Positions 1-64,000 of a stretch of 64,000 nucleotides of DNA are shown here, piece by piece. Under the pieces are notes generated by a model, which saw nothing but the letters and a program-made list of their open reading frames with translations, was not told the DNA's origin and ran no database searches. This DNA is from Leuconostoc lactis (lineage in GTDB: Bacteria; Bacillota; Bacilli; Lactobacillales; Lactobacillaceae). A program made the position numbers and the translations under genes. The stretch lies in the NCBI RefSeq assembly GCF_007954625.1, contig NZ_CP042420.1:1252501-1316500 (forward strand), read 5' to 3'. Within the stretch, counting starts at the first letter, position 1; the number at the start of each line of letters is the position of its first letter.

Positions 1-732
1 CTTGATGCTATTATTGCCGTTTCTGATGGTTTGATGGTACCACGTGGTGACATGGGTGTCGAAATTCCAGCCGAAAACGTGCCTTTGGTACAAAAGGAAA
101 TGATCCGCAAGATGAACTTGGCAGGTTTGCCAGTTATCACTGCGACACAAATGCTTGACTCAATGGAAGAAAACCCACGTCCAACACGTGCCGAAGCTTC
201 CGACGTTGCCAACGCTGTCTTCGATGGTACTGATGCCACAATGTTGTCAGGTGAATCAGCTAACGGTGAATATCCAGTTGAAGCCGTTGCCACAATGGCT
301 GCTATCGACGAAAAGGCTGAATCATCATTGCCTTACAACGGTCGTCATCAAGATCTTCACTTTGATGAAACAGATGCGACAGAAGCCGTTGCTTCAGCTG
401 TATCACGTATTGCCCACAGCGTAAATGCTAAGGCAATCGTTGTGTCAACAAACTCAGGTTACACAGCACGTATGGTATCAAAGTACCGTCCAGAAGTTAA
501 CATTTTGGCCGTGACTTATTCAGAACGTGTACAACGTGGTTTGACTTTGAACTACGGTGTCTTGCCAGTTGTTTACGATGCTCCTGCAACAATCGATGAA
601 ATGATTGCATTGGCTAAGACAGCTGTTAAGGAACAAGGTTTGGCTAACACAGGTGACACAATTGTCATCGCAGCCGGTGTACCAATGTCACAATCTGGTA
701 CAACAAACATGATTACTGTACAAACAGTTTAA
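1..732 (+). CDS. pyk: Pyruvate kinase, C-terminal part (5' end outside window)
   Basis: Pyruvate kinase makes pyruvate and ATP from phosphoenolpyruvate and ADP, the last step of glycolysis in the cytoplasm. The reading frame is open from base 1, so the gene starts before the window; a start at base 31 would cut the barrel domain and is not real. Visible are the metal and substrate region VPRGDMGVEIPAENV, the TATQMLDSM and NPRPTRAEASDVANAV signatures and GTDATMLSGE, followed by the C-terminal allosteric domain (TNSGYTARMVSKYRP). The protein ends at ITVQTV, so it lacks the extra PEP-utiliser domain found on longer Bacillus forms. A strong hairpin terminator follows directly. Confidence 0.97.
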   Translation, partial: LDAIIAVSDGLMVPRGDMGVEIPAENVPLVQKEMIRKMNLAGLPVITATQMLDSMEENPRPTRAEASDVANAVFDGTDATMLSGESANGEYPVEAVATMAAIDEKAESSLPYNGRHQDLHFDETDATEAVASAVSRIAHSVNAKAIVVSTNSGYTARMVSKYRPEVNILAVTYSERVQRGLTLNYGVLPVVYDAPATIDEMIALAKTAVKEQGLANTGDTIVIAAGVPMSQSGTTNMITVQTV

Positions 733-754
733 TCAAACGCAATTGATGCAATGA

Positions 755-783
755 AAATAGCCGCTAGCGGCTATTTTTTTTAT
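755..783 (+). terminator. Rho-independent terminator after pyk
   Basis: A perfect inverted repeat (AAATAGCCGC / GCGGCTATTT with a two-base centre) runs straight into a T-run, 23 bases after the pyk stop codon. Confidence 0.93.
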
Positions 784-888
784 GCTTCTGACTAAAAATC
801 GGTAATGTCACAAAACCTACCACAATTAAAACGTTCAATTGGTCTAGCTGATATGATTAGAGCAACGTTAAAAGAGGAGTAAGGTATT

Positions 889-2085
889 ATGAATACAGGT
901 GATTTGGCTTGGGTGTTAATTTCGGCAGCATTGGTTTGGTTAATGACGCCAGGTTTGGCCCTCTTCTATGGTGGCTTGGGTGAACGACGCAATTTATTGC
1001 ACACCATGTTTGTGCCCATTTTAATCATTGGGATTGCAACAATGGTCTGGTTCACTGTTGGTTACTCGCTGGCATTTGGTGGCGCGGGGGATATCATTGG
1101 TAACTTTAAGCATTTATTTTTGTCTGGGGTATCGTTTACCCATTCAACAAAGAGCTTAACGATTCCCGATGGTGCGTTTGCCTTGTTCCAGGGCATGTTC
1201 CCGATTATCACGGCTGCCATCATTACCGGTTCGGTGATTGGCCGTGTCCGCATTAAAGCCATGATTGTGTTCATTACGCTATGGTTGATTTTTATTTATA
1301 CGCCATTGGCACACATGGTGTGGGGCGGTGGTTTGTTGGCAAAGCTAGGTGCGATTGACTTTGCTGGTGGGACAGTTGTTCACATTTCAAGTGGTGTGAC
1401 TGGCTTGGTCTTGGCCTTGATGATTGGTCACCGACATAACGATAAGCATGTACCTGTTCGACCTTCTTATGTGTTGATTGGTGGGGCGTTGCTTTGGGTG
1501 GGTTGGTTCGGCTTTAACTCAGGCTCTGCATTAGCCGCTAATGGTATTGCTGTCTTGGCCTTGGTTAACACGTGGTTGGCTTCAGCTGCTGGTGTGTTGA
1601 CTTGGGGACTTGCCGAATATAAAATGCATGGCCGCGCTACCTTGTCTGGGATTACCAGTGGTGGGGTTGCTGGTTTAGTTGCCATTACGCCAGCTGCAGG
1701 CTTCGTTGCCCCTTGGGCAGCGGTTGTGATGGGCTTGTTGGCCGGTGTCATTGGCTTTGGCGGAATTACTTTTGTTAAGAATAGTTTTGGTTATGATGAT
1801 ACGCTAGATGCCTTTGGAATTCATGGCATTGGTGGTGCAGTTGGGGCTATTTTAACCGGTGTATTTGCCGATAAAACGATTGGTGGTATTGCCGGTGCTG
1901 TGAACGGTGATTGGTCATTAGTTTGGAAACAGTTGGTTGCTATTTTGTTCACTGTGGCCTTTGCTGCGATTGGCACCTATATTTTGGCAAAAATCACCGC
2001 AGTGATCGCCGCACCATTACGCTTAACACCTGAAGAAGAAGCGCAGGGCTATGACAATATTATGCATGATTTAACGGTGGAATAA
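889..2085 (+). CDS. amtB: Ammonium transporter, Amt/MEP/Rh family
   Basis: This is a membrane channel that takes up ammonium. At 398 residues it has the family's usual length and about eleven hydrophobic helices. Family motifs include WLMTPGLALFYGG near the N-terminus, AGGTVVHISSGVTGL and DALDAFGIHGIGG-like DTLDAFGIHGIGGAVG, which holds one of the pore histidines. The start ATG at 889 follows AAGAGGAG. No glnK (PII) partner gene is next to it, although many amtB genes have one. The gene is monocistronic, with terminators on both sides. A degenerate GlnR-like site lies upstream at 806-822. Role is from family knowledge; the nitrogen control is inference. Confidence 0.95.
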   Translation: MNTGDLAWVLISAALVWLMTPGLALFYGGLGERRNLLHTMFVPILIIGIATMVWFTVGYSLAFGGAGDIIGNFKHLFLSGVSFTHSTKSLTIPDGAFALFQGMFPIITAAIITGSVIGRVRIKAMIVFITLWLIFIYTPLAHMVWGGGLLAKLGAIDFAGGTVVHISSGVTGLVLALMIGHRHNDKHVPVRPSYVLIGGALLWVGWFGFNSGSALAANGIAVLALVNTWLASAAGVLTWGLAEYKMHGRATLSGITSGGVAGLVAITPAAGFVAPWAAVVMGLLAGVIGFGGITFVKNSFGYDDTLDAFGIHGIGGAVGAILTGVFADKTIGGIAGAVNGDWSLVWKQLVAILFTVAFAAIGTYILAKITAVIAAPLRLTPEEEAQGYDNIMHDLTVE

Positions 2086-2105
2086 CGGGCAAATGCCCGT
2101 TTTTT
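2084..2105 (+). terminator. Terminator after amtB
   Basis: AACGGGCA / TGCCCGTT with an AA loop and a T-run. The first arm overlaps the amtB stop codon. Confidence 0.9.
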
Positions 2106-2147
2106 GTGTTAAAATTAAAAGAAACAATATAAAAGGGGATTTGCAAT

Positions 2148-3158
2148 TTGTCAGCACAAATACAGCAAATTTTTAAATTCGAGAATGCTGAGCAGCAGAC
2201 GAAATTAATTGGGGTAAATGATAGTCTAATCCGTCTCATCGAGGAAGGATTAGATGTCACGTTGCATGCACGCGGCGACCAGATGACGATTGCGGGTGAA
2301 GCCGATCAGGTGGCACTTGCGCAAGCTGTCTTACATGAACTAACGCAACTGATTAAACATCAAATTACCGTTTCACCAGCAGATGTCGTGAGTGCTGTCA
2401 CGATGGCACAACGTGGCACACTTGAATATTTTGGTGATTTATATTCTGAAACATTGATTCGGGATAATAAAGGCCGTGCCGTTCGTGTAAAGAACTTTGG
2501 CCAACGGCAGTATATCCAAGCCATTCGTAAGCATGATGTGACTTTTGGGATTGGTCCGGCCGGTACGGGGAAGACGTATCTTGCTGTCGTTATGGCGATT
2601 TCTGCGCTGAAGCGTGGTGAAGTTGAGCGGATTATTATTACACGACCAGCTGTTGAAGCAGGTGAATCGTTAGGCTTTTTGCCAGGTGATTTGAAAGAGA
2701 AAGTTGATCCGTATTTACGGCCCATCTATGATGCGATGCATGCCATTATTGGGGCCGAACAGACGCAACGCTTGATGGATCGTGGTGTCATCGAAATTGC
2801 GCCACTGGCATACATGCGTGGGCGAACATTAGATGATGCCTTCATCATTTTGGATGAAGCACAAAATACAACCAATCAGCAGATGAAAATGTTTTTGACG
2901 CGTTTGGGCTTTGGCTCCAAAATGATCGTCAATGGTGATATCTCACAAATCGATTTACCACGTGGGGCTAAGTCTGGTTTGATTACGGCACAAAAGATTT
3001 TGCAATCAGTGAACCGTATTGCCTTTATTAACTTTAGTAGCGCTGATGTGGTGCGACATCCAGTCGTCGGCTTGATTGTTAATGCCTATGAGGCAGCAGA
3101 AGCCGCACAACACACGAATGAAAAGGAGCCATCCTCACATGGATTTAGCGATCATTGA
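2148..3158 (+). CDS. phoH: PhoH family ATPase
   Basis: A cytoplasmic P-loop ATPase of the PhoH/YbeZ type, associated with RNA processing and almost always encoded next to ybeY. The Walker A motif GPAGTGKTYLA sits at about residues 138-148 and Walker B FIILDEAQNTTNQQM at about 232-246. The 336-residue length is normal. The start is a TTG at 2148, placed about 9 bases after AAAAGGGG; no ATG fits better. The last 20 bases overlap ybeY, so the two are translationally linked. It heads the phoH-ybeY-dgkA-era block common in Firmicutes. Biochemical role is only loosely known for the family. Confidence 0.93.
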   Translation: MSAQIQQIFKFENAEQQTKLIGVNDSLIRLIEEGLDVTLHARGDQMTIAGEADQVALAQAVLHELTQLIKHQITVSPADVVSAVTMAQRGTLEYFGDLYSETLIRDNKGRAVRVKNFGQRQYIQAIRKHDVTFGIGPAGTGKTYLAVVMAISALKRGEVERIIITRPAVEAGESLGFLPGDLKEKVDPYLRPIYDAMHAIIGAEQTQRLMDRGVIEIAPLAYMRGRTLDDAFIILDEAQNTTNQQMKMFLTRLGFGSKMIVNGDISQIDLPRGAKSGLITAQKILQSVNRIAFINFSSADVVRHPVVGLIVNAYEAAEAAQHTNEKEPSSHGFSDH

Positions 3159-3612
3159 TCAAACACAGGCTGGCATCAGTCAGTATCACCACGACCTTGT
3201 GACGTCGGTGATCAATTTTGCTGGACAAGCATTGGCTTTACCAGATAATACAGAAATGTCGATTACGTTCGTCAACAACGAGGATATTCAACGCTATAAC
3301 CGTGAATATCGTGGCGTGGACAAACCAACTGATGTGATTAGTTTTGCAATCGAAGAGGGCGATGATGTGTTTGAACAATTCGCTGAGATTGATGAAATTG
3401 CTAAAAACATTGGTGATATCATTGTCTCTGTGGATGTCATCGCCACGCAAGCAGAATATCTAGGCCACAGCTATGAACGTGAGCTCGGATTCTTGGTTGT
3501 GCATGGCTTTTTGCATCTAAATGGTTATGACCATATGTTAGGTGATGCAGAAGAAAAGGAAATGTTTGATTTGCAGCGGAAGATTTTGGATGATTATGGC
3601 CTCAAGAGATAA
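3139..3612 (+). CDS. ybeY: Endoribonuclease YbeY (rRNA maturation factor)
   Basis: A zinc endoribonuclease needed for 16S rRNA 3'-end maturation and ribosome quality control. The zinc motif HGFLHLNGYDH (H-x3-H-x5-H) lies near the C-terminus, and DKPTDVISF is the other family signature. I place the start at ATG 3139, behind AAAAGGAG and giving 157 residues, which fits the family; the longer frame from 3076 lies inside phoH and adds unrelated residues. It overlaps phoH by 20 bases and dgkA by 17 bases. Confidence 0.94.
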   Translation: MDLAIIDQTQAGISQYHHDLVTSVINFAGQALALPDNTEMSITFVNNEDIQRYNREYRGVDKPTDVISFAIEEGDDVFEQFAEIDEIAKNIGDIIVSVDVIATQAEYLGHSYERELGFLVVHGFLHLNGYDHMLGDAEEKEMFDLQRKILDDYGLKR

Positions 3613-4069
3613 TAAACAGACAAAATTAATCGGTGAACCAGCATCAGAAAAGCGGCAAACAACGCGTAATCGCAATTTTTTGCGCGCAATGCGCAACTCA
3701 CTTAATGGTATTTGGTTAATCTTGGTACGCGAACGCAACATGCGTATCCATATTTTGTTGGCTTTTCTGATTTTAGTCGCTGGTTTACATTATGGCTTGT
3801 ATCGATCAGACTGGCTTTGGGTTACAATGGCCGTGTTTATTGTTATTTTCAGTGAATTTTTGAACACGATTATTGAAGCCGTTGTGGACTTAGTTGTGGA
3901 GAGAAAATATCATCCGTTGGCGAAACTCGCCAAGGATGTCGCTGCGGGGGCGGTATTAGTGGCCGTCGGCGTTGAAATTATTATTTTATTGCTGATTTTT
4001 CAGCCCTATGTTTGGCGTCAATTCGGCATTGTGACTAATTTTTCTGATTTGCTACATAATTTTAAATAA
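3596..4069 (+). CDS. dgkA: Undecaprenol / diacylglycerol kinase, DgkA type
   Basis: A small integral membrane kinase. Gram-positive members mainly phosphorylate undecaprenol and so feed the lipid carrier pool for wall synthesis. The core has three hydrophobic helices and the signature FSEFLNTIIEAVVD followed by AKDVAAGAVL, which carry the active-site acids. The start ATG at 3596 (GGAAGATTTTGG upstream) gives 157 residues and a basic N-terminal tail; the frame continues upstream inside ybeY to 3542, but that extension is not family-like. It overlaps ybeY by 17 bases, which suggests coupled translation. Confidence 0.92.
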   Translation: MASRDNKQTKLIGEPASEKRQTTRNRNFLRAMRNSLNGIWLILVRERNMRIHILLAFLILVAGLHYGLYRSDWLWVTMAVFIVIFSEFLNTIIEAVVDLVVERKYHPLAKLAKDVAAGAVLVAVGVEIIILLLIFQPYVWRQFGIVTNFSDLLHNFK

Positions 4070-4182
4070 GGTAACATTAATATGTGGTATCGATAAGGTA
4101 CCAGTTGTGCTTTGATTGCCAATGGTAATCGGGCTATCAATATCAATAGGGGAGAAAGTCGACCTAGGCGTCGCAAAATATT

Positions 4183-5094
4183 ATGACAGAAACACCATTT
4201 AAATCAGGATTTGTGGCCATTATTGGCCGACCAAATGTTGGTAAGTCAACATTGCTTAATCGCATCGTTGGTGAAAAGATCGCCATCATGTCAGATAAAG
4301 CACAAACAACACGGAATAAAATCCAAGGTATTTATACCACTGATAACGCACAAGTGGTCTTCATTGACACACCTGGTGTGCATAAGCCACAAAATTCATT
4401 GGGCGACTTCATGGTGAAGTCAGCCTTCTCAGCGTTGCATGAAGCGGATGCCATCTGGTTCGTGGTTGATGCCTCAATGCCACGTGGTCGCGGTGATGAT
4501 TTTATTATTAGCCGACTCAAAGAAGTAAAAGACACACCAATCTATCTGTTGATTAATAAGGTTGATTTGGTCACGTCAGATGAGCTCCTTGATGTGATTC
4601 AGAGTTATCAAGAAGACGCCCCAACCTGGGCTGAAGTTTTCCCAATTTCTGCAACTGAAGGGGACAATGTGCCAGAATTATTGGGTAACATTGTTGAAAG
4701 TCTTGAAGAAGGCCCACAATACTTCGATTCTGACCAATTGACAGATCATCCGGAACGTTTCGTCATTGGCGAATTGATTCGTGAAAAAGTCTTACAATTG
4801 ACACGTCAGGAGATTCCACATTCAGTGGCTGTTGTGATTGATAAGATCGCACGTGAAAGTGAAGATAAAATTCATATTCAAGCGTCAATTATTGTCGAAC
4901 GCCCAACGCAAAAGAATATTATTATTGGTAAGCAAGGGGCGATGATTAAAGAAATCGGCACGCGCGCCCGTAAAGATATTGAACGTTTGATGGGCGACAA
5001 AGTTTTCTTGGAAACATGGGTTAAGGTTGAACCACGCTGGCGCGACCGACCACAAGCTTTGCAAACACTAGGTTACCGTAAAGAAGATTATTAA
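4183..5094 (+). CDS. era: GTPase Era
   Basis: An essential GTPase that binds 16S rRNA and assists 30S assembly. The G1 motif [10 protein letters not shown], the effector-region sequence [12 protein letters not shown]3 DTPG and G4 NKVD are all present in the first half. The second half is a KH RNA-binding domain around [14 protein letters not shown]. The 303-residue length is standard. The ATG at 4183 has no good Shine-Dalgarno close by; GGGGAG lies 28 bases upstream and only AGG is nearer. An in-frame stop at 4165-4167 excludes any longer start, so translation initiation may be weak or unusual. Confidence 0.95.
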
Positions 5095-5138
5095 GCTTGA
5101 CGATGACCTGCCAGTTAATGTAGTTGGTAATGTGATAA

Positions 5139-5930
5139 ATGGCAGTAATTAATGGCATTGTGCTATATACCAGACAATATAAAGACCATGATTTATTAGT
5201 TCGTATGCTCACCGAAAACGATGGGTTGCGAACTTTTTTGGCACGTGGTGCTAAAAAGCCAAAGTCGGCGTTGAGTGCAGCCGTGCAGCCGTTCACGATT
5301 TTATCGTTTGAAGGGGCATTGCCAAAGCGCCACACCGGACTTGGCTACATCAACGATGCGCAGCAAGCTAACTTGTATCCACGATTGATTGATGACGTTG
5401 AAGCCAATGCTTATGCGGCTTTAATTGCCAGTCTGATTGATCAGAGTTTTGAAGAGGGTGAACCGCTGACGCGTTGGTATCATCAGTTTGAACTGGCTTT
5501 ACAGAAATTAGAAGCGGGCCTTGATCCGCAAGTGATTGCCAATATCTTTGAAATTCAGTTGCTCGTGCCACTTGGGGTCGCGCCTAATTGGCGCGCAGAT
5601 CCAATCAGTGGCCAAGTGACCGGGCGTTTTGATTATTCGGAAAAATATAATGGCATTTTAGCTGAAGAACATTATGATTTAGACGAACATCGATTGATGT
5701 TAGATCAGAAAACCATTTTTTATTTGCGGCAATTTAGTGTCATTGATTTGCGGCAAATCAATCAAATCAATTTGTCGCCCGTTACAAAACGCGGGCTTCA
5801 GCGGGTGATTGATCATATTTATGATAAGCAAGTGGGATTAAAACCGCGTGCTAAAACGTTTATCGAGCAAATGCATGCTTGGCAAAATACATTGGTTAAT
5901 TTCAGAAAGAATAAGGAAGGTGCATCATGA
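5139..5930 (+). CDS. recO: DNA repair protein RecO
   Basis: RecO helps load RecA at single-strand gaps (RecFOR pathway) and anneals complementary strands. The N-terminal OB-fold is recognisable (VINGIVLYTRQYKDHDLLV, ARGAKKPKS) and the helical C-terminal part includes VIANIFEIQLLVPLGV and FDYSEKYNG. Length is 263 residues, normal. The four-cysteine zinc site found in many relatives (as I remember it, CxxC after the EWR/NWR stretch and a later Cys) is missing: no Cys occurs around residues 150-185. The ribosome-binding site before ATG 5139 is weak. The stop overlaps the next start as ATGA. Confidence 0.92.
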   Translation: MAVINGIVLYTRQYKDHDLLVRMLTENDGLRTFLARGAKKPKSALSAAVQPFTILSFEGALPKRHTGLGYINDAQQANLYPRLIDDVEANAYAALIASLIDQSFEEGEPLTRWYHQFELALQKLEAGLDPQVIANIFEIQLLVPLGVAPNWRADPISGQVTGRFDYSEKYNGILAEEHYDLDEHRLMLDQKTIFYLRQFSVIDLRQINQINLSPVTKRGLQRVIDHIYDKQVGLKPRAKTFIEQMHAWQNTLVNFRKNKEGAS

Positions 5931-6895
5931 CCGTTAAAAAAATATTAGTCCTCCATACTGGTGGGACCATTTCAATGCACGAAGGCGAAAATGGTGGTGT
6001 TGAAACAGGCGTTGAAAATCCCTTAACGGGCGTTAAATTGACCTTACCAGATGTTGAACTGACGGTTGAAAATATTTTCAATTTGCCCAGTGAGCATATT
6101 GGTCCCGTGCATATGTTGCAATTACAACAGCGCATTTTAGCGGCAAAGCAAGCCTTTGATGGGGTTGTGATTACACATGGGACAGATACGTTAGAAGAAA
6201 CATCATTCTTTTTGGATAGTACGTTAGCGGTTGATTTTCCGATCGTGATGACTGGGGCAATGCGCTCGTCTAATGAACTTGGGTCAGATGGGTTATATAA
6301 CTACCATTCTGCATTGCGGGTTGCGGCACATGATGCTTCACGACACCGTGGTGTATTGGTTGTGATGAACGATGAAATTCATGCCGCGCGTTTTGTGACT
6401 AAAACGCATACGACCAATGTGGCCACATTCGGCTCACCAATTAGTGGCACGATGGGGCTATTGACGAAACATCAAATTATTTATTTTTATGATTTGCCAC
6501 AACGCCATGTGTTACCAATCAACAGCGTTAAGCAAAATATTCCGGTACTAAAGGCGTATGCCGGCATGGACGGTCAACTATTAGAATTGTTAGCGGCCGC
6601 TAAAATTGATGGGATCATTATTGAAGCCTTGGGAGCCGGGAATTTATCAAAAGAAGCGGCTAATGGGGTGCTTTATCTCTTATCACGCAACATCCCAGTG
6701 GTGATTGTGTCACGGAGTTTCAATGGTGTGGCTGAACCAGTCTACGACTATTTGGGTGGTGGTGTCCAACTTGAAAAAGCTGGAGCCATCTTTGCCACAA
6801 GTATTAACGGTCAAAAAGCACGTCTCAAGCTGTTGATTGGCTTAGATAATCACTTGGATGATGTGGCTTTGAAAAACTATTTGCACCAATTTTAA
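5927..6895 (+). CDS. ansA: Type I L-asparaginase
   Basis: A cytoplasmic enzyme that hydrolyses asparagine to aspartate and ammonia. It shows both asparaginase signatures: LHTGGTISM at the N-terminus with the nucleophilic Thr, and VITHGTDTLEETSFFL with the second catalytic Thr-Asp pair. The 322-residue length is typical of the type I (cytosolic) form, and there is no signal peptide. It starts within the recO stop codon (ATGA at 5927-5930) behind AAGGAAGG, so the two are probably co-translated. Confidence 0.94.
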   Translation: MTVKKILVLHTGGTISMHEGENGGVETGVENPLTGVKLTLPDVELTVENIFNLPSEHIGPVHMLQLQQRILAAKQAFDGVVITHGTDTLEETSFFLDSTLAVDFPIVMTGAMRSSNELGSDGLYNYHSALRVAAHDASRHRGVLVVMNDEIHAARFVTKTHTTNVATFGSPISGTMGLLTKHQIIYFYDLPQRHVLPINSVKQNIPVLKAYAGMDGQLLELLAAAKIDGIIIEALGAGNLSKEAANGVLYLLSRNIPVVIVSRSFNGVAEPVYDYLGGGVQLEKAGAIFATSINGQKARLKLLIGLDNHLDDVALKNYLHQF

Positions 6896-6968
6896 TACTG
6901 AAATACGGGTGAGCTGATGCGAACGCCATTACTTGACCACCAAGACTGGTGACCCAAAAGGAGATCTG

Positions 6969-9518
6969 ATGACGAAACCATTGCAACATTTTCTGACAAC
7001 ATTCATACCGGAACATTATGATGTTTATCTGGATATTGATCGACAAAAACAGCACATTAGCGGCCAAACCACCATTTTTGGTCAGGCATTAACGAATCAA
7101 ATTTTGTTACATCAACGTGGTCTCAAAATCAAAACGGTTACCGTCAATGATCAAGCGATGGCTTTTAACACCCAAGATGAGCAGGAGGCGTTAATCATTC
7201 CTAACGTCCCTTTGGGTGATATTCAAATTGTTGTCACTTATGAGACAGTCTTAACCGCGACGTTGATGGGGATCTATCCGGCAGATTATGAGGTCAATGG
7301 TGTTAAAAAACAAATTGTGTTAACACAGTTTGAATCCAGTGGTGCACGTGAGGCCTTTCCAGGGATTGATGAACCAGCGGCTAAAGCGACTTTTGATCTG
7401 GCGATCAAGTATGACGAGCAACCGCATGAAACCATTTTGGCGAATATGCCAGAAACGCATGTTACCGACGGGGTACACTATTTTGCCACGACCAAACGAA
7501 TGTCGACCTATCTGGTAGCCTTTGCTTTCGGGGCGTTAATTAGTCAAACAACGACTACGGCGTCTGGAGTAAAAATTCAAGTTTTTGCTTCGGATGCTTA
7601 TACACCTTCGGCGCTCCGTTTTGCGCTGGATATTGCCAAGCGCAGTATTGAATTTTATGAAGATTACTTTGATACCACTTATCCATTGCCAGAATCCAAG
7701 CAACTTGCCGTGCCAGATTTGTCATTTGGTGCCATGGAAAACTGGGGCTTGGTCACATATCGTGAATCAGCGCTGATTTTAGACCCTGACAATGCGTCTT
7801 TGGCGCAGAAACATCGGGTTGCGACCATCATTGCGCACGAATTGGCGCATCAATGGTTTGGTGATTTAGTCACGATGACATGGTGGGATGATTTGTGGTT
7901 AAATGAAAGTTTTGCCAATATGATGGAATATGTTGCTGTTGATGCTTTAATGCCAGAATGGCACATTTGGGAATCATTCCAAATGAATGACGTCTCATTA
8001 GCTTTAAATCGTGATGCAATTGACGGCGTACAACCGGTGCATGTGGCCATTAACCATCCCGATGAAGTGAACACTTTATTTGATAGTGCGATTGTGTATG
8101 CTAAAGGGGCGCGGATGTTAGTGATGACACGGGCCATGATTGGTGAAACAGCATTCCGAGCGGGTCTGAAGCAGTACTTTGATCAATACCAATATGGCAA
8201 TGCGACTGGTGACGATTTATGGCGTGCTTTGTCGCAAGCGTCTGAAAAAGATGTGTCGGGTGTGATGGCGACTTATTTGTCACAACCAGGCTATCCTATG
8301 ATCATAGTGTCTATCAATGACGATGGGCAACTTGTGGTCAAGCAAAGTCAGTTTTTCATCGGTCAGCATACGACAACAGGGCAATTATGGCAGGTGCCAT
8401 TGACCAATAATTTTTCAGAGGACACCCTGATGTTGACGACGCCTGAAATGGTTGTGGGCGACTATGCCACATTGCGTGTGCAAGCTGGGGGACCGTTGCA
8501 GTTTAATTTGCACAATCAAGTACATGCAGTGATGCACTATGATGACCGATTATTGGCTGATTTAATGGCGCATCGTGACCAGCTGGATGCGGTGACACAA
8601 TTACAACTGTTGACGGATCTCAGATTACTTGCTAAAGCGCAAGTGATATCGTATGCGCAATTGGTGCCAATGCTTGGAATATTGGCACAAAGTGATACTA
8701 TTTTAGTGCAACAAGCTGTACATCAAATCATTGCGGACTTAAAGCGTCTGGTAGCAGATGATCCTGCAAGCACAGCGCAGCTCAAGCAGTTTGTCGGAGA
8801 GTTGGTTCAATCGCATTTACAACGCTTGGGTTGGGATGAGAAACCAACAGACTCAAATGATGATGTCAGAGTGCGGCCGTTAATATTGGATGCCGCCTTA
8901 TACGCACAGTTGCCGGAAGCTATGGCGATGGCGACGCAACAATTCACCCAATATCGCGACAATCTCACGCAAATGCCAGCTTATATGCGGCGTGCGGTGT
9001 TGACATATCAGTTAACGACCCAGCCAACGGGTGCGTTGTTTGAACAGCTATTTACAGCTTATCAACAAACAACGGATACTGGGTTTAAAAATGATTTAAT
9101 GGCTGTTTTGCCAGCAAGTACAGACGCTACCGCGCTTAAAAAGCTGATTGCGAGCTTGAATCAACCAGCCATTATCAAGCCGCAAGATTTTGCCATTTGG
9201 TATGGTGGCCTCTTGCATAATCCGTTGGCACAACAACAGGTATGGGATTGGGTGCGCCAACATTGGTCATGGCTGGACCATAAATTGAATGGTAGTATGA
9301 ACTATACCAATTTGGTAAGAGTCCCAGCTAACTATTTCCAAACGGCGCAACGGCTCACGGAGTTTAACGCCTTCTTCATGCCAAAATTACAGCAACTTAA
9401 TTTGACCCGAGAAATCAAAATGGGACAGCTTGTCATTGCGAACCAAATGGCGTTGGTTGATAACCAACGTGCACCGTTAAGCCAAGCATTAACGACTTAT
9501 CTTGCGGATAAGGTTTAA
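6969..9518 (+). CDS. pepN: Aminopeptidase N (lysyl aminopeptidase, M1 family)
   Basis: A broad-specificity zinc aminopeptidase of lactic acid bacteria that releases N-terminal residues from peptides in the cytoplasm. The substrate motif FGAMENWGL and the zinc site HELAHQWFGDLV with the third ligand in LWLNESFAN are intact at about residues 256-330. Start chosen at ATG 6969 behind AAAAGGAGA, giving 849 residues, the family length; the frame is open further upstream, but those residues (TKTGDPKGDL) are not family-like. It follows ansA by 73 bases and ends at a shared bidirectional terminator. Confidence 0.95.
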   Translation: MTKPLQHFLTTFIPEHYDVYLDIDRQKQHISGQTTIFGQALTNQILLHQRGLKIKTVTVNDQAMAFNTQDEQEALIIPNVPLGDIQIVVTYETVLTATLMGIYPADYEVNGVKKQIVLTQFESSGAREAFPGIDEPAAKATFDLAIKYDEQPHETILANMPETHVTDGVHYFATTKRMSTYLVAFAFGALISQTTTTASGVKIQVFASDAYTPSALRFALDIAKRSIEFYEDYFDTTYPLPESKQLAVPDLSFGAMENWGLVTYRESALILDPDNASLAQKHRVATIIAHELAHQWFGDLVTMTWWDDLWLNESFANMMEYVAVDALMPEWHIWESFQMNDVSLALNRDAIDGVQPVHVAINHPDEVNTLFDSAIVYAKGARMLVMTRAMIGETAFRAGLKQYFDQYQYGNATGDDLWRALSQASEKDVSGVMATYLSQPGYPMIIVSINDDGQLVVKQSQFFIGQHTTTGQLWQVPLTNNFSEDTLMLTTPEMVVGDYATLRVQAGGPLQFNLHNQVHAVMHYDDRLLADLMAHRDQLDAVTQLQLLTDLRLLAKAQVISYAQLVPMLGILAQSDTILVQQAVHQIIADLKRLVADDPASTAQLKQFVGELVQSHLQRLGWDEKPTDSNDDVRVRPLILDAALYAQLPEAMAMATQQFTQYRDNLTQMPAYMRRAVLTYQLTTQPTGALFEQLFTAYQQTTDTGFKNDLMAVLPASTDATALKKLIASLNQPAIIKPQDFAIWYGGLLHNPLAQQQVWDWVRQHWSWLDHKLNGSMNYTNLVRVPANYFQTAQRLTEFNAFFMPKLQQLNLTREIKMGQLVIANQMALVDNQRAPLSQALTTYLADKV

Positions 9519-9531
9519 GATACCTAACCAC

Positions 9532-9565
9532 AAAAAAATCACTCACATTGTGAGTGATTTTTTTT
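9532..9565. terminator. Bidirectional terminator between pepN and the aspartate kinase gene
   Basis: ATCACTCACA / TGTGAGTGAT forms a perfect stem flanked by A-run on the left and T-run on the right, so it can stop transcription from both converging genes. It overlaps the last bases of the minus-strand gene. Confidence 0.93.
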
Positions 9566-10922
9566 AGGCTGTGAAAATATTATGATAAATGGCTTTAACT
9601 GCTTGATCGGCTAAATCAGGTTGAATACCTAACATAATTGAGATTTCACTGGCGCCTTGGTTCACCATCTGCAAGCTAATGCCTTGATCTTTAAGCGGTG
9701 CCACGATTTCAGTTAACGCACCAATACGGTTACGCATCCCTTCGCCCACAATCATAATAATGCCATAACTTGGTAACCATTTGAGCGTGTCCGGCTTAAT
9801 TTCGGCGGCAATGTCAGCCAACATATGATCAATTTGGGCTTGAGAAAGGAGGGTTTTATCAAAAATAATGGTTAAATCATCAATTCCTGAAGGCATGTGT
9901 TCATATGAAATGTTGTGCCGCTTTAAAATTTCCAGAATACGTAGTGTGAAACCAACTTCTTTGTTGAGCAAATAACGGTGGAGGTAGAGGGCGGCAAAAC
10001 GATTAGAATTCGCAATACCAGTTACCGGTGTTGTTTGCTGCACTTCAGTTGGTGGCACAATAAAAGTGCCAGGCGCGTCAGGGTCGTTGGTATTTTTAAT
10101 GTTAATACGAATGCCACCCTGAATGGCTGGAATAATGGCTTCATCATGAAAAACAGCAAATCCCGCATAAGATAATTCACGCATTTCGTCATAAGTCATT
10201 TGTTTGATGGCTGCAGGTTGGTCAATGATGTTGGGATTAACGGCATAAATCGCGCTGACATCCGTAAAGTTTTCATACAAATCAGCACTCAAACCACGTG
10301 CCATAATGGCACCAGTGATGTCAGAACCACCTCGTGAAAATGTTGCCATATCACCATTTTCCGTGTAACCAAAAAAGCCTGGCACAATCAAACGTTCACT
10401 GGTGGTCAAATCAAGTTTCGCAATGGTATCGTAAGATTTTGGATTAAAAGTGGCTGAGCGTGCCTGATCATCAACGCGGAGGCCAATTTCCTTAGGGTCA
10501 ACAAAGCGGGCTGGTAAGCCAAGGTGGGTGAAGACTTTGGCGACTAGTTGTGCGTTGAGAAATTCACCGTGGGCGGCGAAAGCGGCGTAAAGATAATCAA
10601 ATGAGCGGTAGTGTTTTTGGGCAAGATGATCAATTTGTTCATCAATGTCTGCTAATTCATAAGCAGGGAGATCAAAATAATCGCCGATGGCGTGATAACG
10701 CGCTTTGATAGTTTGCACAATCTCTGTTGTGTCGGTGTCAGCAATTGTCCCCTCGGCATAAGCAAGGAGTAAATCAGTTACCTTGGTATCGTCTTTAAAA
10801 CGCTTACCTGGAGCAGAAACGACCACAACTTTACGGGCGTTATCGGCTTGAATAATATCAAAAACACGTTGTAATTGGCGACCGTCAGCGAGTGATGAGC
10901 CGCCAAATTTAGAAACTTTCAT
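9564..10922 (-). CDS. Aspartate kinase
   Basis: Phosphorylates aspartate, the entry step to threonine, methionine and lysine. N-terminal KFGGSSLADG is the kinase signature; FSRGGSDITGA holds the nucleotide and aspartate site; the C-terminal third has tandem ACT regulatory domains (for example VGEGMRNRIGALTEI, QMVNQGASEISIMLG). The 452-residue monofunctional form resembles Bacillus YclM/LysC III-type enzymes. It is the last gene of hom-thrB-aspartate kinase, 4 bases after thrB, so it probably serves threonine synthesis and is likely feedback-controlled through its ACT domains. Symbol left open because thrA, lysC and yclM are all used. Confidence 0.94.
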   Translation of the reverse strand: MKVSKFGGSSLADGRQLQRVFDIIQADNARKVVVVSAPGKRFKDDTKVTDLLLAYAEGTIADTDTTEIVQTIKARYHAIGDYFDLPAYELADIDEQIDHLAQKHYRSFDYLYAAFAAHGEFLNAQLVAKVFTHLGLPARFVDPKEIGLRVDDQARSATFNPKSYDTIAKLDLTTSERLIVPGFFGYTENGDMATFSRGGSDITGAIMARGLSADLYENFTDVSAIYAVNPNIIDQPAAIKQMTYDEMRELSYAGFAVFHDEAIIPAIQGGIRINIKNTNDPDAPGTFIVPPTEVQQTTPVTGIANSNRFAALYLHRYLLNKEVGFTLRILEILKRHNISYEHMPSGIDDLTIIFDKTLLSQAQIDHMLADIAAEIKPDTLKWLPSYGIIMIVGEGMRNRIGALTEIVAPLKDQGISLQMVNQGASEISIMLGIQPDLADQAVKAIYHNIFTA

Positions 10923-10926
10923 GGGT

Positions 10927-11805
10927 TTAATCTTCCTTTTGAATAGTGAGGCCAGTGGTATCCAACTGCAATTGTTGGCAAGTACCAGCTAAACCGGCAG
11001 CTTTCAGTGCTGTTAGTAATTTTTGTGCGGCTTGGGCAGGTGCTACGGTGATGACTGTTGGGCCTGCGCCGGACAAGTAAGTGCCCACAATTCCGAGATC
11101 ATGGGCAATCGTTCGAATTTGTGCCAAATGCGGGACCAAATGCTGACGTGCAGATTCGTGGAATTTATCGGCTTCAATCAACTGCTTAGCCGTCTCAAAA
11201 TCATTGGCATTGAGAGCCGCAATCAAGGTATTACCAATCGCACCAGCTGCCACACTGGTTTTAAAATCCAATTGGGCGGGCAACGCAGCCCGCGCTGCGG
11301 CCGTCAATAATTGCGTGTCAGGAATATAGGTGACCAATTGCAAATCCTCAGGGAAATGAATCGGGGCATGATAAACTTGTTGACCGTCAAAGTAGGCAGC
11401 GACCCCGCCGCCAAATAATGCTGGCGCGACATTATCTGGATGTCCCTCTAGTTTCGTCGCATACGTTAAGATATCATCAGCTGTTAACTGTAAGTTAGCC
11501 AATTCATTGGCCATCGCCAAACCAGCCAGTAAGGCCGATGAAGATGAGCCCAGGCCACGTGCTAATGGAATGTCTGATTTGACCACCAAACGATGGGGTG
11601 TCAGATCTGGGGCTAATTGGCGAGCAGTTGCCACAATGAAGTGCGTGGCATCATGGGGAATGGCAGCACCCATTGTGTGTTCTACCACCCATTTAGCGGT
11701 TTCTTCGTGAATTTCTAAGGTTAAATAGGTTTGTAAGGCAATCCCTAGTGAGTCAAAACCAGGGCCAATATTTGCGCTAGTAGCTGGTACTTTAATTGTA
11801 ATCAT
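10927..11805 (-). CDS. thrB: Homoserine kinase
   Basis: GHMP-family kinase that phosphorylates L-homoserine with ATP, the fourth step toward threonine. It has the N-terminal PATSANIGPGFDSLG motif, the phosphate-binding loop PLARGLGSSSSALLAG and the C-terminal TYLSGAGPTVITV. Length is 292 residues, standard. The start codon overlaps the hom stop by four bases (ATGA at 11802-11805), a sign of coupled translation, and the aspartate kinase gene follows 4 bases after its stop. Confidence 0.96.
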   Translation of the reverse strand: MITIKVPATSANIGPGFDSLGIALQTYLTLEIHEETAKWVVEHTMGAAIPHDATHFIVATARQLAPDLTPHRLVVKSDIPLARGLGSSSSALLAGLAMANELANLQLTADDILTYATKLEGHPDNVAPALFGGGVAAYFDGQQVYHAPIHFPEDLQLVTYIPDTQLLTAAARAALPAQLDFKTSVAAGAIGNTLIAALNANDFETAKQLIEADKFHESARQHLVPHLAQIRTIAHDLGIVGTYLSGAGPTVITVAPAQAAQKLLTALKAAGLAGTCQQLQLDTTGLTIQKED

Positions 11806-13088
11806 GAGAATAACTTATACTCCGCAGCGAGATTGATACCATCGGCATTGCGAATGGTCGTTCGAATGAGGTTGATTTGAGCATCACTAGCAGGGTGGGT
11901 TAAGGCGACTAAGCGCGCGGTACCGTTAGCAGCAGGGGTTTGTTTGAGATCTGTAAAGCTAATTTTAGCCGCAGCAAACATGCCGGTTACTGAATACATC
12001 GCACCTGGTGTATCATCCACTTCAATCACAATGAACCGGCGTGCAATACGCTGTGATGGCTTGGCCAAATCAATGTTTTGGTTAAAGGAGTTAAAGGGAC
12101 GACCAGGCGTGTTTAAGGCGAGGTCGGTTGCCACATTGGTTAAGTCACTTAACACCGAATTAGCGGTTGGCATTTCCCCGGCACCTGGACCATAAAGCAT
12201 GACTTCGCCAACAGACTCGCCATTGACTAAGACTGCGTTATTTTCATTGTTGACAGTGGCTAGCGGATGGGTGAAAGGGACTAATTGTGGCGACACTTCG
12301 ATACTAATGGCATCTTTTGTTTCCCCGACGCGTTGCGCAACCCCTAGTAATTTAAGGGCATAGCCAAAACTATTGGCATCCGCAATATCAGCATCAGTTA
12401 TACCCGTAATGCCCTGAATGGTTAAATCAGACATCACGGGTTGGACACCGAACGCAAAATTAGCCAAAATGATGAGTTTGTAGGCGGCATCAAAACCATC
12501 GACGTCATTGGTTGGATCAGATTCCGCAAAACCTTTTTCCTGGGCTAACTTCAAAGCTGCGTGATAAGATAATTGATTGGTTGCCATCTGCGTTAAGATG
12601 AAGTTACTGGTGCCATTAATAATACCGGCAACACGCGAAATTTCATCCGCCGTAAAACTCGTTGACAGGGTACGGAGGATTGGAATACCGCCGGCAACTG
12701 CCGCTTCAAAAAACAAATCAACGCCATTTGCTTCCGCAATGGCGACGAGTTCTTGACCGCGACTGGCAATCAAGTCTTTGTTGGCTGTAACCACATGCTT
12801 TTTTGCAGTCAGGGCTTGTTTGATAATCGTGTAGGCTTGATCAATTGAACCCATGACCTCCACGACAATTTGAATTGCTGGATTTGCCAAAATGTCATTG
12901 GGGTCATCGGTGATTGGAAAATTCTGGTGAAAACCAGTCCGTTGCTTTGCTAAATTACGCACGACAGCTTGCTTCACGACAAGGCGAGCACCGGTACGTT
13001 TTGTAATTTGTTCGGCATTTTCTTGGAGGATTTTCACCACGCCACTGCCGACTGTGCCTAAGCCAAAGAGGCCAATTCCAATTTCCAT
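11802..13088 (-). CDS. hom: Homoserine dehydrogenase
   Basis: NAD(P)H-dependent reduction of aspartate semialdehyde to homoserine. The Rossmann motif GLFGLGTVGSG is at the N-terminus, the catalytic region includes AGIINGTSNFILT and EKGFAESDPTNDVDGFDAA, and a C-terminal ACT domain follows. I place the start at CAT 13086-13088 (MEIGIGLFG), which gives 428 residues and has AAAGGA seven bases upstream. The frame extends to 13142, but a good promoter (13114-13142) lies within that extension, so longer starts would not be transcribed. First gene of the hom-thrB-aspartate kinase operon. Confidence 0.95.
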   Translation of the reverse strand: MEIGIGLFGLGTVGSGVVKILQENAEQITKRTGARLVVKQAVVRNLAKQRTGFHQNFPITDDPNDILANPAIQIVVEVMGSIDQAYTIIKQALTAKKHVVTANKDLIASRGQELVAIAEANGVDLFFEAAVAGGIPILRTLSTSFTADEISRVAGIINGTSNFILTQMATNQLSYHAALKLAQEKGFAESDPTNDVDGFDAAYKLIILANFAFGVQPVMSDLTIQGITGITDADIADANSFGYALKLLGVAQRVGETKDAISIEVSPQLVPFTHPLATVNNENNAVLVNGESVGEVMLYGPGAGEMPTANSVLSDLTNVATDLALNTPGRPFNSFNQNIDLAKPSQRIARRFIVIEVDDTPGAMYSVTGMFAAAKISFTDLKQTPAANGTARLVALTHPASDAQINLIRTTIRNADGINLAAEYKLFS

Positions 13089-13113
13089 AAAATCATCCTT
13101 TGTTTCGTTCATT

Positions 13114-13142
13114 ATTATGACAATTCTATCATTTTTCTTCAA
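13114..13142 (-). promoter_or_regulatory. Promoter of the hom-thrB-aspartate kinase operon
   Basis: On the minus strand TTGAAG and CATAAT are separated by exactly 17 bases. Transcription would begin near 13107, about 20 bases before the hom start. The -35 box overlaps that of the divergent thrC promoter. Confidence 0.7.
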
Positions 13143-13166
13143 GAATTAGAAGTTATTTGTTATAAT
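13138..13166 (+). promoter_or_regulatory. Promoter of thrC
   Basis: TATAAT at 13161-13166 is preceded by TG one base upstream (extended -10) and by a weak TTCAAG at 13138-13143 with 17-base spacing. It is back-to-back with the hom promoter. Confidence 0.65.
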
Positions 13167-13201
13167 CAAACTAAATTACTCAATATTAAAGGAAATCATG
13201 T

Positions 13202-14665
13202 ATGCTTAATTATGTTTCAACACGTGGTGAAGCACCAAAGGTGACCGCCAGCCAAGCCATTTTAAATGGTATTGCGCCAGATGGTGGACTCTATGTCCCT
13301 GAAGTGTGGCCAACATTGACACTGGATTGGGAAAAATTAAAAAACCAGACGTATCAAGAAATTGCGACACAAGTTTTTGATGGTTTTTTTGATGATTTTA
13401 GTGTGGCTGAAATCGATCATATTATTGCGAAAGCTTATGGAAACCAGTGGGCGCAGCGCGACGTTGTCACGTATCACCAAGAAGACCAACTGACGTATAT
13501 GGAGCTGTTTCATGGCCCAACACTGGCCTTTAAAGATGTGGCCTTGCAAGCCTTGCCACATTTGATGACCACTGCTGCTAAAAAGCACCAGATTACGGAT
13601 ACGATGGTTATTTTAACGGCTACGTCTGGTGACACGGGAACGGCAGCGATGCGCGGCTTTGGTGATGTCCCACAAACAGAGATTGTCGTCTTTTACCCTG
13701 AAGTGGGTGTGAGTGAGATGCAGCGACAACAAATGCAAACGGAAGCTGCCAAAAATGCCCATGTGATTGCCATTACGGGTAATTTTGATGATGCCCAAAA
13801 AGCGGTAAAATCGTTGCTATCTGAAAAAGAGTTAGTGGCTGATTTAGCTGCCCATCATCAACGTTTTTCATCGGCTAACTCGATTAATATTGGGCGTTTG
13901 GTGCCACAAATTGTTTATTATATTCATGCCTATGCGCAATTGGTTAAACAAGGGCAAGTGCAAGCAGGTGAGCCGGTCTCAATTGTTGTCCCAACCGGTA
14001 ATTTCGGGAATGTTTTGGCCGCTTATTATGCTAGTCAAATTGGGTTACCTGTGCGACAATTTGTCGTCGCGTCAAATGAAAATCATGTGCTAACTGACTT
14101 TTTCCAGACGGGTCGTTATGATCGACAACGCGCATTCAAGGTCACCAACGCCCCAGCAATGGACATTTTGGTGTCAAGTAATTTAGAACGTTTGTTGTAT
14201 TTTGCCAGCGGCCGGAATACAGCTGAAGTGAAACGTTATATGCAAGACCTCGCTGATAAGGGAGTATATGAGGTCACGCCTGAAACACGTCGTCAACTCA
14301 GTCAATTTACGGCTGGCTTTGCCACGCAAGAACAGGTAACAAAAACAATTCAAGACGTATTTGATCAGACGCAGTACACCATTGATCCACATACGGCTGT
14401 TGGCCGTTTTGTCTTGTCAGAACAAGCGATTAGTGGCCCAACTTTGCTAGCAGCGACGGCGAGTCCGTATAAGTTTGCGGATACAGTGTTGACGGCATTA
14501 GGTACGCAAGCTGAAACAGGTTATCAAGGTTTGGCCCAATTAGCCCAACTCACGCAAACAACCATTCCAACAGCAGTCGACACCTTGTTTGCACAACCAA
14601 TTTTGCACCGTCAGGTGATTACACCCGCGCAAATTGAAAAGACGTTCCGCCAAGAATTGTTATAA
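13202..14665 (+). CDS. thrC: Threonine synthase
   Basis: PLP enzyme that converts O-phosphohomoserine to threonine, the final step of the pathway begun by the divergent hom-thrB genes. The PLP lysine lies in FHGPTLAFKDVALQ, the phosphate loop in VPTGNFGNVLAAY, and ATSGDTGTAA is another family signature. Length is 487 residues, as in the long (fungal-type and Lactobacillales) threonine synthases. Start ATG 13202 lies behind AAAGGAA; an ATG at 13198 is out of frame. Expression is separate from the rest of the pathway but from a shared control region. Confidence 0.95.
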   Translation: MLNYVSTRGEAPKVTASQAILNGIAPDGGLYVPEVWPTLTLDWEKLKNQTYQEIATQVFDGFFDDFSVAEIDHIIAKAYGNQWAQRDVVTYHQEDQLTYMELFHGPTLAFKDVALQALPHLMTTAAKKHQITDTMVILTATSGDTGTAAMRGFGDVPQTEIVVFYPEVGVSEMQRQQMQTEAAKNAHVIAITGNFDDAQKAVKSLLSEKELVADLAAHHQRFSSANSINIGRLVPQIVYYIHAYAQLVKQGQVQAGEPVSIVVPTGNFGNVLAAYYASQIGLPVRQFVVASNENHVLTDFFQTGRYDRQRAFKVTNAPAMDILVSSNLERLLYFASGRNTAEVKRYMQDLADKGVYEVTPETRRQLSQFTAGFATQEQVTKTIQDVFDQTQYTIDPHTAVGRFVLSEQAISGPTLLAATASPYKFADTVLTALGTQAETGYQGLAQLAQLTQTTIPTAVDTLFAQPILHRQVITPAQIEKTFRQELL

Positions 14666-14743
14666 AACGAACATTTTGATGAAATATGATAAATAATTCG
14701 TTATTATACGGATAATTAGAAAGAAAAAAATGGTTCAATACGT

Positions 14744-14749
14744 TATAAT
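14744..14749 (+). promoter_or_regulatory. Candidate -10 box for glyA
   Basis: A consensus TATAAT lies 28 bases before the glyA start. No convincing -35 box is seen, and no terminator separates thrC from glyA, so read-through is also possible. Confidence 0.45.
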
Positions 14750-14777
14750 TAAGTCATTAACGTATTAGGAGAACATC

Positions 14778-16010
14778 ATGTCATTTAAAGAACGTGACCC
14801 TGAAGTGTGGAGCGCCATTCAACAAGAAGGTGCCCGCCAAAACCGCACGATTGAATTGATTGCATCGGAAAACTTTGCCTCAAAAGGTGTCCGAGCAGCA
14901 CAAGGTTCTGTATTAACGAATAAGTATGCTGAGGGTTATCCCTATAAGCGTTACTACGGTGGTACAGAGTATGTCGATGTGATTGAACAACTTGCGATTG
15001 ATCGTTTGAAGGCGCTCTTTGGCGCTGAATATGCCAATGTGCAACCCCATTCTGGTTCACAAGCAAATGCTGCGGCTTACATGGCGTTCTTAAAGCCTGG
15101 TGACCGTATTCTGGGGATGGATTTGGATGCCGGTGGGCATTTGACACATGGTGCGAAAGTATCATTCTCCGGTAAAATGTACGAATCATTTACTTATGGT
15201 TTGGACCCTGAAACGGAACAATTAGATTATGAAGCCATTGCGCAACAAGCACGTGAAGTACAACCACAAATGATTGTTGCTGGGGCTTCGGCTTATTCAC
15301 GTATTATTGACTTTGACAAGTTCCGTGCGATTGCGGATGAAGTTGGTGCGTACTTGATGGTTGATATGGCGCATATTGCTGGCCTTGTGGCTGCTGGTTT
15401 GCATCCAAATCCAGTGGGCATTGCAGATGTTGTCACGTCAACAACACACAAGACGTTGCGTGGCCCACGTGGTGGTGTCATTTTGTCACAAGAAAAGTAT
15501 GCTAAGCAATTGAACTCAGCAATCTTCCCTGGTTCACAAGGTGGGCCATTGGAACACGTGATTGCAGGAAAGGCGATTGCCTTTGGGGAAGCGTTGCAAC
15601 CTGAATTCAAGACATATGCCGCACAAATTATCAAGAACGCTCAAGCCATGGCAGAAGTATTCTCAGAAACTGAAGATATTCGCGTAGTGGCTGGTGGTAC
15701 AGATAACCATTTGTTTAACTTAGACCTGACTAAGACTGGCTTGAATGGTAAGCAAACGCAAGAATTATTGGATTCTGTGTCAATCACAACCAATAAAGAA
15801 GCCTTGCCAAATGAAACACTCAGCCCATTTGTCACTTCTGGTATTCGTATTGGTACACCAGCCATCACAACGCGTGGTTTCAAGGAAGATGATGCCCGTC
15901 GCGTGGCTGAATTAATTGTGACAGCCATTCACAATTATGACGATCCAAAGGTGCTAAAAGAAGTGAAAAGAGAAGCCGAAATTTTGGCCATGGCACACTT
16001 ATTTGAATAA
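14778..16010 (+). CDS. glyA: Serine hydroxymethyltransferase
   Basis: PLP enzyme that interconverts serine plus THF with glycine plus 5,10-methylene-THF, the main source of one-carbon units. The N-terminal [11 protein letters not shown], the [10 protein letters not shown] region and the PLP lysine in [16 protein letters not shown] are all intact. Length is 410 residues. RBS AGGAG sits 7 bases before ATG. A terminator follows, and the next gene, 5-formyl-THF cyclo-ligase, acts in the same folate pool. Confidence 0.97.
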
Positions 16011-16014
16011 TGGC

Positions 16015-16039
16015 AAGTCGGTCTAGGCCGACTTTTTTT
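16015..16039 (+). terminator. Terminator after glyA
   Basis: AAGTCGG / CCGACTT with a six-base loop and a seven-base T-run, five bases after the glyA stop. Confidence 0.88.
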
Positions 16040-16054
16040 ATTGGGGGCAATAAC

Positions 16055-16588
16055 ATGCATACAAAACGCGATTTGCGACAACTACAAAAGCAGAAACTAC
16101 AAGCTTATCAAGGACCGGACCGTTTAGCCGAAGAGGCTGCGTTACAGGCTAAACTATTTGATACAGCGCAATGGGCTGCAGCGAAAACCATTGCAGTGGT
16201 ACTCAGTACACCAATGGAACTCAACACACAGCCAATTATTGCCCAAGCATGGGCTGCTGGGAAACAAGTTGTGGTGCCAAAGATTGTGGCGAAGCAGATG
16301 CATTTTGTTGCGATTACGCCGCAAACGACATTTGCTGCCGGGGCGTTAAATATTCAAGAGCCACAGCACAGTACGCCGTATCCACCAGAGAACATTGATC
16401 TTGTGATTGTTCCTGGCTTAGCTTATACGAAGCAAGGGGGACGGTTAGGTTTTGGCGCTGGTTATTATGATCGGTTTTTGTCGACTTATACAGGCCAAAC
16501 CATTGCTTTGGCCTTAACGCCACAACTACTTGAGACGTTGCCATTAGAATCACATGATCAAGTCATCGACCAAGTACTGACAAGTTAA
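16055..16588 (+). CDS. fthC: 5-formyltetrahydrofolate cyclo-ligase
   Basis: ATP-dependent conversion of 5-formyl-THF to 5,10-methenyl-THF; it removes a folate form that inhibits GlyA. Family signature VPGLAYTKQGGRLGFGAGYYDRFL is split across residues 125-150 (key parts GLAYTKQGGRLGFGAG and YYDRFL), and the basic N-terminus KRDLRQLQKQK is typical. The start at ATG 16055 behind GGGGG gives 177 residues. A frame opens at 16010, but it reads through the glyA terminator hairpin and is not used. Placement right after glyA fits the folate function. Confidence 0.92.
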   Translation: MHTKRDLRQLQKQKLQAYQGPDRLAEEAALQAKLFDTAQWAAAKTIAVVLSTPMELNTQPIIAQAWAAGKQVVVPKIVAKQMHFVAITPQTTFAAGALNIQEPQHSTPYPPENIDLVIVPGLAYTKQGGRLGFGAGYYDRFLSTYTGQTIALALTPQLLETLPLESHDQVIDQVLTS

Positions 16589-16599
16589 TTTAAACAAAC

Positions 16600-16635
16600 A
16601 AAAAGCCACGCTGAGATAGGTTAGCGTGGCTTTTT
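16600..16635. terminator. Bidirectional terminator after fthC
   Basis: AAAAAGCCACGCT / AGCGTGGCTTTTT with a ten-base loop lies between converging genes and can serve both strands. Confidence 0.92.
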
Positions 16636-16643
16636 GTGTTGAT

Positions 16644-16943
16644 TTAGTCAACGAGGGGCAAAATATTAACGATCGAAATACGATCACTCTCGTCGTTTTT
16701 TAACCGTTCAATAATTTCATGATAACGGCGTTCTGATAACGGTTCTTTGGTATCAAAGGTCAAAATTTTGTTATCAATATGATTGCTTGTACTTGGATAC
16801 TGTTCAATCCGGTAAATAATTAATAATTTCCGGTAAGCAAAGGGTTGCACAATCATCCCATCTAAATGTTCTTCGACTTGTTCTGTCGTTTGGTTCGCAA
16901 TATTTGCGCTTAATGCTTGTTTTGTTTTCTTAAAAAATGCCAT
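16644..16943 (-). CDS. Hypothetical protein, 99 residues
   Basis: I do not recognise a family. The protein is soluble, with a basic N-terminus (FFKKTKQ), no signal peptide and no cysteine. The middle FAYRKLLIIYRIEQYPS and the end ISIVNILPLVD look like beta strands around a charged helix (ERRYHEIIERLKNDESD). Its start codon shares one base with the stop of the upstream amidase gene, so it is probably translated with it. A terminator follows 8 bases after the stop. A role linked to wall turnover is only suggested by position. Confidence 0.8.
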   Translation of the reverse strand: MAFFKKTKQALSANIANQTTEQVEEHLDGMIVQPFAYRKLLIIYRIEQYPSTSNHIDNKILTFDTKEPLSERRYHEIIERLKNDESDRISIVNILPLVD

Positions 16944-17845
16944 TATTTCTTTCCTGCTTCATTGTTAAAGTATGCTGTCAGTCCCTTGGTAATCGCATTG
17001 GCAATTTGTTCTTGATAACGCGTTGACCGAATGCGCTTAAAATCCGAAGGGTTATTGATATAACCTAATTCAAGTAATGTTGCTGGTTGCGTCGCGCGAT
17101 TGAGGACAACATATTTGGCGGTGTCCATCTCACGATCAGTCATTGGTAAGCTATTTAAAGCGTTATGCAGTGCTGAGGTCAGTGCCTGACCATTGTCGTG
17201 ATAATAATATTGGGTAATGCCTGTGGCAGCTGTTGCACTGTTTTCATCTCCAGCGTGATCAAAGTGAAAGGAGATTTGTGCATCAGCATGATACTTGGTC
17301 GCGAGTTTTGGGATGTCTAATAAGGGCACTAGCACATCTGAATCACGTGTCATCAAGACACGTGCGCCCGTTGGGGCCAACGCATCACGTACTTGACGTG
17401 CCGTGCGTAAGGTGTACGTCTTTTCGTGATACTTCCCATCGGCTGATGATGAACCATTGTCACCAGACAAACCATTATAGCGTTTTTCCGGATCACCACC
17501 GTGACCGGGATCTAAAACAATCGTTGCCTCACTCAGTGGTGTTGCGTGACGTAAGGTGCGTGATTTGGCAACCCAACTTGCAACCCAACCAACTTTTTCA
17601 TTATCGGCGCGACGTACTTGATACCAACCGCGATCATCTTTTAGGATAATCAAATCAGTGCCACGTTTTAAAGTGGCCAGTGATCGGTATTGTACGCCCG
17701 GGCCAGAACGTAATTGCACGTTATCTGGACCGGTCGAGATTTTGTCTTTATTGGTGAGCGAGTAAACTAATCCAAAAGTTGTCATTAAGACGAAGACGCT
17801 AATACTCACGCCGATGAGATTGCTTAATAACCATTTTTTTATCAT
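16943..17845 (-). CDS. N-acetylmuramoyl-L-alanine amidase with SH3b domain
   Basis: A wall hydrolase that cleaves between MurNAc and the stem peptide. It has an N-terminal membrane anchor or signal (about residues 7-28), a bacterial SH3 domain at about 40-95 (NVQLRSGPGVQYRSL, GWYQVR, GWVASW), and a zinc-dependent Amidase_3 domain from about 105 to the end. Ligand and catalytic motifs are VLDPGHGG, HEKTYTLRTA, ISFHFDH and LLELGYINNPSD. Length is 300 residues. It is similar in layout to YrvJ/LytC-like enzymes. It is co-transcribed with the 99-residue gene and divergent from ackA. Confidence 0.92.
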   Translation of the reverse strand: MIKKWLLSNLIGVSISVFVLMTTFGLVYSLTNKDKISTGPDNVQLRSGPGVQYRSLATLKRGTDLIILKDDRGWYQVRRADNEKVGWVASWVAKSRTLRHATPLSEATIVLDPGHGGDPEKRYNGLSGDNGSSSADGKYHEKTYTLRTARQVRDALAPTGARVLMTRDSDVLVPLLDIPKLATKYHADAQISFHFDHAGDENSATAATGITQYYYHDNGQALTSALHNALNSLPMTDREMDTAKYVVLNRATQPATLLELGYINNPSDFKRIRSTRYQEQIANAITKGLTAYFNNEAGKK

Positions 17846-17883
17846 GTTTTACCTACTCAAGCGATTGTTATTTATGTATAAAT

Positions 17884-17910
17884 ATTGTAACATATTTCGC
17901 GCTATATCAA
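17884..17910 (-). promoter_or_regulatory. Candidate promoter of the amidase gene
   Basis: Minus-strand TTGATA and TACAAT are 15 bases apart, with an extended -10 (TGTTACAAT). The same extended -10 sequence recurs in the divergent ackA promoter. Confidence 0.5.
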
Positions 17911-17932
17911 CGTGCCCTTTACCCGGAAAAAA

Positions 17933-17941
17933 TGTTACAAT
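17933..17941 (+). promoter_or_regulatory. Candidate extended -10 of ackA
   Basis: TGTTACAAT, 60 bases before the ackA start; no good -35 box is seen, which is common for extended -10 promoters. Confidence 0.45.
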
Positions 17942-18000
17942 TGAATTATGACATAGCAGGAACTGTTATGAATACATTTAAAGGTTAAAAGGTAAACACG

Positions 18001-19248
18001 ATGTCAAAAGTAATGGCGGTTAACGCTGGTAGCTCATCACTTAAATTCCAATTGTTGGAAATGCCTGAGGAAAAGGTATTGATGCAAGGTATTATTGAAC
18101 GTATTGGTTCAGATAATGCTGAAATTTCAATCAAGTACGGTAATAATATCGAACCAAAGCGTTTGATCGGTGCCGAAGAAGGGCATATCACATTAACTAA
18201 AAACGGCGGCAAGAAGTTTGAACATGAAATGGCCATTAAGGATCATGAACAAGCAATTGACGTGCTATTGCAAAAGATGACAGATCTCGGCATCGTGAAG
18301 GACTTTAACGAAATCACAGGTGTCGGTCACCGTGTCGTTGCCGGTGGTGAATGGTTCAACCATTCTGTTGTTGTGACTGACGAAGTGCTTGCTAAGATTG
18401 ATCGTTTGGGTGATTATGCACCATTGCACAACCCAGCCAACGCCATGGGCATCCGTGCCTTCCAAAAGTTGTTGCCAGATGCTTTGTCAGTAGCGGTATT
18501 TGACACATCATTCCACCAAACAATGCCAGAAAAGAACTATCTTTACAGCATTCCTTACGAATATTATGCCCGCTACGGTGCGCGTAAGTATGGTGCTCAC
18601 GGGACATCACACCGTTACGTGACAGAACGTGCGGCTGAAAAGCTTGGTATTCCATTGGATCAATTCAACGCAATTTCATTCCACTTGGGTGCTGGTGCAT
18701 CAGTTACAGCGATTAAGAACGGTAAGTCATACGACACATCAATGGGCTTCACACCATTGGCTGGTTTGACAATGGCGACACGTTCAGGTGATGTTGACCC
18801 ATCATTGATTTACTATATTCAAGAACGTGAAGGTTTGACAAACGAAGAAATGTTGTCAATCTTGAACAAGAAGTCAGGTTTGTTGGGTATTTCAACAATT
18901 TCAAACGACATGCGTGATTTGGAAGAAGTCCAAGAAACACACCCACACGCTAAGTTGGCACTTGATATGTTCTATGACCGTGTCATTCGTTACGCTGGCC
19001 AATACTTTGCGGAACTTGGTCGTGTTGATGCCGTAATCTTTACTGCTGGTATTGGTGAAAACGATGCCGTGACACGTGCGAAGATCCTTGAAGCCTTGTC
19101 ATTTGCCGGGGTGAAGTTAGATGCCGAAGCGAACAATGTCCGTGGTAAGGAAACTGTTTTGACAACGCCTGATTCATCAGTAACTGGTTTGTTGATTCCA
19201 ACAAACGAAGAATTGATGATTGCCCGCGACGTTGAATCATTGCGTTAA
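18001..19248 (+). CDS. ackA: Acetate kinase
   Basis: Transfers phosphate from acetyl phosphate to ADP, giving acetate and ATP. It probably works with the pyruvate oxidase at 31.5 kb. Family motifs: VNAGSSSLKFQL, GHRVVAGG, VFDTSFHQTMP, GAHGTSHRYV, DTSMGFTPLAGL, TRSGDVDPSL, FTAGIGEN. Length is 415, about 15-20 residues longer than usual, mostly in the region around 35-75. The phosphate-binding loop normally written HLGNGAS reads HLGAGAS here; residue 231 is Ala (GCT). RBS AAAGG lies 10 bases before ATG. Confidence 0.96.
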   Translation: MSKVMAVNAGSSSLKFQLLEMPEEKVLMQGIIERIGSDNAEISIKYGNNIEPKRLIGAEEGHITLTKNGGKKFEHEMAIKDHEQAIDVLLQKMTDLGIVKDFNEITGVGHRVVAGGEWFNHSVVVTDEVLAKIDRLGDYAPLHNPANAMGIRAFQKLLPDALSVAVFDTSFHQTMPEKNYLYSIPYEYYARYGARKYGAHGTSHRYVTERAAEKLGIPLDQFNAISFHLGAGASVTAIKNGKSYDTSMGFTPLAGLTMATRSGDVDPSLIYYIQEREGLTNEEMLSILNKKSGLLGISTISNDMRDLEEVQETHPHAKLALDMFYDRVIRYAGQYFAELGRVDAVIFTAGIGENDAVTRAKILEALSFAGVKLDAEANNVRGKETVLTTPDSSVTGLLIPTNEELMIARDVESLR

Positions 19249-19257
19249 TACAAATTA

Positions 19258-19288
19258 AACGCGACACAAGCATTGTGTGGCGTTTTTT
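19258..19288 (+). terminator. Terminator after ackA
   Basis: AACGCGACACAA / TTGTGTGGCGTT with one mismatch and a three-base loop, followed by six T residues. Confidence 0.88.
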
Positions 19289-19295
19289 GTTGGCC

Positions 19296-19339
19296 AAAAA
19301 AAGCCGCTGTTTTTTTTAAATCAAAACAGCGGCTTTTTT
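19296..19339. terminator. Bidirectional terminator between ackA and the LRR-NEAT gene
   Basis: AAAAAAGCCGCTGTTTT and AAAACAGCGGCTTTTTT form a long stem with A- and T-runs on its flanks, seven bases before the end of the minus-strand gene. Confidence 0.93.
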
Positions 19340-19345
19340 AATGGC

Positions 19346-21586
19346 TTATTTTCGCAAGACACGGAAGCCATAAAGCCCAAGGACACTAAGTAGTGAAACC
19401 GTGAAAATGGCAATTTGAGCACCGTAGTGTTGGGTTATTTTTTTCGGTGCGGGGTTGGAGTGTGCCGTTGCAGCTTTTTGAGGCGTAGTTGCATGAGACA
19501 CAGGCGCTTTTTTAGTGGGTGTCGTCGGCGCTGGGGTCGACTTGGGTGCTGTTGGCACAGTTGCAGCCGCTATTGGGGACATCGGCTGTTTCGCAGTGGT
19601 TACGGGTTGTGCCGATGTTTTTTTGGTAGACTGGGGCTGTGACAATACTGGTAATGATTGCCGTAATGCGCTTGATTGGCTGTTAGCCAATCGTGGTGTG
19701 GCTGCCTGATCGAACCCATAATCAGGTTTTAGTTGCAGATCAGGTGTTGTCTGCGGGATCTCAAAGATTGGCGCAGGTGAGGCCGGCGCAGCATTGGGAT
19801 CTTGTGACAATTTGAAATAGACTTGATAAGCATGATGATAATCAAAGCCAGGCAGATCAATGGCCACTTGCATATCTTCCAAAATAGCGGGTTGGGCTAA
19901 TTCGGCTGCCGAAAGTGGTAACGTATAGGTGAGAATATAGGCACTCCCGACTAGGTCAGCAGAAACTTGAGTGGCTTGCGTAAAGGCAATACTGTCTTTA
20001 CCGTAGTTAGCGGGGACATTCGCGGTGAAAGTTAAGCTGCCCGAGCCATCCGCATGTCGGGTTAACGTCGCTGTCGGTAAAATGTAATTGCTTGCTACGG
20101 AGGTTAACTTCTGATTGTCGCCCTTCATGACGGACAATGTCACCGGTTCTGGCGCAACATCGGGTGTTGGGGTGGGGGTGACGACAGTCTGCACCAATTT
20201 AATTGGTTGGATGAGGGACCCGCTAAATCGACTACTGAGTTTGTTAGCGCCAGCTGCATTGTCCCATGAGAAGCTGGTTTGCCCATCGCCAGTCAGACCT
20301 GAATAGTTAATTTGGTCAAGGTTGACCGTGGCATTCAGCCCGCTTTGGTACGTTAGTGGAATCACGGTACCATCAATGGCTTTAGCCGAGAGGTGCGTGT
20401 TAAATTGGGCGGTATCACTTGGGATAGTCAACGTTGGCATGGTGACAAATTGGAATTTAGCGTTGAGGTAGGTCAACTTTTTGAGCATTTTTAGTGGACT
20501 CAAATCTCGTACTTGGTTACGTAAAATGGTTAAATTCCCGAGTTGGGTGAGATTTGCCAAGGGCGATAAATCCGTGACCTGGTTGTTGGATAAAGACAAA
20601 TTCGCCAACTGGGTCAGACCAGCTAGCGGTGATAAATCACTAACCGCATCTTTACTGAAATCAAGATCGGTTAATTGTTTTAAACCGGCCAACGGTGATA
20701 AATCAGAAATGGTTCCGTTGAAATCAATCGCCAAATCTTGTAGATTTGTCATGTTCGCCACGAGTTTCAAATCTTGGTCAGTCATGCCTAATTGTGAGAG
20801 ATTCAGTTTTTTGAGTTGGGTTAAACGTTGTAACACACCAATGTTTGTTTGTGGGTTATTCCCAGTTGTGAGGCTGGTGAGGTGGCTGAGATTCGCAACA
20901 GGGCGCCAATCTGCGATTTGGTTACTGCCAAGGCTTAATGTCGTCAGCAACGGAAAGTTTGCGAGTCCGGTCACATCTGTGAGTTTGTTTCCGGATAAAT
21001 CAAGCGCAGTGAGGGGAGCGGTTGGCGCCAGTGGCGGTAGCGTGGTGAGTTTGCTGTTGACTAACTTGAGCGATTGTAGTTGTTTCAGTTGTGATAAACC
21101 GGCCAGTTGTTGTGGCGCCGTGCCATAAGCATCCCCAACGAGGTTTAACTGTTGGATGGGCGCTTGCCCTAATTTTGCTAAATCGGGCAGTTGATCAGCT
21201 TTATTTAGACGTAAGCTCAGGTCGGTTAATTGTGTTAAGTGCTGCAGTGGTGATAGATCACTGATGGCATTGCCGGTCAAATCTAATTGTTGCAGATTTT
21301 TGGCGAATTCTAGCCCTTTTAAATTGGTAATATCACTATACGTTAAATTAACTGTTGTCAATTTAGCCAAATTGGCCTGTGTCAGTGGGACATCTGGTCC
21401 GAGGAGCTGTTGCAAATTGGTTTGCAAATTTTTATCGGGCAACCAAGTTGCTAAATCTGTTTCAGGTTGTGCGAGGGTTGGCGCACTACCTGTAACGTCA
21501 GCTGCAGCGATTCTCTGGGGTGACGTTGCAACGACTGTTGCAAGTGCGGCAGTTGCCAAGAAAACCGTCACGTGTTTTCGACTCAT
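19346..21586 (-). CDS. Leucine-rich repeat surface protein with a NEAT (haem-binding) domain
   Basis: Order: signal peptide (about 1-29, ending ...RIAAA); internalin-like leucine-rich repeats (about 70-395; unit of the type LANLTQLGNLTILRNQVRDL); an Ig-like adjacent stretch (about 395-465); a NEAT domain (about 482-596); a Pro/Thr/Ala-rich spacer (about 600-712); a C-terminal transmembrane helix with tail FRVLRK. NEAT hallmarks are the first-helix motif SVASNY (S496, Y501) and the haem-ligating YxxxY as Y583-H-H-A-Y587. The closest architecture I know is Bacillus cereus IlsA, which takes haem from host proteins. There is no LPXTG motif. The gene is divergent from a NEAT-ABC transporter operon. 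Function is inferred from domains and context. RBS AGGA, ATG 21586. Confidence 0.88.
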   Translation of the reverse strand: MSRKHVTVFLATAALATVVATSPQRIAAADVTGSAPTLAQPETDLATWLPDKNLQTNLQQLLGPDVPLTQANLAKLTTVNLTYSDITNLKGLEFAKNLQQLDLTGNAISDLSPLQHLTQLTDLSLRLNKADQLPDLAKLGQAPIQQLNLVGDAYGTAPQQLAGLSQLKQLQSLKLVNSKLTTLPPLAPTAPLTALDLSGNKLTDVTGLANFPLLTTLSLGSNQIADWRPVANLSHLTSLTTGNNPQTNIGVLQRLTQLKKLNLSQLGMTDQDLKLVANMTNLQDLAIDFNGTISDLSPLAGLKQLTDLDFSKDAVSDLSPLAGLTQLANLSLSNNQVTDLSPLANLTQLGNLTILRNQVRDLSPLKMLKKLTYLNAKFQFVTMPTLTIPSDTAQFNTHLSAKAIDGTVIPLTYQSGLNATVNLDQINYSGLTGDGQTSFSWDNAAGANKLSSRFSGSLIQPIKLVQTVVTPTPTPDVAPEPVTLSVMKGDNQKLTSVASNYILPTATLTRHADGSGSLTFTANVPANYGKDSIAFTQATQVSADLVGSAYILTYTLPLSAAELAQPAILEDMQVAIDLPGFDYHHAYQVYFKLSQDPNAAPASPAPIFEIPQTTPDLQLKPDYGFDQAATPRLANSQSSALRQSLPVLSQPQSTKKTSAQPVTTAKQPMSPIAAATVPTAPKSTPAPTTPTKKAPVSHATTPQKAATAHSNPAPKKITQHYGAQIAIFTVSLLSVLGLYGFRVLRK

Positions 21587-21636
21587 GAGCTATTATCCTA
21601 TCTTTCCTATTCTACTGTCAAAGAGACTAAGGCATT

Positions 21637-21665
21637 ATTGTATCGCATTGCTTCTCATTTCACAA
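21637..21665 (-). promoter_or_regulatory. Candidate promoter of the LRR-NEAT gene
   Basis: Minus-strand TTGTGA and TACAAT with 17-base spacing, about 50 bases before the start codon. A TTGACA closer to the gene would place the start site on the ATG itself, so it is less likely. Confidence 0.5.
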
Positions 21666-21856
21666 TTTTATGCAAAGCGTGATGGTGCCTGGGTTAAAAG
21701 CGCATGAAAAATAGCCGAAAATCCCCAGCTATCAAGGCATTTCACGCTTATCAAAGGGTATATAATGAAGTATTTGACCGGTTTTATGGTAAATACGTCA
21801 ATCGTAATAAAACGCGCGTATTGTTACGGTGCCAATGGGTCACACGTCTTATCATT

Positions 21857-21870
21857 TGATAAATTTATCA
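21857..21870. promoter_or_regulatory. Palindromic candidate operator 1
   Basis: TGATAAATTTATCA is a perfect 14-base palindrome. It resembles half-sites of Fur boxes (TGATAAT-N-ATTATCA) but lacks the central base, so the regulator is unknown. It lies about 30 bases upstream of the -10 of the NEAT operon. Confidence 0.5.
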
Positions 21871-21882
21871 CATTATAAAACT

Positions 21883-21898
21883 TTTTGACTTGTCAAAA
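21883..21898. promoter_or_regulatory. Palindromic candidate operator 2
   Basis: TTTTGAC-TT-GTCAAAA, perfect seven-base arms, sits just upstream of the TATAAT at 21902, over the position of the -35 box and spacer. A bound repressor there would block transcription. Confidence 0.55.
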
Positions 21899-21928
21899 CG
21901 ATATAATGGGTCTATTGCCTTTTTAGGG

Positions 21929-21951
21929 GTTGCCGTGATAAAGGCGGCAAC
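21929..21951 (+). other. Stem-loop in the leader of the NEAT-ABC operon
   Basis: GTTGCCG / CGGCAAC, perfect seven-base arms with a nine-base loop, no T-run. It could stabilise or regulate the mRNA; role unknown. Confidence 0.45.
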
Positions 21952-21981
21952 AGTGAGAAATAACGTTTGGTGGAGGTTGGT

Positions 21982-22773
21982 GTGTTTAAAAAAATTGTTT
22001 TTGGGTGTCTAGTTGGCGCCATTGTTGGGACTGCTGACATGACCCGTGTGCAGGCTCAAGCGATACCTTATCAGGTCTTGAAGTACGGAACGCATGACGT
22101 GTCGTATGCCAGTGCTTATTTTGTGACGCCGGGTGACTTAGTGCCAGCTGGCGACCAGTATCGGGCGCAACTTGTCATTGCAACACAGCACGAGTTAGGT
22201 CGGTTTCCAGTGACTATTTTGACGATTAATCAACAAAAACCAACGGTCACTCAGAGCACACAAGGTAATACCGACTATTATACATTTAGCTTTCTGGTCA
22301 AAAATCCCAATACGCTGTTAAGTGGCACGATGAAAGTTGACGTTGCGAGTTTAAATTATCACCATACTTATGATTTTAATTTGCAGTTTGATGCCAAAAA
22401 TTTGCCAGCGGTAACACAATCAGCAACTACTACCACTGGGCAGGCGCAACAATCAGTACCAGCGTCAGCTGCTAGTCAAGCCGATAACCAATCCAGCACA
22501 TCGGCCACCGCAGCGTCGCAGCAAGTGGTGCCGTCAGCTAACAGTAGCAGTAATGTCCAACCAGCAGCCGATCAACCAACGCCGGCGGCTGCGTCGTCGT
22601 CAACCCAACTGGCAACCTCGCAGGCTGCCAGTGTTACCAAAGCGGCAACACCAACGCCACAACGTCATCAACAAGCGCCGCTATGGCCGGCAGCCTTAGC
22701 AGGGGTCTTGTTGGGCGGGCTTGGTGTCGTTGGGCATATCGTTTGGACCAAAAAACGACAGAAAGTGAGTTAA
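21982..22773 (+). CDS. NEAT-domain surface protein (IsdC-like haem relay)
   Basis: A 263-residue exported protein: signal segment (about 1-27, ending VQAQA), one NEAT domain (about 29-138), an Ala/Gln/Ser/Thr-rich linker, then a transmembrane helix (about 232-252) and tail KKRQK. NEAT hallmarks: IPYQVLKYGT at the start as in IsdC, SYASAYF (S41, Y46) for the haem-covering helix, and Y126-H-H-T-Y130 for haem ligation. There is no LPXTG motif, so it is probably membrane-held. I chose GTG 21982, five bases after GGAGG; TTG 21967 is upstream of the Shine-Dalgarno. First gene of a four-gene operon with a binding protein, permease and ATPase. Confidence 0.87.
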   Translation: MFKKIVFGCLVGAIVGTADMTRVQAQAIPYQVLKYGTHDVSYASAYFVTPGDLVPAGDQYRAQLVIATQHELGRFPVTILTINQQKPTVTQSTQGNTDYYTFSFLVKNPNTLLSGTMKVDVASLNYHHTYDFNLQFDAKNLPAVTQSATTTTGQAQQSVPASAASQADNQSSTSATAASQQVVPSANSSSNVQPAADQPTPAAASSSTQLATSQAASVTKAATPTPQRHQQAPLWPAALAGVLLGGLGVVGHIVWTKKRQKVS

Positions 22774-22774
22774 C

Positions 22775-23629
22775 ATGGCTAAAAAACAGGTGTTGGTTAG
22801 TGGTGTGATTTTGATAATGCTCCTAATCGGTGGTGCTGGCTATGCGGTGACACAACGGCAAGCGCACCCAGCAAAACGACCGGTTGCGACAACGATGGCA
22901 CAAGTGGCGATTTTTGATCGGTTGGGGGTACCGCTAGCCGCTGTGCCAACCAGTCAAGAACCGCTACCACCGCGTTATGCGCAGTTGCCAAAAGTCGGCA
23001 ACCATGTGAGTGTCAATTTTGAACAAATTCTCCGTGTTCACCCCAGCGTGGTGTATGTTGATGCGGCTTTAACGGCGGATTATGCCACCAAACTAAAGGC
23101 CAGTCAGATTAAAATGACGGCACTTGATTTCACAACTTATCAGCAGTTGACGCGCAATATTTTGCAACTTGGCATGACTTATCATCAAGTTGCGTCAGCC
23201 CAGAAGTTATTGAGAACGCTTAAGTTGCCACCAAAAACGCTCAAAAAACCAGTGAAGGTTTTAATTTTGGTGGGGATGCCTGGCGGTGGCTTCTTGGTGG
23301 CAAATGCGCACAGTTATCTCGGTGATTTGGTTAAACGTGCCGGCGGTGAAGTCGTTGGCGGTGATGTGAATCAGTCTTTGACCACACCAAATCCACAAGC
23401 GATTGCCCAAGAAAATCCCGCTGTTGTGATACGACTGGCTCATGCGATGCCAACCCAGGTCAAGCAGAGTTTTGATCAAATATTTCAGCAAGCGCCTTAT
23501 GCGCATTTAAAGGCGACGCAATCAGGTCAAATTCATGATGTCTCGGCCCCTGATTTTGGGATGACGGCAAACTTACAAGTCGTGACGGCCTATCGCGATA
23601 TTCAACAATGGCTGGCGGTGGCGCAATGA
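22775..23629 (+). CDS. IsdE-like haem ABC transporter substrate-binding protein
   Basis: Periplasmic-binding-protein fold of the Fe/B12/haem class (284 residues). It follows S. aureus IsdE closely in several stretches: VPTSQEPLPPRY, VLILVGMPGG, SYLGDLVKRAGG, RLAHAMPTQVK and FGMTANL. IsdE binds haem through Met78 and His229. Here H223 matches His229, but the Met78 position is Val78, preceded by His77 (GNHVS against GQPME). The N-terminus is a transmembrane segment (about 5-25) without a lipobox Cys, so it is anchored by helix rather than lipid. It starts one base after the NEAT gene stop and overlaps the permease by four bases. Haem as ligand is inferred. Confidence 0.87.
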   Translation: MAKKQVLVSGVILIMLLIGGAGYAVTQRQAHPAKRPVATTMAQVAIFDRLGVPLAAVPTSQEPLPPRYAQLPKVGNHVSVNFEQILRVHPSVVYVDAALTADYATKLKASQIKMTALDFTTYQQLTRNILQLGMTYHQVASAQKLLRTLKLPPKTLKKPVKVLILVGMPGGGFLVANAHSYLGDLVKRAGGEVVGGDVNQSLTTPNPQAIAQENPAVVIRLAHAMPTQVKQSFDQIFQQAPYAHLKATQSGQIHDVSAPDFGMTANLQVVTAYRDIQQWLAVAQ

Positions 23630-24531
23630 GACGATGGGGGATGCTGATCTTGTATTTGGGTATTGTGTTAGTGGTGGTGATAACATTGGGCTTTCCGTTA
23701 GGAAATCAATGGCCGAGTTGGGATATTTTTTGGCAATTGCGCTTGCCCCGCGTTCTGTTCGCTTTAATAGGTGGAGCAATGCTAGCAGTTAGTGCCTTGA
23801 TTTTCCAAACAACTTTACGACATCACTATATTGATGCCAGTATGCTGGGCTTGGCGAGTGGCAGTGAGTTAGGCCTAGCGTTATTGACGGTAATCTGGGC
23901 GCCCGCGCTGACCTATCGCGTGGCCATTGGGGCCATGCTGGCGATGGGGTGGTTAGTTGTATTGCGCCGCAGTGTCTTAAAAATGGGCCGCCAACCTCTA
24001 TTGTTGCCACTGGGTGGACTCGCGTTGGCGTTGTTTTTCAATGCTGGCACCAGTTTACTGACTAACCAACAAGGTTTGCTGGGGAAGTCACTGGCCAACG
24101 TGACCGTGACCGACACTTGGTTGTTAACCGTGATTGGTTTGATGGGGCTAATCTTCATACAATTGCGACCGGCACAATTAGCATTATTTGCTTTGTCGCA
24201 GGGCCATATTGCACGCTTGGGCTATCCTGAATCGCGATTAAGTTGGCCCTGGCAGCTTGTCGCAGCAGGTTATATTGGTGCGGTGAGTGCTGTATTAGGG
24301 ACAATTTTTTTTGTGGGGCTAATCGTAGCGCAATTAGTGCGTTTTTGGTTTGGTGGCAGTGCGCAACAACGCTTGTTACCAACTGCGTTGTTCGGTACAT
24401 TGGTCTTGAGTTTGAGTGATATGCTGGCCCATAGTAGCCGCTATCCGATTGAATTACCAACGGGGGCAATGCTGATGTTACTAACAGCCCCATTTTTTAT
24501 GGTTTTATGGTGGCGACAATATGAAAATTAA
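23626..24531 (+). CDS. FecCD-family ABC transporter permease (IsdF-like)
   Basis: Integral membrane permease of the iron-siderophore/haem class, 301 residues from ATG 23626, which overlaps the upstream stop as ATGA; the open frame from 23608 only adds residues inside the binding-protein gene. Family features: RLPRVLFALIGGAMLAVSALIFQ near the start, LGLASGSELG, and GTIFFVGLIVAQLVRFWFG near the coupling region. About eight to nine hydrophobic helices are visible. It works with the downstream ATPase, with which it overlaps by 11 bases. Confidence 0.9.
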   Translation: MRRWGMLILYLGIVLVVVITLGFPLGNQWPSWDIFWQLRLPRVLFALIGGAMLAVSALIFQTTLRHHYIDASMLGLASGSELGLALLTVIWAPALTYRVAIGAMLAMGWLVVLRRSVLKMGRQPLLLPLGGLALALFFNAGTSLLTNQQGLLGKSLANVTVTDTWLLTVIGLMGLIFIQLRPAQLALFALSQGHIARLGYPESRLSWPWQLVAAGYIGAVSAVLGTIFFVGLIVAQLVRFWFGGSAQQRLLPTALFGTLVLSLSDMLAHSSRYPIELPTGAMLMLLTAPFFMVLWWRQYEN

Positions 24532-25156
24532 CGACTTAACCTTGCCACGTGATCTATTGCACGAACAGACGGTATGCTGGCCTGATCAAGGCATAACCGT
24601 GATGCTTGGTCAAAATGGGGTTGGGAAATCAACGTTACTAGCTGAATTAGCCCGTCGATTACCGGAAGCGGCTTATTTACCGCAAAAAAATGACATTTAC
24701 GACGATATTTCGGTACAAGCGGTGCTAGCACTTGGCCAGCAACGTGCGACCCAACCTACACGTCTTGATGTGGTTGCGGCGTTTGATCTCGCACCTTTAC
24801 TGAAAACTGCCATGCGGACACTGTCTGGCGGTCAACAACAGCGCGTTTGGTTAGCATTTATGCTGGTCCAACAGGCACCAATTTTACTTCTAGACGAACC
24901 ACTGGCAGCTTTAGATTTACGCTATCAAAAACGGTTGACGCAGTTACTTGTGACAACACAGACAAGCGTGATCATGATTGTGCATGATTTGAACTATGCG
25001 CAACGGGTGGCAGATTGGGTCTGGATAATGCATGAACAGACTGTTATTGCCGGTACGCCAACGGAGATGTTGAATGATGCGCTATTATCCGCTGTTTTCC
25101 AGACGACGATTCAACATCAGGTCACGGTGGACGGACAGCGTTATTTTGATAGTTAA
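24521..25156 (+). CDS. ABC transporter ATP-binding protein (iron/haem type)
   Basis: Energises the haem/iron importer. Walker A GQNGVGKST, signature LSGGQQQRVWLA, Walker B ILLLDEPLAALD and the switch His in IMIVHDLNYAQ are present. At 211 residues it is shorter than usual FecE/FhuC proteins (about 250-260); the segment before Walker A and the helical subdomain are trimmed, but no key motif is lost. It overlaps the permease by 11 bases and is followed by a bidirectional terminator, which ends the operon. Confidence 0.92.
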   Translation: MKINDLTLPRDLLHEQTVCWPDQGITVMLGQNGVGKSTLLAELARRLPEAAYLPQKNDIYDDISVQAVLALGQQRATQPTRLDVVAAFDLAPLLKTAMRTLSGGQQQRVWLAFMLVQQAPILLLDEPLAALDLRYQKRLTQLLVTTQTSVIMIVHDLNYAQRVADWVWIMHEQTVIAGTPTEMLNDALLSAVFQTTIQHQVTVDGQRYFDS

Positions 25157-25161
25157 GCACT

Positions 25162-25194
25162 AAAAAAAGCAATCCATGCGGATTGCTTTTTATT
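25162..25194. terminator. Bidirectional terminator between the haem operon and pyrD
   Basis: AAAAAGCAATCC / GGATTGCTTTTT with loop ATGC, between converging genes. Confidence 0.92.
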
Positions 25195-26131
25195 AAGCGA
25201 TTGTTTTGAGTTGACCGCGGACTTGATCCAGTGAAGTGAAGCCTTTCTCTGCTAAAATAGCGGCTAATTCTGTTTCAAGTCGTTCAAAGACACCAATACC
25301 TTCAACTGCCAATTGTGAGCCGACTTCAACCAAATCGGCCCCACATAACACATGGTCGTAAACATCACGGCCAGTTGTGACACCACCAGTACCAATAATT
25401 TTGATATCGTTACGCAAGCGATCACGCAAAGCCCGAACATTAGCTAAGGCCGTGGCTTTCACAATTGTGCCACCCAAACCACCAAAGCCGGCTTTTGGCT
25501 TAATCACAACAGTATCAGTTTCAGGATCAATGACCAAACCATTACCAATTGAGTTAATCGTGTTGACAAACGCGAGTGGGAACTTGTTTAAGATAGCGGC
25601 AATCATGTCAAAATGTACAATATCAAAATATGGGGGTAATTTAACGCCCAAAGGCTTAGTGAAGAAGGCAAATGCTTCGGTTAAAATAGCTTCGGTTGCT
25701 TCAAAGTCGTAAGCTGTTTGGGGCTTGCCTGGGACATTTGGGCATGAGAGATTCAATTCAATCAAGCCGTTAAAATCTGAAGCTTCCAGTTGACGCAGCA
25801 TGTCTAAATTATCTTGCTTGGAAAGACCAGCAATTGAGAAGAAAATAGGTTTATCGGTTTGCTTTTGCGAGACGTAATCCATGTAGTAGTCAAACCCAGC
25901 ATTGGGCAAGCCCATTGAATTAATCGTGCCAAGATTTTGTGCCATTTCGTAGTAACGTGGCGTGGGGTTACCTTCACGCAAGGCTGGTGTTGCCGACTTT
26001 GTCACCACAGCACCAGTGTAATTGGAAGCCAGAACTGTATCAAGTTCTGCTTTTGTCTGGCACATCACCCCAGCTGCATTCAGCAAAATGTGGTCAAAAT
26101 TAAAATTTTGAATGGCGGCAGTTAATTGCAT
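25193..26131 (-). CDS. pyrD: Dihydroorotate dehydrogenase, class 1A (fumarate type)
   Basis: Oxidises dihydroorotate to orotate in pyrimidine synthesis; class 1A enzymes are soluble FMN homodimers that use fumarate. The catalytic Cys lies in [14 protein letters not shown], with [14 protein letters not shown] and [16 protein letters not shown] as further family motifs. The start at CAT 26129-26131 (MQLTAAIQ) has GAGGAG seven bases upstream and gives 312 residues; the frame extends to 26155 without a better site. It stands alone here, away from other pyr genes. Confidence 0.94.
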
Positions 26132-26218
26132 GTTTCGTCTCCTCAAATTCGTCAAGTTCGCAAAATGTTAGTCCAAGTATATCAAAAAAATAAGCCGATA
26201 AAAAGGTCAAAGGTTGGG

Positions 26219-26224
26219 TATAAT
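26219..26224 (+). promoter_or_regulatory. -10 box immediately before uup
   Basis: TATAAT ends six bases before the uup ATG at 26231. Transcription from it would start on or next to the ATG. No clear -35 box is seen. Confidence 0.5.
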
Positions 26225-26230
26225 AGAAGT

Positions 26231-28114
26231 ATGAAACAATTTAGAGTAGAAAACTTAAAAAGTACTTACGGCGAAAAAGTGTTATTTAACGATATCTCTT
26301 TTTTAATCACAGAAGGTGATCGGATTGGCTTAATTGGTGTCAATGGGTCGGGGAAAACCTCGCTTTTGAATGCCATTGCTGGCGTCAATCCAGCTGATGC
26401 CGGCCAAATCATCACACAAAATGACTACACCATTGGGTATTTGACACAGAATCCGAACTTGGATCCAGATGCCCGCGTGATGGATGCAATTTTGTCTGGT
26501 GATCAACCAATTTTTCAAACGATTCGGCAATACGAATATGCGTTGCAACATTTTGGTGAACATCCGACTGATGAGAAGGCGGCTCAACAATTTGAGGCGG
26601 CCCAAAATGCGATGGATCGTGATGACGCTTGGACGACTGAAGCGCATATTAAGTCGATTTTGACGCAATTGCACATGCCAGATTTACACCGAAAAGTGAG
26701 CGAACTTTCCGGTGGTCAGCGCAAGCGTGTGGGGTTGGCACAAGTGTTAATTGAAGCCCCAGACTTGTTGATTCTGGATGAGCCGACCAACCATCTTGAC
26801 TTTGATTCAATTGCTTGGTTGGAAAAGTTTTTGGCCAATTATAAAGGTGCTGTCTTGGTTGTGACCCATGATCGGTATTTCTTAGATGCTGTGGCATCGC
26901 GTATTTTCGAATTATCATTTGGTGATTTATACGAATATAAAGGGAATTATCAGGATTATATGGCAGGCAAGTCTGAGCGGATTGCCCAGTCAAGAATTGC
27001 CGAACACAAGCAACAACAGCTCTATAAGCAAGAATTGGCTTGGATGCGTAAATCAGCACGAGCACGCACAACGAAGCAAACAGCCCGTGAAAATGCCTTT
27101 GCTGAATTAGAATCACAAATGGGGACGTTGAAGGTAGATGACGATGTTGCCGTGAATCTAGGACAACAACGACTGGGGAAAAAAGTCATCGTCATTGAGC
27201 ATGCCAAGTTACAGTTTGGTAACAAACAAATTCTGGATGATTTTAATTTGCGTGTTGCTGCGGGTGATCGAATCGGAATTACCGGTGAAAACGGCGCAGG
27301 AAAAACCACCTTTTTGAATGCCATTGCCGGACAAGTACCATTAACAAGCGGTGTAATCGAGTTGGGCGAGACCGTTAAGATGGCGTATTATACACAAGTA
27401 ACGGAAACGATTCCTGAGGATAAGCGGGTGATTGCCTATCTATCTGATGTGGCCAGTTCGGTCACGGATAAAAATGGCAATCAAGTTAGTGTGTCAGAAC
27501 TGCTGGAACAATTCCTATTTCCACCGTTTATGCATGGCACATTGATTCGCAAATTGTCAGGTGGGGAAAAACGCCGTCTGTATCTCTTGAAACTATTGCT
27601 CCAACAACCCAATGTGTTGTTACTCGACGAACCAACAAATGATTTAGATATTAGTACATTGACGGTTTTGGAAGATTTCCTGAATGATTTTGCGGGTGCC
27701 GTGATTACGGTATCACACGATCGGTATTTCCTTGATAAAGTGGCGAACCAACTGTATATGTTTCAAGGTGATGGCGTGGTGACGCGGTATGATGGTTTGT
27801 TTAGTCAATACTTGGCCCAACAAGCCGCAGAAAAGACGGCCCAAGCTGCGAAAGTGGTCCAACCAAAGCCAACAACACCAGCTGCGCCAGCTAAAAAGAA
27901 ACTCACTTATCACGAAAAGAAGGAATGGGAAACGATTGAAGACGATATTACCGAATTGGAAACGCGTCTCCAAGCTATTCCTGATGAAATGGCTAAATTT
28001 GGCACGGATTATGTGAAATTAGGCGAATTACAAAAAGAACAAGATCAACTCGAAGCCACATTGGAAGAAAAAATGTTGCGCTGGGAATATTTGAGTGAGA
28101 TTGTCACAGGCTAA
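26231..28114 (+). CDS. uup: ABC-F ATPase, Uup type
   Basis: Soluble protein with two ABC ATPase domains and no membrane part; ABC-F proteins act at the ribosome. Walker A motifs GVNGSGKTS and GENGAGKTT, signatures LSGGQRKRVGLA and LSGGEKRRLYLL, Walker B LLILDEPTNHLDF and VLLLDEPTNDLDI. The C-terminal charged coiled coil (LTYHEKKEWETIEDDI onward) marks the Uup subgroup. Start chosen at ATG 26231 (MKQFRVENLKSTYGE), 627 residues; the open frame reaches 26126, but that stretch overlaps the divergent pyrD leader and is not family-like. There is no real Shine-Dalgarno, consistent with a leaderless mRNA. Confidence 0.92.
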   Translation: MKQFRVENLKSTYGEKVLFNDISFLITEGDRIGLIGVNGSGKTSLLNAIAGVNPADAGQIITQNDYTIGYLTQNPNLDPDARVMDAILSGDQPIFQTIRQYEYALQHFGEHPTDEKAAQQFEAAQNAMDRDDAWTTEAHIKSILTQLHMPDLHRKVSELSGGQRKRVGLAQVLIEAPDLLILDEPTNHLDFDSIAWLEKFLANYKGAVLVVTHDRYFLDAVASRIFELSFGDLYEYKGNYQDYMAGKSERIAQSRIAEHKQQQLYKQELAWMRKSARARTTKQTARENAFAELESQMGTLKVDDDVAVNLGQQRLGKKVIVIEHAKLQFGNKQILDDFNLRVAAGDRIGITGENGAGKTTFLNAIAGQVPLTSGVIELGETVKMAYYTQVTETIPEDKRVIAYLSDVASSVTDKNGNQVSVSELLEQFLFPPFMHGTLIRKLSGGEKRRLYLLKLLLQQPNVLLLDEPTNDLDISTLTVLEDFLNDFAGAVITVSHDRYFLDKVANQLYMFQGDGVVTRYDGLFSQYLAQQAAEKTAQAAKVVQPKPTTPAAPAKKKLTYHEKKEWETIEDDITELETRLQAIPDEMAKFGTDYVKLGELQKEQDQLEATLEEKMLRWEYLSEIVTG

Positions 28115-28143
28115 AAACGATCTGGCAACAGGTCGTTTTTTTG
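28114..28143 (+). terminator. Terminator after uup
   Basis: AACGATCTG / CAGGTCGTT (one G-U pair) with loop GCAA and a seven-base T-run. Confidence 0.87.
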
Positions 28144-28186
28144 AGCATGAGTGACCGAAAACGTATGATGATTTAAGGAGTTGAAC

Positions 28187-29038
28187 ATGAACTTAAATCA
28201 ACAGTTACTTGCCATCCATTTGACAGCTGGTATGGGGGTTAAAGCAGCACGTGCCGTGATCACAGCCGTTACAGCGGTGCAAGTGCCGACCATATACCCT
28301 TGGCCGCTGGATCTCATTTTGTCTTTTGGTGATCAACGCAGTCATCATTTGATTCGGCGGACGTATAGTAGTGCGGTTGAACGGGTGCAACAGTGGCCCA
28401 CATCTTATATGACGTATTTTGATGCGTGTTATCCTGGTCGTCTACGAGAAATTTATGATGCCCCACTGGTCTTGTTTTACCAGGGTCATCTAGCAGCTTT
28501 AAGGTTACCCAGTCTATCCGTTGTGGGGACGCGAACCGCTACGCCGTATGGTCTAGCCGTGTTGCGGTCGCTACTACCTGATGTCGTGATTGTGTCGGGT
28601 TTAGCAAAAGGTATTGATGTGATGGCACATCAAATGACGTTGGCACAACGTGGTGTACCGATTGCCGTCATTGGCACGGGTATCGACGTGGCTTATCCCA
28701 AAGCGCATCACCACTTGCAAACCCAAATTGGCGAACAAGGATTGGTCTTAAGCGAATACCCACCTGGCACTGGACCACAAAAATCACATTTTCCTGCACG
28801 CAATCGTATCATTGCTGGGCTGTCATCAGCGACATTGGTTGTTGAAGCGAAACAACATTCAGGCAGCTTAATCACGGCTAATTTTGCCTTACAGGAAAAT
28901 CGTGATGTCCTAGCAGTACCGGGGACAATTTTTTCAGCAACAGCACAAGGTACCCATGAATTGATTCAATTGGGCGCAAAATTAGTCGCAAAACCAACCG
29001 ATATTCTCGAAAGTGTCCAAAATCTAGATACAATCTGA
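28187..29038 (+). CDS. dprA: DNA-processing protein DprA
   Basis: Loads RecA onto incoming single-stranded DNA during natural transformation. The Rossmann-like core is clear: LSVVGTRTATPYG, VSGLAKGIDVMAH, AVIGTGIDVAYP, FPARNRIIAGLS and EAKQHSGSLITANFAL. Length is 283 residues from ATG 28187, six bases after AAGGAG (the in-frame TTG at 28181 touches the Shine-Dalgarno). It lies in front of topA, the usual order in Lactobacillales (dprA-topA). The protein does not by itself prove competence. Confidence 0.94.
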   Translation: MNLNQQLLAIHLTAGMGVKAARAVITAVTAVQVPTIYPWPLDLILSFGDQRSHHLIRRTYSSAVERVQQWPTSYMTYFDACYPGRLREIYDAPLVLFYQGHLAALRLPSLSVVGTRTATPYGLAVLRSLLPDVVIVSGLAKGIDVMAHQMTLAQRGVPIAVIGTGIDVAYPKAHHHLQTQIGEQGLVLSEYPPGTGPQKSHFPARNRIIAGLSSATLVVEAKQHSGSLITANFALQENRDVLAVPGTIFSATAQGTHELIQLGAKLVAKPTDILESVQNLDTI

Positions 29039-29076
29039 TATGCTATATAATAAGAAGTGATTGGTAGGCATATCAA

Positions 29077-31182
29077 ATGGTAGATACAGTAAAAAAAGCG
29101 ACAAAAACAACAAAAAAAGCGGCAACCAAAAAGCCGGCAAAGCGCAAGACGACGACTAAAGCCAAGAAAAATTTAGTGATTGTGGAAAGTCCATCAAAGG
29201 CTAAAACAATTGAAAAATACTTGGGGAGTACGTATAAAGTTATTGCCAGTCTTGGGCATGTGCGTGATTTGCCGAAATCCACTTTAGGTGTTGATGTCGA
29301 CAATGATTACGATCCGAAGTATATCACGATTCGTGGTAAAGGGGATGTGATCAAGGGACTGCGTAAGGAAGCAAAAGCAGCTAAAAAAGTTTATTTGGCA
29401 AGCGATCCGGATCGTGAAGGAGAAGCCATTGCCTGGCACTTACAACATCTGCTTGATTTGGATCAAGACCAACCTAATCGCGTTGTGTTTAATGAAATTA
29501 CCAAAGATACGGTCAAAAATGCGTTTAAAACACCACGAACAATTAATCAAGACCTCGTTGATGCGCAACAAGCGCGACGTATCCTTGATCGCTTAGTGGG
29601 TTATTCTATTTCGCCAATTCTTTGGAAAACGGTTAAGCGTGGTTTGTCAGCTGGACGGGTACAGTCTGTCGCGCTGGGATTAATCATTGCCCGCGAACAA
29701 GAAATTCAAGCCTTTGAACCAGAAGAATACTGGACATTAGATTCCGAATTTAAAAAATCACGAACTAAATTCAAAGCCACGTTTTATGGCGTAGATGATC
29801 AAAAAACAAAATTGCCGGATCAGGCGCATGTGCAAGAAGTCATGCAACGTTTTGACCGTGAAGCAGATTTTGAGGTTGTTACTGTAGAAGCCAAAGAACG
29901 GAAGCGCAACCCGCAGCTACCGTTTACCACGTCAACGATGCAACAAACAGCTAATACGCAGCTTAATTTCCGGACGCGAAAAACAATGATGACCGCCCAA
30001 CAATTGTATGAAGGGATTAACTTAGGGCGTGGCATTGGTCAAGTCGGTTTGATTACTTATATGCGTACGGATTCAACGCGTATCTCAACTGTGGCACGCA
30101 ACGCGGCGGCACAATATATTCATGAGACTTGGGGGCCGGAATATTCACGCCACCAGCCGTTAAAAGGTGATTTACCAGAAGGTGCGCAAGATGCGCATGA
30201 AGCGATCCGACCAACGGATGTCATGCGAACACCCGCAAGTATCAAAGATAAATTAACCCCTGATCAGTTTAAGTTGTATAGTTTGATCTGGTCACGGTTT
30301 GTGGCCAGCCAAATGACGCCTGAAATCTTAGACACGATGGCTGTTACGATTAAGCAAAACGGCGTGACGTTCCGGGCCAATGGGTCTAAAACTAAATTTC
30401 AAGGGTTTACTAAGGCGTATCCAGCCGCAAAAGAAAAAGATAATGCGCTACCGGAATTAGCGGTTGGTGATCAGATTCGGTTAGCCAACATTAATCCGGA
30501 ACAGCATTTCACCTTACCACCAGCACGGTATTCAGAAGCAGCGCTGATCAAAGCGTTAGAAGAAAACGGCGTTGGGCGGCCATCAACTTATGCGCCAACG
30601 CTAGATACTATTCAACGCCGGAATTATGTCAGAATTGATGCGCGTAAGTTTGTGCCAACAGAATTAGGGGAAATCGTACAAAAAATTGTCGTGGATAATT
30701 TCCCCGATGTTACGGATACACAGTTTACCGCCCGCATTGAGCATGAGTTAGATGAAGTTGAAACGGGTGATAAGCAGTGGGTACCCGTCATTGATGCGTT
30801 CTTTAAGCCGTTTTCAAAAGAAGTCGATAACGCTGCCGCCACCTTGGAAAAGGTCATTATGCATGATGAACTGGCTGGGATGGACTGTGAGGTTTGCGGG
30901 TCACCGATGATTGTTAAAATGGGCCGATATGGTAAATTCTTTGCTTGTGCACGTTTTCCTGATTGCCGGCATACACAAACTATTATTAAAGAAATTGGTT
31001 TGACATGTCCAAAGTGTCATAAAGGTCAAGTGGTTGAACGCAAAACGAAAAAACAACGGACATTCTATGGCTGCTCACGCTATCCAGATTGTGATTTTGT
31101 CTCTTGGGAGAAGCCTACGGATAAAACCTTAGCTGATGGCACAACGCCAAAAGATGAGGCACAAACAGCGGATCAAAAGTAA
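29077..31182 (+). CDS. topA: DNA topoisomerase I
   Basis: Type IA topoisomerase that relaxes negative supercoils. It has an N-terminal Lys/Thr-rich tail (about 1-28), then the TOPRIM domain ([32 protein letters not shown]) and the active Tyr in [14 protein letters not shown]. The C-terminus has two four-cysteine zinc ribbons (CEVCG with CARFPDC; CPKCHKG with CSRYPDC). Length is 701 residues. The lysine-rich N-terminal tail is longer than in Bacillus and may aid DNA binding. RBS is weak (TAGG). It follows dprA by 38 bases. Confidence 0.96.
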
Positions 31183-31236
31183 ATTAAGATTGGGCTGTGC
31201 TGGTTTGACGCAAATAACAGCACACGATTGACAGCC

Positions 31237-31271
31237 AAAAACGGTGACCAGTGATGGCTCACCGTTTTTTT
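31237..31271 (+). terminator. Terminator after topA
   Basis: AAAACGGTGA / TCACCGTTTT with a 12-base loop and a T-run. Confidence 0.88.
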
Positions 31272-31482
31272 GTGGCTCTGTATTATGTGATGAGGTGAGT
31301 TTGAAAGATGACCTTGATGTGTCGTCATGAAAGTCGCTGATGCACTTAAAGTGCAGATGACGTGTCGTGAAAAAATTTACATAACAATAATGGCACTGTA
31401 ATTTTGTGATAAAAATTTCATGAAATCGCGTGCAACGTTGATTTTATCGTATGAGATATCACGAAGGTAATGAGTTTGGGGC
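31272..31482. other. Non-coding stretch between topA and the pyruvate oxidase promoter
   Basis: No gene seen. It contains a nested hairpin at 31323-31362 (CGTCAT/ATGACG around the palindrome TGCACTTAAAGTGCA) and AT-rich DNA. The sequence GTGTCGT occurs on both sides of the hairpin. Confidence 0.5.
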
Positions 31483-31511
31483 TTGCTATTATAGTGACCA
31501 TAACCTATACT
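31483..31511 (+). promoter_or_regulatory. Promoter of pyruvate oxidase
   Basis: TTGCTA and TATACT are separated by 17 bases; transcription should begin near 31518, just before the cre site. Confidence 0.65.
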
Positions 31512-31522
31512 AAGTAAGTGAA

Positions 31523-31538
31523 ATGAAAGCGCTTACAA
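31523..31538 (+). promoter_or_regulatory. cre site (CcpA operator) in the pyruvate oxidase leader
   Basis: ATGAAAGCGCTTACAA matches the cre consensus WTGNAANCGNWNNCWW at every position. It lies just downstream of the predicted transcription start, a position that gives repression. Confidence 0.8.
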
Positions 31539-31569
31539 AAAGCGATCATATTTGAAGGAGAGTAGTAAC

Positions 31570-33390
31570 ATGGCAGGTAACAAAATTTCAGCAGGTCTTG
31601 CGGCATTAAAGGTAATGTCAGGTTGGGGTGTCGACACAATGTATGGGATTCCATCTGGTACTTTAAGTGGTTTGATGAATGCAATGGGGCATCCTGATAA
31701 TGACATCAAGTTTCTTCAGGTGAAACACGAAGAAGTTGGCGCAATGGCTGCTGTTATGCAATGGAAATTCGGTGGTGAGTTGGGTGTGACGGTAGGATCT
31801 GGTGGTCCCGGTGCAACACATTTAATTAACGGGCTTTATGATGCCGCGATGGATAATATTCCAGTGTTAGCCATCTTGGGCTCAAAGCCAGTTCGTGAAT
31901 TGAACATGGATTCATTTCAGGAATTAAACCAAAACCCAATGTACGAAAGCATTGCTGTTTATAACCGTCGTGTTGCCACTGCTGAACAATTACCGCATTT
32001 GGTTGATGATGCGATCCGAACGGCAATTGCAAAACGTGGTGTTGCTGTGTTAGAAGTCCCAGCTGATTTTGGCTTTACGGAAATTGATGCTGACGCACTT
32101 TACTCTTCACCGCTTTATTCATCAGGTTTGACTTATAAAGAATACCGTTCAGCCCCAGTGGACGAAGCCGATATTGATGCGGCGGTAGAACTGTTGAACC
32201 AAGCAAAGCGACCAATCATCTATGCTGGAATTGGGACAATGGGACATGGCCCAGCCGTCCAAGAATTATCCCGTAAGCTTAAAGCACCGATTATTACGAC
32301 AGGGAAGAACTTTGAAACATTTGAGTGGGATTTTGAAGGCTTTACGGGCTCAACGTTCCGTGTTGGTTGGAAACCAGCCAACGAAGCTGTTTTGGAAGCT
32401 GATACGGTCTTGTTTGCGGGGACAAACTTCCCATTCTCTGAAGTTGAAGGGACTTTCCGCAATGTTAAGAAGTTCATCCAAATTGACAGCAACCCTGCCA
32501 TGTTAGGTAAGCGTCACCGCAATGATGTGGCGATCTTAGGTGATGCTGGTGAGGCCATTACGGCAATTTTGGATAAGGTGACTGCAGTTTCTGATTCGCC
32601 ATGGTGGCAAGCTAACGTTAAAAATGTGCAAAACTGGCGTCAATATCTGAACCGCTTGGAACAAAAAACTGAAGGCGATTTACAAGCTTATCAAGTCTAT
32701 CAGGCGATTAATAAGTATGCCGACGAAGATGCGATTTTCTCAACTGATGTTGGTAATGTGACGCAAATGTCAGTACGTCACTTGCATATGACGCCTAAGA
32801 ATATGTGGCGGACGTCACCATTATTTGCCACAATGGGCATTGGGTTGCCAGGTGGGATTGGGGCTAAAAACACTTATCCTGACCGACAAGTCTGGAACTT
32901 AATGGGTGATGGTGCTTTCTCAATGACATACCCAGACGTGGTGACTAACGTGCGTTATAACTTACCAGTAATTAACGTCGTGTTTACCAATACGGAATAT
33001 GGCTTCATTAAAAATAAGTATGAAGATACGAATACGTATAACTTCGGCGTGGACTTTACCGACGTTGATTATGCTAAGATTGCGGAAGCTCAAGGGGCAG
33101 TTGGTTTAACTGTGCGCCGCATTGAAGATGTTGATCGGGTTGTGAAAGAAGCCGTTGACTACTACAACCAAGGTCGCGTGGTTGTGATTGATGCAAAAAT
33201 CACGAAGGATCGACCAATCCCAGTTGAAACGTTAAAGCTTGATCCAAAGTTGTATAGCGAAGATGTCATTACGGCTTATAAAGAACGGTATGAAGCACAA
33301 GATCTTGTGCCATTCCGTGAATTCCTTGAAGCCGAAGGCCTAACGTCACAAGTTGTTGCAGCAGCTACTGGTAATAAATATAGTTTTTAA
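31570..33390 (+). CDS. pox: Pyruvate oxidase (H2O2 and acetyl-phosphate forming)
   Basis: ThDP- and FAD-dependent enzyme: pyruvate + phosphate + O2 gives acetyl phosphate, CO2 and H2O2. Motifs: the ThDP glutamate in [11 protein letters not shown], the glycine-rich [18 protein letters not shown], and the C-terminal ThDP-Mg site [11 protein letters not shown]...[16 protein letters not shown] 31570 behind AAGGAGA gives 606 residues, close to L. plantarum POX (603); the frame from 31552 includes the Shine-Dalgarno. Acetate kinase at 18 kb can make ATP from its product, and a perfect cre site predicts glucose repression. Acetolactate synthase is a relative, but the sequence fits POX better. Confidence 0.93.
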
Positions 33391-33425
33391 GCGCAACTCG
33401 CGATGTGTTAAATAGCGGTGAGCGA

Positions 33426-33459
33426 AAAAGGTCAGATACTTGTGTATCTGACCTTTTTT
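33426..33459 (+). terminator. Terminator after pox
   Basis: AAAAAGGTCAGATAC / GTATCTGACCTTTTTT with a four-base loop. Confidence 0.94.
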
Positions 33460-33507
33460 GTGCGCATCTGTGGTGATAATGCCTGTTATGGTGTAGGATT
33501 TGGCTTT

Positions 33508-33537
33508 GCAATCATGGTTTAACGTCACCATGATTGC
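33508..33537. repeat. Perfect inverted repeat near the end of rsgA
   Basis: GCAATCATGGT and ACCATGATTGC form an 11-base stem with an 8-base loop, 13 bases past the rsgA stop. No T-run follows on either strand, so a simple terminator is doubtful; it may protect an mRNA 3' end. Confidence 0.5.
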
Positions 33538-33550
33538 AGTCACTATAAAT

Positions 33551-34594
33551 TCAAAACCGGCCATAGCCTTTTTGGCGATTTTTTTTAAGATTTCTGACGC
33601 GCTTTGCTTCAGATTTGCTGCCAAAATAGCGATTGAACTTATCTTCAGCAATTTCTGATGCTGACATTTGCGTGTACTTATTTTCTCGTAATATTTTTTG
33701 ATAATTGTCGAAGCGTTTTTGAGATAAGCGACCGCTTGCTATTGCTGAAAAAATGGCGCAATCCGGTTCACCATGATGTTGGCAATTTTTATAGCGACAG
33801 TTTTGAGCCAAAAGCGCAATATCTTCAAAAGTTTCCTCGGTATTGCCAACATCAATTTGTAATTCTCGCATACCTGGTGTATCGATGATCTGACTACCAT
33901 TTTCTAATCGAAATAATTGTCTATGGGTAGTGGCATGTTTACCTTTATGGTCACGCATGCGAACTTGTTTCGTCTGCATGGCTTCATAGCCAAGAAGATT
34001 GTTGATCAACGTTGATTTTCCGACGCCAGATGAGCCAATAAACACAACAGTTTGTGGTTGAGCCAATAAAAAATGTTTTAATGAAGCAAACTCATGACTG
34101 TCTGTCACGAAGATAGGTAACGATTTGGCAATTTGTTTAAGGGCTGCCATTTTGTTTTCTAAATCAACAACTAAATCAGCTTTTGTCAAAATGATGGCCG
34201 GTTGGGCACCGCTTTCCCAAGCGACAGATAGGTAACGTTCGATGCGACTTAAATTGAAATTTTGATCAAGTGAGGTGGTGACAAAAACAATGTCGATATT
34301 GGCCGCAATCGGCTGAACAGTATGACTGCTGCCAGAAGTGACGCGTGACAGTAAACTTTTGCGTGGACAAACGCGATGAATAATCGCTATTTTATCAAAA
34401 GGTGAATGTGTTATTGCCACAATGTCGCCCACAACAGGATATGATAACGACGTGCTAATATTGTAAGCGAACTGGCCAGAAATTTTTGCTAACAAAACGT
34501 CGTTGTCCAACGCATGATGTTTAGCAACGGTATATAAATCATGATTTTGTGACACAACAGTCGCAAAAAATGTGGTTGAACTTTTTTCTAACAT
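33551..34594 (-). CDS. rsgA: Ribosome small-subunit GTPase RsgA (circularly permuted)
   Basis: Late 30S assembly GTPase. The order of G motifs is permuted, as in the family: G4 LTKADLV comes before G1 FIGSSGVGKSTL and G3 DTPG. An N-terminal OB-fold (about 10-75) and a C-terminal zinc motif (CRYKNCQHHGEPDC) flank the GTPase. The C-terminal tail is rich in Lys/Arg. Length is 347, longer than the usual 295, matching the YjeQ-like second form seen beside a normal rsgA in some Lactobacillales. It stands alone, bounded by AT-rich spacers on the 5' side. Start CAT 34592-34594 has AAGGA upstream. Whether another copy exists cannot be seen. Confidence 0.9.
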   Translation of the reverse strand: MLEKSSTTFFATVVSQNHDLYTVAKHHALDNDVLLAKISGQFAYNISTSLSYPVVGDIVAITHSPFDKIAIIHRVCPRKSLLSRVTSGSSHTVQPIAANIDIVFVTTSLDQNFNLSRIERYLSVAWESGAQPAIILTKADLVVDLENKMAALKQIAKSLPIFVTDSHEFASLKHFLLAQPQTVVFIGSSGVGKSTLINNLLGYEAMQTKQVRMRDHKGKHATTHRQLFRLENGSQIIDTPGMRELQIDVGNTEETFEDIALLAQNCRYKNCQHHGEPDCAIFSAIASGRLSQKRFDNYQKILRENKYTQMSASEIAEDKFNRYFGSKSEAKRVRNLKKNRQKGYGRF

Positions 34595-34970
34595 ATCAAG
34601 ATCCTTGATTAAATAGTATCACAACTAGAAAAGTAATGAAATATTAACGAATCGAAGTGTTTAACTAATAAAAAACTTATTTCACTCTAATGTATCAGAG
34701 GATGGATTTTATTGTCGATGTCGTGGCTTATTTTCCGTATTGACCAGAGAGCGAACATGAGAAAATGCCAAGATACCTCAAAATAAAGTGAAAAAAGTCT
34801 AGTCATTACTGCTTGAAAACACAATATAGGACATCTAAACCAGAAAAAAGTTAAAAGGTTATCAATTTTTGGTTTGGCACTAACGGGCTCACGTTCTTTT
34901 TGGTTTACATAATCTGGTAACGTAAAAATAAAAATGCCGTCATATCAACGATTGCACCGAAACAAATGAC
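34595..34970. other. AT-rich non-coding spacer between rsgA and dnaG
   Basis: About 375 bases with short runs of A and T, no open frame with a ribosome-binding site, and no recognisable RNA. Only the rsgA upstream signals (minus strand) are expected here. I see nothing else. Confidence 0.5.
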
Positions 34971-34999
34971 TTGACAAGTTGCGCGTAAAAACGTATAAT
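34971..34999 (+). promoter_or_regulatory. Consensus promoter of dnaG-rpoD
   Basis: TTGACA and TATAAT, both perfect, separated by 17 bases. The strongest-looking promoter in the window. Confidence 0.9.
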
Positions 35000-35019
35000 T
35001 TTTTGTACAGTTCATTCGT

Positions 35020-35051
35020 GTCGCAGACTGTGGTCTGCGACTTTTATTATT
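35020..35051 (+). terminator. Terminator-like hairpin in the dnaG leader
   Basis: GTCGCAGAC / GTCTGCGAC, perfect nine-base stem with loop TGTG, followed by TTTTATTATT. It lies after the promoter and just before the dnaG Shine-Dalgarno (AAAGGCGG), so it may attenuate the operon. Confidence 0.7.
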
Positions 35052-35062
35052 GAAAGGCGGCC

Positions 35063-36925
35063 ATGGCAAGTCGAATCCCAGATGCCTTCATTGATGAAGT
35101 GCGTAAAAAAGTGAATATTGTTGATGTGATCGGGGAATATACACAACTGGTTAAACGCGGACGCCAATGGAACGGATCGTGTCCTTTCCATGATGATCGC
35201 CATCCATCACTCTTCGTTGAAGAAAATAAGCAAGTCTTTAACTGTTTCTCTTGTGGTCGTTCAGGCTCCGTCTTTTCTTTTATCATGGAAAAAGAAGGGC
35301 TGAGTTATCCTGAAGCGGTCCTATCTTTGGCTGAAAAAGCGGATATGCCGGTTGATCAACAATTGACAGCGCAAGCCGCTCATCCCATTGACAGTCGCAC
35401 GCAAGCCATTTATGATTTGCATTCAGCGGCACAGCGGTTGTATCAGCATATTTTATTAAATACCACCTCAGGTGAAACAGCCTTAGCTTATTTACACGAT
35501 AAGCGGCAGTTATCTGATATGGTCATCAAGCAATTTGGGATTGGCTTTGTGCCGGACGACAATGTGTTATTGCAGTACGCCAAAGATCAAAACATTGCAC
35601 CAGATATCCTACAAGCATCGGAATTATTTATTACAAACGATCAAGGGGTGATGCGTGATCGTTTTGCGGGACGGATTGTGTGGCCCATCAAGACGGCACG
35701 TGGCCAAGTGGTTGGTTTTTCTGGGCGTGCCCTTGCGTCAGATAACACCATCAAATATATGAACAGCCCGGAAAGTCCATTTTTCACAAAAGGCAAAATT
35801 CTTTATAATTTTGACCGTACCAAAAATCAGATGCGGCAAACCAATACAGCCCTGATTTTTGAAGGCTTTATGGATGTCATTTCGGCAGACATGGCGGGCA
35901 AAACCATGGGTGTTGCCACGATGGGAACGGCTTTAACCCCAGAACATGTTCAGCAATTGGCACGGGTTGCCCAACGTATTTTACTCGTTTACGATGGGGA
36001 TGAAGCGGGTCAAAAAGCAGCTAAACGTGCGATTGATTTAATTCGCACGCATGCGCAACAAGTTGAAATTGGGGTCGTGCATTTGCCAGATCAATTGGAT
36101 CCGGATGACCTGCGGATTCAGCGTGGCACCGCTGCCTTGCAACAAGCCTTGGAACAAAATATTCAAACACCGGTTGAATTCTTGGTCAACGCTGCTCGGA
36201 CTGGGAAAAATCTCAGTAACCAAGTGCAGTATCTGGCTTTTTTGCAAGAGGTGATGCAAACCTTGCAACAAGCCACGCCAGTTGAACAAGATTTACAACT
36301 GACCAAAATCGCCAATGAGTTTGGCACCTCAAAACAAGCGTTGCAGGCACAATTGCAACAAACGTTGGCTCAAAATCGGGCTAGACCGGCTGCTACGAAA
36401 AGTTATTCAAAACGTGCGCCCAAAGCCTACACGGATCAAATGGTACCACCGCCCGCAGCACCAGCTGATAGCGAGCCGCGGGTTGGCCAACGCTTAACTA
36501 AAGTTGAGCAGGCGGAACGCGCCTTGCTCATGGCCATGATTAAGTCACCACAGGTATTGGCCCAAGTCAAAGCGACCACGGGGTTTGCGTTTGTGCATCC
36601 AGATTATCAATTATTGATGATGCTGGCGGCCATTTATCAAGGACAACATCCAGAACCATTTGATTTAGCCCAGTTTATGGATTTTATCCAGAAACCAGCT
36701 TTAAATCAAAAGATTATGGCCATTGATCGGGCTTATGGTGATCTCACCATCGAGCATGAGGCGATTCGTGATTATTTGCAAATCATTATGGAAGAGGCGC
36801 CGATTGAAGCACGCGTGCAAGAATTACAACAATTGATCAACGTCGCTAAGCAACAACATGATGACACCAAATTGTTGCAACTGATGACAGAATTGATCAA
36901 TCTTAAGAAACAACATTCAGGGTAA
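35063..36925 (+). CDS. dnaG: DNA primase
   Basis: Makes RNA primers at the replication fork. N-terminal CHC2 zinc domain (CPFHDDRHPSLFV then CFSCGRSGS), central TOPRIM core (FEGFMDVISADMAG, LVYDGDEAGQKAA) and a C-terminal helicase-binding region from about 440 on. Length is 620 residues. The ATG at 35063 has AAAGGCGG upstream. rpoD follows after 59 bases, the usual macromolecular-synthesis operon order. Confidence 0.96.
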   Translation: MASRIPDAFIDEVRKKVNIVDVIGEYTQLVKRGRQWNGSCPFHDDRHPSLFVEENKQVFNCFSCGRSGSVFSFIMEKEGLSYPEAVLSLAEKADMPVDQQLTAQAAHPIDSRTQAIYDLHSAAQRLYQHILLNTTSGETALAYLHDKRQLSDMVIKQFGIGFVPDDNVLLQYAKDQNIAPDILQASELFITNDQGVMRDRFAGRIVWPIKTARGQVVGFSGRALASDNTIKYMNSPESPFFTKGKILYNFDRTKNQMRQTNTALIFEGFMDVISADMAGKTMGVATMGTALTPEHVQQLARVAQRILLVYDGDEAGQKAAKRAIDLIRTHAQQVEIGVVHLPDQLDPDDLRIQRGTAALQQALEQNIQTPVEFLVNAARTGKNLSNQVQYLAFLQEVMQTLQQATPVEQDLQLTKIANEFGTSKQALQAQLQQTLAQNRARPAATKSYSKRAPKAYTDQMVPPPAAPADSEPRVGQRLTKVEQAERALLMAMIKSPQVLAQVKATTGFAFVHPDYQLLMMLAAIYQGQHPEPFDLAQFMDFIQKPALNQKIMAIDRAYGDLTIEHEAIRDYLQIIMEEAPIEARVQELQQLINVAKQQHDDTKLLQLMTELINLKKQHSG

Positions 36926-36984
36926 GTGGCTTAGGCCAAAGATCCGGTGATAACGATTAACCCGTATATTAGGAGAAGTAAGAC

Positions 36985-38283
36985 ATGGCAACTAATTTAT
37001 CTTCAAGCAAAATCTCAGATATCAAAGATTATCTTGATTCACAAAACATTTCATATAATAGCCGTGCCAAGAAAGCGGAGTTACTCGCTTTGGCTCAAGG
37101 TAAAACACCAGAAGAAGCTGCTGCTGCCGGTCGTGCATCAAAGCCAAAAGCGGCTAAAAAGTCAGGGATTATTAAGAGCCCAGAATATGACAAAGCCGTT
37201 AAAGCGTTGATTGCTGAATATAAGCCAGCCAAAGAAGTGACATATGCCACTTTGTCAGAACGTTTGGCAGAACCGTTCCATTTAGATGGTGAAAATATTG
37301 AACGTTTGATGGAAAAAGTTGAAGATGCTGGTGTGGCCATCGTGGATGAAAAGGGTGAACCAGCACCAGAAGTCTTGCAAGCTAAGCAAAACAAGCCTTC
37401 AAAAGAAGAACTTGATCAAGCGGAAGATACACCAGCCGGTATTAAAATCAATGATCCCGTGCGGATGTATTTGAAAGAAATCGGCCGCGTGAACTTGCTA
37501 AAGGGTGATGAAGAAATTAACATTGCCAAGCGTATTGAAGCAGGTGATGTGGAAGCCAAGCAAGAATTAGCGGAAGCTAACTTGCGTTTGGTTGTCTCAA
37601 TTGCCAAGCGTTACGTTGGTCGTGGGATGCAATTCTTGGATTTGATTCAAGAAGGTAACATGGGCTTGATGAAAGCGGTTGACAAGTTTGACTACACGAA
37701 GGGCTTTAAGTTCTCAACTTATGCCACTTGGTGGATTCGTCAAGCCATTACACGTGCGATTGCCGATCAAGCGCGTACTATCCGTATTCCAGTCCACATG
37801 GTCGAAACCATTAATAAGTTGATTCGTATCCAACGCCAATTGTTGCAAGATTTGGGTCGTGAACCTTTGCCTGAAGAAATTGGAGCTGAAATGGATTTGA
37901 CACCAGATAAGGTCCGTGAAATCTTGAAGATTGCGCAAGAACCCGTTTCATTGGAAACACCAATCGGTGAAGAGGATGATTCACATTTGGGCGACTTCAT
38001 TGAAGATAACGAAGCGATTTCACCAGCTGACTCAGCTGCCTATGAAATGTTGCGTGACCAATTAGAATCAGTTTTGGAAACGTTAACGGATCGTGAAGAA
38101 AACGTCTTGCGTTTGCGTTTTGGTTTGGAAGACGGTCGCACACGTACACTTGAAGAAGTTGGTCGTGTCTTTGGGGTTACCCGTGAACGAATTCGTCAAA
38201 TCGAAGCAAAAGCTTTGCGTAAGTTGCGCCACCCAAGTCGTTCAAAGCAATTGAAGGACTTTATGGATGACGGCAATATCTAA
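36985..38283 (+). CDS. rpoD: RNA polymerase primary sigma factor
   Basis: The housekeeping sigma factor. Region 1.2 [17 protein letters not shown], region 2 [26 protein letters not shown] and [15 protein letters not shown], region 3 [12 protein letters not shown], and region 4 [17 protein letters not shown] with [20 protein letters not shown] are intact. Length is 432. Before region 1.1 there is a 50-residue extension ([19 protein letters not shown] and [11 protein letters not shown]) that resembles a small HeH/SAP-like helix-extension-helix fold. RBS AGGAGA before ATG 36985. The gene ends at a strong terminator. Confidence 0.97.
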
Positions 38284-38287
38284 TCTT

Positions 38288-38316
38288 AAAAGCCACGCGT
38301 TGCGTGGCTTTTTTTT
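38288..38316 (+). terminator. Terminator after rpoD
   Basis: AAAAGCCACGC / GCGTGGCTTTT followed by more T residues. Confidence 0.92.
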
Positions 38317-38340
38317 GAGCCCTATGTTATGCTGGTTATT

Positions 38341-38378
38341 AGCGGTTCATCAACCATCCCGCTTAAAAAAACTAGGAG
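38341..38378 (+). promoter_or_regulatory. PreQ1-I riboswitch
   Basis: AGCGG pairs with CCGCT around a loop containing TCAACC, followed by the A-rich tail TTAAAAAAACTAGGAG. This matches the class I preQ1 aptamer, and the pairing of loop CC with tail GG resembles the Thermoanaerobacter version. The tail includes the AGGAG Shine-Dalgarno of queT, so control should be on translation. The downstream gene, queT, is a preQ1/queuosine-precursor transporter, which supports the call. Confidence 0.87.
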
Positions 38379-38387
38379 ATTGCCATC

Positions 38388-38945
38388 ATGCAAAAAAATT
38401 TAACAACAACTAACGGCCGTCAGGCACATAACATCACGCTAATTGCCGTAGTAGCTGCGATTTACGCAGCGATTACGTTCGTGATTCAACCCGTGGCTTT
38501 TGGGCCAGTCCAATTACGCGCTTCAGAAGGGCTCAATCATTTGGCCGCTTGGAACAAGCGCTATGTGGTGGCATTAGGTATTGGGGTCTTTATTGCAAAC
38601 TTAGTGTCACCGCTTGGTTGGATTGACTGGGTATTTGGGACATTAGGGACAGTGATTATGACGGGTGTAACGTATCTTTTGGCACGGCGTGTCACTAGCG
38701 CGTTAATCAAAATTATTATCAGTACAGTTGTCGTATCAACGCTGGGTATGGCGATTTTAGCAGCCGAATTTACCTTTGCCTTTAATATTGGCGCTAGCGG
38801 TGCCTTTCCTTCAGGAGCTAAAGGTGGTCTGATGGCGCAATGGTTGGCGTATTATGTAAGTTTAGTACCAGGTGAATTGGCCTCACTGATTATTGGTGGT
38901 GTCGTGATTTACGCGTTAAGTAAGATTGTGGATTTGAGCAAATAA
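38388..38945 (+). CDS. queT: Queuosine precursor transporter QueT (ECF S-component)
   Basis: A small membrane protein (185 residues, about five to six helices) that binds a queuosine precursor and works with shared ECF transporter subunits encoded elsewhere. Family motifs include AIYAAITFVIQPVAFGPVQLRASEGLN and NLVSPLGWIDWVFGTLGT in shortened form (FGPVQLRASEGLNHLA; NLVSPLGWIDWVFGTLG). A preQ1-I riboswitch covers its ribosome-binding site. Its stop overlaps the next ATG by one base, so the SDR gene may be under the same control. Confidence 0.93.
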   Translation: MQKNLTTTNGRQAHNITLIAVVAAIYAAITFVIQPVAFGPVQLRASEGLNHLAAWNKRYVVALGIGVFIANLVSPLGWIDWVFGTLGTVIMTGVTYLLARRVTSALIKIIISTVVVSTLGMAILAAEFTFAFNIGASGAFPSGAKGGLMAQWLAYYVSLVPGELASLIIGGVVIYALSKIVDLSK

Positions 38946-39682
38946 TGATTGAACAAGATTATCAAAACAAGCATATTTTAGTAACCGGTGCCGCTTCAGG
39001 CATCGGTTTTTCGCAACTTGAGACTTATTTGGCCGCGGGAGCAAACGTCTATGCGTTGGATTTTCAACCTATTTCGCTGGTGCATCCGCGTTTACAGACT
39101 TATCAAATTGATTTACGTGACCATGATGCCTTAACCGCGCTAGCGACTGACCTGACCAATCGCGTTGATTTTGATATTTTACTCAACACGGCTGGTGTGC
39201 TCGATGACTATCAGCCGTCGTTGGCCACTAATTTGGCAGAATGGCAGCGCGTACTCGACACGAATTTAACGCCAATGTTTATTTTAAGTAATGCCGTATT
39301 ACCGGCGATACTGGCGCGTGGCTATGGCCATATCATTAATATGGCCTCGATTGCAGGCTTTTCGGCTGGTGGCGGCGGGGCCGCTTATACCACGAGTAAG
39401 CACGCCATTATTGGTTATACCAAGCAGCTCGCCTTTGATTATGCACCGCAAGGGTTGCATGCCAATGCCATTGCCCCAGGAGCGATTGCGACGCCGATGA
39501 ACGCGGCTGATTTTGCTGGTGAGGGAGCGATGGCCAAACAAGTTGCGGCCCAAACGCCCGCCCGTCGTTGGGCCACTGCGCAAGAAGTCGCTGATTTGAC
39601 GTTATATTTAACCAGTCCACAGGCTGACTACATTAATGGCGCGGTTTTGCCGATTGATGGGGGCTGGACGCTGGGGCATTAA
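38945..39682 (+). CDS. Short-chain dehydrogenase/reductase, FabG-like
   Basis: NAD(P)-dependent oxidoreductase of the classical SDR family, 245 residues. Cofactor loop TGAASGIGFS, NTAGVL, catalytic Ser in NMASIAGFSAG, Tyr and Lys in YTTSKHA, and C-terminal INGAVLPIDGGWT. It looks like 3-oxoacyl-ACP reductases, but the context (overlap with queT, no fab genes) argues against a core fatty-acid role; the substrate is unknown. Starts at ATG 38945 overlapping the queT stop. Confidence 0.9.
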   Translation: MIEQDYQNKHILVTGAASGIGFSQLETYLAAGANVYALDFQPISLVHPRLQTYQIDLRDHDALTALATDLTNRVDFDILLNTAGVLDDYQPSLATNLAEWQRVLDTNLTPMFILSNAVLPAILARGYGHIINMASIAGFSAGGGGAAYTTSKHAIIGYTKQLAFDYAPQGLHANAIAPGAIATPMNAADFAGEGAMAKQVAAQTPARRWATAQEVADLTLYLTSPQADYINGAVLPIDGGWTLGH

Positions 39683-39713
39683 AATCGAGATGTGACATGG
39701 TCAAAAATTGATG

Positions 39714-39719
39714 TTATAC
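39714..39719 (+). promoter_or_regulatory. Extended -10 before the uracil-DNA glycosylase-like gene
   Basis: TGTTATACT, with TG one base upstream of TATACT; 33 bases before the chosen ATG. Confidence 0.45.
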
Positions 39720-39751
39720 TGAACTTATTTCTAGGGGGGATAACAAGTAGT

Positions 39752-40321
39752 ATGTCAATTTTAGAAGAAATTATGGCGGATCCGGAAAATGCGGTTTTCA
39801 CCCAAAAGGGTTGGCAACCCATTTTTTCGGCACCAGCAACGGCCAAAATTGTCATTATTGGCCAAGCACCGAGCCGAAAAGTGCAAGATAGTGGGATTAT
39901 GTGGCATGATGCCTCTGGGGACCGCTTGCGTGCGTGGTTGGGGGTTGATGAAGAGACCTTTTATGATTCTGGTTTGTTTGGTGTTATTCCGATGGATTTT
40001 TATTTCCCGGGCAAGGGCAAGTCGGGGGATAAGCCACCACGTGCCGGGATAGCTGAGAAATGGCATCCACGTCTTTTGGCGCAAATGCCTGATGTTGAAC
40101 TGATGATTTTAATTGGCGCTTATGCGCAACGGTACTATCTCGACTTATCACCAAAGGATACCATCACAGCAACGGTGAAAAATTATGCGCATTATTTGCC
40201 GCGCTATTTCCCGATTGTCCATCCGTCACCACGGAATAATATTTGGCTGAAAAAGAATCCGTGGTTTTCACAGGACGTTGTGCCAGCACTACAAACCACC
40301 GTTCACAATATTTTAAAATAA
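39752..40321 (+). CDS. Uracil-DNA glycosylase family protein
   Basis: A member of the UDG superfamily, which removes uracil or other altered bases from DNA. Recognisable parts are IIGQAPSRKVQDSGIMW, the SGDRLRAWLG loop, DFYFPGKGKSGDKPP and VHPSPRNN near the C-terminus. I chose ATG 39752 (MSILEEIMADPEN, 189 residues), after a GGGGGG stretch about 13 bases upstream; the longer frame from 39692 includes the predicted promoter. It is not the canonical family 1 ung; exact base specificity cannot be read from the sequence. Confidence 0.85.
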   Translation: MSILEEIMADPENAVFTQKGWQPIFSAPATAKIVIIGQAPSRKVQDSGIMWHDASGDRLRAWLGVDEETFYDSGLFGVIPMDFYFPGKGKSGDKPPRAGIAEKWHPRLLAQMPDVELMILIGAYAQRYYLDLSPKDTITATVKNYAHYLPRYFPIVHPSPRNNIWLKKNPWFSQDVVPALQTTVHNILK

Positions 40322-40327
40322 ACGAGC

Positions 40328-40357
40328 AACCAATCATGTTGAATGATTGGTTTTTTT
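40328..40357 (+). terminator. Terminator after the UDG-like gene
   Basis: AACCAATCAT / ATGATTGGTT with loop GTTGA and T-run. Confidence 0.93.
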
Positions 40358-40419
40358 GTGGTGTGATGCGGCTATTATAATAAAATTCAATTTAACTTTT
40401 ATTAGTGAGGCTGATGCGC

Positions 40420-40425
40420 TATAAT
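40420..40425 (+). promoter_or_regulatory. -10 box of the pnuC transcript
   Basis: Consensus TATAAT; a -35 is not obvious. A start near 40432 would give a leader of about 155 bases. Confidence 0.45.
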
Positions 40426-40441
40426 AAGGCAAGCAATAATG

Positions 40442-40455
40442 TGTGATATATCACA
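40442..40455. promoter_or_regulatory. Palindrome near the pnuC transcription start
   Basis: TGTGATATATCACA, a perfect 14-base palindrome just downstream of the predicted start site. Either an operator or the first leader hairpin. The arms resemble Rex and Crp half-sites, but the spacer is two bases too short for both. Confidence 0.4.
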
Positions 40456-40478
40456 AATAACTAGAAGGAGTTTAGCGG

Positions 40479-40562
40479 ATGATAATGCCTATCCCATAGA
40501 CCGGCAAATAACCGAGAATACTTGCCCCGACACAATGTAGCGTTGCTTCCCGACACGGCTAC
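40479..40562 (+). promoter_or_regulatory. Structured pnuC leader, candidate NAD+-sensing (pnuC-motif) riboswitch
   Basis: The leader holds two copies of CCCGACAC (40526-40533 and 40549-40556). The second sits in the loop of a hairpin GTAGC/GCTAC (40537-40562). Loop bases TTCC (40547-40550) can pair with GGAG of the pnuC Shine-Dalgarno (40575-40578), forming a pseudoknot that would hide it. NAD+-II (pnuC motif) riboswitches are known upstream of pnuC in Lactobacillales. I cannot check the consensus from memory, so the class is a proposal. Confidence 0.5.
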
Positions 40563-40586
40563 TCAAAAACAATAGGAGAACTTAAC

Positions 40587-41378
40587 ATGTCAATGAATAC
40601 CTTAACAAACTCGGCTGCCACCGGTTGGACCAACATTAAATTTGGTCTCCAGGCGTTGCCAAAACAACTCCGGTACACCTTCAGTTTACGCGAGAATATA
40701 CGTGATCTGACAGCATTAACCAAAACCTCACGCATCATGATGGGGTTAATGCTAAGCGCAACTGTTGTCGCGTTTATTTTAGGTCAAAACTTTGGTTTTA
40801 TTGGTTGGATCAGCTTGATAACTGGTATCGCGACGGTCATGAATCTGATTTTAGTGGATCAGGGCCGCTTAACAAATTACAGCTGGGGGGTTCTTGGTTG
40901 TGCGGTGTGGTTAATTGTTGCTTTAAATAATCATCTGATCGGTGATATTGCGTCGCAATCTTTTTATTTTGTGATGCAGTTTGTCGGTATCTCAGTTTGG
41001 CATAAAAATAAAGGGCGCGACAATACGGTACAAGCCAAAAAACTATCAGCTAAAAATGCCGTATTGTATCTGATCATGACCTTTGTGATTTATGGGATTG
41101 TTTTAGGTATTAGTCACTCGCTGCATGGTGCCCAAATTTACCTTGATGCGACACTTTTACCGCTTGGCATCATTGGGCAAGTCTTGATGACCTATGGGTA
41201 TCGCTCGCAGTGGATCGCTTGGATTGTATTAGACGTTATTAACGTGATTATCTGGACAAGAGCCTTGCAAGCAGACCCATCTGCTGGGGCAACGTCGATG
41301 CTCGCTTTGCAAATCATGATGTTAATTAATTCATTTTATGGTCAATATATGTGGTTAAAAAAGTCACAAACCGCTTAA
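40587..41378 (+). CDS. pnuC: Nicotinamide riboside transporter PnuC
   Basis: A seven-to-eight-helix membrane carrier for nicotinamide riboside, an NAD+ precursor. The family pattern is visible in YSWGVLGCAVWL, SQSFYFVMQFVGISVWHKNK, and YRSQWIAWIVLDVINVIIW near the end, which includes the conserved WxxW-like region. Length is 263 residues. RBS AGGAG lies 8 bases before ATG 40587 within a structured leader. The gene is alone between two terminators. Confidence 0.93.
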   Translation: MSMNTLTNSAATGWTNIKFGLQALPKQLRYTFSLRENIRDLTALTKTSRIMMGLMLSATVVAFILGQNFGFIGWISLITGIATVMNLILVDQGRLTNYSWGVLGCAVWLIVALNNHLIGDIASQSFYFVMQFVGISVWHKNKGRDNTVQAKKLSAKNAVLYLIMTFVIYGIVLGISHSLHGAQIYLDATLLPLGIIGQVLMTYGYRSQWIAWIVLDVINVIIWTRALQADPSAGATSMLALQIMMLINSFYGQYMWLKKSQTA

Positions 41379-41379
41379 C

Positions 41380-41414
41380 AAAAAAGCAACCAAATACGAT
41401 TTGGTTGCTTTTTT
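41380..41414. terminator. Bidirectional terminator after pnuC
   Basis: AAAAAAGCAACCAAAT / ATTTGGTTGCTTTTTT with loop ACG, between converging genes. Confidence 0.95.
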
Positions 41415-42525
41415 AGGTAAGCCAGAGACAAATTAAGCTGCCAATGACCATAAAAATAACTAAATAGACGACGTTGAGCCAAGTAAACGTTTTGAAAAAA
41501 CGATAACTCGAGCGCTCGTGGTCAAATAGTTGATATTGACGTAAGGCGAGTAAATTTGCCAATGAGGCAATGAGCGTTCCTAAACCACCAACGGTGACGC
41601 CCAGATACAAACCGGTCACGTGTGTGGTGAATTTAGAGAGCAATACCGCAGCGGGCACGTTACTAATCACTTGGCTACTGATGACGCCGGCAAAAAATGT
41701 TTTGAGTGTTGTGTCTGTTGTGAATGACAAGAGGTGGTGAATGGCTGGTAAGCGACTAATGGCACCGACAATGATGAAAAAATTGATGAACATTAATAAA
41801 ATACCGTAGTCCACTTTGACGAGAACTTGGCGATCCAACAGAGCAGCGGCTAATAAACTGACACCAACGGCAATCCAAATGGGTAAGATTGATAAGATAC
41901 CGAGCAAAACCAGTACAGTAGCGAGCAAGAGCCAACGGACTTTTTGGCGGTCGATGGGCTGTGCTGTTGTTGTCATGGCTGGGATCGGTTGGGCTGGGAA
42001 AAATAGGGTCACGATACCTAAGCTTAGAAAACCAATCACACCAATTGGTAGTGATAAAGTCATAAAATGCGGTAAGCTGAGGTGATAATAAGAGACGAGA
42101 TAAAGATTTTGTGGGTTACCAAACGGCGTCAAAGCACTACCGAGGTTCGCATAGATGGTTAATAAACTAATCGGGACAATTTTGCCAATATTAATTTGTT
42201 TACTGATCTTAAAAAAGATGGGCACGAGCGTCAAAATGGCCACATCATTGGTAAAAAACATTGAACCAATAAATGAAAAGAGGAGCATCACCCCAATGAT
42301 ATCTCGGGTTGTACGACATTTTACCACAATTGTGTTGGCAATGTAGGTCAGGACATGTAATTGGCCGTAAATCGTCACGATGACCAGCAGTGATAGCAGG
42401 GCCAAAATGGTATGACTATCAATATCTTTCGGCGACACTTGGCCGAAAATAAGGGCAACGATGGCTAAGCCCAACGTGACCAAAAACGTTTTATCGGTAT
42501 AAATTCTTTTGACTACTGTGATCAT
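41413..42525 (-). CDS. Anion permease, ArsB/NhaD (SLC13-like) superfamily
   Basis: Integral membrane protein of about 370 residues with ten or eleven helices. The two inverted halves each carry a re-entrant signature: SMFFTNDVAILTLVPIF with GNPQNLYLVS, and SNVPAAVLLS near the C-terminus. Similar proteins move arsenite, dicarboxylates or other anions. The position beside the LysR gene and the malolactic genes makes an organic anion plausible, but the substrate is not readable. I chose the start at 42525 (MITVVKRIY), because the upstream ATG at 42558 overlaps a TATAAT. Confidence 0.82.
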   Translation of the reverse strand: MITVVKRIYTDKTFLVTLGLAIVALIFGQVSPKDIDSHTILALLSLLVIVTIYGQLHVLTYIANTIVVKCRTTRDIIGVMLLFSFIGSMFFTNDVAILTLVPIFFKISKQINIGKIVPISLLTIYANLGSALTPFGNPQNLYLVSYYHLSLPHFMTLSLPIGVIGFLSLGIVTLFFPAQPIPAMTTTAQPIDRQKVRWLLLATVLVLLGILSILPIWIAVGVSLLAAALLDRQVLVKVDYGILLMFINFFIIVGAISRLPAIHHLLSFTTDTTLKTFFAGVISSQVISNVPAAVLLSKFTTHVTGLYLGVTVGGLGTLIASLANLLALRQYQLFDHERSSYRFFKTFTWLNVVYLVIFMVIGSLICLWLT

Positions 42526-42608
42526 TTTTTTGCTTTCTAGAGTTCGATATTCACTCATTATACCTGATTTTTCAGGGCTAAGGGTTGTTAATCACGATGG
42601 GATTTGGC

Positions 42609-43499
42609 TTAGGTTTGTTGGGATAAAATTCGGATGAGTAAAGTTTCCTCAGTCGTTAAATTATGATTTTTACGAAAGGCCACATTAGCACTAAAAGTAG
42701 GTTGATTGTCATCAAGTAAGGGTATGGCTACAATATTTGGATCGGTTGGGGTTACGATATTGGTTAGTAGGGCGACCCCGATGTTTTCGGCTACTAAGCT
42801 CATGAGAAAGGAAACATCATTGGTTTTTAGGAATGTCTTGGGGCGAATGTCAGCGTTTTTGGCTAGTTGCTTCATTGCTTGGACGTGAATAAAACTCGCA
42901 TCAAATGAGACAAATAGTTGGTTTTTTAAATCTTTAAAATAAATACCGGCTTGCTGTTGGGCTAACGGATTCGTTTTGGCCATATAGATATAGAACGGGG
43001 CTGTGGCAAATGGAAAAACTTGGAGTTTGTCATTAGTGGCTTGACCTAAAGAACCAAGTAAGGCTAAATCAATATCGCCATTAATCAACGATTGGGTTAA
43101 TCCGTTAGAGCCAGCTTCATAAATATGCATATGGTCAATATTATATTGGCGATCAAAGGCCTTGGTGGCTAACACGATTTTGGCAAAATAAGCATGTTTG
43201 AGAATCGGGGGCAGTCCAATTGTTGTCGTGCGTGATTGCAAATGGGTAATTTCTTGGTGTGCGCTATCGAGTTCATTTAAAATAGAGGCCGCATGTTGGT
43301 AGAGTTGTTCGCCGGCTGGCGTAAATTTAAGATCTGCGGTCGCGTGTCCGCGAATCACTAGCTTGGCTTGAAAGTATGTCTCAAGCCGTTTGATGGCACT
43401 GCTAATGGATGGCTGACTTACTTTGAATTTTTTAGCCACTTTTGTAAAACTTTTTTCATGATATAACGCATCATAATATTTTAAATCGTTAATTTGCAT
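42609..43499 (-). CDS. mleR: LysR-family regulator, likely of the malolactic genes
   Basis: Transcription factor with an N-terminal winged helix-turn-helix (KSFTKVAKKFKVSQPSISSAIKRLE in parts; HTH about residues 18-37) and an effector domain like periplasmic binding proteins from about 90. Length is 296 from ATG 43499, seven bases after AGGGG; the frame to 43538 adds no family-like residues. It is divergent from the malolactic enzyme gene, the classical MleR arrangement, with palindromes between them. The call as MleR is from position and family, not from a known specificity signature. Confidence 0.85.
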   Translation of the reverse strand: MQINDLKYYDALYHEKSFTKVAKKFKVSQPSISSAIKRLETYFQAKLVIRGHATADLKFTPAGEQLYQHAASILNELDSAHQEITHLQSRTTTIGLPPILKHAYFAKIVLATKAFDRQYNIDHMHIYEAGSNGLTQSLINGDIDLALLGSLGQATNDKLQVFPFATAPFYIYMAKTNPLAQQQAGIYFKDLKNQLFVSFDASFIHVQAMKQLAKNADIRPKTFLKTNDVSFLMSLVAENIGVALLTNIVTPTDPNIVAIPLLDDNQPTFSANVAFRKNHNLTTEETLLIRILSQQT

Positions 43500-43532
43500 G
43501 TTTAAACCCCTAAATATCAATGTTTTGATTAA

Positions 43533-43555
43533 CGTCATAAATTTTATTTATGACG
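43533..43555. promoter_or_regulatory. Palindromic candidate MleR operator
   Basis: CGTCATAAA-TTTTA-TTTATGACG, perfect nine-base arms around a five-base centre. It holds LysR-type A/T-rich dyads and lies midway between the divergent genes. Confidence 0.6.
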
Positions 43556-43565
43556 ACGTGCTTGT

Positions 43566-43598
43566 TTGACTATAAACGATGGCGACCTGTATAGTCAA
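43566..43598 (+). promoter_or_regulatory. mleA promoter inside an inverted repeat
   Basis: TTGACT (-35, 43566-43571) and TATAGT (-10, 43590-43595), 18 bases apart. The longer arms TTGACTATA and TATAGTCAA are perfect inverted copies with a 15-base centre, so both promoter boxes are part of one dyad. Confidence 0.6.
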
Positions 43599-43640
43599 GG
43601 CAGTTGTTAAATGATAAACAAACATTTGGAGGATTTAAAC

Positions 43641-45269
43641 ATGACAACCACAGGATATGACGTACTGCGTAATCCATTTCTGAACAAAGGGACCGGTTTT
43701 ACACAAGAAGAACGTCGCACGCTTGGTCTTATTGGGACTTTGCCAAGTCAAGTGCAGACAATCGATGAGCAGGCCGCGCAAGCTTATCAACAATTTCAAT
43801 CAAAAGATGCGCCACTGGAAAAGCGTATTTTCTTGATGAACTTATTTAATGAAAATGTCACGCTGTTTTATCATTTGATGGACCAACATGTCGCTGAATT
43901 TATGCCAATTGTCTATGATCCAGTCGTGGCTGATGCAATTGAACAATATAATGACATTTTTACTAATCCACAAAATGCTGCCTTTTTGTCAGTTGATCGA
44001 CCAGAAGACATTAAGCAATCCTTGCTAAATGCAGCAGCTGGCCGTGATATTAAGTTGGTTGTCGTGACTGATGCTGAAGGCATTCTTGGCATGGGTGATT
44101 GGGGTGTCAACGGGGTTGATATCGCGGTTGGTAAATTGATGGTTTATACCGCAGCAGCCGGCATTGACCCAGCTAGTGTTTTGGCAATTAGTATTGATGC
44201 AGGCACCAATAATCAAGCTTTGCTGGATAATCCACGTTACTTGGGTAACCGGCATCCACGTATCGCTGGCGATGACTATCTGGCATTCATTGATCAATTT
44301 GTGGCAGCAGAACAAACCTTATTCCCTGAATCGTTGTTGCATTGGGAAGATTTTGGTCGGGGAAACGCCCAAGTTATCTTAGATAAATACAAAGATGAAA
44401 TCGCAACCTTTAACGATGATATTCAAGGGACAGGGATGATCGTTTTGGCCGGTATCTTCGGGGCTTTGAATATTTCTAAGGAAAAACTTATTGATCAAAC
44501 CTTCGTTACCTTTGGTGCTGGGACAGCTGGTATGGGAATAGTTAATCAAATATTCACGGAATTGCAGCGTGCTGGCTTGACTGCTGACGAAGCCCGCCAA
44601 CACTTCTACTTGGTCGATAAGCAAGGGTTGTTATTTGAAGATACACCAGACTTAACAGCCGCCCAAAAGCCATTTACCCGTTCACGGGCTGAATTTGCCA
44701 ATGCTGATACGTTGACGAACTTGGCGGATGTTGTGAAAACGATTCATCCAACAGTTTTGATTGGGACGTCAACACAACCAGGTACTTTTACCGAAGAAAT
44801 TGTGAAGGAAATGGCTGCACATACACCACGTCCAATTATTTTCCCATTGTCAAACCCAACCAAACTGGCCGAAGCAACTGCTGAAGATATCATTCAATGG
44901 ACTGATGGTCAGGCCTTGATTGCGACGGGGATTCCAGCTGCCGATGTTGATTATAAGGGTGTGACTTACAAAATCGGACAAGGTAATAATGCTTTGATTT
45001 ATCCTGGTTTAGGATTTGGGTTGATTGCATCAACGGCAAAATTGTTAACGCAAGAAACTATTTCGGCGGCAATTCACGCGCTTGGTGGCTTAGTTGATTC
45101 GGAAGAAGCAGGTGCTGCAGTATTACCACCGGTTTCTCATTTGACGGCGTTTTCACAAAAAATCGCTGAGGTGACCGCTCAAAGTGTCTTGGATCAAGGT
45201 TTGAACCGTGAGCCAATTGTTGATGCAAAACAGGTTGTCAAAGATGCAAAGTGGTCTGCAGAATATTAA
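43641..45269 (+). CDS. mleA: Malolactic enzyme
   Basis: NAD+- and Mn2+-dependent decarboxylation of L-malate directly to L-lactate and CO2. The sequence follows Oenococcus/Lactococcus malolactic enzymes closely: [34 protein letters not shown]-like [67 protein letters not shown]. Length is 542 residues from ATG 43641 behind GGAGGA; the open frame from 43611 covers the leader. Next to it are a 2HCT carrier (downstream) and a LysR regulator (divergent). Together they can generate proton motive force and raise pH. Confidence 0.95.
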
Positions 45270-45290
45270 GCGGGATAGATAATAAAAATT

Positions 45291-46565
45291 ATGATGCAAA
45301 AAATACGGGCAACAAAGGTTAGTGGGGTTAATTTACCGCTTTACCTCACCATGATGGTCATTTTAGCGTTGACCATTGCGCTGCATAAGTTGCCACTTAA
45401 TATGTTAGGATTAACGTTGATGTTAGTCTTGCTGGGTCACTTTTTCTACTATATTGGCAATCGCTTACCGATCGTTAAATCTTACTTGGGTGGTGGGTCG
45501 GTCTTTACCATTTTTGCGGCTGCAGCGTTAGCGGCATTGGGTTGGATACCAGCTGATGTGGTAATGGCAACCAAAACTTTTATGAATGCGAACGGGTTAC
45601 TTGATTTTTATATTGCCGCGTTAATTGTCGGCTCAATCCTAGGCATGAATCGCAATTTATTGTTAAAGGCAGCTGTACGTTTTATTCCAGTTTCGCTGGC
45701 AGCAATGGTACTTGGCTTCTTTGCTGTTGGGGTAGTTGGATGGTTGCTTGGTGTTGGATTTGGCCATGCAGTGATGTTTGTGTCTATGCCGATGATGGCT
45801 GGGGGAATTGGCGCAGGTGCCGTCCCACTCTCACATATTTATGCCCAAGGCTTGGGGACAAATGCTGGGGCAATGTTTTCTGAATTGATTCCGGCCGTAA
45901 CGTTAGGCAATGTCATGGCAGTCATTGGGGCAGCTTTGATTGCCAAAGTCGGTGCCAATACCAAATATGATGGGCATGGCGTTTTAATTCCGATTTCGGC
46001 AGCTGAAAAATCACAACCCGTAACCAAACTTGATACGACGCGGATTGGTGTTGGAATGATGCTTGCGTTCTCATTTTTCTTGGTCGGCACTATCTTAAAT
46101 GATTTTGTGCCGAAAGTGCACACCTATGCTTTTGTCATCATTTTGGTGATTATTTTTAAAGCGTTCAATTGGGTACCAAAGCCACTAGAGGATTCAGTCG
46201 TGATGTTTAATCAAGTCGTGATGGGGAATTTAACTCATGCTGTGCTTGCTGGTATTGGGTTAGCCTTGATTGATTTGAACGTGTTAGCCCACTCACTGAC
46301 TTGGCAGTTTGTGTTGTTAGTTTTGACCAGTGTGGTGGTGATGGGATTGGCGAGTGCGTTAATCGGTCAGTTATTTGGTTTGTACCCTGTTGAAGCGGCA
46401 ATTGCAGCGGGGATGGCTGATAATAGTATGGGTGGTACTGGAAATGTTGCCGTTTTGTCAGCCGCTAATCGCATGGAGATGATTGCTTTTGCCCAGATGG
46501 GCAACCGAATGGGTGGCGCCATTGTCTTGATTCTTGGCGGCATCTTAATTCGTTTCTTACATTAA
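45291..46565 (+). CDS. mleP: 2-hydroxycarboxylate (malate/citrate) transporter, 2HCT family
   Basis: Membrane carrier of about 424 residues and eleven helices, CitP/MleP type, which swaps malate for lactate (or citrate for lactate). Family re-entrant loops with GG motifs are present: MAGGIGAGAVPLS and MGGTGNVAVLSAANRM, together with the C-terminal arginine there. Position 21 bases after the malolactic enzyme gene indicates malate/lactate exchange; CitP relatives are equally close by motif. The ribosome-binding site before ATG 45291 is weak, which suggests coupling to the upstream gene. No clear terminator was seen after it. Confidence 0.9.
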   Translation: MMQKIRATKVSGVNLPLYLTMMVILALTIALHKLPLNMLGLTLMLVLLGHFFYYIGNRLPIVKSYLGGGSVFTIFAAAALAALGWIPADVVMATKTFMNANGLLDFYIAALIVGSILGMNRNLLLKAAVRFIPVSLAAMVLGFFAVGVVGWLLGVGFGHAVMFVSMPMMAGGIGAGAVPLSHIYAQGLGTNAGAMFSELIPAVTLGNVMAVIGAALIAKVGANTKYDGHGVLIPISAAEKSQPVTKLDTTRIGVGMMLAFSFFLVGTILNDFVPKVHTYAFVIILVIIFKAFNWVPKPLEDSVVMFNQVVMGNLTHAVLAGIGLALIDLNVLAHSLTWQFVLLVLTSVVVMGLASALIGQLFGLYPVEAAIAAGMADNSMGGTGNVAVLSAANRMEMIAFAQMGNRMGGAIVLILGGILIRFLH

Positions 46566-46601
46566 AACGTCGCTGCGGACATCCACGTTTAGCCACAAAA
46601 C

Positions 46602-46629
46602 TTGCAATTATTGATTTTTCCTTTATACT
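46602..46629 (+). promoter_or_regulatory. Promoter of the FMN reductase gene
   Basis: TTGCAA and TATACT with 16-base spacing, 31 bases before the ATG. Confidence 0.5.
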
Positions 46630-46659
46630 TATATTTAGTAAGAAGATAGGAGAATTCAT

Positions 46660-47208
46660 ATGACAAAGTATGGTGTTATTGTTGGTTCAATTCGGGAAAA
46701 TTCATATTCAAAGGGTGTTGCGGATGCACTTGTTGCTGGCTTGCCAGCTGATGCAGAGGTAACATACCTTAATATTGCAGATTTGCCATTATATAACCAA
46801 GATTTCGATGCGGCTTCACCAGAAGCTTACACACGTTTCCGAAATGACGTTTTGGCACAAGATGCCTTCATTTTTGTGACACCAGAACACAACCGTAGCA
46901 TTCCAGCAGCTTTGAAAAACGCATTGGACGTGGCATCACGTCCTTGGGGTCAAAATGTTTGGGCTGGTAAGCCAGCTTTGGTCGCTTCACAATCAGTTTC
47001 TGGGATTGCTGGTGTATTAGCACACCACGTGTTGCGTCAAACATTGGTTTTCTTAGACATGCCAACCATGCAACAACCAGAACTTTACATCGGTAACGTC
47101 GGCACACTTGCTGATGAATCAGGTCAAATTACAAATGCGGACACAAAAGCCTTTTTGGCTGATGCAGCCCAACAATTTGTTACATTTGCTGATAAGTTTG
47201 TGTCATAA
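46660..47208 (+). CDS. NADPH-dependent FMN reductase family protein
   Basis: Flavodoxin-like fold oxidoreductase, 182 residues. FMN phosphate loop GSIRENSYSKGVA at the start and the flavin-contacting TPEHNRSIPAALKNALD in the middle are typical of the azoreductase/chromate reductase (YieF-like) group. It is soluble and monocistronic, with its own promoter and terminator. The codon choice looks like that of well-expressed genes nearby (many TTG, GGT and CGT). Natural substrate unknown; a quinone or other oxidative-stress role is possible. Confidence 0.9.
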   Translation: MTKYGVIVGSIRENSYSKGVADALVAGLPADAEVTYLNIADLPLYNQDFDAASPEAYTRFRNDVLAQDAFIFVTPEHNRSIPAALKNALDVASRPWGQNVWAGKPALVASQSVSGIAGVLAHHVLRQTLVFLDMPTMQQPELYIGNVGTLADESGQITNADTKAFLADAAQQFVTFADKFVS

Positions 47209-47220
47209 TTTTAAACTTGA

Positions 47221-47253
47221 AAAAGTCGCGACCGTGAGGTCACGGCTTTTTTT
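47221..47253 (+). terminator. Terminator after the FMN reductase gene
   Basis: AGTCGCGACC / GGTCACGGCT (one mismatch, one G-U) with loop GTGA and T-run. Confidence 0.8.
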
Positions 47254-47294
47254 GTTGGCCAATAAGTATTGTATGAATCGCAATATTAAATTTG

Positions 47295-47308
47295 TGTTAT
47301 CGCTTTCA
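47295..47308 (-). promoter_or_regulatory. cre site (CcpA operator) at the butanediol dehydrogenase promoter
   Basis: Read on the minus strand, TGAAAGCGATAACA fits TGWAANCGNTNWCA at all positions. It lies over the -35 region of a promoter whose TATAAT is at 47317-47322. Confidence 0.75.
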
Positions 47309-47316
47309 GTAAGTGC

Positions 47317-47322
47317 TATAAT
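47317..47322 (+). promoter_or_regulatory. -10 box of the butanediol dehydrogenase gene
   Basis: TATAAT, 50 bases before the ATG; the -35 region is overlapped by the cre site. Confidence 0.6.
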
Positions 47323-47371
47323 GGGGCCAAAGATGCTGAACATAAGTTAACGCAAGCAAAGGAGCAGGAAC

Positions 47372-48424
47372 ATGAAAGCAGCTGTATGGCATGGTGTAAA
47401 GGATGTACGTGTTGAGGACGTGACGTTAAAACCGTTAAAGGCAAATGAAGTGGTGGTTCGTGTTGCCTATGCGGGTATTTGTGGCAGTGATTTACATGAA
47501 TATCTGGAAGGACCTGTCTTTATTCCAGTTGAACAACCGGATGGTTTGACAGGCGGTCAAGCACCGCTAACCATGGGACATGAATTTTCTGGGGTGGTTG
47601 AACAGGTTGGCGCTGACGTGACCGACTTTAAAGTTGGAGATCATGTGTCAGTTAATCCCACTGTCACTAAGGGTGAAGTAGCAGATGATGTCGATGTGTA
47701 TGATGGGTATAGTTTTATTGGTTTGAGTACGGATGGGGGCTTTACTACCCATGTGAATGTACCCGAAGCGAATTTATACCATTTACCACAGGACTTTCCG
47801 CTTACCTTAGCTGCGACGATTGAACCAACTGCCGTAGCCGTACAAGCCGTTAAAGAAGGTGGCTTGCGCTTTGGTGAAAAAGTGGTGATCTTTGGTGCTG
47901 GGCCAATTGGTGTGTTGGTTGCCGCAGCGGCTAAGGCAGCAGGTGCGACTAAAATTGTGGCTGTTGATTTGTCAGCGGTTCGACTCGAAAAAGCTTTGGA
48001 AATGGGTGCCACTGATGTGGTGAATCCCAGTGAAGTGGACGATATAATTGCCGCCATTAAAGCCATTATCCCTGGCGGTGCCGACGTGACGTTTGAAGTG
48101 GCTGGGGTGCAACCAACATTTGAACAAGCGATTGCTGCCACGCGCCCACGCGGTACCATGGTGATTGTGTCAATCTTTGCTAAACCAATTAGTTTTGATC
48201 CAATGCAGTTAATGAATGCTGGTGTTAAGCTGACGACAACGATTGCTTATTCTAAAGAGACTTTCCAGCAAACCGTTGATTTGGTGAGCCAAGGGCTAAT
48301 CGATGTGGCGCCAGTGATTACCGATATGATTGCATTGGATAACATTGTCACCGATGGTTTTGAGTCATTGACAACGGATAAGTCACAGGCGAAAATTTTA
48401 GTGAACTTAGCAGAAGAAGACTAG
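47372..48424 (+). CDS. bdhA: (R,R)-butanediol dehydrogenase type zinc alcohol dehydrogenase
   Basis: Medium-chain dehydrogenase, 350 residues, reducing acetoin or diacetyl toward 2,3-butanediol with NADH. Catalytic zinc region YAGICGSDLHEYLEGP and TMGHEFSG, the BDH-specific stretch FIPVEQP, and cofactor loop VIFGAGPIGVLV. It closely resembles Bacillus BdhA in these places and, like BdhA, has no four-cysteine structural zinc lobe. The start ATG 47372 has AAAGGAGCAGG upstream. A cre site suggests carbon catabolite repression. Related sorbitol or threonine dehydrogenases are less likely. Confidence 0.9.
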   Translation: MKAAVWHGVKDVRVEDVTLKPLKANEVVVRVAYAGICGSDLHEYLEGPVFIPVEQPDGLTGGQAPLTMGHEFSGVVEQVGADVTDFKVGDHVSVNPTVTKGEVADDVDVYDGYSFIGLSTDGGFTTHVNVPEANLYHLPQDFPLTLAATIEPTAVAVQAVKEGGLRFGEKVVIFGAGPIGVLVAAAAKAAGATKIVAVDLSAVRLEKALEMGATDVVNPSEVDDIIAAIKAIIPGGADVTFEVAGVQPTFEQAIAATRPRGTMVIVSIFAKPISFDPMQLMNAGVKLTTTIAYSKETFQQTVDLVSQGLIDVAPVITDMIALDNIVTDGFESLTTDKSQAKILVNLAEED

Positions 48425-48450
48425 GCCGTTGTGCAGCATTGGAGGAACCG

Positions 48451-48930
48451 ATGACTGATAATATTTATCAATTTAATGCCGTAAAAGAAGATGGTGAGAC
48501 GTATTCACTCGGGGACTTTGCTGGTCAGCCAATGATTATTGTCAATACGGCAACAAAGTGTGGCTACGCGCCGCAATTTGAAGCATTGGAAGCCCTTTAT
48601 CAAACCTATCAAGCGCAAGGCTTGGTGGTGTTGGGCTTTCCATCGAACCAATTCAAGCAAGAGTTAGGATCAGCTGAGGAAGCAGCGGCCGCTTGTCGTT
48701 TAACCTATGGCGTGTCTTTTCCGATGCATCAATTGATTGCAGTGAATGGGAAACAGACGGCGCCGCTCTTTGCCTATCTCAAAGATCATGCCAAAAACGT
48801 TTTGGGTCAGCGCATTAAGTGGAATTTCACAAAGTTTTTGGTCGATCAAGAAGGGCATGTTGTGAAGCGCTTTTCACCAGCAACATCACCAGAAGCGATG
48901 ATCCCTGAAATCGAAAAATTATTTGCCTAA
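48451..48930 (+). CDS. gpx: Glutathione peroxidase (cysteine type)
   Basis: Thiol peroxidase that reduces H2O2 or organic hydroperoxides, in bacteria often with thioredoxin. It has the peroxidatic Cys in NTATKCGYAPQ, then LGFPSNQFKQE with the catalytic Gln region, and the Trp-Asn pair in IKWNFTKFLVD. Length is 159 residues from ATG 48451 behind GGAGGA; the extra four codons upstream include the Shine-Dalgarno. Only 26 bases separate it from bdhA, so the two may be co-transcribed. It would counter the H2O2 made by pyruvate oxidase. Confidence 0.93.
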   Translation: MTDNIYQFNAVKEDGETYSLGDFAGQPMIIVNTATKCGYAPQFEALEALYQTYQAQGLVVLGFPSNQFKQELGSAEEAAAACRLTYGVSFPMHQLIAVNGKQTAPLFAYLKDHAKNVLGQRIKWNFTKFLVDQEGHVVKRFSPATSPEAMIPEIEKLFA

Positions 48931-48940
48931 TAGTGATTGC

Positions 48941-48972
48941 AAGCATCTTTTAAAGTCGAAAGATGCTTTTTA
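48941..48972 (+). terminator. Terminator after gpx
   Basis: AAGCATCTTT / AAAGATGCTT with an eight-base loop and a short T-run. Confidence 0.85.
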
Positions 48973-49134
48973 TGCGCTGCTTTTTGATATATATGTCGAC
49001 TGTAAAGCCAAAATAAAACAGGTGGCGGACAATCTTTTACGTGCTGTGTTAGCATAAAAAATGTGGGCATTTTGCTTGATTTGTGAGATAATTATCGCCA
49101 TACAGAATTAATACAACAAATGAGGTAGAACGAA

Positions 49135-51162
49135 ATGTCTATTGTTAAGGCACCAAAATGGGTTTCAGCTGGTGCATTAGTTGCGTTGGGAATTGTTTAT
49201 GGCGATATTGGGACATCACCCCTCTATACGATGAATTCGATTCTCAACAGTGCGCGTAGTGTGGCACAAATCCAAGAATTTGTGCTGGGTTCCGTGTCGT
49301 TGGTCTTTTGGACATTGATGTTGATTACAACTGTCAAATACGTCCTGATTGCACTGCGAGCAGATAATCACGGGGAAGGTGGTATTTTTGCGTTATATAG
49401 TCGGGTACGTGAAACAAATAAAAAGTGGTTGTTGATTCCGGCCTTGATTGGTGGGGCAGCGCTCCTAGCGGACGGGACGCTAACGCCTGCGGTAACGGTG
49501 ACCACAGCCATTGAAGGGTTAAAAAATCAACAAATAGGGACTTTTTTATTCCCGGATAATCAAACCGTCGTGATTGGTGTTGTCAGCGTGTTACTCCTTG
49601 TAATTTTTACGTTCCAAAAAGCAGGCACCAAAAAGATAGGGAATATTTTTGGCCCAGTGATGCTCGTTTGGTTTTTATTTATTGGCGTATTTGGTCTCAT
49701 CAATATTTTTTCTGATCTGTCGATTTTGAAAGCCTTGTCACCAGTATATGCGATTCAAATTCTCTTTAATCCGGAAAACAAGACGGGGATTTTTATTCTC
49801 GGGAGTGTCTTCTTGGCGACAACGGGTGCGGAAGCGCTATACTCGGATATGGGACACGTGGGTAAGCGGAATATCTATATCAGTTGGCCGTTTGTTTATA
49901 GCATGCTGGTGTTGAATTATATGGGACAGGGTGCTTGGATTATGTCAAATAGTCAACGCCCCGATCTTTTAGATCAATCTGCCAATCCATTCTTTGAAAT
50001 TTTGCCGGGTCACTGGCGCTTTGTTGGCGTTATCCTAGCAACACTGGCCGCTATCATTGCCTCACAAGCTTTGATTTCGGGGGCTTATACTTTAGTCAGT
50101 GAAGCGATTAACCTGAAGGTCATGCCACGCCTACGTATTTTTTATCCAAGTAATGTCCGTGGCCAAATGTATATTGGCATGGTAAATTGGTTGCTTTGTG
50201 CGGTTGGGCTGATTGTGGTTTGGAGTTTCCAAACGTCACATAATATGGAAGCAGCCTATGGACTTGCCATTACAGTCACGATGTTAATGACAACCATTTT
50301 ATTGTTTGAATTCATTAAACTGCAAGGCCAAAAAGTTTTGGCGTATGGTTTCTTAATACTATTTGGTTTCATTGAATTTGTTTTCTTGATTGCTAGTCTG
50401 GCTAAGTTTATCCATGGTGGCTATGCAACGTTGATTATTATGCTCGCTATTTTGCTGGTGATGGTGGTCTGGTATTATGGCAATAAGCGACGGGAAGCCA
50501 TTTCAAAGCAAGATGATTATGTGTCATTGAAGGATTATCGTAAGCAATTGATTAACCTGTCAAAGGATGACGACGAACCAATTTTTGCAACGAATTTGGT
50601 CTACATTGCGCATATGCATCAGAATTATATGCTGAAGCGATCAATGATCTATTCAATCCTTGGCTCACGACCAAAACGCGCGACGATTTATTGGTTTGTG
50701 ACAGTTAAAGAATCAAGTGATCCTTATGGTAAGAGTTATGCGGTCGATATGTTGGGAACGGATAACATTGTCCATGTGACATTTAACCTTGGATTTAAAG
50801 TGGAACCACAAATTCCGGTTTATCTGAAACAGGTTGCTAATGAGCTGATTAAACAAAATGTGTTAAAGCCACAATTCCCTAAATATGCCATGAATAAACA
50901 TGGTAATGTCGGTGACTTTAAGTATGTTGTGGCCACTCAATACTACGCTGATCTCCTGAATTTGCCTAACATTCATGCTTGGGATCGCTTCCTAATTGGT
51001 GGCCGTGTTTGGTTACAATCACATACGGTGAGTTCAAGTAACTTTTATGGGTTGGAGTTTAGTGATGTGGTAGAAGAAATCGTACCGCTCTTTATTGCGA
51101 CGACCAATCGTCAAAAGTTAACCCAGATTGAAGTGAAAAACATTTTGAAGGACAACGAATAG
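49135..51162 (+). CDS. kup: Potassium uptake protein Kup
   Basis: Proton-coupled K+ importer. The N-terminus VALGIVYGDIGTSPLYTMNS is the family signature, followed by RADNHGEGGIFALYS and ADGTLTPAVTVTTAIEGL. About twelve helices occupy residues 1-440, then a cytoplasmic C-terminal domain to 675. Length is in the usual range. GAGG lies 10 bases before ATG. In lactococci KupA activity is blocked by c-di-AMP; whether that holds here cannot be read. Confidence 0.95.
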   Translation: MSIVKAPKWVSAGALVALGIVYGDIGTSPLYTMNSILNSARSVAQIQEFVLGSVSLVFWTLMLITTVKYVLIALRADNHGEGGIFALYSRVRETNKKWLLIPALIGGAALLADGTLTPAVTVTTAIEGLKNQQIGTFLFPDNQTVVIGVVSVLLLVIFTFQKAGTKKIGNIFGPVMLVWFLFIGVFGLINIFSDLSILKALSPVYAIQILFNPENKTGIFILGSVFLATTGAEALYSDMGHVGKRNIYISWPFVYSMLVLNYMGQGAWIMSNSQRPDLLDQSANPFFEILPGHWRFVGVILATLAAIIASQALISGAYTLVSEAINLKVMPRLRIFYPSNVRGQMYIGMVNWLLCAVGLIVVWSFQTSHNMEAAYGLAITVTMLMTTILLFEFIKLQGQKVLAYGFLILFGFIEFVFLIASLAKFIHGGYATLIIMLAILLVMVVWYYGNKRREAISKQDDYVSLKDYRKQLINLSKDDDEPIFATNLVYIAHMHQNYMLKRSMIYSILGSRPKRATIYWFVTVKESSDPYGKSYAVDMLGTDNIVHVTFNLGFKVEPQIPVYLKQVANELIKQNVLKPQFPKYAMNKHGNVGDFKYVVATQYYADLLNLPNIHAWDRFLIGGRVWLQSHTVSSSNFYGLEFSDVVEEIVPLFIATTNRQKLTQIEVKNILKDNE

Positions 51163-51171
51163 TGGTATCAT

Positions 51172-51218
51172 TACCGGATAAATTGATTGGTAATCAGTCG
51201 ATTTATCCGGTATTTTAA
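51172..51218 (+). terminator. Terminator-like hairpin after kup
   Basis: ACCGGATAAAT / ATTTATCCGGT with an inner TGATT/AATCA stem; the T-run after it is interrupted (TATTTTAATATT). Confidence 0.7.
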
Positions 51219-51304
51219 TATTATAACTTTATTTTTCTTTTGCTATTTTTTGTGTTAAATTAGGTAATGTAGCAAAAAAATAATATCATTAAAGGAATGA
51301 CAAT

Positions 51305-52552
51305 ATGTCTGACAACAATAAGACAGAATTGCCACTTGACGGGTCAGCTTCGCGCCTTGATCGTCACAGGGCTGACCGACATCAACCAAAGCGTAAAAAA
51401 GGTTGGCGTATTGCGTTATTGGTTTTGAGTGCACTGGCATTGGTTGGTATCGGTTTAGGTATCTTCTTTGCAAACAGTTTGAAACAATCGATTGACCATT
51501 CATACTCGGCAACAGGCCTTAAATCTGAAAAAATGTCGAGTCAATTAATCAAAGATAAACAGCCGATTTCTTTTTTGGTGTTGGGAACCGATACGGGAAC
51601 GACTGGTGGTTTTGGCGCGGATCGCGATCGTTCGGGTTTGACAGACTCACTGATGTTAGTGACCGTTAATCCTGAAAAAGAGACCACAACCATGATTTCG
51701 TTGCCAAGAGATATTATGACCTCAATTGATGGGTTTGAAGAAAGTTTCCCACAAAAGCTCAATGCAGCGTATGCTTTCAGAGAAACTGCTGATAAGGAAG
51801 CGACCTTGGGCGACGGCGTTAGCACGACCATCACGACCATTCAAAAAATGTTTAATATCCCAATTAACTATTTTGCCATGGTGAACATGAGTGGGCTTGG
51901 CGATGTGGTCGATCGACTTGGTGGGATTCAAGCGGTATCACCCCTAACTTTCGACTTCAGTCAAGAAACGGCACACGAAACAGGCAATGATCTTTATCGT
52001 TTTACCGAAGGGAAAAGTGCTTATTCGTATGCCGCCGACGGTGAACATTTTAAGCGTTATAAGAACATGGACGGCAAAGCCGCTTTAGCTTTCTCGCGGA
52101 TGCGTTATCAAGATCCAAAGGGCGACTATGGTCGTACTCAACGTCAACGGATTTTACTTGAAGCCATCATGAACAAAGTTAAAAAGAATCCGACCACGAT
52201 TTTGAACACGGATTTCATTAATGCGACAACGAAAAATATCGCCTCAAACCTTAAATTAGGAGATATGTTAGCATTAGGATCAAATTATATGGCTGCAACA
52301 AAGCACATTAACTCTTACACTGTCCAAGGTGAAGGCCAAATGTATCAAGGTGTGTCTTACCAACGGGTAACGACGGCACAACGGCAAGCTGTAACGGATA
52401 CGGTACGTTCAGCTCTGGGGCTACCACCGGCAACAACTGGTGAAGAATTTGGTAGTGATGTCACGTCATACCAGTTGGCGCAGGTTGGCTCTGCGGATGA
52501 TCAATATCCAGAATTCAATACTGCAAGCAACGAAAAATTGTCAAATAATTAA
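51305..52552 (+). CDS. LytR-CpsA-Psr (LCP) family wall glycopolymer ligase
   Basis: Membrane-anchored phosphotransferase that attaches teichoic acids or capsule to peptidoglycan. It has a basic cytoplasmic N-terminus (about 1-33), one transmembrane helix (about 35-57) and an outer LCP domain from about 85 to 330: FLVLGTDTG, DRSGLTDSLMLVTVNP, TMISLPRDIMT, KLNAAYAF, VDRLGGI, ALAFSRMRY, and DYGRTQRQR with the conserved Arg residues. The C-terminal 70 residues are polar. Length is 415. AAAGGA is 9 bases before ATG 51305. The specific polymer is unknown. Confidence 0.93.
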   Translation: MSDNNKTELPLDGSASRLDRHRADRHQPKRKKGWRIALLVLSALALVGIGLGIFFANSLKQSIDHSYSATGLKSEKMSSQLIKDKQPISFLVLGTDTGTTGGFGADRDRSGLTDSLMLVTVNPEKETTTMISLPRDIMTSIDGFEESFPQKLNAAYAFRETADKEATLGDGVSTTITTIQKMFNIPINYFAMVNMSGLGDVVDRLGGIQAVSPLTFDFSQETAHETGNDLYRFTEGKSAYSYAADGEHFKRYKNMDGKAALAFSRMRYQDPKGDYGRTQRQRILLEAIMNKVKKNPTTILNTDFINATTKNIASNLKLGDMLALGSNYMAATKHINSYTVQGEGQMYQGVSYQRVTTAQRQAVTDTVRSALGLPPATTGEEFGSDVTSYQLAQVGSADDQYPEFNTASNEKLSNN

Positions 52553-52582
52553 CGCACCTGTTACTGAAGGAAAGAGGCCCCT

Positions 52583-53581
52583 ATGAACGTTTTTGCAACC
52601 GTTAAGAATAGACGATTTTATCGCTATTTTGTTTTACTGGCCATTGTGGTCCTCATTTTCTTGCTCAGACAGTTTATGTCTTTGCTGTTATTAACGACAA
52701 TTTTTGCGTATTTAGCCTTAAATGCTGGTAAGCGTGTCCAACGCATTTTCAAGCTTTCCCGTGGAATTGCCATTAGTTTAGTTTATATCGTTTTTGTTGG
52801 ATTCCTGATTTGGGCGATTGATCATGGGGCCAATACGCTCATTCATCAAGTCAAAAGCATGATTGTCCTCGCAACGGATCCCAGTTGGCGGTCCCACGGG
52901 ATTTTAAAAGAAGTCTATAAAAATTTTCATCAATATACGAACTCGTTTAGTACTGAACAAATCTTAACGAAGGCGCTGTCTCAAATCAATCAATTGGGTC
53001 ATATTATCTATGAATTGATTTTAGCGTTACTATTTAGTTTTATTTTCTGTATTACTTATCCGCAGTTAAGAAATTGGTCGCTCCATTTTTTGCACAGTCC
53101 ATACAAAAAGTTTTTTGGTGAATTTTATATTATTTTGCACCGCTTTATTATTATTTTGGGCCGTCTATTTGAAGTTCAACTGTTGATTTGTGTGATTAAT
53201 ACCGCCGCAATGGTGGCGGTATTAGCCTTTTTACAGTTTCCATATTTACTAGGCTTTACCATTATGATTTTCATTTTAGGTTTGATTCCAGTTGTCGGTG
53301 TGTTGGTGTCGTTAGTACCGTTAACGATTACCGCCTTTATTATCGGTAATTGGCATACGGTGCTTGTCATCCTAATTGCTGTGGCGGTGATTCACTTTTT
53401 GGAATCTTACTTCTTGCACCCACATTTTATGTCACATCGGACCCATATGCCCATCTTGGTGATCTTATTGAATTTGATTATTATGGAAAAACTCTTTGGT
53501 GTTTGGGGCCTTGTGATTGGGTTACCGATTTTAACGTTCTTATTAGATTTTTTCAAAATTCAACGTTTTCGTGGTGTTTAA
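52583..53581 (+). CDS. AI-2E (YtvI/PerM) family transporter
   Basis: Integral membrane protein, 332 residues, with seven to eight helices. Family features are the paired N-terminal helices (VLIFLLRQFMSLLLLTTIFAYLAL in two parts) and the C-terminal block LGLIPVVGVLVSLVPLTI, HFLESYFLHPHFMSHRTHMP, and GVWGLVIGLPIL. Members have been linked to autoinducer-2 export and to Na+/H+ exchange; the substrate is not deducible here. It follows the LCP gene by 30 bases with RBS GAAGGAAAG, so they probably form an operon. Confidence 0.9.
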   Translation: MNVFATVKNRRFYRYFVLLAIVVLIFLLRQFMSLLLLTTIFAYLALNAGKRVQRIFKLSRGIAISLVYIVFVGFLIWAIDHGANTLIHQVKSMIVLATDPSWRSHGILKEVYKNFHQYTNSFSTEQILTKALSQINQLGHIIYELILALLFSFIFCITYPQLRNWSLHFLHSPYKKFFGEFYIILHRFIIILGRLFEVQLLICVINTAAMVAVLAFLQFPYLLGFTIMIFILGLIPVVGVLVSLVPLTITAFIIGNWHTVLVILIAVAVIHFLESYFLHPHFMSHRTHMPILVILLNLIIMEKLFGVWGLVIGLPILTFLLDFFKIQRFRGV

Positions 53582-53591
53582 AGCCACATAG

Positions 53592-53622
53592 AAAAGCACG
53601 TGTGATCACACGTGCTTTTTTT
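53592..53622 (+). terminator. Terminator after the AI-2E family gene
   Basis: AAAAGCACGTGTG / CACACGTGCTTTT with AT centre, then T-run. Confidence 0.94.
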
Positions 53623-53624
53623 CA

Positions 53625-53653
53625 TTGACAGCGATGGTTTTGGGTGCTACTCT
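53625..53653 (+). promoter_or_regulatory. Promoter of the riboflavin operon
   Basis: TTGACA and TACTCT separated by 17 bases, directly before the FMN riboswitch. Confidence 0.7.
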
Positions 53654-53670
53654 GAAGGAGTTAAATAATT

Positions 53671-53809
53671 AATCTTCGGGGCAGGGTGAAATTCCCGACC
53701 GACGGTGATGGGACAATGTGTCCCAAAGTCCGTGACCCGCGTGATTGTTCATGCGGTTGACACAGTGAGAATCTGTGACCGACAGTTAAAGTCTGGATGG
53801 GAGAAGAGA
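53671..53809 (+). promoter_or_regulatory. FMN riboswitch (RFN element)
   Basis: Conserved blocks in order: ATCTTCGGGGCAGGGTGAAA, TTCCCGACCGACGGTGATG, AGTCCGTGACCCG, GGTTGACACAGTGAGAAT, CTGTGACCGACAGTTAAAGT and CTGGATGGGAGAAGAG. All core strands of the aptamer are present. It precedes the complete ribDEBAH operon, where FMN binding would lower expression. Confidence 0.97.
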
Positions 53810-53811
53810 TA

Positions 53812-53847
53812 GGCAAGATGGGGATTTTCTCTATCTTGGGCTTTTTT
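53812..53847 (+). terminator. First terminator-like hairpin after the FMN aptamer
   Basis: CAAGAT (53814-53819) pairs with ATCTTG (53833-53838), followed by GGC and six T residues. AGATAG at the aptamer end can alternatively pair with CTATCT, so folding choices exist. Confidence 0.55.
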
Positions 53848-53866
53848 GAATCGATCAAATTACTGT

Positions 53867-53904
53867 AAACCCGATGTGCTGTTATTAGCATATCGGGTTT
53901 TTTG
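53867..53904 (+). terminator. Second terminator hairpin in the rib leader
   Basis: ACCCGATGTGCT / AGCATATCGGGT (one G-U) with a six-base loop and T-run, 24 bases before the ribD start. The strongest candidate for the riboswitch expression platform. Confidence 0.8.
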
Positions 53905-53927
53905 TCCTGAAAATACAGGAGGTAAAG

Positions 53928-54986
53928 ATGGATGATTTAACAGGGCTTCGTCTGGCAGCTATAGCGGCTGCCAAGGCACAGCCAGAACAAACTTTTGAAA
54001 ACCCGCGGGTTGGCGCGGTAATCGTGAAGGACAATCAAGTCTTGGCGGTTGGTTGGCATGAACGATTTGGTGGGGCGCATGCGGAAATTAATGCGTTTCA
54101 TCACTTAGGCGCTGCCCATGATGCACAGGGGGCAACGCTGTATGTCACGCTGGAACCATGTGCAGTCCGTGGTAAGGTGGCTGCCTGTGCGGAAACGATT
54201 CGTGACTGGGGGTTGGCACGAGTGGTGATTGGTGACTTGGATCCCAATCCAACCACACATGGCCTAGGTGTCCAAAAATTACGCGCCGCCGGTATTTCAG
54301 TGGTAGTGCTTGATACTGATGATAGTCGTCAGCTGAATCCAGCGTTTTATCAGTATCACGAACAGCACCAACCCTATATTCAACTTAAATTAGCCCAATC
54401 ACACAATGGTTATGTGAGTGCAGTACGTGGGCAACGTAGTAAAATCACAGATGCCGTGGCGGATTTAGATGTCCATCGCCAGCGTGCACGCCATAGCGCC
54501 ATTATTGTCGGCTCTGAGACATGGGTCATTGATCAGCCGCGTTTAACCGTGCGTGATGTGATGTTAACGCATCAACAACCGCAACGGGTGGTGATTGATC
54601 GGCGTGGTCGTTTGGCACATGAACCTGCGACCCGCTTAAAAGATTGGTTGGTGTATACAGAAAATGCACAATTTGCCCAACAGGAAAATGTTGAATTGAT
54701 GACAGCAGGGCTACCTGGGGTCATTGCCGATCTTGGTCGCAAGGGTATGCAATCTGTGATGGTCGAAGGCGGGCCTATTTTGATCACGAGTTTCTTACAA
54801 GCTCAACTCTGGCATGAATGTCTCATTTATACCGCAGATCGTCTTTTACCTGACGGCGTACGTGGGATTGTATTGCCACAGTTGCCAGACGATATTCAGC
54901 GCATCGGTCATACGCAACGACAACGTTATGTTAATCAGGAGGTCGCCACATGTTTACAGGCATCACGCAAATCATTGGTCGGGTAA
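53928..54986 (+). CDS. ribD: Bifunctional riboflavin biosynthesis deaminase/reductase RibD
   Basis: Deaminates and then reduces the pyrimidine intermediate of riboflavin synthesis. The N-terminal deaminase (about 1-145) has zinc ligands in GAHAEINA and EPCAVRGKVAACAETI; the C-terminal reductase (about 148-352) is DHFR-like with LKLAQSHNGYVS, IIVGSETW and VMVEGGPILITSF. Length is 352 residues. RBS CAGGAGG precedes ATG 53928. It is the first gene of the four-gene rib operon and overlaps ribE by 37 bases. Confidence 0.95.
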   Translation: MDDLTGLRLAAIAAAKAQPEQTFENPRVGAVIVKDNQVLAVGWHERFGGAHAEINAFHHLGAAHDAQGATLYVTLEPCAVRGKVAACAETIRDWGLARVVIGDLDPNPTTHGLGVQKLRAAGISVVVLDTDDSRQLNPAFYQYHEQHQPYIQLKLAQSHNGYVSAVRGQRSKITDAVADLDVHRQRARHSAIIVGSETWVIDQPRLTVRDVMLTHQQPQRVVIDRRGRLAHEPATRLKDWLVYTENAQFAQQENVELMTAGLPGVIADLGRKGMQSVMVEGGPILITSFLQAQLWHECLIYTADRLLPDGVRGIVLPQLPDDIQRIGHTQRQRYVNQEVATCLQASRKSLVG

Positions 54987-55546
54987 CCAGCATTCAGCAG
55001 CAATCATCACAAACATTGCGGCTACAGGTGACCGCGCCCAATCATTTTTTTGAGACCAGTACGATTGGGGATAGTATCATGATTGATGGCGTTTGTTTAA
55101 CAATTGTAACGAAAACGGCTGACGTAGCAACCTTTGATATTATGCAACCGACTTATATCACGACCATTGTGCAACAGTATCAGATTGGTCAAGCTGTTAA
55201 TCTGGAAAAAGCCATGTTGGCAACGGATCGATTTGACGGGCATATTGTGTCAGGACATGTGGACGGCATGGCACAAGTGACACAAGTTGCTGAAATTGAT
55301 GACACCGTGTTATTGACATTTAAACCTGAGCAACCAATATTGCAACGACAAATTGTGCCGAAAGGCGCCATTACCGTGTCAGGCGTCAGTTTGACCGTGG
55401 TCACTTGTGCAACAGATACTTTCACAATCGGGTTAATTCCACATACCTTGACTCACACAACGTTAAGTGACATACGCGTCGGGGACAAGGTCAACCTTGA
55501 AACTGACATTTTAGCAAAATATTTAATGGGAGCGACACATGAGTGA
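54950..55546 (+). CDS. ribE: Riboflavin synthase alpha chain
   Basis: Dismutates two lumazine molecules to riboflavin. The protein starts MFTGITQIIGRV, has two similar lumazine-binding barrels (about 1-95 and 96-195), and shows DGVCLTIV with GHIVSGHVDG in the first and VSGVSLTVV with LIPHTL in the second. Length is 198 residues. ATG 54950 lies behind AGGAGG, 36 bases before the end of ribD, and its own end overlaps ribBA by 8 bases. Confidence 0.95.
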   Translation: MFTGITQIIGRVTSIQQQSSQTLRLQVTAPNHFFETSTIGDSIMIDGVCLTIVTKTADVATFDIMQPTYITTIVQQYQIGQAVNLEKAMLATDRFDGHIVSGHVDGMAQVTQVAEIDDTVLLTFKPEQPILQRQIVPKGAITVSGVSLTVVTCATDTFTIGLIPHTLTHTTLSDIRVGDKVNLETDILAKYLMGATHE

Positions 55547-56732
55547 TACAGTACAAACACGCGTCCGGCAGGCGGTTGCAGCCTTAAAGCAAGGCGAACT
55601 CATTATTTTAACGGATGATCACAATCGCGAACATGAGGGTGATTTAGTTGGCTTAGCCTCATTTGTGACCCCTGAAAAAATTAATCAAGCACTCGCCATT
55701 GCCCGTGGGGTACTAGCTGTGCCCATGACCGCTGAACGAGCTGCTACGCTTGGATTAGCGCAGATGACGCAGCAGAATTCAGAAAAATTTGGGACAAAAT
55801 TTACGGTGAGCGTCGATCATATTGCTAGCACAACTGGGGTGTCGGCCTTTGAACGCGCCCATACAATTCAACAACTCGCGAATTTGAGTGCCGGGGCCCA
55901 ACAGTTTGAAACACCTGGCCATATTTTCCCCTTGGTTGCTGAGGATGGTGGCGTCTTGCAACGACAAGGGCATACGGAAGGAGCGGTTGAACTGGCCAAG
56001 ATTGCCGGTGTGCCACCAGTTGCCTATATTATTGAAATTTTAGCTGATGATGGCCATATGGCCCGGGAAGCGAGTTTGGCTAAGTTAGCCGCAACCCATG
56101 GCTTACAACAATTAAGTATGGCCGACTTGGTGGCTTATCGTGAATTTGAAGCGACGTTAAGTATTCAGGAAGGCGTAACTGTTCAATTGCCAACGCAGTA
56201 TGGTGATTTGACGTTAACGGAATATCAAACCGGTCAAGCGGAACCAGCGCTCTTACTCCGCAGTCAACAAACAGTATCAGAACCGCCATTAGTACGGTTA
56301 CATTCCGAATGTTTAACTGGGGATACGTTTGGGTCCTATCGTTGTGATTGTGGTCCGCAATTACAAGCCGGATTGGCCATGGTTGCCCAAGATGGCGGGG
56401 CCGTTTTGTATCTGAGACAAGAAGGGCGGGGGATTGGCTTGCATGAAAAATTACGTAGTTATGTCTTACAAGAGTACCAGTTCGATACCTATGATGCTAA
56501 CCTACACCTCAATCATCAACCCGATGAACGAACTTACAGCCAAGCAGCTGAAATATTGCGTGCGGCGGGGTTAACGACGATTCGGTTAATCACCAATAAT
56601 CCAGATAAAGTGACCGCTTTAAAAGCGTGTGGGATTGATGTTGTCGCGCGTGTGCCGTTGTTAGTTGGCAAAAATCCCTATAACGAAACCTATTTACAAA
56701 CCAAAAAAGAAAAATTCCAGCATCAACTCTAA
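55539..56732 (+). CDS. ribBA: Bifunctional DHBP synthase / GTP cyclohydrolase II
   Basis: Supplies both riboflavin precursors. The N-terminal DHBP synthase (about 1-200) has LTDDHNREHEGDL and RQGHTEGAVELAK; the C-terminal GTP cyclohydrolase II (about 205-397) has RLHSECLTGDTFGSYRCDCG with the three zinc cysteines and LRQEGRGIGLHEKL. Length is 397 residues. It overlaps ribE and is followed after 12 bases by ribH. Confidence 0.96.
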   Translation: MSDTVQTRVRQAVAALKQGELIILTDDHNREHEGDLVGLASFVTPEKINQALAIARGVLAVPMTAERAATLGLAQMTQQNSEKFGTKFTVSVDHIASTTGVSAFERAHTIQQLANLSAGAQQFETPGHIFPLVAEDGGVLQRQGHTEGAVELAKIAGVPPVAYIIEILADDGHMAREASLAKLAATHGLQQLSMADLVAYREFEATLSIQEGVTVQLPTQYGDLTLTEYQTGQAEPALLLRSQQTVSEPPLVRLHSECLTGDTFGSYRCDCGPQLQAGLAMVAQDGGAVLYLRQEGRGIGLHEKLRSYVLQEYQFDTYDANLHLNHQPDERTYSQAAEILRAAGLTTIRLITNNPDKVTALKACGIDVVARVPLLVGKNPYNETYLQTKKEKFQHQL

Positions 56733-56744
56733 AAGGAGATCACG

Positions 56745-57224
56745 ATGATCTATTCAGGCCATTTCACGCAACATGAACAGCGACGAATTGCAATTGTTGT
56801 CAGTCGATTTAATGATTTAATTACTGAGCAACTCTTAAAAGGTGCGCAAACGATGCTAGTCATGCACGGTGTCGCAGCAGAAAATATCAGTGTTTTTTGG
56901 GTGCCAGGAGCATTTGAAATTCCAATGGTGGCTAAGCAAGTCGCTGAAACACAAGTCTTTGACGGGATTGTGACGCTGGGCGCCGTGATTAAAGGCGATA
57001 CTGCCCATTATGATTTAGTGATTAATGCTGCGGCGAATGGGGTGGCAACGCTCGGTCAGACGTTGTCAATCCCAATTGTCTTTGGTGTGGTCACGACGGA
57101 CACGTTAGAACAAGCGCAACACCGTGCTGGGGCCAAAGCCGGCAATAAAGGCGCTGAAGTCGCACTCAGCTTACTCGAAGTGCTGAGTCTTTATGACCAA
57201 ATTGCGACCATGGCGCGGCAATAA
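56745..57224 (+). CDS. ribH: 6,7-dimethyl-8-ribityllumazine synthase
   Basis: Condenses the two precursors to lumazine, the substrate of RibE. Motifs: [40 protein letters not shown] with the catalytic His, and [17 protein letters not shown]. Length is 159 residues. RBS AAAAGGAGA before ATG 56745. Last gene of the operon; RFN control upstream implies FMN feedback on all four genes. Confidence 0.96.
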
Positions 57225-57281
57225 ACAGCATGATACACAAGACAGCGGTCACAGCATCTGAACCAAGTTCAAAAACGTTTG

Positions 57282-57309
57282 AGCAAGCGGAAACGCGCTT
57301 GCTTTTTTT
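57282..57309 (+). terminator. Terminator after ribH
   Basis: AGCAAGCG / CGCTTGCT with a six-base loop and T-run. Confidence 0.9.
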
Positions 57310-57392
57310 GTTGTTAAACATATTGGTTGACAAATGTTAGATTTCAACATAAAATTTACTTATAAAAAATAAGTGAAAACAAGGAGCAGAAC

Positions 57393-58433
57393 ATGGCGCC
57401 AGAAAAAGTAATTTTAGGATTAGATACATTTGGGGATGTCCCAAAAAACAGTGATGGGCAGTTGATGACGTATGCGCAAGCTTTGCGTCAAGTTGTCAAA
57501 GAAGCGGTGTTGGCGGATAAGTTGGGCGTTGATGTGATTACGCTAGGTGAGCACCACCGTGAAGAATTTGCCATTTCTAGTCCTGAAACAGTTTTGGCCG
57601 CAATTGCGACACAAACAAAGCAAATTACCCTTGGTTCTGGTGTAACGGTCTTGAGTTCTGATGATCCAGTCCGTGTATTTGAACGTTTTTCAACCTTGGA
57701 TGCCGTTTCTAACGGTCGCGCCCAGATTATTTTAGGGCGTGGTTCTTTCACAGAATCATTCCCATTGTTTGGTTACGATCTTGGTGATTACGACGCTTTA
57801 TTTGAAGAAAAAATCGCTATGTTTTCTAAGTTATTAGAAGAAAAGCCGTTTGATTGGCAAGGTGAATTTACCCAGAGCTTGAAACAAGCCGACGTCTTTC
57901 CAAAAACGGAGAGTGGTCATTTGGATACCTGGGTTGGTGTCGGTGGTTCACCAGAATCGATTGTCCGAGCAGCGCATTTTGGTTTCCCAGTGATTTTAGC
58001 CATTATTGGTGGCGATCCGATTCGTTTCAAGCCGTATGTTGAACTTTACGAACGGGCGGCTAAGCAGTTTGATATGCCAACGCACCCATTGGGAATGCAC
58101 TCTCACGGTTTCATTGCTGATACGCAAGAAACTGCTGTTGAGATGGCTTGGGAAAATATTAAGCTCGCCTTTGATAAAATTGGGGTGACGCGTGGTTGGG
58201 CGCCAATGTCTCGCGAACACTTTGAACACGAAATTCAATCTGGTTCAATGTATGTCGGCACACCAGAGGTTGTTGCCCAACGCATGGCTAAAGCGATCAA
58301 GACGCTTGGGGTTGGCCGTTTTGATTTGGTTTATGGTGCTGGTGAGCAACCAGCAGCAGCCCGTGAACGTATGATTGAATTGTACGCCACTGAAGTCATC
58401 CCACGTGTACGAGAATTATTAGCGGAGGATTAA
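57393..58433 (+). CDS. Luciferase-like (LLM class) flavin-dependent oxidoreductase
   Basis: A TIM-barrel flavoprotein of 346 residues, bacterial-luciferase superfamily. Recognisable parts are LGVDVITLGEHHREEFAISSP in two pieces (LGVDVITLGEHH; EFAISSPETVLAAIA), LGSGVTVLSSDDPVRVFERF, GRAQIILGRGSFTESFPLFG and VGVGGSPESIVRAA. Substrate unknown. RBS AAGGAG before ATG 57393. Only two bases separate it from a Rossmann-fold reductase gene, so the pair may act together. Confidence 0.9.
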   Translation: MAPEKVILGLDTFGDVPKNSDGQLMTYAQALRQVVKEAVLADKLGVDVITLGEHHREEFAISSPETVLAAIATQTKQITLGSGVTVLSSDDPVRVFERFSTLDAVSNGRAQIILGRGSFTESFPLFGYDLGDYDALFEEKIAMFSKLLEEKPFDWQGEFTQSLKQADVFPKTESGHLDTWVGVGGSPESIVRAAHFGFPVILAIIGGDPIRFKPYVELYERAAKQFDMPTHPLGMHSHGFIADTQETAVEMAWENIKLAFDKIGVTRGWAPMSREHFEHEIQSGSMYVGTPEVVAQRMAKAIKTLGVGRFDLVYGAGEQPAAARERMIELYATEVIPRVRELLAED

Positions 58434-58435
58434 CC

Positions 58436-59125
58436 ATGGCGATTAAAACAGTCGGTATTTTGGGGGCTGGAAAAGTTGGAATCGTACTGGCACAATTAGC
58501 CTTAAAAGCTGGGTACGAGGTGTTGATTGCTGGTTCTGGGCCAGTTGAAAAAATCGCTTTAACAGTTGAAGTGTTAGCACCTGGCGCAAAAGCCGTCACG
58601 GCAGCAGAAGCGGAGGCTAAGGCCGATTTGGTCATCCTTGCCTTGCCATTAAGTAAATATGAAACAATCGATCGCTCTGGTTTGGATGGGAAGCTCGTGT
58701 TAGATGCGATGAATTATTGGTGGGAAGTTGATGGGATTCGTACTGATTTAACCAATCCTTTGCAATCGTCAAGTGAATTAGTCCAACGCTTTTTACCCAA
58801 CAGTCAAGTGATAAAAGCTTTTAATCATATGGGTTACCATGATTTGTTTGACGAGTCAGCGCCGGCAGGGGCGCCAAAACGTAAGGCTTTGGCATTGGCC
58901 GGTGACGATGATGCTGCCATTGCGACAGTCCGTGGGTTTATCGATGATTTAGGTTTTGATAGTCTCTATGTTGGACCATTGGCAAATGGGATCATGTTAG
59001 AACCTGGCAGTGAAGTATTTGGTGCCAATGTGACGTTACCAGAATTACAAGCCATGATTGATCGTTTTTCGCAATCACCACGTGGTCAAAAAATTAAATC
59101 AGCCCGAGAAAACGCCGCTTTGTAG
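58436..59125 (+). CDS. NAD(P)-binding reductase, F420-dependent-NADP reductase-like
   Basis: A 229-residue Rossmann protein: VGILGAGKVGIVLAQLALKAG at the start holds GxGxxG, followed by DLVILALPLSKY, VLDAMNYWWEVDG and KAFNHMGYHDLFD. This resembles the NADPH-dependent F420 reductase/oxidoreductase family; Lactobacillales do not make F420, so the substrate here is another one. RBS GGAGG before ATG 58436. It is co-transcribed with the LLM-class gene. A terminator hairpin begins within its last codons. Confidence 0.88.
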   Translation: MAIKTVGILGAGKVGIVLAQLALKAGYEVLIAGSGPVEKIALTVEVLAPGAKAVTAAEAEAKADLVILALPLSKYETIDRSGLDGKLVLDAMNYWWEVDGIRTDLTNPLQSSSELVQRFLPNSQVIKAFNHMGYHDLFDESAPAGAPKRKALALAGDDDAAIATVRGFIDDLGFDSLYVGPLANGIMLEPGSEVFGANVTLPELQAMIDRFSQSPRGQKIKSARENAAL

Positions 59126-59135
59126 GCGTTTTTTT
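59109..59135 (+). terminator. Terminator overlapping the end of the reductase gene
   Basis: AAAACGCC / GGCGTTTT, eight-base loop, seven T residues. The stop codon lies inside the hairpin. Confidence 0.87.
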
Positions 59136-59137
59136 AG

Positions 59138-59143
59138 TATAAT
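59138..59143 (+). promoter_or_regulatory. -10 box before pabA
   Basis: TATAAT directly after the terminator T-run, 18 bases before the pabA start. The -35 would fall in the terminator; not resolved. Confidence 0.4.
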
Positions 59144-59161
59144 AAAAGTAATGAGGTGACC

Positions 59162-59761
59162 ATGCGTATTCTATTGATTGACAATTATGATTCATTTACT
59201 TACCTGCTCGTAACCTATTTGAAAGAGTTGGGGCAAGACGTGACGGTCGTGACTGAAGCGGATGCCTTAGCCGAACAAGTTAAGCAATTGCCGGCTGCTG
59301 TGCAAACCGATTATCAAGCGATTGTAATTTCACCAGGGCCAAAAACACCAAAAGAAGCGGCATTTTCTCGTCAAGTCGTGACGACTTACGCAGGGCACTT
59401 ACCAATTCTTGGGGTGTGTTTGGGACATCAGGTCATTGCAGACGTTTTTGGTGGTCAAGTGATTCGCGGGGATCGGCCACAACACGGGGTGACGTCAACT
59501 TTGACGCATACTGGTCAAGGTCTCATGACGGGGTTGCCCCAAAATTTTCAAGTCGCACGGTATCACTCGCTGATTGTAACCGCATTACCGGCGGTCTTTT
59601 GTGTTGATGCGCGTAGTGAAGATGGCGTTATTCAAGCCATGCATCATCAAACGTTGCCTATCTGGTCGGTACAGTTTCATCCGGAAAGCTGGATGACAGC
59701 ACATGGTTACGATATCTTAAACAATTTTTTGGAGCAGGTACAGGATTTTGAAAAAATTTAA
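59162..59761 (+). CDS. pabA: Glutamine amidotransferase of aminodeoxychorismate synthase
   Basis: Supplies ammonia from glutamine for 4-aminobenzoate (PABA) synthesis. Class I GATase motifs: LLIDNYDSFTYLL, ISPGPKTPKEA, ILGVCLGHQVIADVFGG with the nucleophilic Cys, and WSVQFHPESWMT with the catalytic His-Glu. ATG 59162 (199 residues) is preceded by GAGG; a GTG at 59156 overlaps that site. TrpG proteins look alike, but the neighbour is a PabB-PabC fusion, so PABA is the likely path. Confidence 0.92.
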   Translation: MRILLIDNYDSFTYLLVTYLKELGQDVTVVTEADALAEQVKQLPAAVQTDYQAIVISPGPKTPKEAAFSRQVVTTYAGHLPILGVCLGHQVIADVFGGQVIRGDRPQHGVTSTLTHTGQGLMTGLPQNFQVARYHSLIVTALPAVFCVDARSEDGVIQAMHHQTLPIWSVQFHPESWMTAHGYDILNNFLEQVQDFEKI

Positions 59762-61625
59762 GCGCGATAATGCCAATATTTGGGATATTTTCTTGGCGCA
59801 TTATCGGCAAGATGAAGAAATCGTTTTCCTTTATACGAGTCAACCTGAGGCGTCGGAACACTTCAGTATTTTGGCCCATGCGCCGTTTGCAACGGTCACG
59901 CAACGCGATGGCGTTGTCCGCGTCAATCAGGCAAAAACGACATTATCCTTTTCTGAAGCGGTGGATACGCTGCGTACAACCAAACTACCAGAATTATCGG
60001 ACTGGCCGATTCAACCTGAAATACTAGGCTTTGTGAGTTATGAAGGCGATCCGGCGCGGTTTAGTCTTTATGACGAACTCATGTTGTTTGACCATGAGAC
60101 ACAGGAACTATATGTGGCGCAATTTGAACAAACTGATCAAACTTACTGGGTGTCGGCAACTTCGCCATTACCAAAACCACAGAAAGTCCCAGCCGTGCGG
60201 CAACCGGCGGCAATTTTTATGGATCAGACGCGTCAGGAATATATGGCCAGTGTTGAAAAAATGCGAGCGCATATGGCCGCTGGTGATTTGTATGTGGGTA
60301 ATTTGACCCAACAATTTGATATTTTATCTGATGCTGAACCAATCAGTGTTTTTCAAGCATTGGTGACGCAAAATCCAGCGCCTTTTGCCAGTTTCTTACA
60401 CTATCCTGATTGGGAAATGACCCAAATTTCAAGTTCAGTCGAGCGCTTTGTCGCCATTCATGACCGTGAATTGACCACCAAACCGATTAAGGGGACGATT
60501 GCGCGCGGTCAAACGCCTGAAGAAGATGCGCAGAATCTGGCCAAACTCGCAGATAATACAAAAGACCATGCAGAACTATTGATGGTAACCGATTTATTGC
60601 GTAATGATGTGGCCCGTATTAGTGAACCAGGCCATTTGGTCGTGAAAAAATTTGCTGCCGTGGAAACTTTTGCGCATGTCCATCAACTTGTAACGACTAT
60701 TCAAAGTCGCGTCAAAGCTGACTTGACTTTTACTGAATTTATGACGGCGATGTTTCCTGGTGGGTCCATTACTGGGACACCGAAAAAAAGCGCCCAAGCG
60801 GTCATTGCCAGTCTTGAAAAACGACCACGTGGTATTTATACGGGGATGCAAGGTTGGTTGAACCGTCGGCTGGATTTGGATATGAACATTGCGATTCGAA
60901 CACTCGTTTTTGATGGCCAGACTTACCGATTAGGCGTGGGTGGTGGCGTCACTTATGAAAGCGATGCTGCTGCTGAATTTGATGAAATCGTGGTCAAGGC
61001 GCAACCATTTTTAGCTGTTTTTGGCATTGAGACGCTACCGACGCCAATTTTTACGACTGGACAGGTCAAAGATGGCCAATTATGCAATTTATCGGCCCAT
61101 GTTGCCCGTCTAGCACGGCAGTATCATCAGCCTGATTTGGCAACACGACTGCAAACTTTAGCCGCTCAAAGTCCAGATGGTGTGCTACGTGTTAGCACCG
61201 ATGGCGACACATTTACCGCTACCACACGGCCGTTACCGCCTTTAGTGGGACCGTATCGCGTGAAGTTAGCGGATGAGGCAATTGCACCGTCCGTCCTGAC
61301 ACAATACAAGTTATCCGGACCGACATTTCAAAAGGCGTTTCATCCGGAAGTTGTGCACGCAAAAACACAGGGCTACCAAGATGTGCTGTTCCATACGGAT
61401 GGCTTCGTGACTGAATTGTCAATTGGTAATTTCCTCGCCAAGCGCGGTGATACTTATGTGACACCAAGTACCCAAGCTTTGCCGGGGACGTATTTAGCAG
61501 CATTTGCCAAAACGCATCACGTCATCTATGCGGAGATCCCGGTGAGTGAGTTGGTTAATTTTGACGCTTTTTATATGACAAATGCTGTTCGTGGTCTGGT
61601 TGCGATTGATCTCGTTGGGATCTGA
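59748..61625 (+). CDS. pabB: Aminodeoxychorismate synthase component I fused to aminodeoxychorismate lyase
   Basis: A 625-residue two-domain protein that turns chorismate into PABA with PabA. Residues about 1-430 are the chorismate-binding PabB part (GDLYVGNLTQQF, KPIKGTIARG, ELLMVTDLLRNDV, MFPGGSITGTPK, GGGVTYESDA); residues about 435-625 are a fold-type IV PLP lyase (PabC; TDGFVTELSIGNFLA, STQALPGTYLA), with the probable PLP Lys in QYKLSGPTF. The start is a TTG at 59748, overlapping pabA by 14 bases; no ATG is placed better. Together with pabA it provides folate precursor. Confidence 0.9.
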   Translation: MKKFKRDNANIWDIFLAHYRQDEEIVFLYTSQPEASEHFSILAHAPFATVTQRDGVVRVNQAKTTLSFSEAVDTLRTTKLPELSDWPIQPEILGFVSYEGDPARFSLYDELMLFDHETQELYVAQFEQTDQTYWVSATSPLPKPQKVPAVRQPAAIFMDQTRQEYMASVEKMRAHMAAGDLYVGNLTQQFDILSDAEPISVFQALVTQNPAPFASFLHYPDWEMTQISSSVERFVAIHDRELTTKPIKGTIARGQTPEEDAQNLAKLADNTKDHAELLMVTDLLRNDVARISEPGHLVVKKFAAVETFAHVHQLVTTIQSRVKADLTFTEFMTAMFPGGSITGTPKKSAQAVIASLEKRPRGIYTGMQGWLNRRLDLDMNIAIRTLVFDGQTYRLGVGGGVTYESDAAAEFDEIVVKAQPFLAVFGIETLPTPIFTTGQVKDGQLCNLSAHVARLARQYHQPDLATRLQTLAAQSPDGVLRVSTDGDTFTATTRPLPPLVGPYRVKLADEAIAPSVLTQYKLSGPTFQKAFHPEVVHAKTQGYQDVLFHTDGFVTELSIGNFLAKRGDTYVTPSTQALPGTYLAAFAKTHHVIYAEIPVSELVNFDAFYMTNAVRGLVAIDLVGI

Positions 61626-61752
61626 TCGTTTTTATGCCGCGGGGAAGATAAAATAAGGTACAATAGGGTTACAAAATGTGAGTTGTTGGGCCCACAGATA
61701 TCAAGAGATACTTGTTTTGGTATAACTGGTACGAATCGGCAAAGGAGACACC

Positions 61753-62187
61753 ATGGATAAGTCGGAAATTTTAGCAAAATTAGATGCTGAAGCATATAAC
61801 GTGACGCAAAACGCGGCAACGGAACGGCCGTTTTCGGGCAAATATGATGATTTTTATGAGCCAGGACTTTATGTTGATGTTGTCAGTGGGGAACCCTTAT
61901 TCACCTCAAAAGAGAAATATGATGCTGGCTGTGGTTGGCCGTCATTTACGGCTGCCATTACGGACCACATTGTTGAGAAAACGGATCGTAGTTATGGCAT
62001 GTCACGTGTTGAAGTGAAGTCGCGGCACGCAGATTCACACCTGGGGCATGTTTTTCCTGATGGCCCAGCCGAAACGGGTGGGCAACGCTACTGCATTAAT
62101 TCAGCAGCGCTGCGTTTTATTCCGAAAGCAGAGATGGCTGCGGCGGGATATGGCAACTATTTAGCACATATTGACAACGAAGCGTAA
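61753..62187 (+). CDS. msrB: Peptide methionine-R-sulfoxide reductase
   Basis: Repairs oxidised methionine (R form) in proteins. Motifs are [32 protein letters not shown], and the catalytic [11 protein letters not shown]. It lacks the two CxxC zinc pairs of longer forms. Length is 144 residues. RBS AAAGGAGA before ATG 61753. The gene lies in front of a two-component system. The 127 bases before it show no terminator or obvious regulatory RNA. Confidence 0.95.
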
Positions 62188-62216
62188 GGTCATTTTTGTA
62201 ACGCTTTGGAGGATGC

Positions 62217-62894
62217 ATGGCGACTGTTTTAATCATTGAAGACGAGATGAGTCTGCAATTTTATCTTAAAAATGAATTGACGTTTGAAGGTTACACGGTT
62301 TTGCAGGCCTTTGACGGGCAACAAGGGCTTGCCTTATTGGCATCAGAAACTGTAGATGCTGTATTACTGGATTGGATGTTGCCAAAAAAGAGTGGGATGG
62401 CTGTTTTACGTCATGTTCGGCAAGCCAATCAGACGTTGCCGGTGATTTTGATGACGGCTAAAAGTGAGTTAGATGATAAGGTCATGGGGCTTGATAATGG
62501 CGCGGATGACTATTTGACGAAACCCTTTGAAACTGAAGAATTGTTAGCACGGTTGCGAGTGGTGTTACGCCGCCAAGTTGCGCCGGTGCAAACTGTTTTT
62601 GAAGTGGCCGATTTAACCTTAAATACGACGACACATCGGGTACAACGAGGTGATCAGCTGATTGCCCTCACACAGCGTGAGTTTGATTTGTTGGCTTTTT
62701 TGATGCAGCATGAGGGTCAGGTGGTGTCACGTGATGCCATTCTCGATCATGTTTGGGGCATTGATTTTGCGGGGCAATATAACACAGTTGATGTTAATAT
62801 TCGCCATTTACGTCAAAAGATTGCGCGTGATGGCCAACCGTCCTTGATCGAAACGGCACGTGGCTTAGGCTATGTTATGCGTGTCGGAGATTAA
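62217..62894 (+). CDS. Response regulator, OmpR/PhoB family
   Basis: DNA-binding output of a two-component system, 225 residues. The receiver domain has the acidic pair in IEDEMS, phospho-acceptor Asp in VLLDWMLPKKSG, the Thr in LMTAKSE and Lys in YLTKPFE. The C-terminal winged helix (about 125-222) includes LTQREFDLLAFLM and VDVNIRHLRQKI. RBS GGAGG before ATG 62217. The kinase gene follows after four bases. Similar to ArlR/CsrR-like regulators; targets unknown. Confidence 0.93.
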   Translation: MATVLIIEDEMSLQFYLKNELTFEGYTVLQAFDGQQGLALLASETVDAVLLDWMLPKKSGMAVLRHVRQANQTLPVILMTAKSELDDKVMGLDNGADDYLTKPFETEELLARLRVVLRRQVAPVQTVFEVADLTLNTTTHRVQRGDQLIALTQREFDLLAFLMQHEGQVVSRDAILDHVWGIDFAGQYNTVDVNIRHLRQKIARDGQPSLIETARGLGYVMRVGD

Positions 62895-62898
62895 GCGT

Positions 62899-64000
62899 AT
62901 GAGACGACGTCAAAACACAGCTGTTGCCTTGATGACCCGGGCCTATGTTAAATTATTTGCGTTAATTTATATCGCCACGACAGTGGTGGTGCTGAGCACG
63001 GTAAGTTATCAATTACTCGAATCGCGTACGGCCGATGCCCAGCGCATTGTGACCAGTTTACGTGGCGCTGATATTGATTCCCGTTTTGATTGGGCGAACT
63101 GGCGTCGGAATTCAACCATTGATACCCGCGATACGTTTGTCGTGATTAAGTCCCAGCAAGCTACGTATTATTCTACTGGGAGTGAGGCTTTTCTCAAACG
63201 GATTAAGGGTCGGTATTTATGGTTTGGAATGATCTATAAAGCGCGCGAACGTTATTTTTATTACTATCAGACGGGCCATATTGGTAACATGACCTATCAA
63301 ATTTATATTGGCTTAGCTGAAGTGATTGGGATGGTGCTGACCGTCAGTACCGCCTTATTTGTGACACTAACTGTGATTTTTGTCTTAGCGATATTTATCG
63401 TGCGGCAACTGGCACAAGATTTGAATGCGCCGTTATTGACTTTAACGCGCGCAGTGAAACAATTAGATCAAGCCGGAACTAAGCAGCTGACGTTGCCTGA
63501 TATTGACGGAGCGGAAGAAATTGTCACGCTGAATCAACATTTACAAGATTGGTTACAACAACTACAAGCCCAAATTGAAAAAGAGCGCGCCTTTATTAGC
63601 AACGCTTCGCATGAATTGAAAACACCGTTAGCGGGCTTTCGTGGCAATATTGATCTGATTAAACGGCGTGGGGCAACACATCCAGAAATTATCCCAACAG
63701 CGATTGCCATGTTAGATCAAGAATCGCGGCGGATGCAAAACTTGGTGGATACGTTACTTGACATGTCGCGGGCTACCGATGATCACGTGAATCCACCAAC
63801 AGTTGTTCAGATTGCGCCTGTGTTGCAAGATATTGTGACGGCTTTTGAAATCGACACCAACCGTCACGTGATCACAACGTTAACTGATTTTTCGGTCCGC
63901 TTACGGGTGAACGAATTTTCCCAATTAGTGCGGATCATTTTGGATAATGCCGCTAAATATTCTGCAGTCGATTCGCCAATCGCCGTGACGAGTACGTTGA
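62899..64000 (+). CDS. Sensor histidine kinase (3' end outside window)
   Basis: Membrane sensor partner of the upstream response regulator; 367 codons are visible and the frame is open to the window edge. Layout: N-terminal helix (about 17-38), an outer sensor loop of about 95 residues, a second helix (about 140-170), a HAMP-like linker, then the dimerisation/phospho-acceptor motif SNASHELKTPLAG with His238 and the N-box LDNAAKYS at about 352-359. The G boxes lie beyond the edge. ATG 62899 is four bases after the regulator stop with a weak ribosome-binding site, so translation is probably coupled. Confidence 0.92.
   Translation, partial: MRRRQNTAVALMTRAYVKLFALIYIATTVVVLSTVSYQLLESRTADAQRIVTSLRGADIDSRFDWANWRRNSTIDTRDTFVVIKSQQATYYSTGSEAFLKRIKGRYLWFGMIYKARERYFYYYQTGHIGNMTYQIYIGLAEVIGMVLTVSTALFVTLTVIFVLAIFIVRQLAQDLNAPLLTLTRAVKQLDQAGTKQLTLPDIDGAEEIVTLNQHLQDWLQQLQAQIEKERAFISNASHELKTPLAGFRGNIDLIKRRGATHPEIIPTAIAMLDQESRRMQNLVDTLLDMSRATDDHVNPPTVVQIAPVLQDIVTAFEIDTNRHVITTLTDFSVRLRVNEFSQLVRIILDNAAKYSAVDSPIAVTSTL

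Follow-up and report, generated by a model that had tools for sequence, protein, structure and literature searches.

A candidate NEAT- and IsdE-type haem importer in Leuconostoc, likely serving cytochrome bd

Described haem-uptake systems and the Leuconostoc locus

The Isd system of Staphylococcus aureus comprises NEAT proteins (IsdA/B/H and IsdC), the binding protein IsdE, the permease IsdF, IsdD, IsdG and sortase B. The Listeria haem importer works with the Hbp NEAT proteins, and Hal of Bacillus anthracis and Shr of Streptococcus pyogenes combine NEAT with LRRs. In lactic acid bacteria, the closest published cases are the IsdA/IsdC homologues of Carnobacterium, for which a role in respiration has been suggested (PMC5341603), two NEAT proteins, one with LRRs, in the fliD region of Periweissella (PMC10745875), and 50 NEAT domains of Lactobacillales that form an uncharacterised cluster (PMC4143258); ECF-type haem transporters are described from S. 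lugdunensis and Lactobacillus sakei (PMC7299338).

We have analysed a stretch of 64,000 nucleotides from Leuconostoc lactis (the window), in which an LRR surface gene is divergent from an operon for a NEAT protein, an IsdE-like binding protein (SBP), a FecCD permease and an ATPase (19346-25156; Table 1). This confirms the two divergent transcripts of the original prediction, the second NEAT domain being recognised by its predicted fold. Like the S. aureus system (IsdA/IsdC-IsdE-IsdF), the locus has NEAT proteins with SxxxxY/YxxxY motifs, an IsdC-like gene followed by an IsdE-like gene, a FecCD permease and the His229 ligand; unlike it, it has no sortase B, sorting motifs, IsdD or IsdG, includes an ATPase gene in the operon, and carries an LRR-NEAT protein in place of IsdA/B/H. 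It is therefore not the complete Isd-like system first proposed. In contrast to Hal and Shr, the LRRs make up most of the Leuconostoc protein and precede the NEAT domain, and the gene is divergent from the importer operon. The ECF transporters likewise import haem in Gram-positive bacteria, one of them a lactic acid bacterium, whereas Leuconostoc has NEAT proteins plus an IsdE-type importer. The isd genes of Carnobacterium share the IsdA/IsdC-type homologues in a lactic acid bacterium and the suggested link to respiration, but belong to another bacterial family, and the available portion of that report mentions neither an LRR-NEAT protein nor the His77 variant discussed below.

Table 1. Genes, domains and candidate regulatory elements of the locus, in window coordinates
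Feature	Coordinates	Strand	Remarks
LRR-NEAT surface protein, 746 aa	19346..21586	-	signal sequence, LRRs, NEAT-fold domain, C-terminal membrane anchor without LPXTG
NEAT-fold domain of LRR protein, residues 476-598	19793..20161	-	SVASNY and YHHAY motifs; predicted fold; below Pfam detection
Candidate operator, perfect palindrome TGATAAATTTATCA	21857..21870	.	kept in L. lactis KCTC 3528 (L002) and L. holzapfelii (L003)
Candidate operator/promoter palindrome TTTTGACTTGTCAAAA	21883..21898	+	just upstream of TATAAT (21902-21907)
IsdC-like NEAT protein	21982..22773	+	NEAT domain about 22060-22392; C-terminal membrane anchor; no sorting motif
IsdE-like haem-binding protein (SBP), predicted membrane-tethered	22775..23629	+	His77 codon 23003-23005; His223 codon 23441-23443
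FecCD-type permease	23608..24531	+	Pfam / family-model matches
ABC ATPase	24521..25156	+	Pfam / family-model matches

It is probable, in our view, that the two NEAT-type surface proteins and the IsdE-type ABC importer bring intact haem into Leuconostoc, likely to supply cytochrome bd and not to release iron. In the scheme that we infer for haem binding, the direction and order of transfer and the client, the LRR-NEAT protein would capture haem at the cell surface and the IsdC-like protein would relay it onward; the membrane-tethered IsdE-like protein, with His223 and His77 as predicted ligands, would receive it, the permease and ATPase would move it into the cell, and it would then go intact to cytochrome bd.

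The two surface proteins differ in how their NEAT domains are detected. The IsdC-like protein matches PF05031 (NEAT) with 49.4 bits (Pfam cut-off 32.8), whereas the LRR protein gave no match to this family at E <= 1 and was likewise missed by a whole-genome profile search; the profile thus supports one of the two proposed NEAT domains, and the second is predicted from a modelled fold, whose best 44 listed matches are all NEAT or Shp. Haem-binding NEAT domains are defined by an SxxxxY helix and a YxxxY strand (PMC4143258), and this signature, as originally noted, is present in both proteins (SYASAY and YHHTY in the IsdC-like protein). The latter stays below the cut-off of the IsdC equivalog TIGR03656 (54.4 vs 155.85 bits), and no LPXTG-type motif was found at the C-terminus of either protein. 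Sortase is found in 19/19 Leuconostoc genomes; both matches in the host genome lie beyond the limits of the window. As a side observation, an LRR protein named as Weissella cibaria (P0051) has both NEAT motifs without a precomputed NEAT domain, so that annotation probably misses LRR-NEAT proteins of Weissella.

A block of the promoter region is almost unchanged between the window, L. lactis and L. holzapfelii, in contrast to the NEAT proteins, where the window and L. holzapfelii share just 46.6% identity. The core TTGACTTGTCAA of the second palindrome is kept, just upstream of TATAAT, in L. lactis KCTC 3528 and L. holzapfelii. The first palindrome occurs once in the genome with <=1 mismatch (against 7 occurrences of the reversed control pattern); no regulon can therefore be derived from it and this approach was dropped; a Fur box was also considered and found no support.

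Co-occurrence with cydA and the fate of haem

Many lactic acid bacteria have a cytochrome bd yet rely on external haem. NEAT (PF05031) was found in 42/161 Lactobacillaceae genomes and 14/40 genera, a count that includes two matches below the cut-off, in G136 (25.1 bits) and G030 (25.2 bits). The former (L064) lies in a 1043-aa frame with no transporter-gene match nearby and was set aside; the latter (L070 5827-7655) adjoins a putative ferrochelatase-like gene, as judged by a motif at the start of that gene. The co-occurrence of NEAT and cyd raised by the original prediction, examined as cydA over the 161 genomes, is borne out: cydA is present in 41/42 NEAT genomes (the sole exception is G057) against 64/119 others (Fisher p 3e-8, kinship ignored), and in 39/40 against 66/121 when the two weak matches are dropped (kinship again ignored).

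All 19 Leuconostoc genomes, the host included, have cydA. The host genome gave no match to URO-D of haem synthesis, which the same search finds in 8/14 control genomes. Of the haem-degrading families, which also include HugZ-like and radical SAM proteins, the search covered PF03992 (ABM), the family to which we take IsdG to belong, and PF01126 (heme oxygenase). Neither profile matched the host genome, with 11/14 and 3/14 control genomes positive, respectively. Since NEAT tracks cydA and the host has no match to the synthesis and degradation families searched, the most likely reading is that haem is imported intact to serve cytochrome bd. Catalase, the other client originally named, was found in 0/19 genomes of the genus and is rejected; the inability to make haem and the use for cytochrome bd, as first suggested, agree with the lack of a URO-D match and the presence of cydA.

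Haem brought in by the same importer could instead be degraded for iron, as in S. aureus. Such classical iron piracy would fit the homology to Isd and to the Listeria system, both of which are described as suppliers of iron (PMC7815599, PMC4143258), and the upstream candidate palindrome could respond to metal; however, the genome lacks PF03992 and PF01126 matches, the locus has no degradation gene and NEAT follows cydA, and we consider this explanation unlikely. If the supply of cytochrome bd is true, NEAT systems, which have mainly been studied as pathogen iron piracy, would be recast as providers of a respiratory cofactor, and a NEAT/IsdE-type importer whose occurrence in Lactobacillaceae follows that of cydA offers a candidate for haem uptake in food bacteria that can be tested. 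Respiration in Leuconostoc appears nonetheless to be independent of the importer, with another haem route likely, since cydA is found in 19/19 genomes and the SBP in 3/19. A sequenced L. mesenteroides is reported to have cyd and menaquinone genes, yet its biomass was not stimulated by haem in the hands of the authors, although haem-induced cytochromes had been reported for other strains (PMC2696406).

Distribution among Lactobacillaceae and gain in Leuconostoc

We compared 31 NEAT regions from 30 other genomes, chosen non-randomly from match lists and including two Leuconostoc. The nearest layout outside Leuconostoc among these regions is that of G056 (L054, 4980-15600), with the same divergent five-gene arrangement, transporter proteins 52-56% identical to those of the window, and two flagellin-like genes alongside. 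This genome is likely Periweissella, as the five genes beside flagellin-like genes fit the fliD region described in PMC10745875; the NEAT/LRR-NEAT pair of that region lies at a different chromosomal position from the Leuconostoc locus, and the part of the paper concerned names the two NEAT proteins, not an importer. The NEAT system had been thought undescribed in such bacteria. This holds for Leuconostoc, insofar as the matches listed in the open-licence literature, when Leuconostoc is combined with NEAT, Isd or haem, contain no paper on this importer, but not more widely, given the 42/161 genomes and the printed Lactobacillales and Periweissella cases. The general reading of the original prediction was thus sound, its claims of completeness and of a system undescribed in Leuconostoc/Weissella-type bacteria less so. 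The locus belongs to a set of Lactobacillaceae importers that are uncharacterised and have a distinct binding protein.

Within the genus, ackA adjoins the DHOD gene in 13 genomes without the locus, the gap being longer in G160 (about 0.8 kb) and the DHOD match split in G112; in the three carriers, the locus sits between the two genes. A DHOD-gene tree covering 16 genomes unites these carriers in a single branch (100/100), which, together with the 13 empty sites, fits a single gain, and we infer that the locus was acquired in a lineage ancestral to L. lactis and L. holzapfelii. Losses may also have played a part, since the root and deep forks of the tree are weak and the only match in G161, G162 and G170 was a distant paralogue of DHOD. 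The G+C offset (47.6% in the locus, 44.3% in the window) lends weak support to the transfer-like makeup noticed at the outset.

At the DNA level, the window and the locus of L. lactis KCTC 3528 share 92.7-94.7% identity. The assembly of that strain (L002 6834-7544) is without the 685 bp equivalent to window 24391-25075, so that the permease is truncated and the ATPase essentially absent, with the SBP and both surface-protein genes open; import by the locus is thus dispensable in this strain. Such retention of LRR-NEAT, NEAT and SBP genes would be expected if the main task of the surface proteins were to bind haem, for buffering or detoxification, or host or food surfaces, for adhesion through the LRRs, with an importer of marginal use or in decay; so would the NEAT genes without an adjoining SBP/permease/ATPase set in some other Lactobacillaceae genomes (L046, L058, L059 and L069). 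However, neither the window nor L. holzapfelii shows damage in any of the five genes, the SBP has a dN/dS of 0.12, and NEAT, SBP, permease and ATPase genes occur together in 21/30 genomes (one set cut at a contig end), which makes a mainly surface-binding role quite improbable.

The IsdE-like binding protein

The SBP is 95% identical to that of L. lactis KCTC 3528 and 69% to that of L. holzapfelii. Its predicted structure has the bilobed fold of IsdE, and its best matches, by sequence and by fold, are IsdE and Listeria 5joq, 6 Z units above the next listed row. A siderophore or vitamin B12 transporter lying beside NEAT genes by chance, a notion fed by the FecCD permease and ATPase, which score similarly with many siderophore/B12 models and with haem models, is accordingly rejected as very improbable, and the conserved linkage with NEAT genes also speaks against it; the better siderophore or B12 match that the original prediction had allowed for did not emerge.

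The SBP nevertheless departs from described receptors. It falls short of the cut-off of the IsdE equivalog TIGR03659 (200.2 vs 298.65 bits), and it has no lipobox and no cysteine within its first 60 residues; the structure model begins with a helix (residues 2-27), and the protein is predicted to be tethered to the membrane. In IsdE, the axial haem ligands are Met78 and His229 (PMC7815599). The window SBP has His77 and Val78 where IsdE has Pro77-Met78, and keeps His229 as His223; in the alignment, Lmo2184, the SBP of the Listeria importer (5joq), unlike the Leuconostoc protein, has a cysteine ending the signal stretch and a methionine at the ligand position. The His229 equivalent is kept in 59/59 aligned SBP sequences, and in one branch (37/59) Pro77-Met78 is replaced by His77-Val/Ile/Thr78. 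His223 and His77 may thus be the axial ligands, as judged from the alignment, although the side chain of His77 may miss the iron because this residue aligns with Pro77 of IsdE, not with Met78. Alternative candidates are Met168 and Tyr103, each present in 37/37 sequences of the His77 branch against 6/22 and 8/22 outside it, respectively; Met225 is conserved both inside and outside.

New here, besides the pattern of cydA and the empty sites, is an SBP without lipobox in which, as far as the sequences indicate, Met78 appears lost, and His77 present, in one branch; none of the papers listed from the open-licence literature deals with a bis-histidine haem SBP. A bolder proposal, which we put forward tentatively and consider rather doubtful as a whole, is that this is a second branch of IsdE-type receptors, without lipid anchor and methionine ligand, which would be membrane-tethered, hold haem by two histidines and deliver it in intact form to the respiratory oxidase of bacteria without haem synthesis or breakdown of their own. 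The predicted change of haem ligand can be checked by ordinary spectroscopy, and the His77 branch includes members from Leuconostoc, probably Periweissella, Liquorilactobacillus and Ligilactobacillus, as well as metagenome sequences.
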